From positions 1-64,000 of the forward strand of contig CALXKZ010000074.1 of NCBI GenBank assembly GCA_944389065.1: a DNA stretch of 64,000 nucleotides. Direction: 5' to 3'. The notes beneath the pieces were generated by a model, which saw only the letters and a list, made by a program, of their open reading frames with translations, was not told the origin of the DNA and made no database searches. Of the stretch, positions 1 through 64,000 are shown in pieces. Positions within the stretch are counted from its first letter, which is position 1. Every line of letters starts with the position of its first letter. Source of the stretch: an uncultured Spirochaetaceae bacterium (GTDB lineage: Bacteria; Spirochaetota; Spirochaetia; Sphaerochaetales; Sphaerochaetaceae). The translations under genes were made by a program, and so were the position numbers.

Positions 1-1
1 T

Positions 2-67
2 GAGAAGGTAGAAAACCTGATAAAACGGATTATTGAAAACCCAAATTCGCTGAAATACAGGGACTAA
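2..67 (+). CDS. C-terminal tail of an unidentified gene (partial)
   Basis: The reading frame is open from the window edge to a TAA at 65-67. It gives about 21 residues, lysine- and isoleucine-rich, ending in a tyrosine-arginine-aspartate tail. This is compatible with the end of a real protein, but it is too short to identify. A weak inverted repeat (AAACCG/CGGTTT) follows the stop and could be its terminator. Confidence 0.3.
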   Translation, partial: EKVENLIKRIIENPNSLKYRD

Positions 68-182
68 ACCGAAAATGAACGCTTCAAATGCGGTTTTCCA
101 TCAACGCTGTGCAGATAGGAGTTTATAATAATAAAGGAAGTTTCCCGCATTGCATAGAAAAATATTCCATGCCAGAGCTGAT

Positions 183-212
183 TAAAAAACCGGCAAGCGA
201 TGAACCTGCCGG
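183..212 (-). terminator. Rho-independent terminator of fusA
   Basis: On the minus strand a CCGGCA/TGCCGG stem (207-212 with 190-195) is followed by a run of six T (184-189). It lies about 25 bases beyond the fusA stop. Confidence 0.85.
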
Positions 213-237
213 AATCTTATCAATTATCTGATGCTTA

Positions 238-2349
238 TTACTTTGCACCAGCCTTCTTCTTCTCCTGATATGCCTTCTTCAGCTCATCGGATACTGACTG
301 AGGAACACGGCCGTACTTGGCGACTTCCATTGTGAACTCAGCCTTACCCTGTGTAAGGGAGCGGAGAACCGTTGAGTATCCGAACATCTCTGAAAGCGGC
401 ACTTCAGCGATAACCTGGCACTGGTTATTGTCCTCTGTGGAGGAGACAATCATGCCTCTTCTCTGATTGATGGATCCGAAGATGTTTCCCTGGAACTCGG
501 AAGGACCTTCCACCTCAACCTTCATGATAGGCTCGAGTATGACAGGCTTTGCCTTCTCGAAAGCTTCCCTGAATGCGCCGATAGCAGCTGTCTGGAATGC
601 CATATCAGATGAGTCAACCGGATGCCACTGGCCATCGTTTACGACACAGCGCACACCGATTACAGGGAATCCGATCTGAGAGCCCTTCTTCATAGCTGAC
701 TGGAAGCCCTTATCACAGGATGGGATGTACTCGGTAGGAATCGCTCCGCCCTTGACCTCATCAACGAACTCATAGTCCTTTGCAGGCTCATCCGGATCTG
801 TCTGCACAATCGGCTCAATATAGCCTGCAACACGTGCATACTGACCAGAACCACCTGTCTGCTTCTTATGAGTGAAGTTGAACTCAGCCTTCTGGCTGAT
901 AGCCTCTCTGTATGCAACCTCCGGCTGACCGACTTTGACCTCAGCCTTATACTCTCTCTTCATTCTCTCGATATATACATCGAGGTGAAGCTCGCCCATT
1001 CCCCTGATGATCGTCTGATTTGACTCAGGATCAACATATGTCTGGAAGGTCGGGTCTTCCTTTGTGAAGCGGTTGAGAGCCTTTGCCATGTTATCTGCAG
1101 CCTTCTTGTCAACAGGCTCGATAGCGAGCGAGATAACAGGAGTCGGAACGAACATCGATGTCATCGAGTAGTTGAGAGATGGATCGCAGAATGTGTCACC
1201 GGAAGCACAGTCGATACCGAAGAGAGCAGCAATCTCTCCGCATCCCGCCTCAGAGATATCCTCCATTGTGGAAGCATGCATCTTCACGAGACGTCCGACA
1301 TTGAACTTCTTCTTTGTCCTTGTATTGAGAAGCGTATCGCCCTTCTTGATCTTTCCCTGATAGATCCTGATATATGTAAGCTGACCGAACTGGCCATCTT
1401 CCAGTTTGAATGCAAGGATAACAGGCTTTGCATCTTCCTTTGACTCGAGAACGATTTCCTTCTCGTTATCATCAAGATCAAGAGCAATATTCTGGACTTC
1501 TGTAGGATTCGGAAGGTAGCTTACGACGCCATCAAGAAGCGGCTGGATACCCTTGTTCTTGTAAGCGGAACCCATGAAGACAGGGCAGAGCTCAAGGCTG
1601 ATTGTTCCCTTTCTTACAGCAGCGCGGATGAGATCCGGTGTGACGGAGTCCTCAAGCATAGCCTCCATAAGCTCATCGGAGCACATCGATACAGCATCAA
1701 GCATCTCTTCCCTCTTTGCCTGGGCCTCAGCAAGAAGCTCAGAAGGAATCTCTGCCTCTCTTACCTGGAGGTGATCATCGCCCTGGTCGAAATAGAGAGC
1801 CTTCATCTCTACAAGGTCGACAACACCCTCAAGCCTGTCCTCCAGTCCGATTGGGATCTGCATCAGAACAGCATTGAGACCGAGCTTCTCTACAAGCTGG
1901 TTCTTGACCTTATACGGATTGGCTCCGGTTCTGTCGCACTTATTGACGAATGCGATGCGCGGAACATGGTATCTCTTCATCTGGCGGTCAACAGTGATGG
2001 ACTGCGACTGAACACCACCGACAGAGCAGAGGACGAGGATTGCGCCATCAAGAACACGGAGGGATCTTTCTACCTCAATAGTGAAGTCAACGTGTCCCGG
2101 AGTATCGATGATATTGATCTCATGGCCCTTCCACTCTACATTTGTAGCAGCCGATGCGATCGTGATACCTCTCTCCCTCTCAAGCTCCATGGAGTCCATG
2201 GTAGCACCGACACCATCTTTTCCACGGACTTCGTGGATAGCATGGATCTTGTTGCAGAAATAGAGAATGCGCTCGGAAAGCGTTGTCTTTCCTGAGTCGA
2301 TATGGGCGCTGATTCCGATATTCCTCATGCCCAGTAAGTCGTGTGCCAT
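238..2349 (-). CDS. fusA: Elongation factor G, spirochaete/mitochondrial-like (spdEFG1) type
   Basis: Translocation GTPase that moves tRNAs and mRNA through the ribosome after peptide-bond formation. The 703 residues show the full G domain in order: AHIDSGKTT (G1), ERGIT (G2), DTPGH (G3) and NKCD (G4), followed by domains II-V including the conserved GGSGQYA stretch. The segments around HAIHEV and the run after NKCD resemble mitochondrial EF-G1 more than E. coli EF-G, as is known for spirochaete spdEFG1. The ATG at 2349 is preceded by GAGGT. The gene stands alone rather than in a str operon, with its own promoter and terminator. The cysteine in NKCD is a minor oddity, since most family members have a hydrophobic residue there. 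Confidence 0.95.
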
Positions 2350-2410
2350 ATCTATTACCTCGTTATAAAAAAGTCTGTTTCAACTGCAGCTGAAAAGCCA
2401 CCAGATTGGC

Positions 2411-2439
2411 ATAATACTGATTCTTGCCCCTTTGTGCAA
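2411..2439 (-). promoter_or_regulatory. Promoter of fusA
   Basis: On the minus strand TTGCAC (2434-2439), a 17-bp spacer and TATTAT (2411-2416). Transcription would start near 2404, giving a leader of about 55 bases with a Shine-Dalgarno site. I see nothing else in the 270 bases between fusA and the HIT gene. Confidence 0.6.
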
Positions 2440-2606
2440 TAGATTATCTGATATCATGGGATATGCATTCCCTTCCCATGCAAGGAAAAGAATCAGAGGA
2501 ATACCCAGAGGATGCTGCAGGAACATGCATCCTGGCTCTATCCGGACATATGAAAGCAAATAGCAGCAGCACGGCGAACTCACAATAGCCCGCCGGCCCC
2601 GATGTG

Positions 2607-2615
2607 TGATAGTAT
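2607..2615 (+). promoter_or_regulatory. Extended -10 promoter of the HIT gene, leaderless type
   Basis: TG-A-TAGTAT ends six bases before the ATG at 2622. No Shine-Dalgarno sequence is present and no good -35 is visible. The spacing matches many other gene starts in this window. Confidence 0.45.
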
Positions 2616-2621
2616 TCATGT

Positions 2622-3026
2622 ATGGCAACAGTATTCGAAATGATCATCAAGGGAGAAATCCCTTCTGTAAAGCTTTATGAGGATGACCAGTGCGTAGTCA
2701 TTCTTGATATCAATCCGGTAGCGAAAGGCCATGCTCTTGTGATATCAAAAGAGCCCTATCCTACATTCACGGACGTTCCCGCAGAGACTCTGCACCATAT
2801 GATGGATGTAGCAAGAATGGTAGACAGGAAACAGAGAGACGTTCTGAAAGCAGAAGGGACGAACATAATGATAAACAATTCACCCGCATCCGGGCAGGAA
2901 GTTCCCCACCTCCATATCCATGTGATTCCGCGTGTTTCCGGAGATGGAAAGACTCCCAGACTCGATAAAACACAATATGCAGAGGGAGAGGCTCTCAGAT
3001 ATGGAGATATGCTGAGGCTGAAATGA
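2622..3026 (+). CDS. HIT-family nucleotide phosphohydrolase/transferase
   Basis: A 134-residue histidine-triad protein. The triad reads HLHIHVIPR near residues 96-104, and an upstream N-x-SPASGQEVPH stretch is typical of the Hint branch. Hint proteins hydrolyse nucleoside phosphoramidates and adenylated intermediates in the cytoplasm. The length is normal. The following lipoprotein gene starts inside its stop codon (ATGA overlap), so the two are probably co-transcribed. The start lacks a Shine-Dalgarno sequence and is probably leaderless. Confidence 0.9.
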   Translation: MATVFEMIIKGEIPSVKLYEDDQCVVILDINPVAKGHALVISKEPYPTFTDVPAETLHHMMDVARMVDRKQRDVLKAEGTNIMINNSPASGQEVPHLHIHVIPRVSGDGKTPRLDKTQYAEGEALRYGDMLRLK

Positions 3027-4009
3027 AAAGGATACTCACAGTTCTTCCCATTGTCCTCGTTCTGCTTTCATCATGCATATCATACACGGTGGAGATGGGA
3101 TACAGCAGAATCGATCTGCCTGATGAGACAGGCCCTAAGAAGGAAACAAGGTACAGACTGATACAGGCTGCAGAGGGGTATCCGTCAGAAGATGGGACAC
3201 TTTATGAAGAGCCTCCATATCCTGACGATCTTTCAGCGATCAGCTTTCCTTATCTTTATATGCCGCATAATGCAGGGCCGCTCAAGGACAGCAGGATAAC
3301 AGAGATCACGATTATGGCTGTTCCTCTTGGGCATGAAGAGCTGAGAGAGGAAGAGATATCCTCCATTCTCTCATCTTTAAGCGATATCGAAGCGGATTTC
3401 ATCATTCTCACAGGATCACTGGAAAATCAGGTGCTGGGGGCAGAAGCAGCTGGAATCAATGCGGTGACGCTTGAAGGCGGCACTGTTCTTTTCTCCCTTC
3501 CGTATTCCTCATCAGATGGAAAGAGCGCTGTCTTCACAGTTGCCAACGGAAAGGATGTGGAGATCGCAGCAGCGTCATTTGATAATGCAATGCCATCCTC
3601 CCCTGCTGATATCCCAGCCTGGACAGAGGAAATCGGGAAATCCGGGGACGCGGCGAAGGTCAGGATGATCGCTTCTTCAATGACCGATAAGGAAAGCATC
3701 CTCGTCATCTCATCTTCAGAGCCTTCAACGCTTGACTGGACGATGCTGACACTGCGATACCGTGGAGAAAAGAACTTCCCGATATCCGATATGCTGCTCT
3801 CATCCGGATGGACAGATGCATACAGGGCCACGCATTTCAGCCCGGAAACGGATTCAGGAGCAACAAGGGTCAATGGGAGCCTCTATGAACGCATGGATTT
3901 CATCTATACAAAAGGAGTCATGCCATCCTGGATGATAGCATTCCCTGTAAAAGGCCTTACGGATGCAAAGGGGATTTCTGCCATTCTTGCCGATATCATA
4001 GTCCCATGA
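3023..4009 (+). CDS. Lipoprotein with a degenerate endonuclease/exonuclease/phosphatase-like fold
   Basis: A 328-residue predicted lipoprotein. The N-terminal signal peptide ends in the lipobox LSSC near residue 17. The rest resembles a worn EEP (DNase I-like) domain. A central strand reads FIILTGS where active enzymes carry a catalytic glutamate. Late segments SGWTDAYR and ERMDFIYTKG correspond to the usual G-x-x-DAxR and RIDYIxxS motifs. The closing SDHxPV motif is replaced by TDAKGIS, so the catalytic Asp-His pair is not intact. I infer a non-catalytic envelope protein, but the fold call rests on pattern only. It overlaps the HIT gene by four bases. Confidence 0.6.
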   Translation: MKRILTVLPIVLVLLSSCISYTVEMGYSRIDLPDETGPKKETRYRLIQAAEGYPSEDGTLYEEPPYPDDLSAISFPYLYMPHNAGPLKDSRITEITIMAVPLGHEELREEEISSILSSLSDIEADFIILTGSLENQVLGAEAAGINAVTLEGGTVLFSLPYSSSDGKSAVFTVANGKDVEIAAASFDNAMPSSPADIPAWTEEIGKSGDAAKVRMIASSMTDKESILVISSSEPSTLDWTMLTLRYRGEKNFPISDMLLSSGWTDAYRATHFSPETDSGATRVNGSLYERMDFIYTKGVMPSWMIAFPVKGLTDAKGISAILADIIVP

Positions 4010-4039
4010 TTATCTTGCAGTAAAGGAGATTGGACACAT

Positions 4040-4342
4040 ATGGATATTACAAAGAATAATTTCAATGAGGAAGTATTGAACGCGAAGGAGCCTGTGCTCC
4101 TTGATTTCTGGGCATCATGGTGCGGACCATGCAGGATGCAGACGAGAATTCTGGAAGAATCAGCAGCAGAGCTCAGCGGAGCAAAGATCTGCAAATGCAA
4201 CGTCGATGAGAATCCGGAGCTTGCATCACAGTTCGGAGTCCAGGCAATACCTACGCTTCTTGTATTCCGTGGCGGACAGGTTACTGACAGAGCAACAGGT
4301 GTAAGGAACGCTGCAGAGCTTAAGAGGATGCTTGGAATCTGA
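4040..4342 (+). CDS. trxA: Thioredoxin
   Basis: A 100-residue thioredoxin, a cytoplasmic dithiol reductant for ribonucleotide reductase, peroxiredoxins and other thiol enzymes. The active site WCGPC lies near residues 28-32 and the cis-proline loop AIPTL near residue 73. The start at 4040 follows AAGGAG at 4022-4027. The gene sits 30 bases after the lipoprotein stop and may share its transcript. Its TGA stop abuts the TCA of the convergent mgtC gene with no spacer and no terminator between them. Confidence 0.93.
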   Translation: MDITKNNFNEEVLNAKEPVLLDFWASWCGPCRMQTRILEESAAELSGAKICKCNVDENPELASQFGVQAIPTLLVFRGGQVTDRATGVRNAAELKRMLGI

Positions 4343-5023
4343 TCAGATGAACGAGTGGATCTCAAAATCTGAGATGTAATCGGAATTCTCCAGATACCGT
4401 ATCGTTTTCTCCTGATTCTTCTTGGAAGAGAAAGCGATATATGCAGAGAACATCATATGGCCGTTTCCATTTTTCCTGAGGGAGTAGCTGCTGAAGGATA
4501 TTCCCTCCTCTTTGAAACGGCTTTTTATTTCTTCCGGAGAAAGACCAGTAGCTGTGATATCGATCCTCACAGAGCCTGATACGGGCCAGATGGCCCGTAT
4601 GAAGCGCATATGGAGCACAAACTGCACAAGAAGCATTATCAGGGTGGCAAAAGCCGCAATGCCATACATCCCTGATCCGGCTGCGATTCCCACACCGACC
4701 GTAGCCCAGAGGCCAGCGGCTGTAGTAAGGCCCATTGAAGAAGAATCGCTCCGTACGAATATGACACCAGCACCAAGAAATCCGATAGCACTCACAACGC
4801 CTGCTGCGATTCTGGATGCATCCACGCTTATCCCCTCAACTGAGAGGACATCTGCAAAGCCGTATTTTGATACCATCATCATCAGTGCGGATGCAAGGGC
4901 GACAACAATATGCGTTCTGATACCGGCACTCTTCTGCCGTATCTCCCTTTCTATTCCTATAAGAGCACCAAATACAACTGCTGCCAGAAGACGCAGAAAC
5001 ATATCAATCATATCCACATTCAT
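4343..5023 (-). CDS. mgtC: MgtC/SapB-family membrane protein
   Basis: A 226-residue membrane protein of the MgtC/SapB family. The N-terminal half has four or five hydrophobic helices with the family signature around GIEREIRQKSAGIRTH (residues 23-38). The C-terminal 80 residues look like the small ACT-like soluble domain. Family members help growth at low Mg2+ and modulate P-type and F-type ATPases. Its start overlaps the znuB stop (ATGA), making it the last gene of the fur-znu operon. That placement suggests a role in zinc or general divalent-metal homeostasis here, which is inference. Confidence 0.88.
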   Translation of the reverse strand: MNVDMIDMFLRLLAAVVFGALIGIEREIRQKSAGIRTHIVVALASALMMMVSKYGFADVLSVEGISVDASRIAAGVVSAIGFLGAGVIFVRSDSSSMGLTTAAGLWATVGVGIAAGSGMYGIAAFATLIMLLVQFVLHMRFIRAIWPVSGSVRIDITATGLSPEEIKSRFKEEGISFSSYSLRKNGNGHMMFSAYIAFSSKKNQEKTIRYLENSDYISDFEIHSFI

Positions 5024-5844
5024 GATACCACAGAACGCAAACGATGACGGAGCATTCTGCTGGTGGCGAATACAGCTGCATAGATGATCATATGGCAGAC
5101 AACCACCGACGCACCTGCAGGAAGAGAGAATGCATAGGATGCGGAGAACCCAGCAAGGAATGCTAGAGCTGATTCAAATGCCGCGAAGAAGGAAACCGTA
5201 CGATATGTTCTTGCCACAAGCATCGCAGATGAGGCAGGGAAGATTATCAGAGCAGAGATAAGCAGCGAGCCAAGCATGCGCATGCCGACAACGATTATCA
5301 AAGCTGTCAGGACGGCAAGAACTGATGTATATCTGGCGCACTTTATCCCTGTCGCCTCTGCGAAAACCGGATCGAATGTCGTCGCATAGATCTGATGATA
5401 GAAAACAATATAGACAAAGAATGTCACAACTGCAGCCGATGCCGCGATAACCGCATCGCTTTTTGACACAGAAAGTATCGATCCGAACAGAAATGCATTG
5501 AGATCGGTATTGACTCCGCCTGCAGATACTGCAATCACACCAATAGCCAATGCTGATGAGGATATCAGGGCAATTGACCTGTCCCCTCCGCTCTTTCCTG
5601 AAAGCCGGAGAAGAAGGAAAGCAGATGCTATGACAACTGGAATCGTCAGAGCCATCGGAGAGACGTAGAGAACAGCGGCGATACCAAGTGCTCCGAATCC
5701 TACATGGGAAAGGCCATCACCTATCATCGAGAATCTCCTCAGCACAAGGCTTACCCCCAGAATCGATGATGATACAGAGACAAGGAAACCGACAAGGAGC
5801 GCTCTCAGCAGAAATGGATAGGAAAGGATATCACTGATGATCAT
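5020..5844 (-). CDS. znuB: Zinc ABC transporter permease
   Basis: A 274-residue integral membrane protein with about eight hydrophobic helices and the ABC-3 family motif near residues 40-55 (FSMIGDGLSHVGFGALG). It forms the channel for Zn2+ (possibly Mn2+) imported with ZnuA and ZnuC. The start at 5844 overlaps the end of znuC by 14 bases and the stop overlaps mgtC. Specificity for zinc rather than manganese is inferred from the histidine-rich ZnuA and the Zur-like operator. Confidence 0.9.
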   Translation of the reverse strand: MIISDILSYPFLLRALLVGFLVSVSSSILGVSLVLRRFSMIGDGLSHVGFGALGIAAVLYVSPMALTIPVVIASAFLLLRLSGKSGGDRSIALISSSALAIGVIAVSAGGVNTDLNAFLFGSILSVSKSDAVIAASAAVVTFFVYIVFYHQIYATTFDPVFAEATGIKCARYTSVLAVLTALIIVVGMRMLGSLLISALIIFPASSAMLVARTYRTVSFFAAFESALAFLAGFSASYAFSLPAGASVVVCHMIIYAAVFATSRMLRHRLRSVVS

Positions 5845-6544
5845 GTCCAGCCTCCTTCAGGAAATTACGCCCCATTTCCGATCTGAAATATCCATCCCTT
5901 GTTCCGAAAAAATAGGATCCATGGGAAAGATGCAGTATTGTATCGGCGGCATTCAGAGCTGGGTGGATATCATGTGTGACCATCATTATTGCAGTACCTG
6001 AGTCATTGAGACTGTCTATGATACCATACAGCTCTGCAGTTGAAGATGCATCAAGGGCTGCAGACGGCTCATCAAGCAGAATAAGCTTATCAGTAGCCAT
6101 CAAGGCCCGGGCAAGGAGCACGCGCTGCTGCTGTCCCCCTGATAATTCCTGGAACGGAGAAAGCTTACGGCTATCCATTCCAAGGCGCGAAAGCTCATAT
6201 ACAGCCCGCTCCTTCTCCTCTTTCGAGTACCCGAAGAGGCGCTTGTGTCTGTTGAGGCATCCTGATAGCACTACCTCCATTACCGACGATGGGAAATCCC
6301 GCTGGATTCCCGACTGCTGCGGCAGATATCCGATCTCATTCTGCCTGAGCCCGTTCTCGAAGACTATGCTCCCTGAAAGAGGCGGGATAAGCGAAAGCAC
6401 TGTCTTTATGAATGTGCTTTTCCCTGACCCGTTCTCACCGACAATGCAAAGATAGTCGCCTTCATCGACTGTGAACGAAAGCCCGGAGAGCACCGGATCA
6501 CCTTCATATCCTATCGCGATATCATTTCCTTCAATAAGCCTCAT
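5831..6544 (-). CDS. znuC: Zinc ABC transporter ATP-binding protein
   Basis: A 237-residue ABC ATPase that powers ZnuB. Motifs appear in the expected order: Walker A GENGSGKST (about residue 37), Q-loop LPQQSG, signature LSGGQQQ, Walker B LILLDEP and the H-loop VTHD. The ATG overlaps the znuA TGA by four bases, so translation is probably coupled. Confidence 0.94.
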   Translation of the reverse strand: MRLIEGNDIAIGYEGDPVLSGLSFTVDEGDYLCIVGENGSGKSTFIKTVLSLIPPLSGSIVFENGLRQNEIGYLPQQSGIQRDFPSSVMEVVLSGCLNRHKRLFGYSKEEKERAVYELSRLGMDSRKLSPFQELSGGQQQRVLLARALMATDKLILLDEPSAALDASSTAELYGIIDSLNDSGTAIMMVTHDIHPALNAADTILHLSHGSYFFGTRDGYFRSEMGRNFLKEAGHDHQ

Positions 6545-7446
6545 GAAAGCGCCTCCTCCAGGACTTCGGCATTTCTTGCCATCAATGTCAGATAGGTCTC
6601 TCCTGCAAGGTAATCATTCAGTGTGATATTATGCATCGAATTGAATACCAGGACACCACAGCCTGCTTCTTCTGCTATCGTTCGCGCAATAAGAGCAGAT
6701 GATAGCTCTATATTCATGACATATCCCGCATCAATCTCCTTGGCCTTATCTATCAGGAAGGCGATCGTACGGGCACTCGGTTCTGTTTCCTCTGCACAGC
6801 CAGGGAATGCAGCATAATACTCCAGACCATACTCAGATACGAAATACAGAAGAGGGAAACGCGATGCGAATATAAGAGTATCCAGCCTTGATGCGGCAAC
6901 TATCTTCCTGATCTTCTCATCAAGCGCTTCAAGCTCTGCAATATAAGCATCTGCATTATGAAGAAACTCCTCAGCCCTTTCGCTGTCCAGAGAAATGAGG
7001 GCATCTGCGAGATTATTTATTATCGATATCTCATTCGGTATGCTCGTCCAGACGTGTTCATCAATTCCATGATGATGTCCTCTATCCTCCATTCCTTCCC
7101 TGCTCTCCTCGGAAAGAAGCTCAACCTGATCAATGAGACGGAAACAGAGCGGGGGATCATCAGATGCAGAAAGCAATCTGTCTACCCAGTCCTGTGAATG
7201 CCCACCTGTATATACAACGATATCAGCATCTGCGACTGCAATCATATCCTTGGGAGTCGGTTCGTAGCCATGACTCTCCACCCCTGGAGGAAGAAGCATC
7301 AGAATATCATCATCGTCTCCCATAATGGCCCGAAGAGCATCATAGGAAGGAAAATCCACGGCAACGGCAGAATACTGATGAGAACTGGCTGTACTGCATC
7401 CTGCAAGGACTGCCAGAGAGATGATGGCAAGCATGGAAAACCTCAT
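6541..7446 (-). CDS. znuA: Zinc-binding lipoprotein of the ABC transporter
   Basis: A 301-residue solute-binding lipoprotein (cluster A-I). The signal peptide ends in the lipobox LAGC near residue 16. Metal-binding candidates are the histidine in SHGYEPT, a short histidine-rich loop (GHHHG) followed by DEHVW, and a late acidic pocket. I chose the ATG at 7446 because it has GGAGG seven bases upstream and overlaps the regulator's TGA (ATGA). An upstream in-frame ATG at 7464 lacks a Shine-Dalgarno and would spoil the signal peptide. Confidence 0.9.
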   Translation of the reverse strand: MRFSMLAIISLAVLAGCSTASSHQYSAVAVDFPSYDALRAIMGDDDDILMLLPPGVESHGYEPTPKDMIAVADADIVVYTGGHSQDWVDRLLSASDDPPLCFRLIDQVELLSEESREGMEDRGHHHGIDEHVWTSIPNEISIINNLADALISLDSERAEEFLHNADAYIAELEALDEKIRKIVAASRLDTLIFASRFPLLYFVSEYGLEYYAAFPGCAEETEPSARTIAFLIDKAKEIDAGYVMNIELSSALIARTIAEEAGCGVLVFNSMHNITLNDYLAGETYLTLMARNAEVLEEALS

Positions 7447-7829
7447 TGTGCATCCTCCATGCAATCAGGGCATAATCCTTCCAGAATCGACGAGTTGAGA
7501 AGACGGAATCCAGAGGCCTTGCCTATCTGCTCGGAAATCGCGGCAGAGATTCTGTCGTCGATATGCATCATACGGCCGCATCGGACGCACTTTATATGGA
7601 AGTGCCCGGAGCAAAGCCCTGGATCACGATACTGGAAGACAGCTTCCTGACCGGATGGAACTTTCAGAAGATATCCATCCCTCATCAGCCGAGGGATCGC
7701 CCTGTATACAGTAGCCAATCCGATATCAGGAAGAAGGCCTGCAATTTCATGGGCAGTAAAGCTCTTCGAGGGATTCGACTCAAAAACCGAGAGTATCCTG
7801 GCGCGCTGCTTTGTATTGTATTCCTTCAC
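7443..7829 (-). CDS. zur: Fur-family metal regulator (probable Zur)
   Basis: A 128-residue Fur-family repressor. It has an N-terminal winged helix (helix region ATVYRAIPRL), the metal-site stretch HFHIKCVRCG and a second CPDC pair near the C-terminus, which together form the structural zinc site. It heads the znuACB-mgtC operon, which argues for zinc sensing. The start codon is GTG. There is no Shine-Dalgarno. The predicted transcription start falls within a few bases of the GTG, so the message is probably leaderless. The operator overlaps its own promoter, so autoregulation is likely. PerR or Fur activity cannot be excluded from sequence alone. Confidence 0.88.
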   Translation of the reverse strand: MKEYNTKQRARILSVFESNPSKSFTAHEIAGLLPDIGLATVYRAIPRLMRDGYLLKVPSGQEAVFQYRDPGLCSGHFHIKCVRCGRMMHIDDRISAAISEQIGKASGFRLLNSSILEGLCPDCMEDAQ

Positions 7830-7831
7830 GG

Positions 7832-7866
7832 AAAATGAGAATAATTCTCATTTTACAGAGCGTCAA
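7832..7866 (-). promoter_or_regulatory. zur-znu promoter with embedded 23-bp palindromic operator
   Basis: On the minus strand TTGACG (7861-7866), a 17-bp spacer and TATTCT (7838-7843). A perfect palindrome centred on 7843 covers 7832-7854. Its core is TGAGAAT-N-ATTCTCA, a 7-1-7 arrangement as in Fur/Zur/PerR boxes. It blankets the spacer and the -10. The -35 overlaps the stop codon of the upstream glycerophosphodiesterase gene. Confidence 0.85.
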
Positions 7867-8588
7867 CCCTCCTCGACAATCTTCCTTGCCCGCTCCGGAT
7901 AATTCGTTATAAGGCCATCCACATCCCAGGCCAGGCATTTTCTGATGCACTCATCATCGTTGACTGTCCATGCATTTATACCGCAGCTGCTCGCTTTCAG
8001 CTCACTCACAGCGCTGTCAGAAAGGAGGGAGTAATCAGGATGATAGTACTCCATGCCGATAGAATGTATAAGGCTGCCTATGTTGACAATGCGAGGAGAG
8101 GCAATCAGGAAACCGGAACGTATATCCGGATCCAGCTCTCTTGCACGGATGACAGAAAGCCAGTTGAATGAAGAGAAAATGATCCTGTCCTCCAAGGAGA
8201 ACCTCTGTATCAATCTGATTGTCTTCTCTTCGATCCCTGGATAGTAAACAGGTGCGGTCTTCAGCTCTATATTCGTATAAAGGCCAGTGTCCTTTACCCA
8301 CGAAAGATACTCTTCAAGAGAAGGAACAGGAGTAAAGCCGAATGCATCGTCCTTCGTTCTCCCTGCATTGGTCTTTTCCAGCTCGGCCCTTGTGCATTCC
8401 ATCAGAAGCTTCTTCATTCCTGCAGTACGCTCAAGGGATTCATCATGCATTATCATCACCTCACCATCCCTGGAGAGGTGGACATCCAGCTCAATTCCAT
8501 CGGCTCCGGCTTCGGCAGCCTTAATGAAAGAGAGCATCGTATTCTCGGGATAAGTCCCGCTCATGCCCCGGTGCGCAATAATGTCCAT
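7863..8588 (-). CDS. Glycerophosphodiester phosphodiesterase
   Basis: A 241-residue GDPD-family enzyme that hydrolyses glycerophosphodiesters from phospholipid turnover to glycerol-3-phosphate and an alcohol. It starts with IIAHRGMSG and PENT, followed by GADGIELDVHLSRDGE and MHDESLERT, which together supply the catalytic histidines and metal-binding acids. It ends with the usual AWTVND motif. There is no signal peptide, so it is probably cytoplasmic. The frame is open 26 codons further upstream, but the ATG at 8588 puts the domain at the very N-terminus and has a promoter directly in front of it. Confidence 0.9.
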   Translation of the reverse strand: MDIIAHRGMSGTYPENTMLSFIKAAEAGADGIELDVHLSRDGEVMIMHDESLERTAGMKKLLMECTRAELEKTNAGRTKDDAFGFTPVPSLEEYLSWVKDTGLYTNIELKTAPVYYPGIEEKTIRLIQRFSLEDRIIFSSFNWLSVIRARELDPDIRSGFLIASPRIVNIGSLIHSIGMEYYHPDYSLLSDSAVSELKASSCGINAWTVNDDECIRKCLAWDVDGLITNYPERARKIVEEG

Positions 8589-8594
8589 GCTTCT

Positions 8595-8623
8595 GGGATA
8601 GCAGAGAAAGGATCCTGTGGCAA
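8595..8623 (-). promoter_or_regulatory. Promoter of the glycerophosphodiesterase gene, leaderless type
   Basis: On the minus strand TTGCCA (8618-8623), 17-bp spacer with an extended TG-C, and TATCCC (8595-8600). This ends six bases before the ATG at 8588. Confidence 0.6.
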
Positions 8624-8631
8624 GAAGATAT

Positions 8632-8660
8632 TTGACAGAGAGCCTTTCCATTGCGATATT
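8632..8660 (+). promoter_or_regulatory. Promoter of the zinc-ribbon protein gene, leaderless type
   Basis: TTGACA (8632-8637), 17-bp spacer ending in TG-C, and GATATT (8655-8660), six bases before the ATG at 8667. It is back to back with the phosphodiesterase promoter. Confidence 0.7.
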
Positions 8661-8666
8661 CATCAT

Positions 8667-9095
8667 ATGGCTAATAGTTTCTATTCAGGCCGGAATGGTT
8701 CTGACGCGCTCTCTGTATTCCTAGCGGCTGTCGCTGCGGTGCTTGCAATAGCAGCATCCGTAGCTTCATCTCCATCTGTCCGTCTTTTCCTGAGCGGACT
8801 TGCAATCATTCTCGTCGTCATTGCCCTGCTGCGCATGCTCAGCAGGAACGTCGGGAAAAGAAGGAGCGAGAATGACGCTTTTCTATCACTATTCAGCTTC
8901 CTTTCTCCAGATCCGAAGAAGAAAGCTCTGAAGGAAGAGGAAAAGAGGAGAAGGGAAGAGAGGAAGGAAGATCTTAGGACACATGCCTATTTCCGCTGTC
9001 CGGAATGCAGAACAGAGTGCAGGGTACCAAAAGGAAAGGGCAAGATCCGCATCACATGCCCCAAGTGCGGACACCAGTTCATAAAGAGGACTTGA
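8667..9095 (+). CDS. Two-helix membrane protein with C-terminal zinc ribbon
   Basis: 142 residues, function unknown. Two hydrophobic segments (about residues 14-32 and 37-56) are followed by a highly charged arginine/lysine/glutamate stretch and a C-terminal zinc ribbon with CPEC and CPKCG pairs, 20 residues apart. I chose the ATG at 8667 because a -35/-10 promoter lies exactly in front and the protein then begins with a short polar segment. It is first in a run with a DUF5685-like protein and a J-domain protein, so a membrane-linked protein quality-control role is possible but unproven. Confidence 0.75.
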   Translation: MANSFYSGRNGSDALSVFLAAVAAVLAIAASVASSPSVRLFLSGLAIILVVIALLRMLSRNVGKRRSENDAFLSLFSFLSPDPKKKALKEEEKRRREERKEDLRTHAYFRCPECRTECRVPKGKGKIRITCPKCGHQFIKRT

Positions 9096-9096
9096 T

Positions 9097-9903
9097 ATGT
9101 TCGGTTATCTTACAGCTGATACAGGCCAGATGGAGAAAGAGGAGAAGGCATTATACAAAGCCCACTACTGCGGACTATGCCATGTACTCAAAGACCGTTA
9201 TGGCAAAACAGGGATGGCAGCATTATCCTTTGACATGGCATTTCTTGAAATGCTTCTTTCAGATCTTGCAGACAGCAGAACGGAAGAAGGTCTGGAAAAG
9301 TGCGTGACCCATCCCGTCAAAGCCCATCGATATATCATTTCGGAATGCACTGGGTACTCGGCTGATATGCAGATGCTCCTTGCCTATTATGCAGCATGCG
9401 ATGATGCAGAAGATGAAGGCAGGACACAGAAAGCCGCAAAGCTTAAGCCATTCATTGATGGACTGAGGGCAAAGTACCCCAGACAGGATGAAGCTGTCGC
9501 ATCAGCTCTGGCAAGAATACAGGAAGAGGAAAGAAAGAACACCAGAGACCCAAGGCTGATGGCTTGTCTCTCCGGAGAGATGATCTCCGAAATCTTTGTG
9601 ATCGATGATAGTTCATTCTTTGCTGATGACCTGAGGGCTCTGGGCTTTGGCCTTGGCCGCTTCATATATCTTATGGATGCCTGGTGCGACAGGAAGAAGG
9701 ACGGGAAGAAAGATCAGTACAATCCATTCGACAGGGATATAAGCTGGGAAACTGCCAAGGACATGCTGATGGAAGCTGCATCCGATGCCGCAGAAGCTTT
9801 TGAGCGTCTGCCGCTTGATCAGCATGTTCCAATTCTCAGGAATATCATCTACAGTGGCATATGGATAAGAACACGACGGGAGGAAAGGAACAGCAATGAC
9901 TGA
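9097..9903 (+). CDS. DUF5685-like protein
   Basis: 268 residues resembling the DUF5685 family of uncharacterised bacterial proteins. The N-terminus MFGYLTADTGQMEKEEKALY and the following HYCGLCHVLKDRYG segment are the recognisable part. A cysteine/histidine set (CGLC, then a later C-x-H) may bind a metal. The remainder is mostly helical and there is no signal peptide. It begins one base after the zinc-ribbon gene, with AGAGGA as ribosome site, and overlaps the J-domain gene by eight bases. Translational coupling suggests the three products act together. Confidence 0.7.
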   Translation: MFGYLTADTGQMEKEEKALYKAHYCGLCHVLKDRYGKTGMAALSFDMAFLEMLLSDLADSRTEEGLEKCVTHPVKAHRYIISECTGYSADMQMLLAYYAACDDAEDEGRTQKAAKLKPFIDGLRAKYPRQDEAVASALARIQEEERKNTRDPRLMACLSGEMISEIFVIDDSSFFADDLRALGFGLGRFIYLMDAWCDRKKDGKKDQYNPFDRDISWETAKDMLMEAASDAAEAFERLPLDQHVPILRNIIYSGIWIRTRREERNSND

Positions 9904-10492
9904 TCCATACAGAGTCCTGGGCCTTTCCCCAGGGGCTTCGGACGATGAAGTCAAGAAAGCATATAAAACTCTTGCGAAGAAGTACCATCCGGATGTTGCC
10001 GGAAATACAGAGGAAGCGGCAAGGAAGATGCAGGAGATCAATGCGGCCTACGACCAGATAATCAATCATAAAGCTGATTACTCTTCATCTGCCTATAACG
10101 GCTATTCATCATCCTATTCATATAATAATCAGGGAAACGCTGACCCAATAGAACTCAGAGCAGCTGTAAGCTACATAAATGCAAGAAGGTACAGAGAGGC
10201 TCTCAATGCCCTCTCTTCCATTCCGCCAGAGAGGCGGAGTGGCCGGTGGTATTACCTTTCCTCATACGCCAAGGCATTCTCCGGAGATTCCCAAGGTGCT
10301 TTGAATGATATCTCCGTGGCAATTGCAAAAGAACCGGGGAATATGACATATATCGCATTCAGGGAAAGGCTTATGGGCAGAAGGAGCGAATACACAATGC
10401 ACACAGGCAACTACAGCAACAGCCCTGCAGGACTGTGCTCTTCGATCTGCCTTTCCATGCTGTTCTTCAGATTCTGCTGCTGTATGATCTGA
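9896..10492 (+). CDS. J-domain (DnaJ-like) co-chaperone
   Basis: 198 residues. The N-terminal J-domain spans about residues 3-60 with the HPD tripeptide at 31-33, needed to stimulate the Hsp70 ATPase. A serine/tyrosine-rich linker follows, then a tetratricopeptide-like helical region. The tail is cysteine-rich (CCC near the end) and hydrophobic. It lacks the G/F and zinc-finger regions of true DnaJ, so it is a specialised J-protein. The start is preceded by GGAGGAAAGGA. Its TGA stop directly abuts the TCA of the convergent TetR gene. Confidence 0.82.
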   Translation: MTDPYRVLGLSPGASDDEVKKAYKTLAKKYHPDVAGNTEEAARKMQEINAAYDQIINHKADYSSSAYNGYSSSYSYNNQGNADPIELRAAVSYINARRYREALNALSSIPPERRSGRWYYLSSYAKAFSGDSQGALNDISVAIAKEPGNMTYIAFRERLMGRRSEYTMHTGNYSNSPAGLCSSICLSMLFFRFCCCMI

Positions 10493-11068
10493 TCATCCGC
10501 TGATTGTCTTTATGATTCCAGAAAGGAATGAAGGGGCAGCCTCAAGGGATATTGGAGATGCACCTGTCACCACATCATAATAGAATACAGCGATGCCTGC
10601 TATTATGAAATCAAGCTTGCAAGAGGCTGTGACTTTATCCTCGGCGTTCCTCAGACGCTCAGCCTGTCCAAGATACTCTGTGATAACCCCGCGTATTTCA
10701 CGGAGAAGGCCTCCGACTCCAATGACCGATACGAGCATTCTGTAATAGTTTATGTCCTTATTCAGGAATTCGGATACCGCAGCCAGAACCGGCTCAGGAT
10801 TCTCAAGCATCCTGTCAGGTGAAATAACCCGCAATGCTTTGCCGACTTCCTCTATGGCATCCTCCCTTATCTTATCAAGAACCTGTCTTGAATCCTTATA
10901 GTGCGCATAGAATGTCCCCCTGTTTATATCCGCACGCTTGACGATATCAGTTACAGTAATCTTCTCGAAAGGTTTTTCCCTCATAAGTGAGACCAGAGCA
11001 TTCCTTATCAGGAGCTTGGACCTGATAGAGCTTCTATACTCTGCTTTCCTGCGCTTCTGTTCCTCCAT
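10493..11068 (-). CDS. TetR/AcrR-family transcriptional regulator
   Basis: A 191-residue TetR-type repressor. The N-terminal helix-turn-helix reads KITVTDIVKRADINRGTFYA (about residues 37-56), followed by a helical ligand domain typical of TetR_C groups in low-GC bacteria. The ATG follows AAGGAGG/GGAG. No obvious partner gene is adjacent on the same strand, and I cannot assign a ligand. Confidence 0.85.
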   Translation of the reverse strand: MEEQKRRKAEYRSSIRSKLLIRNALVSLMREKPFEKITVTDIVKRADINRGTFYAHYKDSRQVLDKIREDAIEEVGKALRVISPDRMLENPEPVLAAVSEFLNKDINYYRMLVSVIGVGGLLREIRGVITEYLGQAERLRNAEDKVTASCKLDFIIAGIAVFYYDVVTGASPISLEAAPSFLSGIIKTISG

Positions 11069-11135
11069 TTCTCCGTCCCTCCTTATATGGTAAAGAATAT
11101 AATGCTTCCGGATAATATGAAAGAATTATTTGATT

Positions 11136-11948
11136 TTAGCGCGTTTCAGAGCGGAATAATGCGAATTCCACTGCTTTGAGAAGTCCATCATCACTGATAT
11201 CATCAGTAATATATCCAGCTATTTCCTTCAAGGAATCATCGGCATTGCCCATGGCTATGCCCAGACCGGCATGGGCAACCATTTCAATATCATTTGCACC
11301 ATCGCCTATTGCCACCGCATCTTCTATCGAACCGCCATAGAAACCGAGAATGGAATCAATTCCTGTAGCCTTTGTGATATCGGAAAGCACTATCTCGCCC
11401 ATAAGATGGGAAGGCAGCCCCACTGTATTGGCGACAACGGAGAAACCGGCAGGGACCTCTGCAGCTACCTCTTCAACAGGCATCCCATCGCCATTGCAGA
11501 TATAAAGAAGCTTGATGATCGATAATGGAATGCTGTCCGTGACTTTTATTCCCGGGATATCAAGCAGCCGCCCTACATGCCTGAGAAGAAGAGATTGCCA
11601 GTATTCAAGGTCATCCTTTCGTATATATGTGCCATCATCGCTCTGGATCAGCATCCTGAATCCATGATAGCGGCAGTAATCCAGGATTGAATCACGCTCT
11701 GCTTCCGTCATACGGCGTCTGAATATATAATGGCCTGCAGCTTCGACAGTGGCACCTGCCGAGTATACACCTCCATCGAATCCGAGAGAACGGATAGCAT
11801 CAGGAATCTCGATGAGGCTGCGGCCTGTAGCGAGAAATGACCTCGAACCATGCTCTCGGATAAGGCTGATTGCTCTTCTTGTGCTTTCAGGGATGTCCTT
11901 GCCGAATGGCAGAAGCGTTCCATCGACATCAAAGAAGAAATATAGCAT
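11136..11948 (-). CDS. HAD-superfamily (Cof-type IIB) phosphatase
   Basis: A 270-residue Cof-type haloacid-dehalogenase hydrolase, probably acting on sugar phosphates or related small phosphates. Motif I is DVDGTLLPF at residues 8-16, motif II ATGRS near 40 and motif IV GDGANDIEM near 220, with a C2B cap between. The start shares one base with the stop of threonine dehydratase (TGATG), so the two are co-translated. Confidence 0.9.
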   Translation of the reverse strand: MLYFFFDVDGTLLPFGKDIPESTRRAISLIREHGSRSFLATGRSLIEIPDAIRSLGFDGGVYSAGATVEAAGHYIFRRRMTEAERDSILDYCRYHGFRMLIQSDDGTYIRKDDLEYWQSLLLRHVGRLLDIPGIKVTDSIPLSIIKLLYICNGDGMPVEEVAAEVPAGFSVVANTVGLPSHLMGEIVLSDITKATGIDSILGFYGGSIEDAVAIGDGANDIEMVAHAGLGIAMGNADDSLKEIAGYITDDISDDGLLKAVEFALFRSETR

Positions 11949-13150
11949 CAGGCATCACCCCAGAGCTGAAAGCCATGAGAGCGCAGCGCTTTCTTGATCT
12001 GCTCTATATGCTCATGATCCCTTGTCTCCATTGTCACACGGAGCGTACAGTTATTCAGCTCTTTCTCATTGCCATTCTTATCATGGAATACACCTGTCAC
12101 ATTCGCACCTGCATCCGCGATTATAGAAGAAACCTCAACGAGCTGTCCCGGTTTATCAATAAGCTCAGTAGTGATATCCGCAAGACGGCCTTCCCTGCGC
12201 AGTGCCCTGTTTATGACTCTTGAAAGCACTGTCACATCGATATTGCCCCCCGAAACCAGAAGGACTGTCCTGCCCTTGTCTATCGGTATACGGCCAGAGA
12301 GGGCTGCAGCGACAGCGACAGCTCCTGCTCCTTCCGAGACAAGCTTCTGTTTCTCCATAAGATCCAGAATCGCAACAGCAATCTCATCATCTGTTACCGT
12401 GACAATATCATCGACATACTTCTCAACAAGCGGGAATGTTATGCCGCCCGGACATTTCACAGCAATACCGTCAGCAATCGTATTCACTCCCTGAAGCGCA
12501 TGTATCTCATGCATCTCGTGAGAAACGAACATAGAGGCAGCTCCGGTTGCCTGAACACCATATACCTTTATTGAAGGTTTAAGCATCTTCGCAGTGAAAG
12601 CCACTCCGGAGATAAGCCCGCCTCCTCCGACAGGGACCACAATGGCATCAGTATCAGGAAGCTGCTGCAGTATCTCAAGAGCGATTGTCCCCTGCCCTGC
12701 GATGACATATTCATCATCAAATGGATGTATCATCGTCCGCCCGGTCTCATTCATTATCTCAAGAGCCCGGTTGTACGCATCATCATACACGCCCTTGACA
12801 AGCTCAATACGTGCACCATAGCTTCTTGTGGCCTCCACCTTGGATATCGGAGCTCCGGCAGGAAGGCATATGAGAGCATCTATGCCTTGCCGTGATGCAG
12901 CAAGGGCAACTCCCTGGGCATGATTGCCTGCAGAACATGCGATCACGCCCTTCTTCTTCTGCTCCTCGGTAAGCATCGAGATCTTGTAATATGCTCCCCT
13001 CACTTTGAAAGATCCTGTTATCTGAAGATTCTCGGTCTTCAGATACACATCACTGTCAGGGAACATCCGGGGGGCCCTGATCAAATCCGTAACACGCGCT
13101 ATCTGCCTCAGCGCGAATGAAGCCTGGTAAACTGTATCAAGAGTCAGCAT
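11948..13150 (-). CDS. ilvA: Threonine ammonia-lyase (dehydratase)
   Basis: A 400-residue PLP enzyme that deaminates L-threonine to 2-oxobutanoate and ammonia. The PLP lysine lies in ITGSFKVRGAYYK (about residue 50) and the glycine-rich phosphate loop is VPVGGGGLISG. A single C-terminal ACT domain (last 75 residues) suggests allosteric control. The length fits the short ilvA/tdcB-type enzymes rather than the 500-residue biosynthetic form. Whether it is catabolic or biosynthetic cannot be decided here. It is upstream of and coupled to the HAD phosphatase gene. Confidence 0.92.
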   Translation of the reverse strand: MLTLDTVYQASFALRQIARVTDLIRAPRMFPDSDVYLKTENLQITGSFKVRGAYYKISMLTEEQKKKGVIACSAGNHAQGVALAASRQGIDALICLPAGAPISKVEATRSYGARIELVKGVYDDAYNRALEIMNETGRTMIHPFDDEYVIAGQGTIALEILQQLPDTDAIVVPVGGGGLISGVAFTAKMLKPSIKVYGVQATGAASMFVSHEMHEIHALQGVNTIADGIAVKCPGGITFPLVEKYVDDIVTVTDDEIAVAILDLMEKQKLVSEGAGAVAVAAALSGRIPIDKGRTVLLVSGGNIDVTVLSRVINRALRREGRLADITTELIDKPGQLVEVSSIIADAGANVTGVFHDKNGNEKELNNCTLRVTMETRDHEHIEQIKKALRSHGFQLWGDA

Positions 13151-13156
13151 AGTGGG

Positions 13157-13185
13157 ATTCTACCGCCCCTTCATGATATCTTCAA
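13157..13185 (-). promoter_or_regulatory. Promoter of ilvA, leaderless type
   Basis: On the minus strand TTGAAG (13180-13185), 17-bp spacer and TAGAAT (13157-13162), six bases before the ATG at 13150. No Shine-Dalgarno is present. Confidence 0.65.
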
Positions 13186-13208
13186 GCATCCTGCCTGTCA
13201 TGTTTTCC

Positions 13209-13237
13209 TTGTATACATATTCTCATAAGTGTAGAAT
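13209..13237 (+). promoter_or_regulatory. Promoter of the second TetR-type gene, leaderless type
   Basis: TTGTAT (13209-13214), 17-bp spacer and TAGAAT (13232-13237), eight bases before the ATG at 13246. Confidence 0.55.
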
Positions 13238-13245
13238 TAATAGAT

Positions 13246-13785
13246 ATGGCTAGATCGGAAGACACCAGAAAGGCTCTGGCGGCCTCTCTGAAGAGACTAA
13301 TGGGTGAGAATCCATTCGATAAGATCCCGGTAGGGATGATAGCGGATGGCGCAGGTCTTACAAGGAAGAGCTTCTATTATCATTTTGCTAACAAGACCGA
13401 ACTCGTGAACTGGATGCTCGATACAGAGTTCCAGGATTATCTTGAGACAACTCCTGAGGAGGAGGAAGGCTGGGAAGTGATGGAGATGCTATTCGGCTAC
13501 CTATATAAGGAAAAGGACTTCTGCCGGGCTATCCTTGGAATTCCGGGCAATGCGTATATCGGCAGGATAATGGAACCACTTCTGATGAAATGCCTTCTCG
13601 ATATCTTTGATGAGATAAGCGACCGGGATGGATATATCTCTTTTGCCCTGGATGCATTCCTCGCTGCCATCTACCGCTGGCTGTCCGAGGATGAGCCTGA
13701 GCGTCCAGAGGTCTTCATCAGAAAACTAAGGGCCAGGATAATAAGATTCTCAGAGCGTTGTCTCATCACTCTGAGGCAATCATAG
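13246..13785 (+). CDS. TetR-family regulator (DhaS-like architecture)
   Basis: 179 residues. The TetR helix-turn-helix covers about residues 20-60 (MIADGAGLTRKSFYYHFANK). The helical C-terminal domain is of the kind found in dihydroxyacetone-kinase regulators and relatives. It is immediately upstream of, and on the same strand as, the radical SAM-metK pair, 73 bases before that start. A separate promoter lies between them, so it may regulate rather than be co-transcribed with them. Confidence 0.82.
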   Translation: MARSEDTRKALAASLKRLMGENPFDKIPVGMIADGAGLTRKSFYYHFANKTELVNWMLDTEFQDYLETTPEEEEGWEVMEMLFGYLYKEKDFCRAILGIPGNAYIGRIMEPLLMKCLLDIFDEISDRDGYISFALDAFLAAIYRWLSEDEPERPEVFIRKLRARIIRFSERCLITLRQS

Positions 13786-13791
13786 AGCAAG

Positions 13792-13820
13792 TTGAAATAA
13801 GTTTTACGTGACTTTACAAT
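13792..13820 (+). promoter_or_regulatory. Promoter of the radical SAM-metK operon
   Basis: TTGAAA (13792-13797), 17-bp spacer and TACAAT (13815-13820). The leader is about 30 bases and carries a GAAGGAAG ribosome site before the ATG at 13859. Confidence 0.65.
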
Positions 13821-13858
13821 CAGCTTTGGTTATCTTCACAGAAGAAGGAAGTGCAAAT

Positions 13859-15223
13859 ATGAAAAACACACTTAAGGAAAACGCAGAAGCGCTGGCAATG
13901 AAGACAGTACTGTCGTATATCAACGGAAAGGATCCCGATGAAGCAATCGAGAAGGTCCTCAGCTGGGTTGATAAATTCGATGAGAAGGAAGGTACTGTCG
14001 CCAAGCAGCGTAAGCTTATACATGAGGTTCTTGGTGACAAGAACAGCAATTGGTATAAGCTCGTAAAAAGCTTCTGGACCGATATCGATCCTGAAGTCAG
14101 ACAGAGGACATTTGAGAATTTCATCATAAATGCGACGATTCTCGGAGGAAGAAGAAAGAAAGAAGCCAGAGAGAAGTATGGATGCAATATCCCTTGGACA
14201 ATTCTTCTGGATCCAACCAGCGCATGCAACCTCCATTGTGTAGGATGCTGGGCTGCAGAATATGGCAACAAGCTTAATCTCAGCTATGAGACTCTCGACT
14301 CGATCATCAATCAGGCAAATGAGATCGGAACAAGGATGTTTCTCTATACGGGAGGAGAACCCCTTGTAAGAAAAGCTGACATAATAAAGCTCTGCGAAGC
14401 ACACCCCGACTCACAGTTCATGGCATTCACAAATGGAACACTCATCGACGACAAGTTCGCAGAGGATATGCTGCGCGTGAAGAACTTCGTGCCTGCAATA
14501 TCCGTCGAGGGCTTTGGGGAGGCAACTGATTCAAGAAGAGGCCATGGCACGTATGATAAGGTCGTCCAGGCAATGGAGATTCTGAGAAAGCATAAGCTTC
14601 CATTCGGCGTATCCTGCTGCTATACCCATCAGAACTACAAGGTAATCGGTTCAGAGGAGTACTTTGACTGGATGGTGAACATGGGTGCAAAGTTCGCATG
14701 GTTCTTCACATACATGCCTGTAGGCGTAGGAGCTCCTACAGATCTTATGGCAAAAGCCGAAGACAGGGAGTATATGTACCACAAGATCCGTGAATACAGG
14801 CATACCAAGCCAATCTTCACAATGGATTTCTGGAATGATGGTGAGTATGTAAGCGGATGCATTGCAGGAGGAAGGTTCTATCTCCACATCAATGCAAACG
14901 GAGACTGTGAGCCATGTGCTTTCATCCACTACTCCGATACGAACATCCATGATCACTCGCTGATTGAGGCTCTGCAGTCGCCGCTGTTCCAGCAGTACGC
15001 TGCCCATCAGCCATTCTCTCCGAATTATCTCAGGCCCTGTCCTCTCCTCGATAACAATGGTGCTCTTGCCGAGATGGTCCATGCGTCCGGAGCGGAATCA
15101 ACAGATCTCAGCGCAAAAGAGGATGTAGATGAACTGTGCGGAAAGTGCAAAGCCGCTGCTGCGAACTGGAAGCCTGTTGCAGATGAGCTCTGGCATAAAT
15201 CCCATCCGGGAGCACCGGTCTGA
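13859..15223 (+). CDS. Radical SAM/SPASM-type enzyme of unknown substrate
   Basis: 454 residues. A helical N-terminal region of about 95 residues is followed by the radical SAM core, with cluster motif CNLHCVGC near residues 122-129 and the SAM-contact segment TGGEP. The C-terminal third carries further cysteines (CIAGG, CEPC, CPLL, CGKC) that look like an auxiliary iron-sulfur SPASM domain. The enzyme is cytoplasmic and should need SAM and reduced electron carriers. The next gene is metK, which supplies SAM. I see no precursor peptide gene nearby, so the substrate may be a lipid, peptide or small molecule. I chose the ATG at 13859, which has a good ribosome site, over an upstream in-frame GTG. 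Confidence 0.85.
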   Translation: MKNTLKENAEALAMKTVLSYINGKDPDEAIEKVLSWVDKFDEKEGTVAKQRKLIHEVLGDKNSNWYKLVKSFWTDIDPEVRQRTFENFIINATILGGRRKKEAREKYGCNIPWTILLDPTSACNLHCVGCWAAEYGNKLNLSYETLDSIINQANEIGTRMFLYTGGEPLVRKADIIKLCEAHPDSQFMAFTNGTLIDDKFAEDMLRVKNFVPAISVEGFGEATDSRRGHGTYDKVVQAMEILRKHKLPFGVSCCYTHQNYKVIGSEEYFDWMVNMGAKFAWFFTYMPVGVGAPTDLMAKAEDREYMYHKIREYRHTKPIFTMDFWNDGEYVSGCIAGGRFYLHINANGDCEPCAFIHYSDTNIHDHSLIEALQSPLFQQYAAHQPFSPNYLRPCPLLDNNGALAEMVHASGAESTDLSAKEDVDELCGKCKAAAANWKPVADELWHKSHPGAPV

Positions 15224-15235
15224 TTGGAGGAAGAT

Positions 15236-16393
15236 ATGAGAAGGTTCTTCACTTCGGAGTCCGTAACGAACGGACATCCTGATAAAGTATGCGACCAGAT
15301 TGCAGATGGCATACTTGATGAGCTTATAAAAGAGGATCCGATGTCCCGCTCAGCCTGTGAGGTGATTGCAGAGCCGGGGGCTGTGCATATCATGGGAGAG
15401 ATCACGACGAAAGCCAAAGTCGATTACATCAGTGTAGCAAGGAAGGTGATCAGATCCATTGGATATACAAAGCCTGAGTATGGCTTTGATGAGAATGCGG
15501 ATATCACATGTTCTCTGCATGAGCAGTCAGGAGACATCGCAATGGGAGTGAATAACTCCTACAGCGATAGCTCAACCCTCGGAGCCGGAGATCAGGGTAT
15601 GATGTTCGGATATGCCTCGGATGAAGGCGAAGAGTACATGCCGCTTGCCATGAATCTTGCGAGAAAACTCACAATGAGGCTTACGGATTTAAGGGAGGAC
15701 GGGACACTGCCCTACCTCAGACCGGATGGGAAGTCGCAGGTTACTGTTGAATATGATGGCAGAAAGCCTGTAAGGATAGAGGCTGTTGTCGTATCTGCCC
15801 AGCATGATCCGGATGTAAGCCTTGAGCAGCTCCGTGAGGATATCAGGAAGAATGTAATAGATCCGGTACTGCCCAAAGGCATGGCTGATGAGAGCACAAA
15901 GTACTTCATCAACCCTACTGGCCGCTTTGTTCTCGGAGGACCTGCTGCTGATACAGGTCTTACAGGAAGGAAGATCATCGTAGATACATATGGCGGCTAT
16001 GCCCATCATGGAGGTGGAGCATTCTCAGGAAAGGATCCGACAAAGGTCGACAGGACCGCATCACTTGCGCTGAGGAATATCGCGAAGACAATAGTCGCAG
16101 CAGGAGTGGCTGGGGAATGCGAGCTTCAGGCTGCATATGCAATCGGAGTTGCAGAACCTGTATCGCTTGCAGTGTTCACCTATGGCACAGGAAAGCTGAG
16201 TGATGACCAGATCCTTTCATGGGTCAGAAAGCATTATGATCTCCGTCCAGAGGGAATGATAAAACGCTACAACCTCAGGACTCCTATCTACCTCAAGGCA
16301 GCAGGAGAAGGATCATTCGGCAGAACCGATGTCACATTCCCATGGGAGGTGATCGATCAGGATGCACTTTCAGATCTGAAAGCTATGCTCTGA
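15236..16393 (+). CDS. metK: S-adenosylmethionine synthetase
   Basis: A 385-residue methionine adenosyltransferase making SAM from methionine and ATP. Signatures are [13 protein letters not shown] at the N-terminus, [12 protein letters not shown] (about 122-133) and [15 protein letters not shown] (about 260-274), which bind ATP phosphates and Mg2+. The ATG at 15236 follows GGAGG. An in-frame TTG four codons upstream is rejected. It is 12 bases downstream of the radical SAM gene, probably in one transcript, which ties SAM supply to that enzyme. Confidence 0.97.
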
Positions 16394-16405
16394 AAAAGAC
16401 GACAG

Positions 16406-16430
16406 CGCTCCGGACAGCCGGAGCGTTATT
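16406..16430 (+). terminator. Hairpin terminator after metK
   Basis: A perfect 8-bp stem CGCTCCGG/CCGGAGCG (16406-16413 and 16418-16425), loop ACAG, followed by a short TTATT. Confidence 0.75.
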
Positions 16431-16450
16431 CGTATCCGATGAGATGCCTT

Positions 16451-17709
16451 TCATATACCCAGAGCTGTCAGAGGTATCACGTTCACTCCGTCTTCCCTTC
16501 TGTAAGCATGAAAAGCCATACCGCATATCACAGCAAGGAACGCAGCACTTTTACCAGATGATTCCTTCATCGCGGCATCGACTTTCATCAGTGCTTTTGC
16601 CGCATGGTCGATCTCCCCGGCACCAAGCTTGATCTCCACAGCTCCCCAGCGGCCATCAGGAGCCTCGATTATAGCATCTGCCTCATTGCCTCTATAATCC
16701 TGATAATGCTTCACCATATTACCTGAGGCCGCTGCATATATTGATAGATCCTGTTCTACAAGTGCTTCGAATAGAAAGCCGAAGGTCTGCAGATCATTCA
16801 GAATCGATGACTGATCTAGTCCAAGCAATGACGCTGCGATTGAAGGATCGGTAAAGTGCCGCTTCTCCATCTGCTTGAGACGCAGGGAGGATCTTACGGA
16901 AGGACTGAATGGAAGCTGGTTTGATATCAGGACAACCGTGACAGAATCAGCATATAAGCATCAATCGTCGCATCGCTTATTTCTCCATTCATATCCCGCT
17001 GCAGCATCTTCTTGGAGACAGTTGTGCTTTCATTTCTTGCCAGAGACCGCATGAACCTATGCATCTTCAGCATATCAATTGATTCAGCAACCCTGGGTAT
17101 ATCTTCCTGAAGAAGGCCATTGACATAATCAGATGCAAAGGATGATGCATATTCGTATGGCACCCCAATGGAATCAGGCCAGCCTCCTTCTTACAATATA
17201 ATAAGCAAGCTGCTCTATGCTGATACGTCCTGTATCAATGCTCTCAGAGATCCTCTCCGAGAACAACGAAGATAGTGACACCACACCGGAAGACTCTCCC
17301 GATTCATAAAGGGACATCGGCTTCATATTGATTAATGCAATCCTTCCGGTACCTGTATGCATTATGCCCTTGCTGACTGGAGTTGAAGACCCTGTCAGTA
17401 TGAATCTGCCTTTCTCTGAAGATCTATCCACATCATTTCTTACAGCATCCCAGCGGGGACTTCCTTCCATTCATCTATAAGATGAGGGCTATCGCCCTTA
17501 AGAGCAAATGATGGATCAAGCATGACAAGCCTGCGATTCGAGAAATTACCGCTTGGATCTCCAAGCATTACCGCGCTTGAGGCCTGATGCATAGAAGCCC
17601 ACGTTTTTCCAGAGGCTTTCGATCCCTGTACGCAGATTGCCTTTGATAATAAGAGCTTCTCTCTTATCATGGAATCGATGATCCTCGGTCTGTATAGCTT
17701 GTTTTCCAT
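16451..17709 (-). pseudogene. AAA ATPase of the DUF4143 family, broken by three frameshifts
   Basis: Read across frames, the pieces form one ATPase of roughly 415 residues: an N-terminal P-loop GSKASGKTWAS, a DEWKEVP strand, an LTGSS segment, then the DUF4143 C-terminal domain with AVEIKLG near the end. Frame changes are needed at three places. Near 17455 one base is missing in a C run. Another lies near 17175 and a third near 16910. Such proteins act as stand-alone or toxin-antitoxin-linked ATPases. No sensible set of separate genes explains the pieces. The promoter-like TAGAAT seven bases before the ATG at 17709 is still intact, suggesting recent decay. Confidence 0.85.
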
Positions 17710-17851
17710 ACAATGTATTCTATATTTACAGAATTCAGCAAACCAGATTTATAAAAATATCAAAGTCTATTTATAAAATACATCAAACTGACTTTGATTA
17801 ATTTATCAAACTAGAATTGATTGATTTTAGATATTGATTTGAAGGACATCC
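17710..17851. other. AT-rich intergenic stretch with inverted repeats
   Basis: Markedly more AT-rich than the surroundings, with repeated ATCAAA/TTTGAT words. An 8-bp inverted repeat ATCAAAGT/ACTTTGAT lies at 17759-17766 and 17791-17798. It precedes the broken ATPase gene and may hold its operator. Confidence 0.4.
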
Positions 17852-18661
17852 TCAATCCTTTCCACCATCTTCATCACGCTGGAGCGATGGAATGAAGCGC
17901 TTTGCGAACCTGCCCTTGCCTCTCTTCTTCAGATAGACATATCCGATAGGAGAGAATACGGAAGCTCCAATGAATGTGACGATCAGGTCCTTCATCGTAT
18001 CAATCAGCCCGATATCAAGATATCCATCGATATTGAGATGTACACCATTGACCGTTGTCTCTGTTATTCCATTTATCGTTACGATCTTATTCGACATCGT
18101 CTCATCAAGCGTCACAGAGCTTATTGAATGTATAATCGTATCCTTCTGCATATCCAGTCCAAACATCATATCCATTGAGAATTCGAAGAATTCCCAGATT
18201 ATGCCAACGGAAAGAGAGAAGCAGAATGCCGTCATCGCGACATACAATGGAGAGAGTGACAGCTTTATATGCTCATTCCTGTTAAGGATATCGACAAGAG
18301 AAAACCCTACAGCAGCTGAAAGGAAGCCAGTGATCGTATGAAGCGCAGTATCCCATCCGGGGACATTGACATAATATGCACGTATTTCACCGAGAATCTC
18401 TGCTGCATATATGAACAGAAGGATTATGACTTCAAGGGTCCCGGGGATATCTATATGCCAGTTTTTCTCAATGAATGATGGAACGGTGAACAGAACAAGC
18501 GTCAGTGCACAGAGAAAGACATTCTTCCAGTCTCTGTTGAATATCTGGGCAATCATTATAAGTATCACAGAAAGACGGAGAAGAATATAAACGACGAAAG
18601 CCCCTGGGGTTTTCCTGATCTGCTCATAGAAAGGGATGGTATGCCACTTTTTCCTAGCCAT
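17852..18661 (-). CDS. Multi-helix membrane protein, possibly DUF2238/YjdF-like
   Basis: 269 residues with about seven hydrophobic segments. It carries a WDTALHTITGF motif near the middle and IIWEFFEFSMD later. These resemble the histidine and W-E-x-x-E motifs of the DUF2238 (COG3647) membrane family. The family call is tentative. A soluble stretch of about 50 residues with isoleucine/threonine-rich repeats precedes the last helix. The ATG at 18661 has TATAAT six bases upstream and no Shine-Dalgarno, so it is probably leaderless. Confidence 0.7.
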   Translation of the reverse strand: MARKKWHTIPFYEQIRKTPGAFVVYILLRLSVILIMIAQIFNRDWKNVFLCALTLVLFTVPSFIEKNWHIDIPGTLEVIILLFIYAAEILGEIRAYYVNVPGWDTALHTITGFLSAAVGFSLVDILNRNEHIKLSLSPLYVAMTAFCFSLSVGIIWEFFEFSMDMMFGLDMQKDTIIHSISSVTLDETMSNKIVTINGITETTVNGVHLNIDGYLDIGLIDTMKDLIVTFIGASVFSPIGYVYLKKRGKGRFAKRFIPSLQRDEDGGKD

Positions 18662-18667
18662 GATGCG

Positions 18668-18673
18668 ATTATA
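18668..18673 (-). promoter_or_regulatory. -10 element of the membrane-protein gene
   Basis: A perfect TATAAT on the minus strand ends six bases before the ATG at 18661. The -35 is poor. Confidence 0.5.
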
Positions 18674-18722
18674 CCCTATATGCGGGCAAATATGATACCA
18701 GCTTCATATTCAGCGTTTTTGG

Positions 18723-18731
18723 TGCTATCTT
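18723..18731 (+). promoter_or_regulatory. Extended -10 promoter of the M18 aminopeptidase gene
   Basis: TG-C-TATCTT ends six bases before the ATG at 18738. A TTCATA hexamer lies 17 bp upstream of the -10. Confidence 0.55.
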
Positions 18732-18737
18732 CAATGT

Positions 18738-20060
18738 ATGGACAATACACTGATAAGAAAATACAGAGATTTCCTTGATAGCGGAAAGACTGAAAGAGAG
18801 TGCGTCAAGGCAATCATAAAAGCAGCAGAGGCTCATGGCTATAAGGACATCATGGCTTGTGATTCCCTCACAGCCGGCAGCAAGGTTTACTTCCAGATGT
18901 ATGGAAAATCGATAGCGCTTTTCCAGGTCGGTTCAGGAAAGGCGGAAGAAGGAATGAACATCCTTGGAGCCCATATCGATTCTCCGCGCCTGGATATAAA
19001 GATGAAACCTCTTTATGAGAGCGATGGCATAGTTTATCTCGATACCCATTACTATGGTGGCATAAAGAAGTATCAGTGGGTGGCGCTTCCTCTCGCAATC
19101 CACGGTGTCGTCATAAAAAAAGACGGAACGGAAATCGATATTGAAATCGGAGAAGATGATGAATCAGCACTCTGCATTTCAGATCTTCTCCCGCATATTG
19201 CACAGGATCAGATGAAGAAGACTGCCTCTGAGGTGATCAACGGAGAGGATCTCGATATCATAATCGGCCTTTCAGATGACAGAACATCTGAAGAGAAGGA
19301 CAAGGGAAAGAAGGCTATCCTATCTATACTTTCAGAGAAATACGGCATCGAAGAAGATGATTTCATCTCAGCTGAGCTTGAAGCGGTTCCTGCAGGCAAG
19401 GCAAAGCTGATGGGACTGGACAGTTCAATGGTGCTTGCATACGGGCAGGATGACAGAATATGTGCCTTCACATCGCTGGAGGCATTGCTGAATGCCGGCA
19501 ATTCAGAAAGAACACTCTGCTGCGTACTTGTTGACAAAGAGGAGATAGGAAGCACCGGCAGCACTGGAATGGACAGCAGGTTCTTCGAGAATGCTGTCTC
19601 CGAGCTTCTTGCCAGGCTTCCTGGAGGATATGATGGACTGAAGCTCAGGCGCATGCTTATGAACTCATACATGCTGTCAAGTGATGTGAATTCAGCATAT
19701 GATCCTCTCAATGCATCCCTTTTTGACAAAAAGAACTCATCATTCCTCGGGGGCGGCATTGTATTCAATAAATACACCGGCTCTAGAGGAAAGAGCGGAG
19801 CATCGGATGCAAATGCGGAGTTCATTGCTAAGCTCAGGGAAAAGATGGACTCATGCCAGGTTCCTTTCCAGATGGCAGAGCTTGCAAAGGTCGATGTAGG
19901 CGGCGGAGGAACAATTGCAAAGTATGCAGCCTACCACGGCATGAGCGTAATTGATGCAGGAGTTGCTGTGATGAGCATGCATGCTCCATGGGAGATAACA
20001 GCTGCAAAGGATGTGGAATATGCAGTTGAATGCTATAAAGCATTCCTTTCCATACAATAA
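18738..20060 (+). CDS. apeA: M18-family aminopeptidase
   Basis: A 440-residue zinc aminopeptidase of family M18 that removes N-terminal residues from peptides in the cytoplasm. Metal-ligand regions are GAHIDSPRLD (about residue 77), the acidic VDKEEIGSTG (about 267), SSDVNSAYDP (about 313) and the late histidine in SMHAPWE (about 417). YYGGIKKYQW is also a family marker. The length is normal. The gene is monocistronic between its own promoter and a strong hairpin. The symbol is by family resemblance. Confidence 0.92.
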   Translation: MDNTLIRKYRDFLDSGKTERECVKAIIKAAEAHGYKDIMACDSLTAGSKVYFQMYGKSIALFQVGSGKAEEGMNILGAHIDSPRLDIKMKPLYESDGIVYLDTHYYGGIKKYQWVALPLAIHGVVIKKDGTEIDIEIGEDDESALCISDLLPHIAQDQMKKTASEVINGEDLDIIIGLSDDRTSEEKDKGKKAILSILSEKYGIEEDDFISAELEAVPAGKAKLMGLDSSMVLAYGQDDRICAFTSLEALLNAGNSERTLCCVLVDKEEIGSTGSTGMDSRFFENAVSELLARLPGGYDGLKLRRMLMNSYMLSSDVNSAYDPLNASLFDKKNSSFLGGGIVFNKYTGSRGKSGASDANAEFIAKLREKMDSCQVPFQMAELAKVDVGGGGTIAKYAAYHGMSVIDAGVAVMSMHAPWEITAAKDVEYAVECYKAFLSIQ

Positions 20061-20068
20061 ACTGCTAA

Positions 20069-20096
20069 GAATACCCCGGCAGTTCCGGGGTATTCT
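20069..20096. terminator. Bidirectional hairpin between the aminopeptidase and the symporter
   Basis: A perfect 11-bp stem GAATACCCCGG/CCGGGGTATTC with a five-base loop. It lies between two convergent genes. The T tracts are short, so efficiency is uncertain. Confidence 0.75.
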
Positions 20097-20116
20097 ACAG
20101 TCGGAAGCAACAAGAT

Positions 20117-21589
20117 TTACTTGCCTTCTTTGATGAGCTTCTCTTCCTCTTCCTTCGAAAGGAATGCAGATGGAGCAGGTTCAACGCCCATATTCCATTC
20201 GATTATATTGACAAGGAAGAAAGTGATCGTACCGACAGCACAGCCAAATACGACAGGAAGGATTCCAAGATAGAAATCACCGCCGGAAAGCAGCTGCCAG
20301 AAGATGACGCCGATTGTTCCTGTTATTATCGAGATGCTTCCAGAGTGCTTTGTCGCACGTGGAACTACCATGCCGAGTCCATAGGCTGCAAACGGGCCTG
20401 CGCACCTGATTGCGAATGCGAATGTATTCATAGTAACGATATTCACTCCGAAAAGCGAAATAAGCATCGCAACAGCACAGAAAACTACATTGCAGAATCT
20501 CGTCCAGAAGATAGTCTCCTTATCCGTGAAGTTCCTTCCCCTCTCGCTATAGTGGATGAGGATATCATTCATGAACATCGTTGACATGCACAGAAGATTC
20601 GAGTCTGCGCTGGACATCGTAGCAGAGATTATCGCAGCTGCGATTATTCCTGTCACGATTGTCGGTGCATATGCCTCTGTCACAGCCATCATTGCTGTTC
20701 CGCCAGTGATTCCAGGGATCTGATCCTTGAGCGCAAGCGCTGCAAGACCAAGAAGTGTCGGGAATACAGCCATAGCTGCCATGAGAATAGCAGAAAGAAT
20801 CGAGGCTCTCATGGCTGTCTTCTCATCTTTGGCACTCTCGAAACGGCTTATCATCTCAGGACCGGAAAGGAATGTGCAGAAGTAGTTGAATATATAACCT
20901 ATAATCACTACCCATCCGATCTTAGTCGGATTAAGCTGTTCCCCTGGAAGCTTTGCGGCTATCTCGGACCATCCACCACAGGAACTAAGTACTATAGGGG
21001 TAGCAATCGCAAGGCCAAAGAGTATTATGATGAACTGGACAAGATCAGAGATCTGATCGGCAATCATTCCACCAAGCGTTGTGTAGAGGATTATAACCAC
21101 CCCCGCAATGACCAGACACACATTCATCGGAATTCCGGTAAGAGTTGCGACTACCGATCCTGAAGCTGCGACCTGGCTTGATGTAAGGCAGAACAGCGCA
21201 ACGATATTGAGAACCGCAGAGAAAATCGAGCTGCCTTTCCCGAAACGTCTTCCAACGACCTCCGGAATCGTTATGGCCATTGTTTTCCTGATCTTCGGTG
21301 CGAAATAAGCGAGGGGAATCATCGCAATGGAAGCTGCAAGAACATACCAGATGGCACTCATTCCCCACGAACCGAACGCTTTATCGGCAAGACCTGTCGT
21401 GGATCCTCCTCCGATGTTGTTCGCCGAAAGCGAGAATGCAACCATGAATAGCCCCATTCTTCTTCCTGCAATCATGTAATCTCTGCTTGTCTTGATCTTG
21501 ATACGGCCAACGACAAAGCCTATGAGGAGCATTCCGATAAGGTAACCGATAACTATGATGAGAGCACCGGTGTTGATATCAAATCCCAT
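20117..21589 (-). CDS. Sodium:solute symporter (SSS family)
   Basis: A 490-residue membrane transporter with about 13 hydrophobic helices. The SSS signature region includes SANNIGGGSTTGLADKAF (about residues 54-71) and GGTAMMAVTEAYAP. Members co-import amino acids, sugars, pantothenate or similar solutes with Na+. The substrate cannot be told from sequence. The C-terminus is charged (EEEEKLIKEGK). The ATG follows GAAGGAG. The gene is divergent from rubredoxin. Confidence 0.88.
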   Translation of the reverse strand: MGFDINTGALIIVIGYLIGMLLIGFVVGRIKIKTSRDYMIAGRRMGLFMVAFSLSANNIGGGSTTGLADKAFGSWGMSAIWYVLAASIAMIPLAYFAPKIRKTMAITIPEVVGRRFGKGSSIFSAVLNIVALFCLTSSQVAASGSVVATLTGIPMNVCLVIAGVVIILYTTLGGMIADQISDLVQFIIILFGLAIATPIVLSSCGGWSEIAAKLPGEQLNPTKIGWVVIIGYIFNYFCTFLSGPEMISRFESAKDEKTAMRASILSAILMAAMAVFPTLLGLAALALKDQIPGITGGTAMMAVTEAYAPTIVTGIIAAAIISATMSSADSNLLCMSTMFMNDILIHYSERGRNFTDKETIFWTRFCNVVFCAVAMLISLFGVNIVTMNTFAFAIRCAGPFAAYGLGMVVPRATKHSGSISIITGTIGVIFWQLLSGGDFYLGILPVVFGCAVGTITFFLVNIIEWNMGVEPAPSAFLSKEEEEKLIKEGK

Positions 21590-21653
21590 ATTCTTCTCCT
21601 TCTCTCTTTAGATTTCTCTATTGTCACGGCAGAGTTCGATTTTCGCAAGCATA

Positions 21654-21703
21654 TTGACTTCTGGTCTATGTTATCTTATCTTATTGATAACGATTATCAA
21701 TAA
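21654..21703 (+). promoter_or_regulatory. Rubredoxin promoter with Fur/PerR-like operator
   Basis: TTGACT (21654-21659), 17-bp spacer and TATCTT (21677-21682). A 23-bp dyad at 21681-21703 starts at the -10 and covers the transcription start. Its outer 10-bp arms are perfect (TTATTGATAA/TTATCAATAA). The core TGATAAC-G-ATTATCA differs by one base from the classic Fur/PerR 7-1-7 box. Confidence 0.75.
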
Positions 21704-21715
21704 TGGAGGCTGAAA

Positions 21716-21874
21716 ATGAAGTATATCTGCAATCTCTGCGGCTATGTATACGATGAGGAAGCTGGCGATCCTGATAACGGAATCGCACCAGGAACCAAGT
21801 GGGAAGATGTCCCCGCTGATTGGCTATGCCCTCTCTGCGGTGCAGGCAAAGATGAGTTCTCCCCTGAGAACTGA
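21716..21874 (+). CDS. rd: Rubredoxin
   Basis: A 52-residue rubredoxin with one iron bound by four cysteines in YICNLCGY and WLCPLCGAG. It is a small electron carrier that, in anaerobes, commonly passes electrons to rubrerythrin, superoxide reductase or diiron flavoproteins for peroxide and oxygen defence. The ATG at 21716 has GGAGG six bases upstream. The gene is monocistronic, with its own operator and a following hairpin. Confidence 0.96.
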
Positions 21875-21892
21875 GCTGGGATAAGATCTATG

Positions 21893-21916
21893 GAATGCCC
21901 GTTTTCACGGGCATTC
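21893..21916. terminator. Bidirectional hairpin between rubredoxin and glnN
   Basis: A 10-bp perfect stem GAATGCCCGT/ACGGGCATTC with a TTTC loop, placed between convergent genes 19 and 5 bases from their stops. Confidence 0.75.
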
Positions 21917-21920
21917 TCAT

Positions 21921-24008
21921 TCACTCAACATAGAAAAGCATCTCACCATATGTCGGGTATGGCCAATGTTTCTGCCCGACTATCAGCTCAAGCTGATCCG
22001 CATGCTTTCTGACCTCTTCCATTGCAGGGATTATCGCAGAACGCGAATAATGCGAAAGAGATGAACCCTCATATCCGGAAGAGAGCTTTACTTCTTTATC
22101 AAGTTCCTTGTTGGCTGCATACAGCTTAGAGATAAGACTCTCAACTTCAGCAAGCCTATCCTCTTCAGCCTTGACATTCATACCCGGGAGCGCGGTCTTT
22201 TTCTGTACAATGCCGGAAGCAAGCTCCGATGAATATTCCATGACAGCAGGAAGAACCTGTCTGTTTATCATATCGATAAGCGTAAGCGCCTCGATATGTA
22301 TTGTCTTTGAGTACTCCTCATGGAGGATCTCATAACGGGAATGCATCTCGACAGAGTTGTATATCCCGAACTCCTCAAAAAGAGCGATGTTCTTCGGAGC
22401 CATGAATGTATCATATGCATCAGGCGAGGATGCAAGATTCATAAGCCCTCGTCTGGCAGCTTCCTCAATCCATTCCGACGAGTAGTTATTGCCATTGTAG
22501 ACAATGCGCCTATGAGCTATGTAGGTATCATGGACCAGATCCTCGACAGCTTTATCAAAATCATCTGCTGCTGAAAGTATCCCATAAAACTCACGGAGAG
22601 CCTTAGCGACAATCGTATTCATTACAACATTAGGCTCAGAAACCGAGAATGACGACCCAAGCATCCTGAACTCGAATTTATTGCCTGTGAAAGCAAGCGG
22701 GCTTGTCCTGTTCCTATCGGTTGTATCCTTCGGGAAAGCGGGGAGCACATGCACTCCCAGACGAAGCTGTTCACGGGCTTTGCCATTTGTCTTGCGCCCT
22801 TCGGCTATAGACTCGAGTATCTCTGTCAGATCATCGCCCAGGAACATCGAGACAATTGCAGGAGGAGCCTCATTAGCTCCGAGTCTGTGATCATTGCCAG
22901 CCGATGCCACAGATACACGGAGAAGATCCTGATACTCATCTACCGCTTTTATCACAGCTACCAGGAAAAGAAGGAACTGGGCATTATCGCGGGGATTATC
23001 ACCTGCATCGAATATATTCCTGCCTGTATCTGTGGACATGGACCAGTTGTTGTGTTTTCCAGAGCCATTTACACCTGCAAAGGGTTTCTCATGAAGCAGA
23101 CATGCAAACCCATGGCGTTCTGCTATCTTCTTCATGAATTCCATTGTCACCTGGTTGTTATCCACCGCGATATTCGCTGTGGTGAATATCGGAGCAAGCT
23201 CGTGCTGGCATGGAGCGACCTCATTATGGGATGTTTTCGCGTAGATCCCAAGCTTCCAGAGTTCTTTATCCAGGTCCTGCATATATTCAGCGACTCTGGT
23301 CTTGAGGGCACCGAAATAATGGTCCTCCATCTCCTGCCCCTTAGGTGCCCTTGCGCCAAGCAGTGTCCTGCCTGTATAGATAAGATCCTTGCGTCTTATA
23401 TAGTCCTTCTTGTCAATAAGGAAATACTCCTGTTCCGGACCGACAGTCGTGATTACGCGTTTGACATCCTTTCCGAACAGTCTGAGTATCTTCACAGCTT
23501 CTGCTGACAGTGCTTCCATACTCCTGAGAAGAGGAGTCTTCTTATCCAGCACTTCCCCGGAATAGGAACAATATGCAGTTGGAATGCAAAGGGTATTATC
23601 TTTGATGAAGGCATAGCTTGTTGGATCCCATGCTGTATACCCACGGGCTTCGAAAGTTGCCCTTATGCCGCCGGAAGGGAATGATGAAGCATCAGGCTCT
23701 CCCTTGATAAGCTCCTTGCCGGAAAACTCAAGAAGGGCTCTTCCTCCATCCTGTGGGGATATGAAGGCTTCATGCTTTTCGGCCGTGATGCCAGTCATAG
23801 GCTGGAACCAATGGGTATAATGCGTACAACCCTTCTCAACAGCCCAGTTCTTCATTGCATTGGCAACGGAATTGGCTACGTTCAGATCAAGATCCTTCCC
23901 CTCCTCGACAGTACGCTTCAATGCTCTGTACACATCTTTTGAAAGCATCCTCCGCATTACATCATCATTGAATACAAGCGATCCGAAATAATCTGCAGCT
24001 GTTTCCAT
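21921..24008 (-). CDS. glnN: Glutamine synthetase type III
   Basis: A 695-residue GSIII enzyme that forms glutamine from glutamate, ammonia and ATP. The family is recognised by its length (about 700 against 450 for GSI) and by [16 protein letters not shown] (about 125-140), [32 protein letters not shown] and [14 protein letters not shown], which carry the metal and ATP sites. I chose the ATG at 24008, with GGAGG eight bases upstream, rather than the in-frame GTG five codons earlier. No PII or GlnR gene lies beside it. Confidence 0.95.
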
Positions 24009-24082
24009 TTCTGAATCCTCCACTCCGATACATTTGCTTTTACAGAATTTCAGGCAGTATAGTCAACAAGTTTTCCCCATAG

Positions 24083-24091
24083 TGCTACAAT
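24083..24091 (+). promoter_or_regulatory. Extended -10 promoter of the MATE gene
   Basis: TG-C-TACAAT ends six bases before the ATG at 24098. TCAACA lies 17 bp upstream of the -10. No Shine-Dalgarno is present. Confidence 0.55.
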
Positions 24092-24097
24092 GCAGCC

Positions 24098-25432
24098 ATG
24101 GCTGCGGTAGATATGACAACAGGAGGTGCGTTCAGACACCTTATAGCATATGCTATTCCCTTGATCCTGGGAAATCTCTTCCAGCTTACATACAATGCTG
24201 TCGATTCAATGATCGCAGGGCGCTTCATTGGATCGGAAGCACTTGCAGCAACGGGAATGGCAGGTCCGGTTGTGAACATCATCATACTTGGCATCTCTGG
24301 AATATGCATAGGTGCAGGAGTTCTGATGTCCGGTTTCTTCGGTGCAAAAGACAATGAGAAGCTCAAAAGGGAGCTGTCGACAATGCTTACAGCAGGAATA
24401 GGATTCTCAGTTGCAGCGGCTCTGCTGGGAATAGCTGCAACAGATCCGCTTCTGTCTGTCCTGAATGTTCCGGAAGAGGTAATGGGGATAACCGCTGTCT
24501 ACCTCAGGATAATATTCATAGGAACTCCTTTCACATATATATACAATGCACTGTCTTCAGCGCTTAAAAGCGTAGGAGACTCCAAAACCCCGCTCTGCTT
24601 TCTTGCTTTCTCATCCGTGCTCAACTGTCTGCTTGACCTTTTCCTTGTCGGCTACATGGGATTCGGTATAACATGCTCTGCAATAACAACAGTCGTGGCA
24701 CAGGCCGTATCTGCATTCATGACAGCCATATACATTGCAAGGAAGATCCCGCTTCTTTCGCTCAGTGCAAAAGATATCGCTATAGATAAAGGACTGCTTA
24801 AACTGACAATGCAGTATGGCTCCGTCACCGCACTCCAGCAGGCATGCCAGCCTATTGGGAAACTTCTTATCCAGAGCGCTGTCAATACGCTCGGTGTCAG
24901 TGTGATAGCAGCCTATAATGCTGTAACACGCATTGATGATTTTGCATTCACCCCTGAGCAGAGCATCGGCCACAGCATAACGACATTCACAGCGCAGAAC
25001 AGAGGAGCGGGCAGGAAAGAAAGGATAACCGGAGGTTTTGCAAAAGGCCTGATAACAGAAGCATGCTATTTCCTGATAATCTTCACAGCAGTCGCACTGC
25101 TGAATAAACCCATAATGTCGCTTTTCGTAAGCGGAGAAGGAGCAGACGAGGTCATCTATCAGGGGCACCTGTATCTATCCACAATGGCTTTCTTCTATAT
25201 CCTGCCAGCAATGACAAATGGTATCCAGGGTTTCTTCAGAGGAATGGGAATGATGAAGCTTACGCTTCTCTGTACATTCATACAGACATCCATAAGAGTA
25301 ATATTCACATTCATCCTCGTTCCGCATTACGGAATCCATGCAATTGCCTATGCCTGTGCTGCAGGCTGGATAGCCATGCTTCTTTTTGAAGTTCCATATT
25401 ACTTTCTCCATAAGAAGAAGATGGGATTGTAA
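24098..25432 (+). CDS. MATE-family efflux transporter
   Basis: A 444-residue membrane protein with about 12 hydrophobic helices and the two-fold repeat of MATE exporters. LGNLFQLTYNAVDSMIAGRF near the N-terminus matches the family start and FFRGMGMMKLTL the late repeat. These proteins exchange Na+ or H+ for cationic drugs or metabolites. The substrate is unknown. The start codon is leaderless by the criteria used here. No regulator is adjacent. Confidence 0.92.
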   Translation: MAAVDMTTGGAFRHLIAYAIPLILGNLFQLTYNAVDSMIAGRFIGSEALAATGMAGPVVNIIILGISGICIGAGVLMSGFFGAKDNEKLKRELSTMLTAGIGFSVAAALLGIAATDPLLSVLNVPEEVMGITAVYLRIIFIGTPFTYIYNALSSALKSVGDSKTPLCFLAFSSVLNCLLDLFLVGYMGFGITCSAITTVVAQAVSAFMTAIYIARKIPLLSLSAKDIAIDKGLLKLTMQYGSVTALQQACQPIGKLLIQSAVNTLGVSVIAAYNAVTRIDDFAFTPEQSIGHSITTFTAQNRGAGRKERITGGFAKGLITEACYFLIIFTAVALLNKPIMSLFVSGEGADEVIYQGHLYLSTMAFFYILPAMTNGIQGFFRGMGMMKLTLLCTFIQTSIRVIFTFILVPHYGIHAIAYACAAGWIAMLLFEVPYYFLHKKKMGL

Positions 25433-25506
25433 TATATAGAAGGGGCTCTCCATTTGCTTTCTCTGCATATAGGGTGGTATAATCATAGAATATTTAGGAG
25501 CAAGCT

Positions 25507-25836
25507 ATGAAACTTATACTTTCCATAATCCAGTCAGCAGATGAAGCAGATACAGTACAGGAGCTGAACAAGCATGGTTACTTTGTCACAAAGCTCTCAA
25601 CGACCGGAGGCTTTCTGAAAGCTAAGAACACAACTCTCCTTATAGGAACGGACGATGAAAAGGTAGAAGGAGCTATAGAGATCCTGAAGAAATATGCAGG
25701 CCACAGAATGCAGCTCTCCCCTGTTGCAAGTGCGGACATGCGCATATTCAGTCCTTCCGGCGCACATATGGCAGAAGTACCAGTCGGCGGCGGAGTTGTC
25801 TTTGTTGTCGATATAGACAAAGCAGAGAAGTTCTGA
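25507..25836 (+). CDS. PII-like cyclic-di-AMP receptor (PstA/DarA family)
   Basis: A 109-residue protein of the PstA/DarA family (formerly DUF970), which folds like PII and binds cyclic-di-AMP as a trimer. Diagnostic segments are VTKLSTTGGFLKAKNTTLLIG (residues 27-47) and the C-terminal GGGVVFVVDIDKAEKF. The ATG follows AGGAG at a normal distance, and a TATAAT lies at 25478-25483. Unlike many genes here, the leader is conventional. The signalling partner is unknown. Confidence 0.9.
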   Translation: MKLILSIIQSADEADTVQELNKHGYFVTKLSTTGGFLKAKNTTLLIGTDDEKVEGAIEILKKYAGHRMQLSPVASADMRIFSPSGAHMAEVPVGGGVVFVVDIDKAEKF

Positions 25837-26223
25837 CACCGGATGATAAAGTCCATTTAGAGCTGTCTTTTTCTTTCTGACTGATAGTCAATGATCTTCT
25901 GAGAATTCTGCAAGCCCGATTCCCCGGAAAAAGAAAGAAATGAATCGGGCCCCACTCAATACCTGTCAAAGAAGAGATCTGGCAAATACCCGGAATCAAA
26001 AACAGGAGCATACAATCCTGATGCTTTCCCAGAACCCCAGATAGCAGTCAATGAAAGAATCTCCACCATACGATTCTAGATAGTCCAAACGAGAAGCAAA
26101 GCGGCCTGCGCCAATATCAGATCATGCAGAATCGGCAAATGATAATGAGAAAGATGTCGCTACGATATTCAGAATACGGACATGAATTGAAGAATAGTAA
26201 CGAGAGAATTGTTGATCCAAAGG
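25837..26223. other. Gene-free stretch with one long hairpin
   Basis: No convincing open frame on either strand. One perfect 9-bp inverted repeat GCCCGATTC/GAATCGGGC lies at 25914-25922 and 25942-25950 with a purine-rich 19-base loop. It might be a weak terminator for the c-di-AMP receptor gene. I recognise no known RNA class in the rest. Confidence 0.4.
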
Positions 26224-26297
26224 ACAAAAAAAGAACTCTTCCTGTCTCCTGAACCCGTGAGAATAACGGGAAAAGCTGGAGATTAACGAGAAGAGTT
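26224..26297 (-). terminator. Long structured terminator downstream of tRNA-Ala
   Basis: On the minus strand three stems nest: AACTCTTC/GAAGAGTT (26290-26297 with 26234-26241), TCTCC/GGAGA (26278-26282 with 26245-26249) and CCCGT/ACGGG (26266-26270 with 26254-26258). They are followed by seven or eight T. It lies about 30 bases past the tRNA and could also be the body of a small RNA. Confidence 0.6.
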
Positions 26298-26326
26298 GTC
26301 GATTGACAATAATATGTTTCGTTTAA

Positions 26327-26399
26327 TGGAGAAGACGGGGCTCGAACCCGCCACCTACAGATTGCGAACCTGTCGCTCTACCAGATGAGCTACTTCCCC
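26327..26399 (-). tRNA. tRNA-Ala (anticodon CGC)
   Basis: A 73-base cloverleaf. The acceptor stem GGGGAAG/CTTCTCC contains the G3:U70 pair that marks alanine tRNAs. The D and T arms are regular (GTTCGAGC). The anticodon loop TTCGCAA gives CGC (26364-26366 on the plus strand), reading GCG codons. CCA is not encoded. Confidence 0.93.
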
Positions 26400-26412
26400 T
26401 CTGCACTGAGAG

Positions 26413-26441
26413 AATATATCAGCAATCAGAATGAAATGCAA
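26413..26441 (-). promoter_or_regulatory. Promoter of tRNA-Ala
   Basis: On the minus strand TTGCAT (26436-26441), 17-bp spacer and TATATT (26413-26418), 13 bases before the mature 5' end. Confidence 0.7.
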
Positions 26442-26499
26442 TTACTTACAGAAGAGCCCCCGCTTCCAGGCGAGGACTCCTTTGCAGAGAAAATAATGA

Positions 26500-26925
26500 T
26501 CAGTTTGCCTGTGTCTGCTTTACAAACGGCCCGAACGAACGAGGATTCACGCCACCGAACTCAATCTGGAGTGTCCCATCATCATTGATTCTGAACTCAT
26601 CAGTACGTCCTACACTTCCGCTAACATTTTTCGGAGTGATTGTGACAACATTCTCTACTGATGTATCCACCTCAATCCAGTCAAACCGGCTCGAACCATA
26701 CTCGCTTGAATTCGTGATTGTATCCGAATAGCTTCCCTGTATCCGTATCGTGAATCTATTGTGGGTTATCTCAGCGTTATCCTCGCCTTCTACAGCAATC
26801 CAGCTGCCCTGGAAAGCTTCAGGGAAATCTATCGCATGAGGAGTATCCCATGGCACATTGCATGACGAAACAGCAATAAGCATCGATACGATAACTGATA
26901 TGAGCACTATGGATCTGGATTTCAT
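26500..26925 (-). CDS. Small lipoprotein of unknown function
   Basis: A 141-residue predicted lipoprotein. The signal peptide ends with VSSC near residue 22. The mature part is mostly beta-strand with an early GSWIAVEGED segment, like small secreted domains that measure as lipocalin-type or DUF-type barrels. I cannot name a family. The ATG follows AAGGAG. It lies 76 bases downstream of a beta-barrel gene on the same strand, suggesting a shared envelope role. Confidence 0.75.
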   Translation of the reverse strand: MKSRSIVLISVIVSMLIAVSSCNVPWDTPHAIDFPEAFQGSWIAVEGEDNAEITHNRFTIRIQGSYSDTITNSSEYGSSRFDWIEVDTSVENVVTITPKNVSGSVGRTDEFRINDDGTLQIEFGGVNPRSFGPFVKQTQAN

Positions 26926-27001
26926 GAGGAACTCCTTTATGCCACTATTTTAAAGAAAATGGGGAAATAATGGAATAAGGCCGTATGGAGAGTACATATC
27001 C

Positions 27002-27520
27002 TCAGAATGTCCAGCCAAGTCCAATGGCAGGGAGCGGTATATTGATTGTAAGCTCCTGCTTACCGAATTCCTGGCTGCCGAAATCACCGAATCCGATCTC
27101 GATGCCTGTTCCAACTCTGACAAACATCGACTGAGTGACATAGATATCGAAATCGACTGTTGCAAAGACAGCGAAACCTACCCCGCTGGACCTGAATATG
27201 AAGGCAGGTCCCACTCCAGCGATTATATCAACATTGCTGCTCAGTGAGTCCTGATATGCATATCCTGTACTCAGTGCGAATTCGACAGATCCGCCTGTTG
27301 AATATGGATTGACTCCGATAAGCATTCCGTGGCCATGGCCGAAATCCATATCGAGCTCTGCGTCGACATCAAAGAGGAACTGGGGCTTCATCTCCCCTCC
27401 TCTGTTATCAAATTCCAGGCTGGCCGAGGTAGTCTGTCCGACAACGAAATCAAAATCGACAGCTGAACATACAGCTGCTGTGACTGCAAGGAAAATAAGT
27501 ACGAGAGATAATCGCTTCAT
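27002..27520 (-). CDS. Small outer-membrane beta-barrel-like protein
   Basis: 172 residues with a signal peptide (cleavage after VCSA near residue 20). Alternating hydrophobic strands end in GLGWTF, with the terminal phenylalanine typical of outer-membrane barrels. The length would fit an eight-strand barrel. No family is recognised. On the minus strand TATATC/TATCTT lies 5-7 bases before the ATG and there is no Shine-Dalgarno, so the message is probably leaderless. Confidence 0.75.
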   Translation of the reverse strand: MKRLSLVLIFLAVTAAVCSAVDFDFVVGQTTSASLEFDNRGGEMKPQFLFDVDAELDMDFGHGHGMLIGVNPYSTGGSVEFALSTGYAYQDSLSSNVDIIAGVGPAFIFRSSGVGFAVFATVDFDIYVTQSMFVRVGTGIEIGFGDFGSQEFGKQELTINIPLPAIGLGWTF

Positions 27521-27558
27521 ACTATAAGATATAACATCAATACTGCAGTTTCTCCAGC

Positions 27559-28533
27559 TTACTTTGATCTGCCAAGGAGAAGTCCCAATGATTCCTTCAC
27601 ATATGGGAACCTGAAGCTGCGGTCAACAGCATTTGCAGAGTAATAGCAGTACCAGGTCTCCTCATTCTCCTTATAACGCGCATCGCAGCTTGTAATGCAC
27701 CTGGAGGCCCATCCCTCTTCAGGGGAAAGCTGTATGATACTATCATCCTGCCAGGAAATGCCATCATCTGATGTCATAAGAAGCATCGCGGATCTGGATT
27801 GCCTATGGCGCTCATCGAAGTGATATGCGCATTCAATGGCTGCCAATGCATCAGAGAGGGGAATGACCCTTACTGACCCGACCGCAAGATTCCTATACTG
27901 GCTCTCTCCATCAGGAATGATCAAAGGCTTCTCTGCAATAGTGTAAGGACCATCAATGGAAGAGGATTCAGCCATCATGAAAAAGGCAGAAGCTTTCTGG
28001 CCTGTATCATATATTCTTGTCTCTCCTGCGCCGAAGTAGAGGCGGTACCTGTCATTCCAGCGGACAAGCTGAGGTCTGGACACCCTGGGCTTTCCTCCTC
28101 TGTACACAGAACGGAGAACAGAGCGTGCATCAAGAATCATCCTTGGCTCAGACCACAGGGAAAGATCCGATGAACTTGACATCATTATACGGGAGCCCGT
28201 AAGTTTCTCCTTTCTTCCATGCTTTCTTTCAGTATCATGGATTTCATAAAGAAGATAATAGACATTGCCCTCTTTATAGATGAATGGAGAATGGCCTCTG
28301 AAGAATATCAGATGCTCGCGCTTCCATTCCAGGCCAGAAGAGGAAACATAATGCTCAACCCCCTGCCATGTATGGGCAAAAAGATGCCATAATGCATCAG
28401 GCGATTCATCTGGAAGCAGGAATGAAGGATCTGAAAGGCGCGGAATGAGAAGAGAGCCGCGTGTAGCAACCGGTTCATCATTGAATGAATACCAGTAAGT
28501 ATCCAGAAAAGATGCCTTGCCCCTGTATCTCAT
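27559..28533 (-). CDS. Glycosidase-like five-bladed beta-propeller protein
   Basis: 324 residues resembling the GH43/GH32/GH130 five-bladed propeller superfamily. An early DPSFLLPDES strand, FRGHSPFIYKEGNVYYLLY in blade 2, and SRPQLVRWNDRYRLYFGAG and later W-rich strands mark successive blades. No signal peptide is visible, so it may act in the cytoplasm on imported glycosides. Substrate and catalytic residues are uncertain. I chose the ATG at 28533 because of GAGGAG just upstream, overlapping the end of the preceding gene. It is the last gene of the nif3-lspA cluster. Confidence 0.65.
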   Translation of the reverse strand: MRYRGKASFLDTYWYSFNDEPVATRGSLLIPRLSDPSFLLPDESPDALWHLFAHTWQGVEHYVSSSGLEWKREHLIFFRGHSPFIYKEGNVYYLLYEIHDTERKHGRKEKLTGSRIMMSSSSDLSLWSEPRMILDARSVLRSVYRGGKPRVSRPQLVRWNDRYRLYFGAGETRIYDTGQKASAFFMMAESSSIDGPYTIAEKPLIIPDGESQYRNLAVGSVRVIPLSDALAAIECAYHFDERHRQSRSAMLLMTSDDGISWQDDSIIQLSPEEGWASRCITSCDARYKENEETWYCYYSANAVDRSFRFPYVKESLGLLLGRSK

Positions 28534-28534
28534 C

Positions 28535-28834
28535 TTACTCCTCTGTATTCCTCTTAGGCTTCTTCGGAGAGAACAGAGGGGAAAGATTCTCCTCAAGAGC
28601 GAATTTCTTCGTTGCCCACTTAACAAGCCTGGAATAGATCAGGAATGAAAGAGCCAATGCTGCGACGAGGACGACAACTGTCAGGATTCCTACGATATCT
28701 CCAAGAGCCGGAACCCTGTCAGCAAGCACTGATACAAGAACAAACCCGAATATGATGAAGAACAGAAGCAGTATGAGATTGACAACCGTCCCGATAATCA
28801 TGAAAAGGAGTGTATTAATTTTCTTTGATGGCAT
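28535..28834 (-). CDS. Small two-helix membrane protein
   Basis: 99 residues with two long hydrophobic helices (about 8-36 and 46-68) and a basic C-terminal tail. Function unknown. It overlaps lspA by 20 bases and is followed directly by the propeller gene, so it is firmly within this operon. Confidence 0.72.
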   Translation of the reverse strand: MPSKKINTLLFMIIGTVVNLILLLFFIIFGFVLVSVLADRVPALGDIVGILTVVVLVAALALSFLIYSRLVKWATKKFALEENLSPLFSPKKPKRNTEE

Positions 28835-29333
28835 TCTTTCTTCCTCCCAGCATTATGCTTACAACAAGAAGTATGACAGAGATTACAATAGCTGCATCTG
28901 CCAGATTATACGTCGGGAATCTCTCCATTCCAAACCACCCATAGTTATTTGTAGATATCCAGTCAACGACACGGAGGGAGCGGAATATCCTATCGATCAG
29001 ATTGCCTATTCCACCCCCGGCGATTCCCGCAAGACACCAGCGCTGGAAACTGGTAAGAGGGCCCAGCACCTTATCGGATACGATTGCAGCAGAAACTCCA
29101 GCCATGATCACAACAGGAAGACCTATGAACACAATGTACTTCAATGCAGCAGGAAGCCCTGCTCCAAGGGAGAATGCGACAGCATCATTCCGCACATGGC
29201 AGATCCATAGGAAATCATTGAAGAGAGAGCATGCGACTGTTCCCTCAGGTATGAAATGGACAATCAAGGCTTTTGATATCTGATCAGCAGCGATGATCAG
29301 GATTGAAAGCAGAAATGGGAGGAACTTCTTCAC
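28815..29333 (-). CDS. lspA: Lipoprotein signal peptidase (signal peptidase II)
   Basis: A 172-residue inner-membrane aspartyl protease that cleaves prolipoprotein signal peptides before the lipidated cysteine. Four transmembrane helices are visible. The two catalytic aspartates lie in GNLIDRIFRSLRVVDW (about 117-132) and YNLADAAI (about 142-149). It serves the several lipoproteins of this window. The ATG overlaps the stop of nif3 by four bases. Confidence 0.94.
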   Translation of the reverse strand: MKKFLPFLLSILIIAADQISKALIVHFIPEGTVACSLFNDFLWICHVRNDAVAFSLGAGLPAALKYIVFIGLPVVIMAGVSAAIVSDKVLGPLTSFQRWCLAGIAGGGIGNLIDRIFRSLRVVDWISTNNYGWFGMERFPTYNLADAAIVISVILLVVSIMLGGRKNAIKEN

Positions 29334-30088
29334 AGCCCTGTCTCCGAATCAATGAAAACAGTCTCAATGGAGAATTCCTTCTCTGCCATTCTCTTAAGAG
29401 CCTTGACACCGAAAACCTCGCTTCTATAGTGTCCACCGGAAAGAAAGTCTATCCCATATTCACGGACTGTATGGTATATCTCATGCTCGCATGTTCCTGT
29501 AATGAAGAGATCGAGACCTTCAGCAATAGCCTGATCAACATCATCGGCCCCGCCTCCAGAGATTATCCCGACAGTCTCAACCATATCCTTCCCTGCTTTT
29601 ATGATATGCATCCCACCTTCTTCAGAGAATCCCAGAAGGCGTGCGATCTCCGGCACTGTCATCGGGAAAGGAAGCCTGCCTTTGAAGCCTATCTTCCGGC
29701 CTTTATACTCACCGAACGGATCAAATGATGTCATGCCAAGCGTCAATGCGATCTGTGCGTTATTGCCATAAAGCGGATGTGCATCAAGAGGAAGATGGCA
29801 CGCAAACAGGGCAAGACCGCTGTCCATTGCCCTTCTGACCCTTCTGTAGTGGGCATCCCTTATAGCTATAGGAGAGCCCCAGAAAAGACCATGATGCACT
29901 ACAAGGATATCTGCAGAGGCTTCAGCTGCTGCATCAATTGTCGCAAATGAGGCATCAACTGCGAATGCTGCCTTCTTCAGTTCCCTGTCAGGCCCCTGTA
30001 TCTGAAAGCCGTTAAGGGAGATATCAAATGGAAAATCATCAATGGAGAGTCTCTTCTCAAGAATCTCTCCGAACTCATTGACAGTCAT
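29330..30088 (-). CDS. Nif3/DUF34-family metal-binding protein
   Basis: A 252-residue NIF3-like protein, related to proposed GTP cyclohydrolase 1 type 2 proteins. Dinuclear metal ligands appear as VVHHGLFW (about 63-70), HLPLDAH (about 98-104) and the late GGHYRSE (about 218-224). The biochemical role of the family is unsettled. It has its own divergent promoter shared with the Lon-like gene and no Shine-Dalgarno. TATAAT ends seven bases before the ATG. Confidence 0.88.
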   Translation of the reverse strand: MTVNEFGEILEKRLSIDDFPFDISLNGFQIQGPDRELKKAAFAVDASFATIDAAAEASADILVVHHGLFWGSPIAIRDAHYRRVRRAMDSGLALFACHLPLDAHPLYGNNAQIALTLGMTSFDPFGEYKGRKIGFKGRLPFPMTVPEIARLLGFSEEGGMHIIKAGKDMVETVGIISGGGADDVDQAIAEGLDLFITGTCEHEIYHTVREYGIDFLSGGHYRSEVFGVKALKRMAEKEFSIETVFIDSETGL

Positions 30089-30095
30089 GTTGCTG

Positions 30096-30101
30096 ATTAT
30101 A
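30096..30101 (-). promoter_or_regulatory. -10 element of nif3
   Basis: A perfect TATAAT on the minus strand, seven bases before the start at 30088. No clear -35. Confidence 0.5.
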
Positions 30102-30107
30102 ATCGGT

Positions 30108-30136
30108 TTGACAGCTCATATCCACTGTCATACAAT
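30108..30136 (+). promoter_or_regulatory. Promoter of the Lon-like protease gene, leaderless type
   Basis: TTGACA (30108-30113), 17-bp spacer and TACAAT (30131-30136), seven bases before the ATG at 30144. This is the strongest leaderless promoter in the window. Confidence 0.75.
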
Positions 30137-30143
30137 CCCTTTG

Positions 30144-32030
30144 ATGATCAGGGAATTAGAAGCAGGGGATATATCCCTCTCATATAGAGGACGTTCATTC
30201 AGCAATATCGTGCCAGGAATGGCAATCACAGGCCAGGAAAGGGCAATCGGCCTTTTAAGGCTTGGCCTTGAAACTGACAGAGCTGGCTATAACATCTTCC
30301 TTTCCGGAGATGATGGATCAGGCAGGCTCAATGCCATCCTGGAGGAGATAGGAAAAATTGAAAATGATACTTCAGGCCTGAAGGATGCTGCATATGCATA
30401 TTCTCCCGACAATGAACGGCCCCGTGTTCTGATATTCCCGAAAGGCAAGGCAAAAGCATTCCAGCATGACCTTGATGGAATAATGGAAGGAAGGATGACA
30501 AGGGAGGAAGTCTCTGCAGCATGGGAAGATCCAGCCATAATCCAGTTCATTGCTTCTCTCCCCTCTCCAGAGGAATACCCTGATGCATATAAGCTTGGAA
30601 TAGTCCTCGACAGAACCCTGGACAGAAAAAGACCGACAATAATCGAGATGCATCCGTCCCATCGCTCGCTTTTCGGAATGGTATCGGAAGGAAGCACACC
30701 GCATCTTTCGATAAAGATCGGTTCATACCAGAGAGCTGCTGGAGGCTTTCTCATCCTCAATGCAGAGGAGATATCATCGGATGAAACGCTCTGGAAGACA
30801 TTCAGAAGATACATAGAGATGACGGTACGGGCACTGACATCTGATTCTGTCATGGGAGAGATGATGGGCGGCGTACGTCCTTCCCCTATTCCTCTGCTTA
30901 CAAAGGTCATTCTCATAGGCAATGAAGGCACATTCGACAGGCTTATGGAGAAAGATCCGAAATTCACCCGTTATTTCCGTATCGCTCCTGAGTTCGATTA
31001 CACCATGCCTGCCGATGAGAAGAATATCGCAGGTACAATCAGCTATCTCAAAAGCGCAGGGCATTCGCTCCTAGCAGCTGATGACAGCGCCTATGCAGAG
31101 ATCCTCCGTTATTCATCATGGCTGGCAGAAGACAGGAATAAGCTTACAACGGAGCTTTCACTTCTTGGCGATCTGCTTGAAGAAGCCTCACGTACAGCAC
31201 GGCTGGAAGGAAAGGATGCAATACAGGATTCCGATGTAAGAAGGGCAATAGAGCTTAGAAGCTGGTACGCATCACTGGCAGAAGACAGAATAAATGAAGA
31301 GATAAAATCAGGGGAGATGGTGATATCTCTTTCAGGAAAGAAGATCGGAATCGTCAATGGACTGGCTGTCATGGACCGGGGCACATCATCTTTTGGAACA
31401 CCCGCTGTCATATCAGTAGCAGTGGCGCCTGGAAATGAGGGCATAGTGAATATAGAGCATGAAGCAGGACTGTCCGGAGGAATACATGACAAAGGCCTGC
31501 TGATCCTCGAAGGATATCTGCGCAACCGTTATGCCAGGACATTCCCATTATCACTCTACGCAGGCATCTGCTTCGAGCAAAGCTATGCTGAGGTGGATGG
31601 GGACAGCGCATCCCTTGCTGAACTCTATGCGCTTCTCTCTGCTATAGGAGGGATTCCTATACGGCAGGACATCGCTGTGACAGGCTCAATGAGCCAGACC
31701 GGGACACTCCTTCCGGTGGGAGGCATCAATGAGAAGATAGAGGGATTCTTCAATGCATGCTCAACTGCGGGCCTTACAGGCAGCCAGGGAGTGATAATAC
31801 CGGAAGTCAACAGATCAGCGCTCATTCTTTCAGAGAGAATCGAGGAAGCGATAAACAAAAAGCTCTTCCATATATGGACGATTTCAGGAATCGATGAAGG
31901 CATGACGCTTCTTACAGGGCTCGAGAGCGGAGAACGCGACAGAAAGGGGATATTCCCGACAGGCTCTTTCAGCAGGAAAGTAGAGGATGGGCTGAGAAAT
32001 CTCTGGCACTGCAGTCAGGATAAAGGCTGA
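30144..32030 (+). CDS. Lon-related ATP-dependent protease (AAA_32 type)
   Basis: 628 residues. The N-terminal half is an ATPase-like region whose P-loop is reduced to SGDDGSGRLNAI (about 54-65), as in AAA_32/LonB relatives with a G-S-G-R loop. The C-terminal 220 residues are a Lon protease domain with catalytic serine in GDSASLAELYALLS and catalytic lysine in PVGGINEKIEG, so the Ser-Lys dyad is intact. It should degrade misfolded or regulatory proteins. The start at 30144 was chosen from the promoter position. The longer frame upstream would overlap nif3 and adds no conserved sequence. It ends inside the convergent SpoU gene. Confidence 0.85.
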   Translation: MIRELEAGDISLSYRGRSFSNIVPGMAITGQERAIGLLRLGLETDRAGYNIFLSGDDGSGRLNAILEEIGKIENDTSGLKDAAYAYSPDNERPRVLIFPKGKAKAFQHDLDGIMEGRMTREEVSAAWEDPAIIQFIASLPSPEEYPDAYKLGIVLDRTLDRKRPTIIEMHPSHRSLFGMVSEGSTPHLSIKIGSYQRAAGGFLILNAEEISSDETLWKTFRRYIEMTVRALTSDSVMGEMMGGVRPSPIPLLTKVILIGNEGTFDRLMEKDPKFTRYFRIAPEFDYTMPADEKNIAGTISYLKSAGHSLLAADDSAYAEILRYSSWLAEDRNKLTTELSLLGDLLEEASRTARLEGKDAIQDSDVRRAIELRSWYASLAEDRINEEIKSGEMVISLSGKKIGIVNGLAVMDRGTSSFGTPAVISVAVAPGNEGIVNIEHEAGLSGGIHDKGLLILEGYLRNRYARTFPLSLYAGICFEQSYAEVDGDSASLAELYALLSAIGGIPIRQDIAVTGSMSQTGTLLPVGGINEKIEGFFNACSTAGLTGSQGVIIPEVNRSALILSERIEEAINKKLFHIWTISGIDEGMTLLTGLESGERDRKGIFPTGSFSRKVEDGLRNLWHCSQDKG

Positions 32031-32776
32031 TTCTTCTCGCTTTCCATCCATTTGCAGAGCATGATCGCCGCAGCAGATGCTACATTGATCGATCCCTTAG
32101 CACCATACTGCCTTATAGAGACAATACCCAGGGAATCCTCTGCTTTTTTCCTTGCCTCTTTGGATATGCCATCCTCCTCCGATCCGATTATGCATATCCC
32201 ATGCCGGGGAAACTCAAACTCGTTTATATCCATACCGCCGACCTCAAGAGCAAACACAGGAAGTTCCGGCAATACGGAAACCTCGCGCTCATCCCACGGA
32301 ATTCCATCCACTGCAGAGCGCGATGTGCGCTGAGCTCTCGGATGCTCAGGGGAAGCAGTGCCGGGTGCTATGTATATACCTTTGATTCCGAAAGCCTCGG
32401 CATTGCGGAATACAGCTCCGACATTATATGGGGAACGAAGATGATCAAGAAAAAGGAAATGATCCCTGACCTCCCTTCTGGACCAGTCAATCTGCCCGGA
32501 TTCATCACGTGCATCCCAGTCCGAAGGAGTATCGCCGAGTATCGTCAGCACATGGTAGTAGATATCCTCGAACGAAAGGCTATCGCCCTTCTGATAGAAC
32601 CAGCGGATCCTGTCCTCATCCTCATCACACACTAGATCCGATGACAGGATTATGGATAGAACCTCATCAAGATATTCTTTATCGAGATCCATAGCCGCAG
32701 CTTCATGGAAAACATCGGCCGCTCTTCTCAGCTGTACCCTTGGCTTAAGAGTCCTGATCTTCTTCGCGCTTATCAC
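32015..32776 (-). CDS. SpoU/TrmH-family RNA 2'-O-methyltransferase
   Basis: 253 residues. A SPOUT fold with motif 1 NVGAVFRNAEAFG, motif 2 IIGSEEDGIS and motif 3 IRQYGAKGSINVASAAAIML in the C-terminal half, binding SAM in the trefoil knot. An extra N-terminal helical domain of about 100 residues probably recognises RNA. The target nucleotide (tRNA or rRNA) is unknown. I chose a GTG start at 32776 with GGAGG six bases upstream, inside the end of rsmI. The two genes are translationally coupled. Confidence 0.85.
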   Translation of the reverse strand: MISAKKIRTLKPRVQLRRAADVFHEAAAMDLDKEYLDEVLSIILSSDLVCDEDEDRIRWFYQKGDSLSFEDIYYHVLTILGDTPSDWDARDESGQIDWSRREVRDHFLFLDHLRSPYNVGAVFRNAEAFGIKGIYIAPGTASPEHPRAQRTSRSAVDGIPWDEREVSVLPELPVFALEVGGMDINEFEFPRHGICIIGSEEDGISKEARKKAEDSLGIVSIRQYGAKGSINVASAAAIMLCKWMESEKNQPLS

Positions 32777-33449
32777 AGATACCCTCCGGAATGACAATCA
32801 ATGCGAACTCTCCTTTGATAGCATCTCGGCCCGAAAGCGATGCAATCACATCATCAGCACTGCCGGTGATGAATTCCTCATGGGCTTTCGTGAGCTCCCT
32901 TCCTGCAACTATGCGGCATTCCCCTGCTTCTTTGATATCCTCAAGCGTTTTCAGCACCCTGAATGGCGATTCATAGACGATGAAGGACTCTTCCCTTCTG
33001 AAAAGCTCTGCAAGCCTCTTCTGTCTTCTGCCTTTCTTCGGGGAAAGAAAACCTTCAAAAGTGAAGCTCTTGCCGATATTCCCTGCAGCAGAGACCAATG
33101 AGACAAAAGCAGAGGCTCCTGGAATAGGGATAACTGCATGTTCACTCTCTGCTCTGATATACTCAACAAGCCTTGCCCCGGGATCGGAGACCCCGGGAGT
33201 TCCAGCATCGGAGCAATATGCAACATTGCTGCCACCATCCAGAAGAGCCAGTATTCCCTTCGCGCTCTCTTCCTCATTGTGCGCATGGCAGGCTATCAGC
33301 CGTTTCTTTATCCCATAATGGGAAAGCAGATGCATCGTATGCCGTGTATCCTCGCATGCAATCACATCGACAGAGGAGAGCACTTTGACTGCCCTGTATG
33401 TTATATCATCGAGATTCCCTATCGGAGTTGCTACCATATAGAGGTTCAT
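32745..33449 (-). CDS. rsmI: 16S rRNA (cytidine-1402 2'-O) methyltransferase
   Basis: A 234-residue RsmI-type methyltransferase modifying C1402 in the decoding centre. Tetrapyrrole-methylase fold signatures are VATPIGNLDDIT (6-17), CEDTRHT (about 32-38), SDAGTPGVSDPG (about 81-92) and IPGASA. The ATG has TATCAT seven bases upstream and no Shine-Dalgarno. Confidence 0.93.
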   Translation of the reverse strand: MNLYMVATPIGNLDDITYRAVKVLSSVDVIACEDTRHTMHLLSHYGIKKRLIACHAHNEEESAKGILALLDGGSNVAYCSDAGTPGVSDPGARLVEYIRAESEHAVIPIPGASAFVSLVSAAGNIGKSFTFEGFLSPKKGRRQKRLAELFRREESFIVYESPFRVLKTLEDIKEAGECRIVAGRELTKAHEEFITGSADDVIASLSGRDAIKGEFALIVIPEGICDKREEDQDS

Positions 33450-33467
33450 GAGAATGATGATACAGCA

Positions 33468-33499
33468 TAGAAAAGAAAATCACCATCCAGAACGGATGG
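33468..33499 (-). terminator. Terminator of the first hsp20 gene
   Basis: On the minus strand a CCATCC/GGATGG stem (33494-33499 with 33483-33488) with loop GTTCT is followed by a T-rich stretch (33468-33480). That stretch is also the upstream region of the rsmI -10. Confidence 0.65.
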
Positions 33500-33530
33500 C
33501 GACCAGATCAAAAGAGCGATTTATCCAGAA

Positions 33531-33959
33531 TCACTTGCCTATCTTCACCTCGATCCTGCCGGGCTCAGCCTTTCTGATCCTCGGAATTGTAATCGTAAGA
33601 ATCCCATTTGTGCTGTCAGCTGATATTCCCTCTGTATCCGAATCCTTCGGAAGTGAGAAGGATCTGCTGAACTCAGGAAGATTGATCTCTCCTGCTATCA
33701 GCTTCCTCTCCTCCATTCTCTTCCTGATTCTCTCGCGCCAGGACGGGGCGGATGCGATTGTGACAACGCCATCCTTTACCGTGATCTTTATATCATCATT
33801 GCCATATCCTGCGACCTCGAGCTCGATTGTGTATGCTCCTTCTGTCTCATATATATCCACAGGCGGATACTTTCTTGTGGAAACATCGGAAAAGAAATCA
33901 TCGAAGAAGGAATCAAGTCCTGTGAATCCCGGTGTGCTTCTGCTTATAACGTATCTCAT
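33531..33959 (-). CDS. Small heat-shock protein (Hsp20 family), copy 1
   Basis: A 142-residue alpha-crystallin-type holdase. The crystallin domain covers about residues 33-130, with TIELEVAGYGNDDIKI near its start and the conserved A-x-x-x-NGILTITIP strand near its end (STNGILTITIP). The C-terminal I-x-V motif is present as IEVKI. It binds unfolding proteins without ATP. The ATG follows AGGAG. It is controlled by a sigma-54-like promoter, not a heat-shock or CIRCE-type signal. A second, divergent copy lies 0.8 kb away. Confidence 0.93.
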   Translation of the reverse strand: MRYVISRSTPGFTGLDSFFDDFFSDVSTRKYPPVDIYETEGAYTIELEVAGYGNDDIKITVKDGVVTIASAPSWRERIRKRMEERKLIAGEINLPEFSRSFSLPKDSDTEGISADSTNGILTITIPRIRKAEPGRIEVKIGK

Positions 33960-34002
33960 ATTTCAATCTCCTGTTTTTATTTCAAGTTTGCATAAATAGG
34001 TA

Positions 34003-34018
34003 TGCATAATACATGCCA
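34003..34018 (-). promoter_or_regulatory. Sigma-54-type promoter of hsp20 copy 1
   Basis: On the minus strand TGGCATG-N4-ATGCA. GG and GC are separated by exactly ten bases, as in the -24/-12 consensus TGGCAYR-N4-TTGCW. The leader of about 30 bases carries the AGGAG ribosome site. Confidence 0.75.
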
Positions 34019-34088
34019 ACTTTTATAATTATTTGTATTATATGCAATTAATTACTTTTTCATATTTTCTCCTGAGACACTCCTTCCG

Positions 34089-34139
34089 GACAAATTGACA
34101 CAGTGCGATCCGGCAGGCACCGCTTCGGGTCATTATGAC
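34089..34139. promoter_or_regulatory. Upstream dyad (enhancer-like) for hsp20 copy 1
   Basis: A palindrome GTCAT-T-ATGAC followed by AC sits at 34129-34139, 110 bp upstream of the -24 element. A partial second copy (GACAAATTGACAC, 34089-34101) lies 40 bp closer. The same pair occurs upstream of hsp20 copy 2 at nearly identical distance. Confidence 0.6.
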
Positions 34140-34190
34140 ACTAAGCCGGATGATATGGATGAAAATGGGGAAAAAAGATACACTCATGCC

Positions 34191-34661
34191 ATGTCAGTAG
34201 AGAAAGTCAGAGAGTTCCTTAAGCCTTTTGGACGGGACAAGGATATAATCGAATTCCCTTCTTCCAGCGCAACAGTTGCACAGGCTGCGGCGGATCTGAA
34301 TACAGAGGAAGGGAGAATCGCGAAATCAATGTCATTCATGACAGCTTCCGGCCCGATTGTGATTGTGCTTGCGGGAGATGCAAAGATCGATAACAGAAAG
34401 TACAAGGATCTATTCCACGAGAAAGCGAAGATGATAGGGGCAGAGGATGTCGAAAGACTTACAGGACATCCTGTAGGAGGTGTCTGTCCATTTGCTCTTC
34501 CCGATGGAGTGAAGCTCTATCTGGATGTTTCCCTCAGACGCTTCGATGCATTCTACCCCGCTGCCGGATCGACAAACAGCGCTATAAGAATGACATCGGA
34601 TGAACTTGAGACGATCTCACAGCCAGAAGCATGGATTGATGTGGCAAAATCTGCACTGTGA
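34191..34661 (+). CDS. YbaK/ProX-type aminoacyl-tRNA deacylase
   Basis: A 156-residue YbaK/EbsC-family protein that hydrolyses mischarged tRNAs such as Cys-tRNA(Pro) or Ala-tRNA(Pro). The conserved active-site lysine region is AGDAKIDNRKYKDLF and the substrate loop is GHPVGGVCPFALP. The family normally begins with an S-x-E-K-V-R segment, so I set the start at 34191. The frame is open for another 32 codons. TACACT ends six bases before this ATG. There is no Shine-Dalgarno. Confidence 0.85.
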   Translation: MSVEKVREFLKPFGRDKDIIEFPSSSATVAQAAADLNTEEGRIAKSMSFMTASGPIVIVLAGDAKIDNRKYKDLFHEKAKMIGAEDVERLTGHPVGGVCPFALPDGVKLYLDVSLRRFDAFYPAAGSTNSAIRMTSDELETISQPEAWIDVAKSAL

Positions 34662-34699
34662 AATAGAAAAGCCTGCCGCAGCTTAATGGTGGCAGGCTC
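34661..34699 (-). terminator. Terminator of the second hsp20 gene
   Basis: On the minus strand an 8-bp stem AGCCTGCC/GGCAGGCT (34692-34699 with 34671-34678) is followed by TTTTCTATTTC. The same hairpin may also end the convergent ybaK-like gene. Confidence 0.8.
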
Positions 34700-34717
34700 T
34701 GCATAAACGCTCAGGAA

Positions 34718-35158
34718 TCAGTTCTTTGAACCGATCTTGACTTCAATGTGCCTTGGCTTCTCCTCTGGAAGCTTCGGAAGAGTAACAGTCAGTATTCCGT
34801 TCTCAAATGATGCATTTATAGCACTCTCATCAAGGCCTTCAGGCAGGCTGAATGATCTCTCGAATGCAGTGTGCCTTCTCTCCTTTATGAGATACTTGCG
34901 TCCTTCCTTCTCCTCATTCTTGGAGTTCTCCTCTCCGGAGATATGAAGAATATGCTTCTCAACATAGATCTTCACATCATTCTCACTATAGCCAGGAAGC
35001 TCTGCCTTTATAACAAAGTCATCTGCAGTCTCTTCGATATCAACAGCAGGGACCTTGGATGAATACGAACCCCATGCATTAAGCATTGAATCGAAGAAGT
35101 CATCGAATACTGAAAGATTCCTTCCACCTCTGTTATATCCTGTAATTTCGTTAGCCAT
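34718..35158 (-). CDS. Small heat-shock protein (Hsp20 family), copy 2
   Basis: A 146-residue alpha-crystallin-type chaperone. The crystallin domain spans about residues 38-138, with VIKAELPGYSENDVKI early and the ASFENGILTVTLPKLP strand late. C-terminal IEVKIG is the oligomerisation I-x-V motif. It is the more typical of the two Hsp20 copies. The ATG follows AGGAGG. The promoter is sigma-54-like. Confidence 0.95.
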   Translation of the reverse strand: MANEITGYNRGGRNLSVFDDFFDSMLNAWGSYSSKVPAVDIEETADDFVIKAELPGYSENDVKIYVEKHILHISGEENSKNEEKEGRKYLIKERRHTAFERSFSLPEGLDESAINASFENGILTVTLPKLPEEKPRHIEVKIGSKN

Positions 35159-35215
35159 ATTGTGCCTCCTATATCTTTAATGCTTTATGTCTATCCTTGT
35201 CGGACACATATTATT

Positions 35216-35231
35216 TGCAGAAAGCGTGCCA
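35216..35231 (-). promoter_or_regulatory. Sigma-54-type promoter of hsp20 copy 2
   Basis: On the minus strand TGGCACG-N4-CTGCA, one mismatch from the -24/-12 consensus, with the correct ten-base GG-to-GC spacing. Confidence 0.8.
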
Positions 35232-35303
35232 ACTTATACAAATTCATATTTTATAAAGAATTATAAGTAAAAAGACTTTTCAAGGAAAAGCTATGATGTT
35301 CCG

Positions 35304-35351
35304 AATTGACTATGGCAGAGAGCATATCCGATCGATTAGAGTCATAATGAC
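35304..35351. promoter_or_regulatory. Upstream dyad (enhancer-like) for hsp20 copy 2
   Basis: GTCAT-A-ATGAC followed by AC at 35341-35351, 109 bp upstream of the -24 element. An AATTGAC half-site at 35304-35310 sits at the same relative position (37 bp nearer) as in copy 1 (36 bp). Between promoter and dyad I see only AT-rich, gene-free DNA. Confidence 0.6.
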
Positions 35352-35403
35352 ACACAAAACCATCAGACAGGCAGAAAACAGGGACTAAAATGGCAAAAGG
35401 AAA

Positions 35404-35506
35404 GGCAACCAACCCCTGAGCCATTGCTCAACCAGCTGATTGCCACTTTTCATTGATGGTCTGGAGACCCACTCCACTGTCGGCTTTTGCCGCTCAATGG
35501 TCCAGA
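35404..35506 (-). ncRNA. Structured trailer or small RNA after initiator tRNA (candidate)
   Basis: On the minus strand two hairpins follow the tRNA. The first pairs TCTGGA with TCCAGA (35501-35506 with 35460-35465) around an inner CGGC-AAAA-GCCG. The second pairs GGCAA with TTGCC (35440-35444 with 35404-35408) around TGAGC/GCTCA. It is followed by pyrimidine-rich TTTCCTTTT. It may only be a terminator. An open frame running through it is an artefact of the tRNA. Confidence 0.35.
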
Positions 35507-35518
35507 TTACACCTAATT

Positions 35519-35591
35519 TAGCAGGGGCAGGACTCGAACCTGCGACCTCCGGGTTATGAGCCCGACGAGCTGCCAACTGCTCTACCCTACG
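35519..35591 (-). tRNA. Initiator tRNA-fMet (anticodon CAT)
   Basis: A 73-base cloverleaf with anticodon loop CTCATAA. Three consecutive G-C pairs close the anticodon stem (GGG/CCC), the hallmark of initiator tRNA. Positions 1 and 72 are C and U and cannot form a Watson-Crick pair, which also fits an initiator, although C-A is more usual. CCA is not encoded. Confidence 0.92.
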
Positions 35592-35605
35592 TCGATTTCT
35601 CTAAG

Positions 35606-35634
35606 AATATAAAGGTTTTATTGAATCATGTCAA
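35606..35634 (-). promoter_or_regulatory. Promoter of initiator tRNA
   Basis: On the minus strand TTGACA (35629-35634), 17-bp spacer and TATATT (35606-35611), 14 bases before the mature 5' end. Confidence 0.8.
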
Positions 35635-35666
35635 TTGTGTCTGAACCTATTGCAGGAAGAAAATCC

Positions 35667-36221
35667 TCAAGGGTGAAGATCGCACTCCTTTCCATGTGCA
35701 TTGATGACCCCTATGGCCTGAAGATAGGCATATACGGTAGTTGACCCTATGAACTTCATTCCTCGTTTTCTTAAATCCATGGAAATCATATCGGAAAGAG
35801 GAGACCGAGTCCTCTGTGTATAGTCCTCAGCAATAATCTTACCCCCTGAGAAACTCCAGATGTAAGCATCGAATGATCCATGCTCCTTCTGGATTTCCAG
35901 GAATACACGTGCATTTGAAACCGCGGCTTCTATCTTCTGCCTGTTCCTTATGATTCCCGGATTGGAAAGGAGATCCTGGCATTTCCCCTTCCCGTATTCT
36001 GCGATCTTAGCTGCATCGAATCCATCGAAGGCCTCACGGAAAGCCTCTCGTTTATTGAGGATGCACTCCCATGAAAGACCTGATTGGAAGAACTCCAGGA
36101 AAAGATACTCAAAGAGCTTTCTGTCCGAATGCTCTGGTCTCCCCCATTCCTCATCATGGTATCTGACATACAGAGGATTCTTCAGATTCAGATAAGCACA
36201 CCGGTTATTTATCGCATTCAT
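35667..36221 (-). CDS. tag: DNA-3-methyladenine glycosylase I
   Basis: A 184-residue Tag/TagI base-excision enzyme removing 3-methyladenine. Signatures are the N-terminal zinc-site cysteine (RCAYLN; the E. coli start is similar), YHDEEWGRPEHSDRKLFE (about 19-36), FQSGLSWECILNKR and the C-terminal GVINAHGKECDLHP, which supplies histidine and cysteine zinc ligands. I set the ATG at 36221, since upstream codons add only non-conserved sequence. It is divergent from an AlkD-like gene, giving a small alkylation-repair pair. Confidence 0.92.
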   Translation of the reverse strand: MNAINNRCAYLNLKNPLYVRYHDEEWGRPEHSDRKLFEYLFLEFFQSGLSWECILNKREAFREAFDGFDAAKIAEYGKGKCQDLLSNPGIIRNRQKIEAAVSNARVFLEIQKEHGSFDAYIWSFSGGKIIAEDYTQRTRSPLSDMISMDLRKRGMKFIGSTTVYAYLQAIGVINAHGKECDLHP

Positions 36222-36229
36222 ATTAAGTG

Positions 36230-36263
36230 AGATTATCATAAGTGCCATGCTTTGTGATAATCT
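36230..36263. promoter_or_regulatory. Symmetric divergent promoter between tag and the LUD gene
   Basis: A perfect inverted repeat AGATTATCA/TGATAATCT (36230-36238 and 36255-36263). Each arm, read outward, is an extended -10 (TG-A-TAATCT). The minus copy ends eight bases before the tag start. The plus copy precedes a leader with GGAGG. Confidence 0.55.
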
Positions 36264-36281
36264 TTCATTGGAGGTACCTCT

Positions 36282-36917
36282 ATGGATGCAAATAAGAAGA
36301 AGGCTATGCAAGGAAGAGTGAAGAAAACGCTCGAAGCCCTTGAACGCAATGGTATGAATGCAGTCTATGTCAATGACAAGGAAGAAGCACTTACGCTTGT
36401 GAAGAGCCTTGTACCAGAAGGAGCATATACAGCAACAGGCGGCTCTGTGACATTAAGCGAAACAGGAATAATGGATTACCTTAAGTCAGAGACAGACTGG
36501 CACAAAGAATACAGGGACGCATATAATGCATCTTTCTATCTGGTATCAGCCAATGCAATTACCGAGCATGGGGAGATGTATGAGGTTGATGGAACATCCA
36601 ACAGGGTATCAGCGATGCTCTATGGTCCGGAGAAGGTCATTGTAGTTGCAGGCATCAACAAGCTGGTGCCAGATCTCCGGAGCGCTGTTGTACGTGTAAA
36701 GACAGAAGCCGCTCCTGCAAATTGCATAAGGCTTTCATATGACACACCGTGTGCCAAGACCGGTGAGTGCGTCTCTCCCTGCTTTGATGAGGATCACATG
36801 GGATCCGTTGGCTGTCAGACTGATGGAAGGATCTGCTGTGGCTTCGTCGTATTCGCCAAGCAGAAGCAGAAAGGAAGGATAACCGTGATCATCGTAGGAG
36901 AGGATCTTGGATACTGA
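36282..36917 (+). CDS. LUD-domain (LutC/DUF162-like) protein
   Basis: A 211-residue LUD-domain protein. The N-terminal helical cap is followed by TATGGSVTLSETG (about 50-62), NAITEHGEMYEVDGTSNRV (about 90-108) and KVIVVAGINKLVPDL. A C-terminal cysteine group (CAKTGEC, then later CC) is like that of related proteins that may bind a metal. Homologues work in lactate utilisation, but many stand-alone members have no known reaction. The start follows GGAGG. It overlaps the AlkD-like gene by 11 bases. Confidence 0.85.
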   Translation: MDANKKKAMQGRVKKTLEALERNGMNAVYVNDKEEALTLVKSLVPEGAYTATGGSVTLSETGIMDYLKSETDWHKEYRDAYNASFYLVSANAITEHGEMYEVDGTSNRVSAMLYGPEKVIVVAGINKLVPDLRSAVVRVKTEAAPANCIRLSYDTPCAKTGECVSPCFDEDHMGSVGCQTDGRICCGFVVFAKQKQKGRITVIIVGEDLGY

Positions 36918-37512
36918 TGCTCTATACGAAGGCCTTGCAAGCGAAAGCTTCAGGGCATTCAGCGAGAAGATCTCCAAAGACCACCGCTATCCAGTAAAAG
37001 GCGTGAGGATCCCGGATCTGAGAAAACTTGCAAAAACCATTGATGACGCATCATTCCCCATCCGATACCATGAGGATATCATACTCAGAGGCCTTCAGAT
37101 CGGAGGATGGAAGAAGCCTTTCCATGAAAAAGCAGCTGCGCTCGATGAACTCTTACCGCATATGTCAGCCTGGGATCATTCAGATGCGGCAGCTTCCTCT
37201 CTCCGTATACGGAAGGGTGAAGAAGACGAAGCACTGGGATACTTTCTTCCCCTTCTTGACGACAACCGGGTATTTGTCCGCCGTACAGCAATCGTCTTTC
37301 TGATGTCGCACAGGAAGCTCTATGACAGGAAAATGCTTCTGGATGCGATCACTGCTTCCGATAGCGATGACTACTACATATCAATGGCAGTAGCCTGGGC
37401 ACTCTCCTCCTTCTATATCGATGATGAAAGCACAGAAGAGTACTTCGGGAAAGTATCAGAAGCCACGAGGAAAAGAGCCCTGCAGAAGATAAAAGATTCC
37501 AGAAGGTGTTGA
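36907..37512 (+). CDS. AlkD-like DNA alkylation repair protein
   Basis: A 201-residue HEAT-like-repeat protein of the AlkD/AlkC group. GVRIPDLRKLAKTI (about 32-45), the central W-x-x-x-F motif (GGWKKPFHEKAAALDE) and FVRRTAIVFLM mark the helical repeats that cradle damaged DNA. Members excise bulky or cationic N3/N7-alkyl purines. The start is TTG, set by AGGAG upstream and by the family N-terminus. An ATG nearby is out of frame. The stop overlaps the trpB -35 element. Confidence 0.82.
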   Translation: MDTDALYEGLASESFRAFSEKISKDHRYPVKGVRIPDLRKLAKTIDDASFPIRYHEDIILRGLQIGGWKKPFHEKAAALDELLPHMSAWDHSDAAASSLRIRKGEEDEALGYFLPLLDDNRVFVRRTAIVFLMSHRKLYDRKMLLDAITASDSDDYYISMAVAWALSSFYIDDESTEEYFGKVSEATRKRALQKIKDSRRC

Positions 37513-37553
37513 CATGCGTTTCTTTTTGTAGTAGCGTTACTGTACAACGTAAC
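37509..37553 (+). promoter_or_regulatory. trpB promoter with small dyad
   Basis: TTGACA (37509-37514), 17-bp spacer and a weak TAGCGT (37532-37537). A short inverted repeat GTTAC/GTAAC (37536-37540 and 37549-37553) overlaps the -10 and the expected start, which would fit an operator. Confidence 0.5.
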
Positions 37554-37566
37554 ACGGAGGAAACAT

Positions 37567-38859
37567 ATGAATCTTGTCAACAAAGCTATCAATACAGAGA
37601 ATCTGCCGGATAAGAACGGATATTTCGGAGAGTATGGCGGTGCATATCTTCCACCAGCACTTGAGAAAGTGATGAAGGATGTGGAGAAAGCCTACGAGGA
37701 GATCTCTTCCGATCCCACATTCATCAGTGAACTCAAGGAGCTCAATGAACATTATACAGGACGGCCAAGCCCTGTATACCACGCAAAGAGGCTGTCAAAA
37801 GCAGCAGGAGGCGCTGAGATCTATCTCAAGAGGGAGGATCTCAACCATACAGGAGCGCACAAGATCAACCACTGTCTTGGTGAGGCTCTCCTTGCTAAAC
37901 GCATGGGCAAGAAGAAGATCATAGCAGAGACAGGAGCGGGGCAGCACGGAGTTGCGCTTGCAACAGCTGCAGCGCTTCTTGGCCTTGATTGCGATATCTA
38001 CATGGGGGCAATCGATGTGAAGAAGGAAGCTCCCAATGTATCAAGGATGAAGGTGCTTGGGGCACACGTAGTTTCAGTTGAGAGCGGCACAAAGACACTG
38101 AAAGATGCGGTAGATGCTGCATTTGCAGCCTATCTTGCGGATCCGGTGACACAGATCTACTGCATCGGATCGGTTGTCGGCCCGCATCCTTTCCCTGCTA
38201 TGGTCCGCGACTTCCAGTCAATCATCGGAATAGAGGCCAGAGAACAGATGCTATCCTATGCAGGATCCCTTCCGGATGCCGTAGTCGCATGTGTTGGAGG
38301 AGGCTCAAATGCAATGGGGATCTTCTCTGCATTCCTTGAAGACAGGGACACAGCACTGTATGGCGTGGAACCAGCTGGCAAAGGACTTGATACAGGCATG
38401 CATGCCGCGACTATATCAAAGGGAACAGTCGGAATACTCCATGGTTTCAGGTCACTTGTGCTCCAGGATAAGGATGGAGAGCCGCTTCCTGTTTACTCAA
38501 TCGCATCCGGACTGGACTACCCTGGCGTAGGACCTCAGCATAGCTATCTGCACTCAATCGGCAGAGTGAACTACAAAACAGCGACTGACAGGGAAGCTGT
38601 CGAAGCTTTCTATGCTCTTTCAAGGATGGAAGGCATAATCCCGGCACTCGAGTCATCGCACGCTGTAGCATATGCAGTGAAGCTTGCCAGGGAGCTTGGG
38701 AATGGAAAGAAGATACTTGTCAATCTCTCCGGACGCGGAGATAAGGATATAGACTTTGTAATGGAACATTATCCTTTGACAGAGTATGAACCTGGAGAAG
38801 AGGATAAAAACGGCGGATACGAGGAATTCCTCAGGCACATCGGCGGCGAGAAGAATTAA
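37567..38859 (+). CDS. trpB: Tryptophan synthase beta chain (TrpB1 type), stand-alone
   Basis: A 430-residue PLP enzyme condensing indole with serine to make tryptophan. The PLP lysine lies in [14 protein letters not shown] (about 93-106), the catalytic glutamate in AETGAGQHG (about 119-127), and the glycine loop is [10 protein letters not shown]. The sequence is of the canonical beta-chain (TrpB1) type, yet no trpA or other trp gene lies nearby. With trpA absent it would salvage free indole. The C-terminus extends about 20 acidic residues beyond the usual end. The start follows GGAGG. The stop abuts that of yitT. Confidence 0.93.
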
Positions 38860-39768
38860 TCAATCCCTGTTGGGCGCAATCCTGTTTATAGGGATGAAGC
38901 CCTTTCCTATTACCTCATATGCCTCGGTGATGAATACAAAAGCCGAGGCATCTGATTCCTTTATTATCCTGAGAAGCGTATTGAGCTGGTTATTAGGCAC
39001 TATCACAAGAAGCATCTGATGTTCCTTTGCGGTGTAGATGCCGCTGCCCCTGAAGATCGTTCCGCCACGCTTCAGCTTCGATATCACATCCTGTGCGATG
39101 ACTGTTATGCGGTCATCAGAGAGGATGTATACAGCCTTTGCCAGATTCGTTCCCACCCCCATCATCACATAGTTTGTCATCTGAGCAGATATATACATTG
39201 CGATTATGGCAAAAAGTATCGCCTGGAAGCCGAAGAATATGCCGCCGCATGTCACAACAACTGCATTGATTGAGAATGAGACAGTTCCTATCGATATGGG
39301 AAAGAAATGCGTGACAATCTGGGATACTATATCAGTACCGCCTGTATTGCTGCCGCTCTTCATCGTAAGCCCCACACCGATTCCCATAAGGCATCCACCG
39401 AAGATAGCTGAAAGGAGGATGTTTATCGGCTCAGAGTAGTCCAGAAAACCCTTATAATCCGTAATATTCCCTATCAGCGAGGTCCATAAGGAAAGCATTA
39501 TGGACCCGATCAGCGTCCTTATGCCATAGCGCCAGCCGAATACCTTCATGCCGAAAAGAACAATAGGGATGTTTATGCACATCATCACCATACCCTGATC
39601 CAGACCGAAGACATAATAGAATATGGTACCGATACCAGTTGCACCTCCACCTGTGATGTGTGCAGGTGTATAGAATACTGTTGCAGCGATGGCGGCAATA
39701 GCCGTACCGATGATAAGGAAGATATAATCCCTGACGCTTGAGAATATACGGAATCCGTGTGCAGCCAT
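38860..39768 (-). CDS. YitT-family membrane protein (DUF161/DUF2179)
   Basis: 302 residues. Five or six hydrophobic helices include the family motif HITGGGATGIGTIFYY and SGSNTGGTDIVSQI. They are followed by a C-terminal soluble DUF2179 domain with the GTIFRGSGIYTAKEHQMLL stretch. Function unknown, possibly a sensor or transporter of the membrane. I moved the start to the ATG at 39768, 51 bases inside the longest frame, because a promoter (TTGAGG-N17-TATCAT) ends six bases before it. The longer frame would begin with TTG and include the uxu terminator. Confidence 0.85.
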   Translation of the reverse strand: MAAHGFRIFSSVRDYIFLIIGTAIAAIAATVFYTPAHITGGGATGIGTIFYYVFGLDQGMVMMCINIPIVLFGMKVFGWRYGIRTLIGSIMLSLWTSLIGNITDYKGFLDYSEPINILLSAIFGGCLMGIGVGLTMKSGSNTGGTDIVSQIVTHFFPISIGTVSFSINAVVVTCGGIFFGFQAILFAIIAMYISAQMTNYVMMGVGTNLAKAVYILSDDRITVIAQDVISKLKRGGTIFRGSGIYTAKEHQMLLVIVPNNQLNTLLRIIKESDASAFVFITEAYEVIGKGFIPINRIAPNRD

Positions 39769-39774
39769 AGAGAA

Positions 39775-39803
39775 ATGATAAGGCATCCCGGAGGATGCCT
39801 CAA
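39775..39803 (-). promoter_or_regulatory. yitT promoter coinciding with the uxu terminator hairpin
   Basis: On the minus strand TTGAGG (39798-39803), 17-bp spacer and TATCAT (39775-39780). The spacer is nearly the whole of a perfect 8-bp hairpin (39781-39788 with 39793-39800), followed by TATCATTTCTC, which would terminate the uxu transcript. Confidence 0.6.
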
Positions 39804-39811
39804 TATCAATA

Positions 39812-41416
39812 TCAGCCAACTACGCCATGAAGCGTTTCGCGGACAGCTCCTGGCCCTTCGATCATCGACTTGAAATATCCAAGAACCATGTCAGCAAGCC
39901 CGGTCTCGAAAAGATCGACCCCGAAGATCTTCTGATTGGAAAGAATCCCATTCAGCTGATCCAGGCTTCCTTCATACCCAAGCCCTATTCCGCTCAGAGC
40001 TTCTCTGGCATACGGAAGAAGAGGATCTGATGATGGCTCGAAAGCAGCACCATTATCATCGATGCCCATTGCATACCTGAGCCATGCAGCATAAACAAGA
40101 GGAATGCACTTCAGATCCTTGATTGAGAGCTTGTCGGAGGCAAGATAGGCCTTGATTGTCTCTCCGAAGCGGATAGGAAGCTTCTGGGAGGTATCTGTTG
40201 CAATACGCTGAGGTGTATCCGGCATGAACGGATTCGGAATCCTTATGTTGACAACCTCGTCAATGAACTTCTCCGGATTGATGATGCCAGGATTGACAAC
40301 CACAGGAAGGCCTTCCTTATAACCGATTGTCTTCACAAGCTTCACCAGGTCCTCATCCTTCATCTCATCGGCAATCAATGTATAGCCGAGAAGACAGCCG
40401 AAGACAGCAAGAGCTGTATGCAGAGGATTGAGACATGTGCAGACCTTCATCTTCTCAACCTTGTTCACAGTCTCCCTGTCTGTAAAGTAAACACCGGCAT
40501 TCTCAAGAGCGGGCCTGCCATTCGGGAAGCTATCCTCTATAACAAGATATTCGCACTCCTCCGCATTCACGAAAGAAGCAATATATGTATGCTTGTCTGT
40601 GACAACGGTATCTGTATCCTCATAGCCATCTGCAGCAAGCATCGAGGCAACGCTCTTATCCGGGCGCGGGGTGATCTTATCGATCATTGACCATGGATAG
40701 GAAACCTTCGAGGAATTCACATACTCCTCAAACCCTTTCTCGACAAGACCTGCCTTGCACCACTCACCTGCGATTGTGGTTATTGCAGCCTGCACCTTCT
40801 CTCCATTATGAGAGCAGTTATCCATTGATACGAGAGCAATAGGATATGCACCGGCTTTATAGCGCATCAGAAGAAGCTCAGCAAGACGGGAAAGGAACAT
40901 CGAGCATTTGCCTGGGCCTTCTGCAAAGTCATGGACATAACCCTTGAGGAATGCTCCTGATGGATCCTTAAGGGCATAGCCCTTCTCTGTGATTGTAAAG
41001 GAAACCATCTGCAATGATGGAGATGTGAAGACTTCTCCGAATCTCTTCCATGCATCAGCAAACTGATAATCGCAGGGATAAGCCTCTGTAACAGATCCTA
41101 CGATCTCCTTATCGATTGATCCATTTGCCTTAAGAGTCACAAGGAGCGTGAGCCTATCATACTTATCATAGATATCTGTGATGATATCGTAATCGAAACC
41201 TTCTCCGACTATGATGCCCTTATCTGTCAGGCCCTTCTCGATGAGGATCTGATCCAGCCTTGCAGGAAAGCCACGGAAGATGTTGCCCGCGCCGAAATGC
41301 ACCCATACAGGTTCCTTATGCGTGGCTTTCTCAATACTGTTTCTGTCATAATCAAAGAGCTTATAGCCTTTCTCCTTCCATTCAGGGCTTCTGAGCCCTT
41401 CATTGCTTAGTTTCAT
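39812..41416 (-). CDS. uxuB: Fructuronate reductase / mannitol-dehydrogenase family
   Basis: A 534-residue polyol-type NAD(P)-dependent dehydrogenase. Next to uxuA it should interconvert D-fructuronate and D-mannonate in hexuronate breakdown. The nucleotide-binding start is VHFGAGNIFRGF (about 39-50). The active-site region is VSMDNCSHNGEKV (with the catalytic lysine) and the later CLNPLHTALAVFGC stretch. I chose the ATG at 41416, preceded by AAGAAGG, rather than a TTG two codons upstream. It is last in the operon uxuA-gntR-uxuB. Confidence 0.92.
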   Translation of the reverse strand: MKLSNEGLRSPEWKEKGYKLFDYDRNSIEKATHKEPVWVHFGAGNIFRGFPARLDQILIEKGLTDKGIIVGEGFDYDIITDIYDKYDRLTLLVTLKANGSIDKEIVGSVTEAYPCDYQFADAWKRFGEVFTSPSLQMVSFTITEKGYALKDPSGAFLKGYVHDFAEGPGKCSMFLSRLAELLLMRYKAGAYPIALVSMDNCSHNGEKVQAAITTIAGEWCKAGLVEKGFEEYVNSSKVSYPWSMIDKITPRPDKSVASMLAADGYEDTDTVVTDKHTYIASFVNAEECEYLVIEDSFPNGRPALENAGVYFTDRETVNKVEKMKVCTCLNPLHTALAVFGCLLGYTLIADEMKDEDLVKLVKTIGYKEGLPVVVNPGIINPEKFIDEVVNIRIPNPFMPDTPQRIATDTSQKLPIRFGETIKAYLASDKLSIKDLKCIPLVYAAWLRYAMGIDDNGAAFEPSSDPLLPYAREALSGIGLGYEGSLDQLNGILSNQKIFGVDLFETGLADMVLGYFKSMIEGPGAVRETLHGVVG

Positions 41417-41418
41417 AA

Positions 41419-42087
41419 TCAACCTTCTTTGTAAATGAAATACTCGGGATGAGCCTCAATGATGGCTTTTGACTCATACCGGAGCTTTGAGAGATGCTCG
41501 GCTTCTATTGCCAGAGCACTATCGAAATCATGGGTAGAAAGCGCCTTTGCAATCGCCTGATGCTGTTCAAGATTAGTCTTCAGGATCTCATCCGATCCCA
41601 TTGAAAGAATACGCATCCTTCTATGGTTCGAAGTCTCGCGCAGTATCAGCTGCCAGATCCGGGAAAGCCCTGTAGCCTCAAAGAATATGGCATGCATATC
41701 ATCATCGGCATTGTAGAAACCTACTATATCGCCCGATTCAAGCGCTTCCTTCTGAAGTTCGATGAAGTACTCGATACGGGTTATATCAGAGCTTTTCATA
41801 TAGTCCTTGAAACGCTCAATGGCACTGCGCTCAAGAGCAAGGCGGAAGAAACGCTCATCCTCCACCTTTCCCAGATCGATTCTGGACACCCAGCATCCAC
41901 GCTGGGGCCTCATCACAACAAGCGCATCCGACCTCAGCCGCATCAGGGCATCGCGTACTGGAGAACGGGATACATCGAACCTTTCGGACACCTCCTGAGG
42001 GGATATCTCATCCCCGGGTTTTCTTCTGAGGAAGATTATCTCATTCTTGAGAGCATCATAGATCGTCTCGCTCGATGTTATCCTCAT
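41419..42087 (-). CDS. GntR-family (FadR/FCD) regulator of the uxu operon
   Basis: 222 residues. The N-terminal winged helix-turn-helix has EVSERFDVSRSPVRDALMRL (about 32-51), and the C-terminal FCD all-helical domain has metal-ligand histidines (DDDMHAIFF and the later SNHRRMR and QHQAIAKAL). Such regulators sense hexuronates or their aldonate products. Its gene sits between the two enzyme genes, two bases after uxuA, and very likely controls the palindrome upstream of uxuA. Confidence 0.9.
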   Translation of the reverse strand: MRITSSETIYDALKNEIIFLRRKPGDEISPQEVSERFDVSRSPVRDALMRLRSDALVVMRPQRGCWVSRIDLGKVEDERFFRLALERSAIERFKDYMKSSDITRIEYFIELQKEALESGDIVGFYNADDDMHAIFFEATGLSRIWQLILRETSNHRRMRILSMGSDEILKTNLEQHQAIAKALSTHDFDSALAIEAEHLSKLRYESKAIIEAHPEYFIYKEG

Positions 42088-42089
42088 CG

Positions 42090-43166
42090 CTATTTTAGCC
42101 TCTTCTCACTCTTGTCGATAGCTTCCCAGAGGCCGAGGATATACTCAGCGCCAAGAGCCCTGTCATAAAGACCATAGCCCGGCATTGATACCTCGCCCCA
42201 GATAGCTCTTCCATGATCCGGCCTGATCGGGCCATCGAATCCTGTCTCATAGAGGGCACGGACCATCTCATAGAGATCAAAGGAACCATCGGATGACAGA
42301 TGAGCGGCTTCTTCAAAGACACCAGGCTCAAAGTGATGGAGATTCCTGACATGAGCAAAGTGGATGCGTCCAGGAAGAGCACGGATGATTCCAGGAAGGT
42401 CATTCTTCGGATTCGATCCAAAGGATCCTGCACAGAACGTGAGGCCATTGAACGGAGAATCAACCGCCTTCATGACACGGAGAATCTTCTCCTTGGATGT
42501 GATGATCCTGGGCAGTCCGAATACGGGCCATGCCGGATCATCAGGATGGATAGCCATCTTTATGCCATGCTTCTCGCATACGGGCTGAATAGCCTTGAGG
42601 AAATATACAAGATTATTGAAAAGCGTCTCCTCATCCACATCCTTATATGCCTCAAAAAGCTCCTTGACATGCGAAAGCCTCTCCGGTTCCCATCCAGGCA
42701 TCACATAACCATTTGAATTATCATTTGTCTGATCGAAGAATGTCTGCGGATCGATTGAGTCCACGACCTTCTGATCATATGCGAGGACCGTTGCCCCATC
42801 AGGCCTGACCTTGGCAAGATCTGTCCTCGTCCAGTCGAATACAGGCATGAAGTTGTAGCAGACAAGCTTGATATCGCATGCGGCGAGATTCTCAAGAGTC
42901 CTGATGTAATTCTCGATGTATTTATCGCGTGTCGAACGCCCGATCTTTATATCATCATGGATATTGACGCTTTCGATACCAGCAATATTAAGACCTGCAT
43001 CCTCGACTTCCTTTTTCAACGCCTGGATCCTCTCCAGAGGCCAGAGCTCCCCTGCCGGGATATCATAAAGTGTCGTAATGACTCCAGTAACACCTGGAAC
43101 CTGTCTTATCTGCCATAGTTTGACTGAATCGAACTTATCGCCAAACCACCTCATTGTCATCTGCAT
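42090..43166 (-). CDS. uxuA: Mannonate dehydratase
   Basis: A 358-residue TIM-barrel enzyme converting D-mannonate to 2-keto-3-deoxygluconate. Conserved features are the N-terminal MTMRWFGDKFDSVKLWQIRQ, VCYNFMPVFDWTRTDL, the metal-site MAIHPDDPAWPVFGLPRI and HFAHVRN, and the late RPDHGRAIWGE. The ATG follows GAAGGAG. It is first in the operon. Confidence 0.95.
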   Translation of the reverse strand: MQMTMRWFGDKFDSVKLWQIRQVPGVTGVITTLYDIPAGELWPLERIQALKKEVEDAGLNIAGIESVNIHDDIKIGRSTRDKYIENYIRTLENLAACDIKLVCYNFMPVFDWTRTDLAKVRPDGATVLAYDQKVVDSIDPQTFFDQTNDNSNGYVMPGWEPERLSHVKELFEAYKDVDEETLFNNLVYFLKAIQPVCEKHGIKMAIHPDDPAWPVFGLPRIITSKEKILRVMKAVDSPFNGLTFCAGSFGSNPKNDLPGIIRALPGRIHFAHVRNLHHFEPGVFEEAAHLSSDGSFDLYEMVRALYETGFDGPIRPDHGRAIWGEVSMPGYGLYDRALGAEYILGLWEAIDKSEKRLK

Positions 43167-43186
43167 GGCAATCTCTCCTTCTGCAT

Positions 43187-43228
43187 CTAATATATTAGTA
43201 TATTAGTCTAGTATCCATTAACTGTAAA
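43187..43228 (-). promoter_or_regulatory. uxu promoter and palindromic operator
   Basis: On the minus strand TTTACA (43223-43228), 17-bp spacer and TAATAT (43200-43205). A perfect 12-bp palindrome CTAATATATTAG (43187-43198) lies directly downstream, and CTAATATA is also repeated across the -10. Likely target of the GntR protein. Confidence 0.7.
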
Positions 43229-43247
43229 GGAAAATCTCCAAAGATGG

Positions 43248-43278
43248 AGTCAAATAAAATCCGGCGCTTGGCCGGATT
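43248..43278 (-). terminator. Terminator of mscL
   Basis: On the minus strand an 8-bp stem AATCCGGC/GCCGGATT (43271-43278 with 43258-43265) is followed by TTATTTG. Confidence 0.82.
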
Positions 43279-43298
43279 GGATAAAGGCAGGATATTCC

Positions 43299-43724
43299 TT
43301 AATTGCTCTTCTTGAGAAGATCTCTGATCTCAGTAAGAAGCTGGATATCTGCAGGAGGAGCTGCAGGAGCTGCTGGCTTTGCCTCCTCTTCATGCTTCTT
43401 CAGATCATGAAGCTTGTTGAAGCCCTTCACTACGCAGAATACACAGAAAGCAATTACGATGAAGCTGATGATCGCATTGATGAAGATGCCGTATCTGATA
43501 GCGACTTCAGGATCAGCCTCTGTAGCTGCCTTGAGAACGATCTTGAGATCAGAGAAATCAATTCCTCCGATTGCAAGTCCAATGACAGGCATGATGATAT
43601 CATTGACAGCGGAAGTCACGATTGCTGTGAATGCAGCACCAACAACCATACCTACTGCCATATCGAGCACATTTCCACGTGCGATGAACTTTCTGAACTC
43701 AGCAAAGAATCCAGTGTCTTTCAT
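43299..43724 (-). CDS. mscL: Large-conductance mechanosensitive channel
   Basis: A 141-residue MscL that opens under membrane tension to release solutes on hypo-osmotic shock. The N-terminal helix and pore segment FRKFIARGNVLDMAVGMVVG (residues 10-29) are classic. TM2 lies about 78-102, and the C-terminal helical bundle begins near 125 after an alanine/proline linker. The length is normal. The ATG follows AAGGAA. Confidence 0.96.
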   Translation of the reverse strand: MKDTGFFAEFRKFIARGNVLDMAVGMVVGAAFTAIVTSAVNDIIMPVIGLAIGGIDFSDLKIVLKAATEADPEVAIRYGIFINAIISFIVIAFCVFCVVKGFNKLHDLKKHEEEAKPAAPAAPPADIQLLTEIRDLLKKSN

Positions 43725-43810
43725 GTTTATATTTCCTTATTTATTTAAGAATTCCTTGGTGAGTATATTGATTATCAAAGACTTTGGGAAGTACTGCTGC
43801 AAAATACATC

Positions 43811-43839
43811 TTCACACAATCTTCATATATCATTATGCT
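43811..43839 (+). promoter_or_regulatory. Promoter of the HTH/channel-like gene pair
   Basis: TTCACA (43811-43816), 17-bp spacer and TATGCT (43834-43839), nine bases before the ATG at 43849. No Shine-Dalgarno, so the leader would be at most two or three bases. Confidence 0.5.
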
Positions 43840-43848
43840 TGATGCCTT

Positions 43849-44235
43849 ATGCAGAATATTGGACATAGAACAACGGAGAAGCTCAGGAAGCTCTCCAGAT
43901 TTATTGAGGAAAAGCATGGAATAACCTTAGCCCGTGCCATTTCAGAGAATCCTGCGAAGATCGCTGACATACTTTCCGGCAAGGAAAGCCCGACCAGAAA
44001 GATCTGCACAAAGGTTGCCGCATACTTCTTTATTCCGGTGGATATCATCATAGATGATACGAAGGAACTGCCGGAGCTTGATCAGCTCAAGGTCGACGAG
44101 GATCTTCTCTCAATACAGCGCAATGACCTCGAGAATGATATAGAAAGGGAGAAGCAGAAGCACTTCTTCTCTCGCAACTGGAGGATGATCGGATACAGGA
44201 AGCGTGTCAGTCTCGTGCTCTCAATCTTGTCATAA
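43849..44235 (+). CDS. XRE-like HTH protein with linker, forming the N-terminal part of a split membrane receptor
   Basis: 128 residues. About residues 10-70 resemble a Cro/C1-type helix-turn-helix (KIADILSGKESPTRKICTKV, then a YFFIPVDIIIDD tail). A charged, probably coiled-coil linker follows (about 80-105) and then a basic segment leading into the hydrophobic stub VSLVLSILS, where the frame stops. The stub is too short to span a membrane. The next gene starts at the stop (TAATG, -1 frame) with the missing half of the helix. Either the two are one protein broken by a frameshift or joined by ribosomal frameshifting, or they are two coupled subunits. Confidence 0.72.
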   Translation: MQNIGHRTTEKLRKLSRFIEEKHGITLARAISENPAKIADILSGKESPTRKICTKVAAYFFIPVDIIIDDTKELPELDQLKVDEDLLSIQRNDLENDIEREKQKHFFSRNWRMIGYRKRVSLVLSILS

Positions 44236-45593
44236 TGGTTCCTCTTATTGCATTCATCCTTTTCTGTGCATCAGAAGTGGCATATGAGCGCTTTGATGAT
44301 ATCCGCAAATACAGAATAGGCAGCGATGGCCTGGAATATGACATCCATGACCCGATACAGAAGAAGTACCACGATGATCTGGAAGGAACATCAAAGGCAA
44401 ATAATCCGGATGCGTACTATGTTGAAGTCACAGTAGGAACAGTTCTCGAGAAGATCAAGAATATCCACTCGGAGACATCTTCCTATGAGGCAAGGATGCA
44501 GCTTTTCTTCAAGTTCGATAAGGATGAGTTCCGCAATATGTTCCGCCACTATGCAAGGAATGTGCTTGCTGATCAGATAATCGATGCATACTATGCTGAG
44601 AGCGATGAGAGAAGACCAGCTGGGACATTCTCCCATGATGAATGGCTCGACAGCCACTCAGAGTTCTTCGAGGAATGGATAGACTCCCATGATCATGAGT
44701 ACTATCCGGGAGAGACTCCTTCCAACGTCTTCACCGATAAGGAAACGATGTTCACGCTCGGGAATGGCGAGTTCGTACCTGACTCAATGGGTGTCCTGAA
44801 GGAGCTGGAAGAGGTACAGTACTATGATGAGGAAGGAAATCTCCGTACCATGTGCTATCAGAAGATAAGATTCAACGGGGCATTCGAGAAAGCCTTCGAC
44901 AGTGTCAGGTATCCGCTTGATTCCGTCCAGTTCAAGATGTACATCCTTCCGACTATGGATGCTGACTACATCAGATATGCACCAGATACATCAACCGATT
45001 CAGATGGTGTACGCGTAAGCGGATTCACACCGTATTTCGGAATAACATCAGGATACAGGCTCATCCATGATACAGAGACCATGGATAATTTCACGCTGCG
45101 TCTGAATTACTTCTACGATACGAACAACGATCCAGCTGTGCACTTCGATGAATCTGTAAGGACCCAGCTTGAGATAATAGTCAGGGCCAACAGAACAGGC
45201 ATCTCGCTCTTCCTGCAGGCTTTCATCAACCTCTTCAGCGTTGTCATATGGATCATCATCGCATTCTACAGCCAGAGCTATACAGGAGAAGACAGCGTCG
45301 GAATGCTTGGAACGGGACTGTTTGGTGTCATATCCTCCATGCTTGTCGGACTGTCGATGGTATCGGATGCAGGCATATTCTCCCTGATAACGATGATAAA
45401 CATATTCACGCTTGCCGTCATAATGATAATGACATATCAGGCGATAGCCGCAAAACGGGCCCAGGTAAAAAAGGACAAGGTCCTGATTGCCTACAATGGC
45501 ATAAAGCTCAGAGTGCTGTTCATCACTCTCACGATCTGTACCATTGCGATGTTTGTAGTGATTCCGGCTCTTGCCTATATGTGGGGAGTCTGA
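44235..45593 (+). CDS. Pentameric ligand-gated ion channel-like membrane protein
   Basis: 452 residues. A short hydrophobic start (about 12 residues) is followed by about 300 residues of mainly beta-type periplasmic domain and four hydrophobic helices (about 322-345, 355-377, 380-402, 424-449). RYPLDSVQFKMYI at 225-237 closely recalls the Pro-loop of bacterial channels such as GLIC (RYPFDSQ). The IVR-x-x-R-x-G-I-S-L entry into the first of these helices, the long charged M3-M4 loop and the outward C-terminus also fit that family. This is pattern reading, not a search result. There is no Shine-Dalgarno, so translation depends on the upstream HTH frame. A non-channel sensor with this fold remains possible. 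Confidence 0.65.
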   Translation: MVPLIAFILFCASEVAYERFDDIRKYRIGSDGLEYDIHDPIQKKYHDDLEGTSKANNPDAYYVEVTVGTVLEKIKNIHSETSSYEARMQLFFKFDKDEFRNMFRHYARNVLADQIIDAYYAESDERRPAGTFSHDEWLDSHSEFFEEWIDSHDHEYYPGETPSNVFTDKETMFTLGNGEFVPDSMGVLKELEEVQYYDEEGNLRTMCYQKIRFNGAFEKAFDSVRYPLDSVQFKMYILPTMDADYIRYAPDTSTDSDGVRVSGFTPYFGITSGYRLIHDTETMDNFTLRLNYFYDTNNDPAVHFDESVRTQLEIIVRANRTGISLFLQAFINLFSVVIWIIIAFYSQSYTGEDSVGMLGTGLFGVISSMLVGLSMVSDAGIFSLITMINIFTLAVIMIMTYQAIAAKRAQVKKDKVLIAYNGIKLRVLFITLTICTIAMFVVIPALAYMWGV

Positions 45594-45622
45594 TAGCACC
45601 ATAGCCACAAAGCGCCCTTCTC

Positions 45623-45649
45623 TGCTATATTTCACTGTATGCGCCAGTG
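45623..45649 (+). promoter_or_regulatory. Extended -10 promoter and dyad before the glucosamine-6-phosphate isomerase-like gene
   Basis: TG-C-TATATT (45623-45631) is followed by an inverted repeat CACTG-N7-CAGTG (45633-45637 and 45645-45649) at the expected transcription start. The dyad could be an operator. Confidence 0.45.
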
Positions 45650-45663
45650 CAAAGGAGGTTCTG

Positions 45664-46410
45664 ATGAGGATCACCATATGCGAGAATAAGATCGAACTCG
45701 GCAGAGAAGCGGCCGCAAGGGGCCGTCATCATATAAATTCTGCTATACATGTACAAGGCAGAGCCAATGTTGCTTTCGTGACAGGAACAAGCCAGCTTGA
45801 AATGCTGAAGGCTCTGAGGTCGATGGATATAGACTGGAGCAAGGTCAACATCTTCCTTCTTGATGAGTTCATCGGCCTTCCCGATGGACACAAAGCATCA
45901 TCGGAGACATTTCTCAAGGAGAACTTCATAAGCTTCCTTCCAGAAGTCGGAAGCTTCCACCCTATCTCAAGGAAAGAGGATGCGGAGAAAACCATAGAAG
46001 AGATGAATAAGCTCATGGCAGACTATCCCCTCGATGTATCATTCATCTGCATTGGAGAAAACGGCCATCTTGCATTCAATGATCCCCCTGCGGATCTCGA
46101 TGCTACAGATCCATATATAATAGTTGATCTAGAAAGACGCTCAAGAAGGCAGCAGGTCGGAGAGGGATGGTTCCAGAACATCGATGAAGTACCTTCAAGA
46201 GCTATAACGATGTCTGTCCACGAAATCATATCTTCAAAGAATATAATCTGCTCATGCCCTGATCAGCGCAAGGCAAAAGCCGTAGCAATGTGCGTCTTCG
46301 ACGATATCGCACCGGCAGCTCCATGTGCTACTCTGCGAAGGACAGAATGCTCGCTCTTCCTCGACAGACAGTCAAGCCGTCTTATCCTGAGCGATGGCCG
46401 CCAGAAATAA
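45664..46410 (+). CDS. Glucosamine-6-phosphate isomerase/deaminase-like protein
   Basis: A 248-residue NagB/6-phosphogluconolactonase-fold sugar-phosphate isomerase. FLLDEFIGLP (about 64-73) and CIGENGHLAFNDPP (about 134-147) are the NagB active-site loops, with the general-base aspartate and catalytic residues in place. It would convert glucosamine-6-phosphate to fructose-6-phosphate and ammonia, or act on a related sugar. It diverges from typical NagB around the allosteric region, so I leave the symbol blank. The ATG follows AGGAGG. A strong terminator follows. Confidence 0.85.
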   Translation: MRITICENKIELGREAAARGRHHINSAIHVQGRANVAFVTGTSQLEMLKALRSMDIDWSKVNIFLLDEFIGLPDGHKASSETFLKENFISFLPEVGSFHPISRKEDAEKTIEEMNKLMADYPLDVSFICIGENGHLAFNDPPADLDATDPYIIVDLERRSRRQQVGEGWFQNIDEVPSRAITMSVHEIISSKNIICSCPDQRKAKAVAMCVFDDIAPAAPCATLRRTECSLFLDRQSSRLILSDGRQK

Positions 46411-46418
46411 GCATACCG

Positions 46419-46450
46419 ATCCCGGGCTTCCCGGGATTTTCCTTTTCTCC
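46419..46450 (+). terminator. Rho-independent terminator after the NagB-like gene
   Basis: A perfect 8-bp stem ATCCCGGG/CCCGGGAT (46419-46426 and 46430-46437) with a CTT loop, followed by TTTCCTTTTC. Confidence 0.9.
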
Positions 46451-46647
46451 ATATGTGTATCCCTTCTGTATCTGGCAGCACATGCCATCGGATACAGATA
46501 CTGAAATATAGAAATTTCATGGATTTTTCCCAAAACCGCATAAATTGAACATTACGGAAACTGCTATGTAACCTATATAGTTGTAGAAAACATATATTCT
46601 ATATGGACTTGCAGCGTTCATCAAAGAAACTCTCAAGGAGGTTGCTT

Positions 46648-47973
46648 TTGAAAATACTGCATAAAATCATGATACTCGCAATAGCAGCGGCCATTCCGCT
46701 GTCTGCTGCCGATGTACCTGTAATAACGCTGGAAGAGGCAATAAAGTCGGCAAAAGAGAACAATATCTCAGTCAGATCCGCCCAGATAACGCTCAATCAG
46801 ACAATAAGGAATGCAGATAATGCGGCAGGAACATTCATGCCGGAAATAAGACTCAATGCTGGACTGCAGACAGGCGGAGACTTCCCTCCTGCTGTACAGA
46901 GTCCTAAGTATACCGGCCTTGTTTTGAACGCCGGAGCTTCTGCCTCCTTCTCTTTCAGGGGATCAATGATAAAGGATGGGGAGACAAGGGCGCTGGAAAA
47001 AGAGGCGGCTGCTCTTACCTTCCAGAATGACTACTCCGGAATAGAACAGTCAATAATCAGCGCATACTGGACGATTGCGGCGGATGCTGTACAGGCAGAC
47101 AGCGCACGTACATTTGCAGAGGACGCAGAGCGGCAGTACCAATCATCATTGGAGATGTATGAAAGCGGGATTGCCGATGAGCTTACGCTCAACCAGTCTG
47201 AGCTTGCTTATAATCAGGCACTGCTGACTGTAAAGACCGCAGAGGATGCGCTTGACAACTCGAAGGACGTACTAAGGACACTTACGGGGATAGAGGGCGA
47301 TTTCCTTATCTCCCCGCTTCCTGATACCGTCTATCTATCATTCCCTTCACCATATGAGATCTTTGAAAGATACAGCGAAGAGAATCTCAGCATAAAGCGC
47401 AGCAGAAACAGTCTGGAATCTGCCCGGGTGGCTCTGGACTCAGCAAAGCTTGATGCTTATGTCCCATCCTTGACCGCAGATCTCAGCTACAGCTATCGAG
47501 GAGGATGGGATGAGAGCTGGAACTATGGCTCATCCTCTCATGGGCTTTCCGGCGGTATCTCCATTTCCCTTCCCATAGGATCGATACTCCCTGGAGGGAG
47601 TTCCTACTCCGCAATAAAGGATGCGGACGATCTTGTATCCATCCGCTCACTGGCACTCCAGCAATCGCAGGAAGATCTTCTTTCCGGCATAAGGGACAGC
47701 ATATCACGGATCATCCAGTACCAGGACAGTATGGATATGGCCGGGAAATCACTTGAATCAGCAGAAAGGACATATGAACTGATGAATGAAGCTTATAATG
47801 CGGGGCTCGTCACAGCATCAGAGCTTGCAGATACGAGAACAGATGTGCTCATGACACAGTTTGAAGCACTTTCATACGATATAAACCAGCTTCTTGAAAG
47901 CTATAGTCTTGCTCACATGCTGAACATAGGCATTGATGAGCTGCAGACGGAATACGGAATAAGGAGAGAATGA
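46648..47973 (+). CDS. tolC: TolC-family outer-membrane efflux protein
   Basis: A 441-residue outer-membrane channel protein with two TolC repeats, each rich in long helices with N-x-A and Q-heavy coiled-coil segments (ITLEEAIKSAKENN at the start of the first, YELMNEAYNAGLVTASELADTR late in the second). A signal peptide ends near SAA. I chose the TTG at 46648 with AAGGAGG six bases upstream. An ATG 45 bases earlier has no ribosome site and would bury the signal peptide. It heads the tripartite efflux operon. Confidence 0.88.
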   Translation: MKILHKIMILAIAAAIPLSAADVPVITLEEAIKSAKENNISVRSAQITLNQTIRNADNAAGTFMPEIRLNAGLQTGGDFPPAVQSPKYTGLVLNAGASASFSFRGSMIKDGETRALEKEAAALTFQNDYSGIEQSIISAYWTIAADAVQADSARTFAEDAERQYQSSLEMYESGIADELTLNQSELAYNQALLTVKTAEDALDNSKDVLRTLTGIEGDFLISPLPDTVYLSFPSPYEIFERYSEENLSIKRSRNSLESARVALDSAKLDAYVPSLTADLSYSYRGGWDESWNYGSSSHGLSGGISISLPIGSILPGGSSYSAIKDADDLVSIRSLALQQSQEDLLSGIRDSISRIIQYQDSMDMAGKSLESAERTYELMNEAYNAGLVTASELADTRTDVLMTQFEALSYDINQLLESYSLAHMLNIGIDELQTEYGIRRE

Positions 47974-47976
47974 TCC

Positions 47977-48963
47977 ATGAGTGGAAATGACAGCGGGAAT
48001 AAAATAAAGGAACCTGATTTCGCGGAGCTTGCCGCAATGAAGAAAACCCCATCAAGAGCAAGCAGATTGACAACGGTGGTATTGCTTCTGCTCTGCATCA
48101 TTCTTACGGGGGCAGTCCTGTACAAGATGTTCAGTGCCCCGCCTGCGGAAAAGGAGCTGACAGCCAGCAATACAGGACTTGCTGCAGTGAATGTGTCAGC
48201 CTCACCTGCAAGAACCGGGGATTTCATCCGGATATCCAGGATGAACGGAGAGATCAGAAGAGCAGGAAATGACATCATGATCTATCCGGATATCTCATCA
48301 ACGGGAACTGTGACAGAAGTCCTCATTGATGAGGGAGATATGATAAACAGTGGTGATACAGTCGCATATATAGATTCGTCCCGGCCCGGATCAAGCTATA
48401 AGACAAGCCCTGTGATTGCAAAGGCCGGAGGCATTGTAACCGATGTGAATGTTTCTTCAGGGGAAAGGATAAGCTCCTCAACTGCAATTGCCACAATCAC
48501 AAGCAATGATGATCTTGTAATAAAAGCATCAATACCAGAGAAGTTCATAGGTACTCTCCGTCGAGGCATGACAGCTGAATTCGAGACAGTTGCATATCCT
48601 GGGAAAATGTATAAGGCAGTCCTGACATATATAGCACCCTCTGTCGATCCTGCCTCGAGGACAACTGATATCGAGCTAGCCATCATCGAAGATGCATCGG
48701 GCCTGATGTCCGGGATGTATATAAAGCTCAATCTGGAGACAGAGCATCAGAGCAATGTGCTCATGGTTCCTGCAGCTGCGATTGATGAATATCTTGGGGA
48801 TGATGTCGTATTCCTTGCTGATGACGGTACCGCCAGAAGACAGATTGTCACGATAGGCAGCACAAACGGGACCGATACGGTGATTCTCTCCGGCCTTTCC
48901 GAAGGGGATCTTGTCATCACAGCAGGCAATGTCACAGATGGAACTGCTATAAGCGTCGTATAA
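47977..48963 (+). CDS. RND efflux membrane-fusion protein
   Basis: 328 residues. One N-terminal membrane anchor (about 30-52) is followed by the lipoyl-like hairpin halves (TVTEVLIDEGDMINSGDTVA and GGIVTDVNVSSGERISSSTA), a beta-barrel and a membrane-proximal domain. It links the TolC-type channel to the RND pump. The alpha-hairpin is almost absent, as in many spirochaete and Bacteroides-type adaptors. It begins four bases after tolC, with AAGGAG upstream. Confidence 0.9.
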   Translation: MSGNDSGNKIKEPDFAELAAMKKTPSRASRLTTVVLLLLCIILTGAVLYKMFSAPPAEKELTASNTGLAAVNVSASPARTGDFIRISRMNGEIRRAGNDIMIYPDISSTGTVTEVLIDEGDMINSGDTVAYIDSSRPGSSYKTSPVIAKAGGIVTDVNVSSGERISSSTAIATITSNDDLVIKASIPEKFIGTLRRGMTAEFETVAYPGKMYKAVLTYIAPSVDPASRTTDIELAIIEDASGLMSGMYIKLNLETEHQSNVLMVPAAAIDEYLGDDVVFLADDGTARRQIVTIGSTNGTDTVILSGLSEGDLVITAGNVTDGTAISVV

Positions 48964-48972
48964 GGAGGCCTT

Positions 48973-51900
48973 ATGACAATATCAGAACTATCCGTAAGGC
49001 GTCCTGTATTGATGACAATGGCATATGTGCTTATCTGCGTCATCTGCCTTGTCTTCCTTCCACGTCTGGATATGTCATTGTATCCCGATGTCGAGCTTCC
49101 GGTGATGTCCGTTGTCATCGATTGCAATGATGCCGGCCCGGAAGAAGTTGACCTCCAGGTGACTGATACGATGGAGGAGGCCCTGAATTCACTGCAGAAT
49201 CTCGATACCATGACATCGATCTCAAGGGAAGGACGCTGTACGATCAGGCTTGAATTCGACTATGGAACGGACCTCGATGACGCTTCGGAAGATGTGAATA
49301 CCATTGTCTCCATGCGTTCCAGATTCCTTCCCGACTGGGCCGAGTCACCCCGCATAATACGCTATGATTCAACTGGATCAACCACCGTGATGAGGCTTGT
49401 CCTCACAGGAAACAGATCAAAGGATGACCTCCAGTATATTGCAGAGAATACCGTACAGCCTCTTCTTGAGAGAATCGACGGCGTCTCCCAGGTCAATGTC
49501 TATGGAGGCTCGCAGATCGAATACAACGTCGAGGTTGATCCAAACAGGCTTGAAGCGTATGGACTGACTCTGTCGCAGATCTCTTCAAGGATAGCGGCGA
49601 GGAACATACAGAGCACCGGCGGTGAGATTACTCAGGATGGACTCGATTACCAGATCACGACAGATGCACGCTATATGACAATCGAGGATATCAACGAGAC
49701 AATAGTCGGATATGCCTCAAACGGGAAAGCGATCTATCTGCAGGATATAGCTGAAGTACGCCGTGATAATCAGCGAGGAGGACGGCTGCAGTATCTCGAT
49801 GGCGATGAGATTGTGACAATAAGCATCGCCAATGAGTCCGATGCCAATGAGACGACAGTCGCAAAGAATATACGCAAAGCGCTTCCAGATATAATCGCAG
49901 CCCTTCCTTCAGGTCTCAGCCTGACTATCCAGCGCGACAACACCGAGATGATCACGGATACCATGAACGAAGTCTACAACTCCGCGGTACAGGGCGTTCT
50001 TCTGGCAGCTCTCATAATCTTCGTGTTCCTCAGAGGAATAAAGAGCACAATCATCATCTCGCTCTCGATGCCGATCTGCATACTCATCACGCTCATGATA
50101 ATGTCAATCTCCGGTATGTCAGTGAATGCAATGACGATGTCCGGTCTCATACTTGGTATAGGAATGACCGTTGATGCATCGATCATCATTCTGGAAAACA
50201 CATACACGTTCAGGCAGAACGGAGAGAGATCGGCGGTGGCTGCGATCCTTGGAAGCAAGAATATGTTCACAGCTATCGTGGCATCAACGCTGACGACGAT
50301 CTGCGTATTCGTCCCGATAATCATCTACAAATATGACATAGGCATGATCGGAGTCATGTTCCAGGATCTTGTCATAACGGTATGCATCTCGCTCTTCAGT
50401 TCGCTCTTTGTAGCTGTCACCCTTGTTCCGGCTCTATGCGGATCCATCCTCAAGATAAACACAAGAACCCAGAAACCTCTGAAGAACAGAGTGCTCAGAG
50501 GAATAGATGATGCGATGGAACGCGGAGAGATGCGGATGAGGAATGCCTATGTGCACGTTCTCAACTACTTCCTTGACAGGAAATTCCTCCTGATATTCCT
50601 TCTTGTGCTGCTTCTCATACTGTCGATAATGAAATTCTCGGAGATTGGAATTTCCCTGGTGCCGCAGCAGACAACAGATGACAGTGTCACCCTTCAGCTT
50701 GAGCTTGAACAGGGAACAACACAGGATGTAACGAAGGAATACGTCTTTGCAATGCTGAAGAATGTTCTTGATACCCTTCCTGAGGGAAGCTATGAGAGCA
50801 TAATGACAACAGTCGGGAGCAGCAACACAGGAAATATCGAGATAGAGCTTCCGGAGATCACGGCACAGACATATACGGTTTCAGATATACAGGGAATGCT
50901 CAGAACATTCCTCGATGATGATCCGAGCGCTGACTGGATATTCTCATCCGGACGTTCGATGAGCGGCCAGGGAATCGAGGTCGTCATCTATTCAGATACC
51001 CCGGAGCTTGCAGCCGAGGCATCAGATGAGATCATGGGCATCCTTGACTACTATGTACCGCAGGTCGAGAATCTCTCATCAGATCTTGAGAATGGTGCCC
51101 CCAAGTACGATATCGCCATAGATCAGATGAAGCTCAGGGACTTCGGCATCTCAGTAAGCGATCTCACTACAACCGTCAATGCAGCTCTTACTGGTCTTAC
51201 TGCTACGGAAATCTCCACATTCTCAGCCGACGAGACCTATGATCTGATAGTCCGCATCGATGAGAATGAGATACAGAGCGTTGATGATCTTGCCTCTCTC
51301 ATGATCCCGACTGCAAATGGAAGCAGAGTCCGGCTTGATGCTGTTGCGGATTTCATTGAATCCACTGCCCCTATGTCGATAAGAAGAGAGAACAGGGAAA
51401 GGGTAAACCGCATCAATGGAGATGTCATGGAAGGCTGGGCTGCAAATGAAGTCCAGGCAATAGTCGACAGAGCGCTCGAAGCCCATCTGGTGCTTCCTGA
51501 AGGCGTACGCATCGAACAGCATGGAGAGATGTACACTTTCGCAGAATACCTGCCTACGATGATCATGATCATCATACTCGCACTGTTCCTTGTCTATGCT
51601 GTCATGGCAGCCCAGTTTGAGTCGCTGATGGATCCTTTCATAATCTTTGCGACAATCCCTCTGCTTCTGATAGGAGTCATCTGGATACATATTGCAATGA
51701 ACGAGCCCTTCTCGCTCTTCAGCATAGTCGGCGTGATTGCTCTTATTGGAGTCGTTGTGAACAACGGCATCGTTCTTGTCGACTGCATCAACAGGCTTGT
51801 TGAGCAGAAGGTGCCGGTAAAACAGGCTTGTCTTCAGGCAGCATATGGACGCTTAAGACCCATCCTTATGACAACGCTGACGACAATACTTGGAATGATA

Positions 51901-52131
51901 CCTATGGCATTCTTCCCTGGTAAAGGTGCAGAGATGATGCAGCCTATAGCAGTCACATTCGTCGGAGGCATAACAACAGGAGCATTCCTCACGCTTCTGC
52001 TCTCACCTGTTCTGTATCTCATATTCAACAAGCATAAGGAAAAGAAATTCGATGATCCAGATACTCTTACAAACCAGCTCAGAGAATATGATATGAGGCA
52101 TCTCAGGACACTTGATGATATAGTCGGTTAA
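48973..52131 (+). CDS. RND-family efflux pump (HAE1/AcrB-like)
   Basis: A 1052-residue proton-driven inner-membrane exporter. There are twelve transmembrane helices in two halves, each with a large periplasmic loop. NAMTMSGLILGIGMTVDASIIILEN in helix 4 carries the proton-relay aspartate. FSIVGVIALIGVVVNNGIVLVD is the matching helix 10 region. It begins nine bases after the adaptor gene, with AAGGAGG upstream. Substrates (drugs, bile salts or metabolites) are unknown and no local regulator is evident. Confidence 0.95.
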   Translation: MTISELSVRRPVLMTMAYVLICVICLVFLPRLDMSLYPDVELPVMSVVIDCNDAGPEEVDLQVTDTMEEALNSLQNLDTMTSISREGRCTIRLEFDYGTDLDDASEDVNTIVSMRSRFLPDWAESPRIIRYDSTGSTTVMRLVLTGNRSKDDLQYIAENTVQPLLERIDGVSQVNVYGGSQIEYNVEVDPNRLEAYGLTLSQISSRIAARNIQSTGGEITQDGLDYQITTDARYMTIEDINETIVGYASNGKAIYLQDIAEVRRDNQRGGRLQYLDGDEIVTISIANESDANETTVAKNIRKALPDIIAALPSGLSLTIQRDNTEMITDTMNEVYNSAVQGVLLAALIIFVFLRGIKSTIIISLSMPICILITLMIMSISGMSVNAMTMSGLILGIGMTVDASIIILENTYTFRQNGERSAVAAILGSKNMFTAIVASTLTTICVFVPIIIYKYDIGMIGVMFQDLVITVCISLFSSLFVAVTLVPALCGSILKINTRTQKPLKNRVLRGIDDAMERGEMRMRNAYVHVLNYFLDRKFLLIFLLVLLLILSIMKFSEIGISLVPQQTTDDSVTLQLELEQGTTQDVTKEYVFAMLKNVLDTLPEGSYESIMTTVGSSNTGNIEIELPEITAQTYTVSDIQGMLRTFLDDDPSADWIFSSGRSMSGQGIEVVIYSDTPELAAEASDEIMGILDYYVPQVENLSSDLENGAPKYDIAIDQMKLRDFGISVSDLTTTVNAALTGLTATEISTFSADETYDLIVRIDENEIQSVDDLASLMIPTANGSRVRLDAVADFIESTAPMSIRRENRERVNRINGDVMEGWAANEVQAIVDRALEAHLVLPEGVRIEQHGEMYTFAEYLPTMIMIIILALFLVYAVMAAQFESLMDPFIIFATIPLLLIGVIWIHIAMNEPFSLFSIVGVIALIGVVVNNGIVLVDCINRLVEQKVPVKQACLQAAYGRLRPILMTTLTTILGMIPMAFFPGKGAEMMQPIAVTFVGGITTGAFLTLLLSPVLYLIFNKHKEKKFDDPDTLTNQLREYDMRHLRTLDDIVG

Positions 52132-52144
52132 TCATGGAAAACGG

Positions 52145-52171
52145 GAGAGCTGCAGAAAGAAAGCAGCTCTC
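52145..52171. terminator. Hairpin between the RND operon and the sugar locus
   Basis: A perfect 9-bp stem GAGAGCTGC/GCAGCTCTC (52145-52153 and 52163-52171) between convergent operons. T tracts are weak on both sides. Confidence 0.7.
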
Positions 52172-52182
52172 TCACAATATGC

Positions 52183-53604
52183 TTAGATCTCTACGTACTT
52201 GAATCCAAGGACGAGGGCAAGATAGCGCAGTTCCTCCAGATGATTTCCAGGTGCTATGGCATAATGCTGTGTAACCCCTTCCCTGATCAGGGCTTCCATC
52301 ACCTCTGCGGTGCTCCGCCCCGGGAAAGTAAGCTTTCCATGGGTATAGCTGGCAAGTGTATGCTCATGCTCCATGGCCTTGCCTGTGAATGCCACCATCT
52401 TCAGATTCCCATCCTCTGTCTGGGATATATGAAGCAGTGTTTTTTCCCCTGGGAAGATAACATGCCATGCAAAAGGCGCTCCTGCATGTTTCCATTTTGA
52501 TTTTGCGAATCTGATATCCCTGGCGATGATAGTCTTCCCACGGGTATCGGTATAATCATTAGGACCTGCATGGACAACCATAAGCGAATCATCATCCTCT
52601 ACATGGGCTGGCTCTATTATATTCACATGGTCTCCTGTGAGCTTTCCAAGGATATATACAGCCAGTCCGACTCCGAGATCACCCTCAGGAACGGCCATCA
52701 TCTCCCCTTTATTCTCAGGAGTCGGATAGAATCCAGGACGCAATCCCATTCTTTTGTAAAGATCGGCCCCGACATCATTGAGAACCATCATATCAACATG
52801 CTCTGCCCTGCCTACATCCTCCATAGCCAGCGAGCATCTGACAGAAGCACGGAAATGATCCATCTCAACATCATTGCGGCTATCATATTCTGCCATGAGC
52901 GATCTGATTGCATTATCAACCCTCTCATCAGAAACATTATCAGCCGCCTCTTCCAGTTCTGAGACTGAGAGGAACCTTATTTCCGGTCCGGCTTTCATGA
53001 AAAAAAGATAGGGATCAATATATGTTGACCACATCACCTCATTGTAGTTATTGAGCAATCCGAATGTGCTGTTTCTGAGAAGGGAGCGGATCCTGCATGC
53101 CTTTGCGAATGACAGCAGCGTCCTGATTACCTCTTCTGGCCTACCGCACATGGAATATGACATCGGCCTTGAAAAGCGCCGCAATGACCCAGATCCTTCA
53201 AGAGCTCCGACAAGCGCACCTGTCGAAAGGTATTCTATGAAAGGATCCTCTTCTTCCGTATTCGTATAGTTTATTCCGGGCATCACATGGGCATAGAAGA
53301 TAGGAATAGAATACATATCCCGCAGGAATCTTATCCATGCGAAATCCTCTGACCAGGAAAGAAAGAATGCGAAAACACAATCAATGCGTTCATTGTAGAA
53401 AAGATCCATTGCCCGTCTGACATCATCGCGGGTATATATCTGCCCAGCATTCACGACATCCGCACTTTCTTCTGCCATGCTGCATAACTCATCAAGACGC
53501 TTCTGTATCCTTTCCTCATATTTTGAGGGAGTATCTGCTCCCATTCCTTTGAACCTCGAACAAGCTATCGGAAGAAATCCGATCTTTGCTCTTCCTCTGT
53601 CCAT
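52183..53604 (-). CDS. L-fucose/L-arabinose isomerase-like protein
   Basis: 473 residues of the FucI/AraA-like superfamily (COG2407), metal-dependent aldose-ketose isomerases. The N-terminal half has the alternating Rossmann-like pattern (KIGFLPIACSRFKG, then CVFAFFLSWSEDFAW). The C-terminal half contains VEMDHFRASVRCSLA, GDLGVGLAVYILGKLTGD and the late histidine-containing HYAIAPGNHLEEL, likely part of the metal site. Exact sugar unknown. It is the last gene of the TRAP sugar operon, which makes an isomerase step plausible. The ATG follows AAGGAGG. Confidence 0.75.
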   Translation of the reverse strand: MDRGRAKIGFLPIACSRFKGMGADTPSKYEERIQKRLDELCSMAEESADVVNAGQIYTRDDVRRAMDLFYNERIDCVFAFFLSWSEDFAWIRFLRDMYSIPIFYAHVMPGINYTNTEEEDPFIEYLSTGALVGALEGSGSLRRFSRPMSYSMCGRPEEVIRTLLSFAKACRIRSLLRNSTFGLLNNYNEVMWSTYIDPYLFFMKAGPEIRFLSVSELEEAADNVSDERVDNAIRSLMAEYDSRNDVEMDHFRASVRCSLAMEDVGRAEHVDMMVLNDVGADLYKRMGLRPGFYPTPENKGEMMAVPEGDLGVGLAVYILGKLTGDHVNIIEPAHVEDDDSLMVVHAGPNDYTDTRGKTIIARDIRFAKSKWKHAGAPFAWHVIFPGEKTLLHISQTEDGNLKMVAFTGKAMEHEHTLASYTHGKLTFPGRSTAEVMEALIREGVTQHYAIAPGNHLEELRYLALVLGFKYVEI

Positions 53605-53624
53605 GCTCAGCCTCCTTTAAAGCC

Positions 53625-53645
53625 GCCGCCCCGGAAAGGAGCGGC
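53625..53645 (-). promoter_or_regulatory. Intercistronic hairpin between dctP and the isomerase-like gene
   Basis: A GC-rich 8-bp stem (53625-53632 with 53638-53645, one G-U pair on the transcript) with a five-base loop. Such hairpins often protect the abundant binding-protein message or reduce read-through. Confidence 0.55.
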
Positions 53646-53663
53646 ATCAAAACACCGGAATCA

Positions 53664-54668
53664 TCACTCAGTTCTGCAGCTGACGATGAAATCAAGGAAA
53701 TCCTCGGCATCATTCTGTGCTGCGAACTCAGTCCAGTATGGTGTGAAAAGATCGATAAGCTTATCTGCATCCGAAAGCTCGATGATCTCACAGTTCTGCT
53801 CTCTGAGAAGCTCAATATAGTGATCCTCAGAATTCTTTACTTCATCTCTGAGGGCAGCTGTTGCTTCATCCATGGCTCTCTGGATTATTCCCTGATCCTC
53901 TTCAGAAAGACTATCCCAGAGCATCTCGCTTATTACAGGAGCATTGGCTGTGAAGATATGGCGTGTCATAATCACATATTTGCCAAGATTGTAGAATGAC
54001 TGAGAATATATTGCTTCTGTAGTTGTCTCCATGCCATCTACAATGCCTGTCTGCATTCCTGAATATGTATCTCCCCATGGTATGACAGTCGGATTCGCTC
54101 CAAGAAGCTCGAACATCTCAAGGTAGTTATCGAGTCCAGGGGATCTGAATTTCACGCCCTTGAAATCCGATATCTGCCTGATAGGTTTTGTAGAGCACAT
54201 ATTGCGGAAGCCATTCCACCACCAATCGAGAACACGGATGTTGTACTCATCAGCCAGGCGCTCTGTCAGTTCCGCTGCATATTCGCTGTCGAATACCTTC
54301 TCTGCCTGATCCCAGCTATCGATCATCATTGGAAGCGAAGGAAGACTATATGCAGGTATATAATCGATCAGATTGGCATTATCGATGATGCACATATCCA
54401 TTATTCCGAGGGATACATTCGTTGTAAGATCGGTCATATTGCCAAGCTGGCCAGCAGGGTAAACCGTCACATTGATTCTGCCCTCAGAGTACTCCTTCAC
54501 TTTTTCTGCGAACATCTCTGAATATCTGTGGATCGGCTGATCAACAGAGTTCTCATGTGCAAGCTTTATCTCAATCGGACCAGATTTGGCAGAGCTCTCG
54601 CCTGATCCGCTGGCAAAGCAGAGACCAGCTGCTAACAATACGATCAGAATAACCATTCCTTTTTTCAT
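53664..54668 (-). CDS. dctP: TRAP transporter solute-binding protein (DctP)
   Basis: A 334-residue periplasmic binding protein of the DctP family. The signal peptide ends near CFAS. Family regions are IKLAHENSVDQPIHRYSEMF (about 34-53), VKFRSPGLDNYLEMFELLGA (about 170-189), with the arginine that normally binds a carboxylate, and GDTYSGMQTGIVDGMET. The arginine implies an acidic ligand (uronate, aldonate or sialic-type), although neighbouring genes suggest a neutral sugar route. The ATG follows AAGGAG. Confidence 0.92.
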   Translation of the reverse strand: MKKGMVILIVLLAAGLCFASGSGESSAKSGPIEIKLAHENSVDQPIHRYSEMFAEKVKEYSEGRINVTVYPAGQLGNMTDLTTNVSLGIMDMCIIDNANLIDYIPAYSLPSLPMMIDSWDQAEKVFDSEYAAELTERLADEYNIRVLDWWWNGFRNMCSTKPIRQISDFKGVKFRSPGLDNYLEMFELLGANPTVIPWGDTYSGMQTGIVDGMETTTEAIYSQSFYNLGKYVIMTRHIFTANAPVISEMLWDSLSEEDQGIIQRAMDEATAALRDEVKNSEDHYIELLREQNCEIIELSDADKLIDLFTPYWTEFAAQNDAEDFLDFIVSCRTE

Positions 54669-54692
54669 TGCTATATCTCCTTTTCAAATGAA

Positions 54693-55961
54693 TTACATAA
54701 TCGACGGTATGAAGGTCGCGAGAGGCGGGAAGAACATCACAGCAATAGCCATAAGCACCATGATGATCACAAATGGCCATATCGCCTTGCAGCATCTGAC
54801 GATGTTGGAATCCTCGATTCCTGCGACAATGTAGAGGACCAATCCGACAGGAGGCGTCAATCCTCCGGTAGCAACTGCAAGTATGAATACCATTGCAAAG
54901 TGAAGGGATTCCATGCCGAATGCCTGAGCCATTGGCCAGAAAACCGGGACCATCATCAGGATGATAGCATTGGAATCTATGAACATCCCCATGACTACGA
55001 TGATGGCAACCATGATAATCATCATGACATACTTGCTACTCGTGAAAGCTGTCATGGCAGCCGTAAGCATCTGAGGAAGATTCTCATGGGTTGCTATGTA
55101 TCCAAGCAGATTCGCAAAGGATATGACAAGAACTGATACAACAGTTGCTTTCAGAGAAGCGAATATGCAGTCACGCAGCTTCTGGAGTGTAAGGCATCTT
55201 GTAATGAATCCGTATATAAGCCCATAGATCACGGCAAGAACACCTGCTTCTGTCGCAGTGACAACACCAAGAAGGATTCCTCCGATTATGATCAGAGGCA
55301 TCACAAGCCCTCCGGCAGCTCTGCCAAAGCATATAAGGACATTCTTCCAGCCTCCGAACGCCGTAGTCGGGATGCTATGCCGCTTTGCATAGATATAGCT
55401 GTAGATCATGTAGCATATGCCAAGCCCGATTCCAGGTATCACTCCGGCCATGAAAAGCTGTGCCACGGATATCGTTGTGACTCCAGAATACACAATCATC
55501 AGTATTGAAGGAGGGATTATAGGGCCAAGAACAGCACAAGCGGAGACCAGAGATACCCTGAACCCTTCATCGTACCCCGCCTTGCGTAGAGCCGGAAGCA
55601 TTATAGCGCCGATTGCAGATGCATCGGCATTGGCAGAACCGGAGATTCCAGCCATGAGCATGCCAGAAAGGGATGTTGTCTGGGCCAGTCCTCCAGGAAA
55701 CTGCCCTACAAGGGAGTCAGCAAGCTTTACAAGCTTTTCAGTGATTCCCGATTCATTCATTATATTCCCCGCAAGAAGGAACAATGGAATCGCCATGTAA
55801 GTGAAGCTGTCAAAGCTGACAAACAATCTCTGGACAAGCAGCAATGGACTGAAAGCTGGATCCATGAAAGCAGAGATGAAGGATGAGGCTCCGAAAGCGA
55901 AAGCAAGAGGAGTACCTATGAAAAGCAGGAACACGAAAATCACAACGAGAAGAAACAGCAT
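54693..55961 (-). CDS. dctM: TRAP transporter large permease (DctM)
   Basis: A 422-residue membrane protein with about 12 helices. FLLAGNIMNESGITEKLVKLAD and SGSANADASAIGAIMLPALRKAGY are the standard DctM motifs, with a second repeat NAIILMMVPVFWPMAQAFG. It uses the Na+ or H+ gradient to import the DctP-bound ligand. It begins four bases after dctQ. Confidence 0.95.
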   Translation of the reverse strand: MLFLLVVIFVFLLFIGTPLAFAFGASSFISAFMDPAFSPLLLVQRLFVSFDSFTYMAIPLFLLAGNIMNESGITEKLVKLADSLVGQFPGGLAQTTSLSGMLMAGISGSANADASAIGAIMLPALRKAGYDEGFRVSLVSACAVLGPIIPPSILMIVYSGVTTISVAQLFMAGVIPGIGLGICYMIYSYIYAKRHSIPTTAFGGWKNVLICFGRAAGGLVMPLIIIGGILLGVVTATEAGVLAVIYGLIYGFITRCLTLQKLRDCIFASLKATVVSVLVISFANLLGYIATHENLPQMLTAAMTAFTSSKYVMMIIMVAIIVVMGMFIDSNAIILMMVPVFWPMAQAFGMESLHFAMVFILAVATGGLTPPVGLVLYIVAGIEDSNIVRCCKAIWPFVIIMVLMAIAVMFFPPLATFIPSIM

Positions 55962-55965
55962 ATCA

Positions 55966-56457
55966 TCACCTCCTCTTTCCCATCAGATCTGGGATTTCGT
56001 TGACAATCCTTTCAATTGCATACAGTGCAAGAAGCCCTGAACCTACCGGGATTGCAAGATAGACTACATTCATCGGAATTCTTATTCCGACACCTAGTCC
56101 TGTGATCATCTTCGAAGACATGCGCATACAGAACTGGGAACCCCAGAAAACAAGGTAACAGGACATGAAAAGCACAAAGAGATCGGTTATGAAATCAAAC
56201 CATCTGCTTACTGAAATCCTCACCTTCTCATGGATAAGGGTGAAAGCCGCATTGGCTTTATCCCTATATACGACAGGCATGTAAAGAAGCATCGTCCATA
56301 CAAATAGATAACGGGCAACAAGTTCCGTCCAGGTTGTCGGAGAGTTGAATACATATCTTGAAACCACCTGCACAGCAACGAGAACCGTAAAGCATATCAC
56401 AAGACAGAAACATACCCATGAAAGGATCCTGCTTATGAAATCAAATACCTTTTTCAT
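55966..56457 (-). CDS. dctQ: TRAP transporter small permease (DctQ)
   Basis: 163 residues with four membrane helices, including the family pattern RYVFNSPTTWTELVARYLFVW (residues about 34-54). It forms the four-helix partner of DctM. Its start is three bases after the ROK gene, whose stop lies inside the GGAGG ribosome site. Confidence 0.92.
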   Translation of the reverse strand: MKKVFDFISRILSWVCFCLVICFTVLVAVQVVSRYVFNSPTTWTELVARYLFVWTMLLYMPVVYRDKANAAFTLIHEKVRISVSRWFDFITDLFVLFMSCYLVFWGSQFCMRMSSKMITGLGVGIRIPMNVVYLAIPVGSGLLALYAIERIVNEIPDLMGKRR

Positions 56458-56460
56458 TAC

Positions 56461-57372
56461 CTACCTCCTTATTCCCATTTCATGCAGCGCATAATTCGCA
56501 GCGCCCTGGATTGAGACAGCTTCAGGATTATCTATATGCTTTGAATCAATATTCCCTGCACCGAGTGCAGTGAGCTTTGAATTGAATTCAGGTCCGAAGA
56601 TTCCGAAGGAATTTGAGATCCTGCCACCGAATACACATGAATCAACCTCATACTCCTTAAGGATCGGAGCGACATTCTCCGCAAGTATCCTGCCCATCTC
56701 CTGATATGCACCGACAGCAGCAGCATCGCCTTTATCTGCCAGATCCCCTATCGCTTTCGCATCGAGCGCTGTCTCTGAACCTGTCTGGATGCTGTACAGT
56801 CTAGGGATACCCTTGCTGGCTATATAATCCTCAAGCGTAAGATCCTTGCAAGGTCTCCTGAACAGCCCGAATATGGGAACCCCGTATTCATCTGCTACAG
56901 GTCTTCCGTTTCTGACAATCCCGAAACCAAGGCCTGTGCCTATTATGAAACCTGCGATGCTCCGCCCTTCCATCCTCTCATTCAGCGCAGAGCCGAATAT
57001 GAGCGAGTGGGCATCATGCACAAAGCAAACAGGAGTTTCCCTGGCAATCACACCGGTTTTATGAAGATGGTCAGGGATGCTCTCTCCTTTTATCGATCTC
57101 CATTTATGGTCCATGCGGCTTATTCCTCTGTGGTAATCCAGTGGACCAGGACACGAGAATGCGACCGCTATCACTTCAGCATTCTGGCTCTCTGCCAGAG
57201 ATACGCCGAGTCTGACAATATCGGAAAAACTTGAAAGAAGCTCATCCCGGCCGGCCTCAGAATCGATTTTCACGAACTCAGGAGCACAAAGAAGATCAAG
57301 CGTATCCACATCAACAGGCGCTGCCTTGAAAGACTGTCCACCGGCATCAATTCCTATAACAGCTCTCTTCAT
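56461..57372 (-). CDS. ROK-family sugar kinase or regulator-like protein
   Basis: A 303-residue ROK protein. The N-terminal ATP-binding start GIDAGGQSFKAAPVD (7-21), the sugar-binding VCFVHDAHSLIFG (about 110) and the glycine-rich IIGTGLGFGIV (about 143-153) are in order. The usual ROK zinc motif (C-x-C-G-x-x-G-C) is replaced by FRRPCKDLTLEDYIASKGI, so the zinc site is reduced. There is no HTH, so it is likely a kinase acting on the imported sugar. It overlaps the PMI-like gene by four bases. Confidence 0.85.
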   Translation of the reverse strand: MKRAVIGIDAGGQSFKAAPVDVDTLDLLCAPEFVKIDSEAGRDELLSSFSDIVRLGVSLAESQNAEVIAVAFSCPGPLDYHRGISRMDHKWRSIKGESIPDHLHKTGVIARETPVCFVHDAHSLIFGSALNERMEGRSIAGFIIGTGLGFGIVRNGRPVADEYGVPIFGLFRRPCKDLTLEDYIASKGIPRLYSIQTGSETALDAKAIGDLADKGDAAAVGAYQEMGRILAENVAPILKEYEVDSCVFGGRISNSFGIFGPEFNSKLTALGAGNIDSKHIDNPEAVSIQGAANYALHEMGIRR

Positions 57373-59189
57373 ATGGACTCCTTCACCTGAACCTTGTAGA
57401 CGACCACTGGCTGCTGTCCATCATTGATGATTTCATATTCGCCGATATCATTCGGAACAACGACGATATCAAGATAATCCAGATGGTAGCAGAGCTCAGG
57501 GTTCTTTACTGATCTGACCGTTACCTTCTCTCCATCCACAAGAGCAAGTACATGGAATCTGTCCTTCACATTGCCCTGGCATCTTTTCTCGAATCTAAGC
57601 TGACGGCAGCTGTAATAGACGAGAGGGTCTTCTCCTACGAGATACTCCTGCCATCCATCTCCGGAATCAATGAGCTTCGGAGCGGTGCAGAGTCTGGCAT
57701 CCACAAAAGCTGAATCACGCTCATGTGCAAGAACCTGTCTGCCATAATAGCTGTGGATAGGACGGGGCTTGCCATCAAGATCGAGCCTGAGGTAATCATA
57801 AAGCTTGAAGGTATATGAACCGACTGTCAGCGAACCGATCTCGAGTATGACCTGATCCCGTCCTGAAGCATGGATCGTTCCTCCAGGGATCAGGAACTGC
57901 TTTCCAGGAATGGACTGGATTGAATTCACATATTCATCATAAGCAATAGTAGTCCCTTCCTTTTCGGACTTCTCGACAAGAGACAGGAACTCTTCCACCT
58001 TGCTGCTGTCCTTGAAACCACAGTAGGTTTTAGCCCCATGCCCTGTCGCAACGATATAGTATCCCTCATCCTGCGTTCCATGCTCTCCGAAATGGGACAT
58101 GCAGTACTCTTTGGGAGGATGGCACTGGATACTCATATTCCCAGATGAATGGAAGGTGTCATCATAATTGAACCTTATCGGGAAGTAGCCATCAAAAACC
58201 TCTTTGATATGCTCTCCCATTATCTCCTTGCCTGCCATCTGGACAAATGTGTAATAAGGTATATCGATGATATGATGTCCCAGATCAATCAGAATCGAAA
58301 CCTCAAGAGGAATAAGGTCAAATACCCATGCTATATTGCGGAAAACATCCGGAAGCTTTCTGACATTCCTGACATAGTGCCCGCCCCATACCCCTTCGAT
58401 ATAGACAGGTTTGCACCTGAAAGGCTGCTTTGCAAGTGACTTTGCAATTGCTGTAAAGCCATCAAAAGGAATCATCGCATAGGTATCATCATGATCAGAA
58501 GCTACGTACCAGCTGAGCTTCCCAGAATCGATAAGAGCTCTCCTGAGATGAACTGCCAGTTCAAGATCGATATAGTAAATCCGTCTCTGCACGAGCTTCA
58601 GCGTCAGATCCTTTCCCTGCCCTATGGTCCTGTATCTTCCGCCGATAGTGCGCAGCATTATCACTTTCGGAGTTACATCAAGGAATATCACTGTATCGAT
58701 ATAAGACCAGAGGACCTCTGCTGCAGAGCCCTGCCCGATAAGAACAGCCACGGTTCCGGAAGAATGGATTTCCTCAAGATGCTTTTTAAGAGCTTCAAGC
58801 TTATCCTGATCGAATATGGTCTCATACTTCCCTTTATAGAGCTTTCCATACAGCAGCACAGGATCCTTTACCCTGTCTTCCGGGAGGTTCTCTTCAAACT
58901 GGGAATCCAGCTCGCTGCTTGTCTTATAGATTCCGCTTATATGTATGAACTCAACCGTATTGCCTTTGGCCGCAGCCAATTCCCGCACCGATGTCTCAAG
59001 TCTATCAAACTCAGCAGATGGACAGCCATCAATTGCAAATACGCCAGAAGAGGCAGAAAGCAATGAGGCAATCTTCTCCATCGCTGACTTATATGAGAAA
59101 ACAATGCCTTTTTCGATTCCGGGATCAAGAACAGGCTTATTGACTGGTTTAGGATCATCATATGGATGCGGATTAAACATGAAACTCAT
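57369..59189 (-). CDS. PMI-like cupin with an N-terminal degenerate kinase-like domain
   Basis: 606 residues. About residues 30-230 look like a P-loop kinase (uridine-kinase-like strands VAVLIGQGS, VIFLDVTP) but the P-loop is GCPSAEFDR without the GKS/T lysine. The C-terminal 350 residues are a class I mannose-6-phosphate isomerase fold with EGVWGGHYVRN, metal ligands in SIQCHPPKEYC, GEHGTQDEGYYI and IPGGTIHASG. It probably isomerises a sugar phosphate after the ROK kinase, or binds one as a sensor. First gene of the operon. The ATG follows GGAGG. Confidence 0.82.
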   Translation of the reverse strand: MSFMFNPHPYDDPKPVNKPVLDPGIEKGIVFSYKSAMEKIASLLSASSGVFAIDGCPSAEFDRLETSVRELAAAKGNTVEFIHISGIYKTSSELDSQFEENLPEDRVKDPVLLYGKLYKGKYETIFDQDKLEALKKHLEEIHSSGTVAVLIGQGSAAEVLWSYIDTVIFLDVTPKVIMLRTIGGRYRTIGQGKDLTLKLVQRRIYYIDLELAVHLRRALIDSGKLSWYVASDHDDTYAMIPFDGFTAIAKSLAKQPFRCKPVYIEGVWGGHYVRNVRKLPDVFRNIAWVFDLIPLEVSILIDLGHHIIDIPYYTFVQMAGKEIMGEHIKEVFDGYFPIRFNYDDTFHSSGNMSIQCHPPKEYCMSHFGEHGTQDEGYYIVATGHGAKTYCGFKDSSKVEEFLSLVEKSEKEGTTIAYDEYVNSIQSIPGKQFLIPGGTIHASGRDQVILEIGSLTVGSYTFKLYDYLRLDLDGKPRPIHSYYGRQVLAHERDSAFVDARLCTAPKLIDSGDGWQEYLVGEDPLVYYSCRQLRFEKRCQGNVKDRFHVLALVDGEKVTVRSVKNPELCYHLDYLDIVVVPNDIGEYEIINDGQQPVVVYKVQVKESI

Positions 59190-59236
59190 AATTCGTTCCT
59201 CCTGAATCCAGTGTAGAAACCTAAGAAAGAAATTTG

Positions 59237-59270
59237 CAATTAAAATTTTAAATTGAAAATATTTTTCAAT
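59237..59270. promoter_or_regulatory. Two overlapping dyads between the divergent operon and rpiR
   Basis: An AT-rich 120-bp gap holds a near-palindrome (59237-59255, arms CAATT/AATTG) and a perfect 8-3-8 dyad ATTGAAAA-TAT-TTTTCAAT (59252-59270). They share four bases. They are the likely binding sites of the RpiR protein. Confidence 0.6.
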
Positions 59271-59368
59271 ATTTATTTTTTCTTGTATGGATTATTCCAT
59301 CATATATAATGAATAACATCATAATTAACAGAAGCAAAAAGGTACAATTTTTCAGAAGAGGGGATAAT

Positions 59369-60214
59369 ATGGTACTTTTTCCAATAGTTGACAACTATGA
59401 TCTGCTAACAAAAACCGAGAAAGCAGTAGCCGATTACATAATTGCGAACCCCACTGATGCATTCTCTCTCAATGCATCTGAACTTGCAGAAAGGACCCAC
59501 TCCTCCCCTGCTACAGTCGGACGGTTTTCCAAGAAGATAGGTTTTGACAGCTACGTTGAGGCAAAAATCAGGATGATGAGCCTCACGGATCCTGTCCCCG
59601 ATACACCAAGCCAGAGCAGAAGCCTTTTCATCGAGAAGAATGATTCATATCAAAGCTGTGCCAAGAAACTTCTATCCCAGATCACGAATGTCTGTGTAAG
59701 TGCGATGAACATACTTGATTACACAGCCCTGGAAAGAACGATCTCCGCACTGCTGGTATCGAATAATATCTATTTAGCGGGAATCGGCGCTTCTTCCGTG
59801 ATTGTCCAGGATCTGAATCTCAAGCTTATCAGGCTGCAGAAGAAGACACACTACAGCCGCGATTATCATGTGAACCTGCTGGAAGCAAAGACTGCCCAGA
59901 AGAAAGATGTCCTCCTGGCGTTCTCCTATTCCGGACACTCCAAAGTCGTACTGGAAACAGTGAGAACCGTCAATGAGCAGGGAGCACTGACGATTGCGGT
60001 AACTGGATCGGCCAATACACCACTTGCCAAAGCCGCAGATATCGTGCTCTGCTCTCCCGCCCTGGAACAGAGCACCAGAATCGGGGCTGTCAGTTCCCAC
60101 TATTCCCAGCAGTTCATTGCAGATCTGATTTTTCTTGGAATGATAACCCATCTTTATGACGAAGCGGATTCAATGATAACAAGCGCGGCAGAGACTATAG
60201 GGAGGGTCAGATGA
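59369..60214 (+). CDS. RpiR-family transcriptional regulator of the sugar locus
   Basis: 281 residues. The N-terminal HTH_6 domain (YDLLTKTEKAVADYI and SPATVGRFSKKIGF) is followed by a SIS sugar-phosphate-binding domain (about 130-255) with LAFSYSGHSKVVLETV and ITVAVTG-like strands. It probably senses a phosphosugar made by the ROK/PMI pathway. I chose the ATG at 59369, preceded by AGAGGGG, rather than one 20 codons upstream that adds only basic, non-conserved residues. It overlaps the next gene by four bases. Confidence 0.87.
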   Translation: MVLFPIVDNYDLLTKTEKAVADYIIANPTDAFSLNASELAERTHSSPATVGRFSKKIGFDSYVEAKIRMMSLTDPVPDTPSQSRSLFIEKNDSYQSCAKKLLSQITNVCVSAMNILDYTALERTISALLVSNNIYLAGIGASSVIVQDLNLKLIRLQKKTHYSRDYHVNLLEAKTAQKKDVLLAFSYSGHSKVVLETVRTVNEQGALTIAVTGSANTPLAKAADIVLCSPALEQSTRIGAVSSHYSQQFIADLIFLGMITHLYDEADSMITSAAETIGRVR

Positions 60215-61035
60215 TTGCACTTGATAACGGAATGATCAGAGTTGAGATAGATGACAGGAGCGCATACAGAGGGACGAGATTCGACCATACCCTCCTGATT
60301 TCCCAAGTCTGTCTCAAAGGGCATACCTTTCTGGGCATAGAGAGAACACCTGCAGGAACAGGCACTGGAGGCAGGGGGCTTTACTCAGGATGGCTATGGA
60401 AAAAGCAGATGCATCATAATGGCGCATATCCTATGCCTGGAATCGGATGGCTTGATGTTCCATGCCACAGTGAATACTCAATCAGGGAGAATTACCCATA
60501 CAGGCCAGCCTCCTTCAGAACAATCAGCAGATCAGACACGGATATTGCAATTGAATCATCGATGGAGGGGTTCTGCAGAGTAATCCGGCAGGCGGCAATC
60601 GAGGATGCTTCGCTTACCATCACCACAACGCTTTTCAATGATTCACCAGAAGCATTTGATATAGAAGAGTACTGCCATGATTTCTTCATGTTCGGCAATC
60701 AGGAAATAAATGAGGATTATAAAGTCAGGTTCTCATCCATTCCTGCCGTGAAGATGGTAAGGGGAAGGATAGGGCTTAAAGATAAAGAGTATTCTCCTCT
60801 TGAGTTTGATGAGGATCTGGGAACAATAGCATTCAGCATAGATGAAGGGATGCCTGATACGACGGAAATCAGGAAAGGCAGATGTGCTGTTTCAATAACA
60901 GAAGGCAGAAAACCCTCCAGAAGCTATCATTGGATATCCAGAGCAGCATTATGCCCAGAGTCATATCAGTCATTGCTTCTGAAGCCTGGGGAAAGCGGAG
61001 CATTCAGCAGGATCTTCACATTCCATGCAGAATAG
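60211..61035 (+). CDS. Aldose 1-epimerase (mutarotase)-like protein
   Basis: 274 residues with the beta-sandwich pattern of galactose-mutarotase-like proteins. Early YRGTRFDHTLLISQV, central GIGWLDVPC, and late HDFFMFGNQEINEDYKV followed by a C-terminal W-rich strand fit the superfamily. Such proteins interconvert sugar anomers or bind sugars. Coupled to rpiR (ATGA) and divergent from the TRAP operon, it probably handles the same sugar. Its stop is three bases from the convergent pentapeptide gene. Confidence 0.7.
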   Translation: MIALDNGMIRVEIDDRSAYRGTRFDHTLLISQVCLKGHTFLGIERTPAGTGTGGRGLYSGWLWKKQMHHNGAYPMPGIGWLDVPCHSEYSIRENYPYRPASFRTISRSDTDIAIESSMEGFCRVIRQAAIEDASLTITTTLFNDSPEAFDIEEYCHDFFMFGNQEINEDYKVRFSSIPAVKMVRGRIGLKDKEYSPLEFDEDLGTIAFSIDEGMPDTTEIRKGRCAVSITEGRKPSRSYHWISRAALCPESYQSLLLKPGESGAFSRIFTFHAE

Positions 61036-61038
61036 GCG

Positions 61039-61659
61039 CTAGGCTCTTATATCTGCGCCTTTGCCTCTTATCAAGGTAACAGCCTGATTGATATCAAGCT
61101 TTGCTCCCTGTATTTCAGAAAGATCCTCAGAGAGAGCGATGCCATCGATTGAACTATCTGCCAGACTGAGGCCTATGAGACTTGTCCTTATGAATGAAAC
61201 AGAGGAAAGGACTGATTTCTCTATCGCCGATGCTGAGACTTTCATGCCTGAAAAAGATGATGCTGTGAAATCTGAAGAGATAAAAAGAGAATCCATCATC
61301 GAGGACTCATCAAACGATGAATAGCGGCATATGCAGTTCTCCATCCGCACCCTCCTTATCCGGCACCCTGAAAGATGTATCCCCGTAAGCTTTGATGATA
61401 TGAATGAGACATTGGATAGAAGGCATTCAGAGAAATCGGCCCCTGAGAGATCAACGCCATCAAAGACAACATCTGTGAAGGCACCACCTCTGAAAGAGAC
61501 TGCAGACATATCCGAAGAGCGGATTGCAGAAGAACGCAGGATACAGCCAGTGAAATTCTCTGAACCGAATGATGCATTCTCAATCTCAAAGCCCTCTGCC
61601 TCCATATCAGAGGAAAATGCGGAGAGAAGCTCAGCGGGAATGCCTGTCCTTGAGGACAT
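61039..61659 (-). CDS. Pentapeptide-repeat-like protein
   Basis: 206 residues made largely of five-residue repeats with central F, L or M and small polar neighbours (for example DLSGADFSECLLSNVSF). They run from about residue 30 to 170 and imply a right-handed quadrilateral beta-helix. The first 20 and last 30 residues are not repetitive. Some family members mimic DNA and shield gyrase, but most have no known role. It overlaps hisIE by 29 bases with AGAGG before the ATG. Confidence 0.82.
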   Translation of the reverse strand: MSSRTGIPAELLSAFSSDMEAEGFEIENASFGSENFTGCILRSSAIRSSDMSAVSFRGGAFTDVVFDGVDLSGADFSECLLSNVSFISSKLTGIHLSGCRIRRVRMENCICRYSSFDESSMMDSLFISSDFTASSFSGMKVSASAIEKSVLSSVSFIRTSLIGLSLADSSIDGIALSEDLSEIQGAKLDINQAVTLIRGKGADIRA

Positions 61660-62239
61660 CTATAACCTCTGAAAGAGTAGTATCCTTCTGTGCCAGAAGA
61701 ACCAGGAAATGATAGACAAGATCCGCGGCCTCGCCCAGGAACAGCTCCTTATCATTATCCTTTGCCTCGATAACAAGCTCTACAGCTTCCTCTCCTACCT
61801 TCTGTGCGATCTTGTTCAGCCCTCTTGAGAAAAGATGGTTTGTGTAAGAGCCTTCTACAGGATTGGATCTCCTGTCACGGATCACTGACTCAAGATAGAA
61901 AAGGAACTCAGGAGATGAGATCTCAGATGGTTCATTCTCCTCCCCGAAGCATGTATCGGCACCTGTGTGGCAGACAGGACCGGAGGGAATTGCTTTGACA
62001 AGAAGCGTGTCTCCATCGCAGTCTGCAAGGATTTCTCTGAGCTGGAGGAAGTTCCCGCTTGTCTCCCCTTTTGTCCATATTCTGTTTCTGGATCTTGAGA
62101 AGAATGTGACAAGGCCACGATCAAGAGTCAGCCTGTACGCTTCCTCATTCATATAGCCAAGCATCAGAACCTTTCTTGTAACTGCATCCTGTACCACAGC
62201 AGGAACCAATCCGCCACCCTTTTCAAAATCAATAGTCAT
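61631..62239 (-). CDS. hisI: Bifunctional histidine biosynthesis protein HisIE
   Basis: A 202-residue fusion. Residues 1-110 are phosphoribosyl-AMP cyclohydrolase, with FSRSRNRIWTKGETSGN and zinc/metal ligands in DCDGDTLLVK and GPVCHTGADTCF. Residues 112-200 are phosphoribosyl-ATP pyrophosphatase, with KIAQKVGEEAVELVIEAKD and EAADLVYHFLVLL. Together they carry out steps 2 and 3 of histidine synthesis. No other his gene is in the window. The ATG follows GAGGAG. Confidence 0.95.
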   Translation of the reverse strand: MTIDFEKGGGLVPAVVQDAVTRKVLMLGYMNEEAYRLTLDRGLVTFFSRSRNRIWTKGETSGNFLQLREILADCDGDTLLVKAIPSGPVCHTGADTCFGEENEPSEISSPEFLFYLESVIRDRRSNPVEGSYTNHLFSRGLNKIAQKVGEEAVELVIEAKDNDKELFLGEAADLVYHFLVLLAQKDTTLSEVIDVLKDRHSR

Positions 62240-62273
62240 TCAGAACTCCTCAGATTATCAAGAACCCCGGTCC

Positions 62274-62407
62274 CCGGACATCCTTAAGGATGAATCAGGA
62301 AGAATATACTGATATTAGTCTGATTCCATACCCTAAAGTCAACCCATGGCATGGATTACATCCCACGTCTTAAGATCAGCTCCATTCCATCGGAAAGGGA
62401 TGTCCGG
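62274..62407. repeat. Inverted repeat enclosing 114 bp upstream of hisIE
   Basis: Perfect 10-bp arms CCGGACATCC (62274-62283) and GGATGTCCGG (62398-62407). The enclosed segment has no gene. It contains possible promoter words for hisIE (TTGACT on the minus strand). The arms could fold in RNA from either strand. Confidence 0.55.
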
Positions 62408-62421
62408 AATAGCTGCTATAT

Positions 62422-62469
62422 ATTTTTAGCAATATCTATCCGGCGCATATATTGATTTTTAGCAATATC
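62422..62469 (+). repeat. Two direct repeats upstream of tRNA-Leu
   Basis: ATTTTTAGCAATATC occurs at 62422-62436 and again at 62455-62469, 33 bp apart (about three helical turns). The second copy lies in the tRNA promoter region, where TTGATT and TATGAT are 18 bp apart. Confidence 0.6.
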
Positions 62470-62493
62470 CTAGTTTATGATGCCTATATCATT

Positions 62494-62577
62494 GCCCAGA
62501 TGGCGGAACTGGTAGACGCGCTAGTTTCAGGTACTAGTCTCTGCAAAGAGATGGGGGTTCGAGTCCCCCTCTGGGCA
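62494..62577 (+). tRNA. tRNA-Leu (anticodon CAG)
   Basis: An 84-base class II tRNA with long variable arm. The acceptor stem is GCCCAGA/TCTGGGC, the T arm GTTCGAGTC. The anticodon loop TTCAGGT gives CAG, reading CUG. CCA is not encoded. Confidence 0.96.
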
Positions 62578-62686
62578 TAGAATCCTGCTCATTCTCAAGA
62601 ACAGCACAAATACATACCGGCTTCGCTGTATTCCATATCTGCTTAAACTATATACTTTTTGCAATCAAAACAGTATCCTGTCACAC

Positions 62687-63532
62687 ATGGTCAGAGTTTT
62701 ATTCCTTGGGGAGATAACAGGACGTCCGGGCATAACATGCCTTAAGAATGGACTGGCATCTCTCAAGAAGAAATATGATGTTGATTATACAATAGCAAAT
62801 GCGGAAGGTATGACCGGAGGTTTCGGCATCGGAAAAGCCCATGCCGCGCAGCTGACTAAGATTGGTGTGGATCTTATCACTGGGGGCGAGAAGCTCTTCT
62901 ATAAGCTTGATATGGTCGAATTCATTCAGAAAGCTGGATTTATACTCCGTCCGGCGAACTACCCGCCGCAGTGCCCGGGAAGAAGCTACCGCGTTGTCGA
63001 TATCAAGGGAAGGAAATTCATAATAATAAATCTCCAGGGCAATGCTCTTTTCCCCAGGCAGAGCATACAGAATGCATTCTCCTCAATCGATATGCTGCTG
63101 AAGAAGCTTTCAGAGAAAGATCCGGATGCGGTAGTGCTTCTTCAGTTCCATGCCGCAACCACAGCGGAGAAGAAGACAATGAGATTCTTCCTTGACGGCA
63201 GGGCTGCTGCAGTTATAGGAACACATACAAAGGTCATAACCGCAGATGAAATAGTCACTTCTTCCGGACTGGCCTATATTACAGATAACGGACGCGTCGG
63301 ATCCTTTGTCTCTGTCGGAGGATTTGATCCTGAGACAGAAATCAGGAAATTAAGGTCGCAGCTTCCTGTAAGAAGCCAGGAATGCTGGAATGACGGTATC
63401 ATAGAAGGTGTTATCGTCGATATAGACGAGGAAAGCGGAAAAAGCACTGGCATACACAGGATAATGGAGAGAGTAGCAATCGCAGCTCCAGGCAATGGCA
63501 ATGAAGCAGATAGTGACAATTCAGGAAACTAA
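62687..63532 (+). CDS. YmdB-like (TIGR00282) metallophosphoesterase-fold protein with altered metal site
   Basis: 281 residues with the full YmdB/DR1281 layout (LRPANYPPQCPG, ATTAEKKTM, VIGTHTKVITADE, YITDNGRVG). YmdB members are cyclic-nucleotide phosphodiesterases with a dinuclear metal site. Several ligands have changed here: the first Asp is Glu9, the GNH motif is GEK (67-69), and HTH is HTK (180-182). Glu40, His155 and His180 remain. I infer loss or change of catalysis. The ATG has TATCCT seven bases upstream and no Shine-Dalgarno. It overlaps the RseC-like gene. Confidence 0.82.
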   Translation: MVRVLFLGEITGRPGITCLKNGLASLKKKYDVDYTIANAEGMTGGFGIGKAHAAQLTKIGVDLITGGEKLFYKLDMVEFIQKAGFILRPANYPPQCPGRSYRVVDIKGRKFIIINLQGNALFPRQSIQNAFSSIDMLLKKLSEKDPDAVVLLQFHAATTAEKKTMRFFLDGRAAAVIGTHTKVITADEIVTSSGLAYITDNGRVGSFVSVGGFDPETEIRKLRSQLPVRSQECWNDGIIEGVIVDIDEESGKSTGIHRIMERVAIAAPGNGNEADSDNSGN

Positions 63533-63905
63533 GAACGGAAAGATAATAGCAGGATGTGATAAATCACAGTGCGAGGGATGCAAAGGCTCATTCTTCTGCA
63601 CATCGAAGAAATCGGATTTCCAGATCCTGAATCCAGAAGGGATAGATCTGAAGCCAGGGGATAAGGCTGAGATAGATCTCGAACCGAAGAAGACCCTGTT
63701 TTCTGTATTCATGAGCCTTGCATTCCCTCTTCTTATGTTTCTGCCTGGATACTTCATCGGAGCGCATTTCTCCTCAAGCGAGCTAGTCCGCTTCATCTGT
63801 TCAATAGCAGGGGTTGCTGCAGGATTTCTGATCTCATCCATATATTTCAGAGTGACAAAGAAATCATATCTGCCAGTTGTCACTGAGAAGAAGGAAGACG
63901 AATGA
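63501..63905 (+). CDS. rseC: RseC/MucC-family membrane protein
   Basis: A 134-residue SoxR-reducing-system/RseC-type protein. The N-terminal cysteine cluster (CDKSQCEGCKGSFFC, about 20-34) could bind a metal or iron-sulfur centre. Two membrane helices follow (about 66-88 and 96-116). Family members accompany Rnf electron-transport complexes. I chose the ATG at 63501, which has an AGG at usable distance. An ATG two codons earlier is possible. It overlaps both neighbours. Confidence 0.82.
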   Translation: MKQIVTIQETKNGKIIAGCDKSQCEGCKGSFFCTSKKSDFQILNPEGIDLKPGDKAEIDLEPKKTLFSVFMSLAFPLLMFLPGYFIGAHFSSSELVRFICSIAGVAAGFLISSIYFRVTKKSYLPVVTEKKEDE

Positions 63906-64000
63906 GGAGGATTTTCTGGATTATCGCAGCATCCTTACTGATAGCCTCCTGCTCTTTCGTCACAGATGACGGAACAGAGCATGAGAAGCTTGTTACGCCG
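63902..64000 (+). CDS. N-terminus of a lipoprotein gene (runs off the window)
   Basis: 33 residues are visible: a signal peptide with lipobox IASC near residue 16, then a polar stretch. Its ATG overlaps the rseC stop (ATGA). In related operons an ApbE-type flavin transferase lipoprotein often follows rseC, but nothing visible proves that here. Confidence 0.65.
   Translation, partial: MRRIFWIIAASLLIASCSFVTDDGTEHEKLVTP

Follow-up and report, generated by a model that had tools for sequence, protein, structure and literature searches.

The window, i.e., the whole 64,000-nucleotide stretch of DNA analyzed here, belongs to a 2.3-Mb draft genome of an uncultured Spirochaetaceae bacterium and contains two overlapping genes on the forward strand. 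The first gene (ORF1, positions 43849–44235, 128 aa) encodes a helix-turn-helix (HTH) domain of the XRE/Cro type (approximately residues 1–72), a basic linker, and the first half of a membrane helix, termed TM0. The second gene (ORF2, positions 44235–45593, 452 aa) encodes the remainder of TM0, an extracellular domain of the pentameric ligand-gated ion channel (pLGIC) type, and four further membrane helices, M1–M4. As described in the earlier note on this DNA, the two genes share a TAATG overlap, ORF2 being read in the −1 frame.

We surveyed 139 genomes of the family and found the gene in 20 of them, confined to two of 22 genera. The homologues in the 19 other genomes show 77–98% identity to the window copy; these relatives are known from MAGs of uncultured Spirochaetales, and two carry the name Candidatus Ornithospirochaeta. 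Frame and stop counts over the 20 copies gave 12 continuous and eight disrupted genes, all 12 continuous frames being among the 19 relatives. A scan of the genome contigs yielded 18 loci, including the 12 continuous frames of ~581 aa. Same-genus homologues are present in eight genomes, and seven of them are continuous, with no gap at the position of the ORF1/ORF2 junction. A canonical start codon was found in 11 of the 12 continuous frames. The exception is L025 (position 5689), whose continuous frame has neither ATG nor GTG nor TTG where the conserved start would be; this reflects either an alternative start codon or a further lesion. The unsplit product comprises, in this order, the XRE/Cro-type HTH, the linker, TM0, the pLGIC extracellular domain, and the four membrane helices. 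The joining of an HTH regulator to a pLGIC-like receptor, proposed in the earlier note from the two window genes, is therefore found as a single fused protein in 12 relatives from two genera, and the HTH–pLGIC family of uncultured gut spirochaetes is confirmed as real and more than a product of chance.

A search of the phylum with GLIC (the sequence used is identical to PDB chain 8i41_A) produced 22 ordinary Spirochaetota pLGIC hits, and a profile was built from 19 independent pLGICs together with GLIC. The window ORF2 matches this profile (hmmsearch, E 1.4e-13), as do all intact copies (6e-18 to 3e-11), with almost nothing among other ORFs. The comparison of the whole family with the pLGIC profile by hhalign gave a match of 97% probability (E 1.2e-10) that extends from the outer domain through M1 into the beginning of M2. 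The outer domain alone matched with 94.6% probability (E 7e-8, score 53), whereas 60 column shuffles reached a score of at most 27 and reversed profiles gave nothing; likewise, 144 unrelated ORFs used as decoys scored at most 24 by hhalign, against 62–89 in the genuine comparisons. Since the E-values come from small searches, it is these controls that carry the homology argument, and the membership of the outer domain in the pLGIC/Pro-loop receptor superfamily, as initially assigned to the second gene, is well supported. The Pro-loop motif Y/FPxD, considered the single best marker of the superfamily (PMC4795631), is represented by FDSVRYPLDSV at positions 44895–44927 of the forward strand. Its RYPLDS core is invariant in all copies that cover it and aligns with RYPFDS within GLIC RRYPFDSQ; the RYPLDSV previously noticed near residue 225 corresponds to ORF2 residues 225–231. 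Between its beta2-like and beta3-like regions, the extracellular domain carries a mostly helical insertion (44520–44747, forward strand), which hhalign leaves unaligned to the pLGIC profile and which is helical in the AF2 models, with a local pLDDT of 73–87 for part of it. We give practically no credence to the resemblance having arisen by chance from a short motif combined with membrane helices: the membrane domain alone has no hhalign match to the pLGIC profile, and neither Pfam nor NCBIfam names a channel family for the protein, but the match rests on the outer domain, is collinear from beta1 to M2, and stands far above shuffles, reversals, and decoys, while an ordinary pLGIC (L043) is equally missed by Pfam.

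The split of the window copy is located at positions 44221–44237 of the forward strand, where the TAATG junction falls inside TM0. Compared with the sister copy L024 and every unsplit relative, the window copy has a one-base deletion near position 44226; the split is a lesion of this one copy rather than a trait of the family. The earlier note had treated the split as a meaningful feature and the first membrane helix as shared by both frames; it is true that the window copy cuts TM0 in two, but the intact relatives have one full TM0, and the lesions differ among the disrupted copies. Specifically, the sister copy is disrupted by a two-base difference upstream, stops occur in L026 and L033, a stretch is lost in L035, and L039 combines an insertion with a frameshift. 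The inserted element in the latter genome is an IS605 OrfB/TnpB gene (L039, positions 6923–8611). Assembly error was rejected as a general cause of the broken copies, since two control genes in these genomes, one UxuB-like (18 copies) and the other TolC-like (24 hits), are free of internal stops. The intact control genes together with the dissimilar lesions indicate that the HTH–channel gene is often lost, and that the window copy is a recent loss; high gene loss was also suggested by the sparse distribution of pLGICs in a 2016 survey (PMC4795631). A programmed frameshift was likewise rejected, and a working two-protein system with translation coupled at the TAATG is extremely unlikely: the overlap of ORF1 and ORF2 and the 98% identity of ORF2 to the sister copy are compatible with such a system, but the junction has no slippery heptamer, 12 relatives are unsplit, the sister species is broken at another place, and two separate proteins would leave TM0 halved. 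The recently frameshifted window copy probably does not work as the intact fusion would. At most, it could give rise to a cut-off HTH piece and, upon reinitiation at the TAATG, to a channel whose first helix is truncated.

The membrane domain (45198–45581, forward strand) consists of M1 (45198–45266), M2 (45291–45356), M3 (45375–45440), and M4 (45513–45581). These four C-terminal helices, predicted in the earlier note to follow the outer domain, are seen both as hydropathy peaks (2.4, 1.8, 2.4, and 2.75, respectively) and as helices by AF2. The N-terminus of ORF2 is hydrophobic as well. Among the intact relatives, TM0 reaches a peak hydropathy of 2.98. Its inner flank contains seven K/R but lacks D/E, predicting that the HTH is inside the cell. 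A cysteine in TM0 (residue 140 in L037 numbering) is kept in all copies that cover it and has no lipobox-like context.

The sequence of M1, SLFLQAFINLFSVVIWIIIAFY, has Asn where the superfamily proline aligns, and the family thus lacks the M1 proline, the most conserved, though not absolute, transmembrane position of the superfamily. The M2–M3 proline is also absent, and the basic residue at M2 0′, present in 79% of superfamily members but missing from GLIC too, is replaced by Ser (EDSVGM). In the register set by hhalign, the M2 positions −2′, 6′, and 9′ are Glu, Thr, and Phe, and Phe at 9′ is found in 13% of the superfamily (PMC4795631). The median dN of M1–M3 is 0.023 with dS above 1, i.e., with saturated synonymous sites, and their pN/pS is 0.04 versus 0.39 for the HTH; M1–M3 are the most constrained part of the protein and the HTH is the fastest-evolving one. 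Such a low dN despite synonymous saturation argues that the membrane domain is functionally constrained, though unlike the textbook gating elements. From homology, we infer that the protein forms a pentamer and conducts ions. Alternatively, the protein could be a one-component regulator tethered to the membrane like ToxR or CadC, its pLGIC part still sensing but no longer conducting. The loss of both prolines and of the basic M2 0′ residue, as well as the lack of a family-wide match for the membrane domain, would fit this scenario, but a plain anchor would not need its M1–M3, including the pore-lining face of M2 (Glu −2′, Thr 6′, Phe 9′), to be the most constrained part, and we consider loss of conduction quite unlikely. 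With its near-invariant, proline-less M1–M3, this presumed channel can be used to probe which of the pLGIC gating features are indispensable.

The AF2 model of an intact fused homologue has a pLDDT of 52 and pTM of 0.29 overall, with a pLDDT of 75–86 over residues 1–80, and the model of the outer and membrane domains has a pLDDT of 44; both low-confidence models are too poor to display the channel fold. A Foldseek search with the former model placed DeCLIC, GLIC, sTeLIC, and GABA-A receptors near the top beside XRE regulators, at E-values of only 0.07–0.2. VIA-align matched the N-terminus to SinR, 434 Cro, P22 c2, and HigA over 60–75 residues with Z of 5.8–7.3; a Z under 8 can reflect a common arrangement, but the N-terminal matches are almost all from one family. 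The N-terminus has a five-helix HTH fold with a recognition helix. Sequence searches also point weakly toward XRE/Cro, with a sub-threshold match to Pfam HTH_3 (17.2 bits versus a cut-off of 23; best E 0.0029 among family members), and PADLOC returned only a weak generic HTH match. By fold match, weak sequence matches, and its basic linker, the upstream region thus agrees with the XRE-like HTH and linker recognized previously. The recognition helix reads SQSRM or SESKI in the copies from the second genus (L029, L030, and L031) and N/S-P-x-K/R-M/I in the others.

Upstream of ORF1, we identified a conserved 19-bp element, TCTTCACACAATCTTCATA, at positions 43809–43827 of the forward strand, a candidate operator. 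It contains a direct repeat of ATCTTCA (43808–43814 and 43819–43825) with a period of 11 bp and overlaps the −35 box and spacer of a predicted sigma70-type promoter (43811–43839, forward strand; −35 TTCACA at 43811–43816, 17-bp spacer, −10 TATGCT at 43834–43839). The predicted −10 box ends ~9 bases before the ATG, which leaves ORF1 without a leader, and the mRNA is probably leaderless, judging from this inferred start site. The motif TCTTCAnAnAATCTTCATA was found in 11 of the 16 copies tested, with zero to two mismatches and at −37 to −42 relative to the start, whereas the best shuffle had four to five mismatches; in L028, the element is at −26 from the listed start, or at about −38 if the next ATG is the start. 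Information content is ~1.8 bits per base inside the element and mostly 0.1–0.7 outside it, and the aligned copies retain TATnnT at element offset +25 to +30. Conservation is higher in the part of the spacer occupied by the element than in the −10 box, unlike what a plain promoter would show. The 11 element-bearing copies span about eight different neighbourhoods, and their upstream regions beyond about −45 are unalignable. The element is kept across these unrelated surroundings even with synonymous sites saturated.

With one mismatch allowed, the full element precedes the gene in seven genomes of the genus, and members of the genus without the gene do not have it; beyond these, the genus has just two matches, both in a single genome (G009). 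As few chance matches are expected for a 19-mer, this distribution shows that there is no strict regulon and does not demonstrate specificity. The repeat, allowing one mismatch, has 4–10 sites per genome with the gene versus 2–9 in those without, i.e., no excess beyond its own site. With no further target genes found, a sensory regulon is unsupported. The three second-genus copies, which differ in their recognition helix, are without the element; this correlation, drawn from two or three lineages, is suggestive only. Taken as sequence evidence, the conserved element on the gene's own promoter supports the predicted DNA binding by the HTH at that one site. A minor but real possibility is that the HTH-like domain binds a protein, as that of RodZ does, and serves to anchor or gate the channel from the cytoplasmic side, the element belonging to another regulator. 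Such a role would be in line with the highest amino-acid change rate of the protein falling in the HTH, its sub-threshold family matches, and the absence of additional element sites in the genomes. Against it, the element is kept in about eight neighbourhoods at the HTH–channel gene and apparently at no other gene, and it is missing where the recognition helix differs; the VIA-align matches also include many DNA-bound repressors, though a shared fold alone shows no function.

The gene is solitary in about ten neighbourhoods, and no conserved operon partners were found across the neighbourhoods compared. In the window, an MscL gene (43299–43724, Pfam E 4e-45) is divergent from it; since MscL adjoins the gene only in the window and the sister copy, it is not a conserved partner. 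The identity of ORF2 to the window copy is 84–85% in the second genus, as compared with 77–80% in some same-genus copies, whereas in the same comparison the UxuB-like gene shows 60–61% identity between genera and 67–76% within the genus. This reversal suggests a transfer of the HTH–channel gene between the genera. No plasmid, phage, or viral homologues of the gene were found, and a GLIC search of plasmids was likewise negative.

The mechanism that we propose starts from the observed fusion in 12 relatives, the pLGIC homology, the XRE-like N-terminal fold, the purifying selection strongest on M1–M3, and the promoter element. A solitary gene would encode a cytoplasmic HTH, a linker, TM0, and a divergent four-helix pLGIC, with the HTHs binding their own promoter so that the channel controls its own expression, a scenario to which we assign about an even chance. 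Subunits would assemble into a homopentamer, presenting five tethered HTH domains on the inner face of the membrane; these would bind the direct repeat over the −35 box and spacer, and the channel would thereby govern its own promoter. The assembly could change when a ligand or ion acts on the outer domain, leading to pore opening, altered HTH presentation, or both. Autoregulation is the best-supported mechanism, albeit an inferential one. A bolder version is conceivable but doubtful, namely that a channel of the neurotransmitter-receptor superfamily acts as its own transcription regulator, in which a five-HTH ring reads the repeat and channel state or number feeds back, the whole being a horizontally moving one-gene unit. 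As of 2016, not one of the pLGICs from unicellular organisms had a known biological role or had been investigated in vivo (PMC4795631). Through the fusion, bacteria may couple a channel to gene control, and a pLGIC wired to a DNA-binding-type domain with a candidate operator is directly accessible to genetics: the activity of the receptor could be read from reporter and binding assays before its ligand is identified.

Among known regulators, ToxR and CadC combine a cytoplasmic DNA-binding-type domain, a membrane helix, and an extracytoplasmic sensor-like domain in one chain. They have a winged HTH and a single transmembrane helix, whereas the HTH–channel family has an XRE-type HTH, five transmembrane helices, and a channel-family receptor. 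RodZ possesses an XRE-like HTH, serving as a protein-binding domain, N-terminal to a single transmembrane helix, and, in contrast to the HTH–channel family, has neither a channel nor a pLGIC outer domain. Like GLIC, ELIC, sTeLIC, and DeCLIC, the HTH–channel proteins have a beta-rich outer domain with the Y/FPxD Pro-loop followed by four membrane helices, and they share with prokaryotic pLGICs a short M3–M4 loop, a predicted outward C-terminus, and the Phe at M2 9′. Unlike those channels, they carry a cytoplasmic XRE-type HTH, TM0 in place of a signal peptide, a helical outer-domain insertion, and Ser at M2 0′, and they lack the M1 and M2–M3 prolines. No HTH–pLGIC fusion was found in the literature searched, which was limited to open access, and its novelty is thus likely rather than certain. 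The 2004 prokaryotic survey (PMC549065) describes added PBP-I, MCP-N, and Cache domains between the signal peptide and the ligand-binding domain, and PBP-II only as a neighbouring gene. Three ordinary Spirochaetota pLGICs (L048, L051, and L060) have an SBP_bac_5 (PBP-II) solute-binding domain fused behind M4 (E 4e-43 to 4e-37), and three others from this phylum (L053, L058, and L061) have an N-terminal Peripla_BP_6 (PBP-I) domain, as in other bacteria. The added domains in both pLGIC surveys (PMC549065 and PMC4795631) are all extracytoplasmic, and the N-terminal domain of DeCLIC is an extracellular addition as well (PMC12664993). In the PBP-I, MCP-N/Cache, and DeCLIC fusions, the extra domain is N-terminal to the receptor, as in the HTH–channel family, but it lies outside the cell, whereas the extra domain of the HTH–channel family is predicted to be inside and is of a DNA-binding type.
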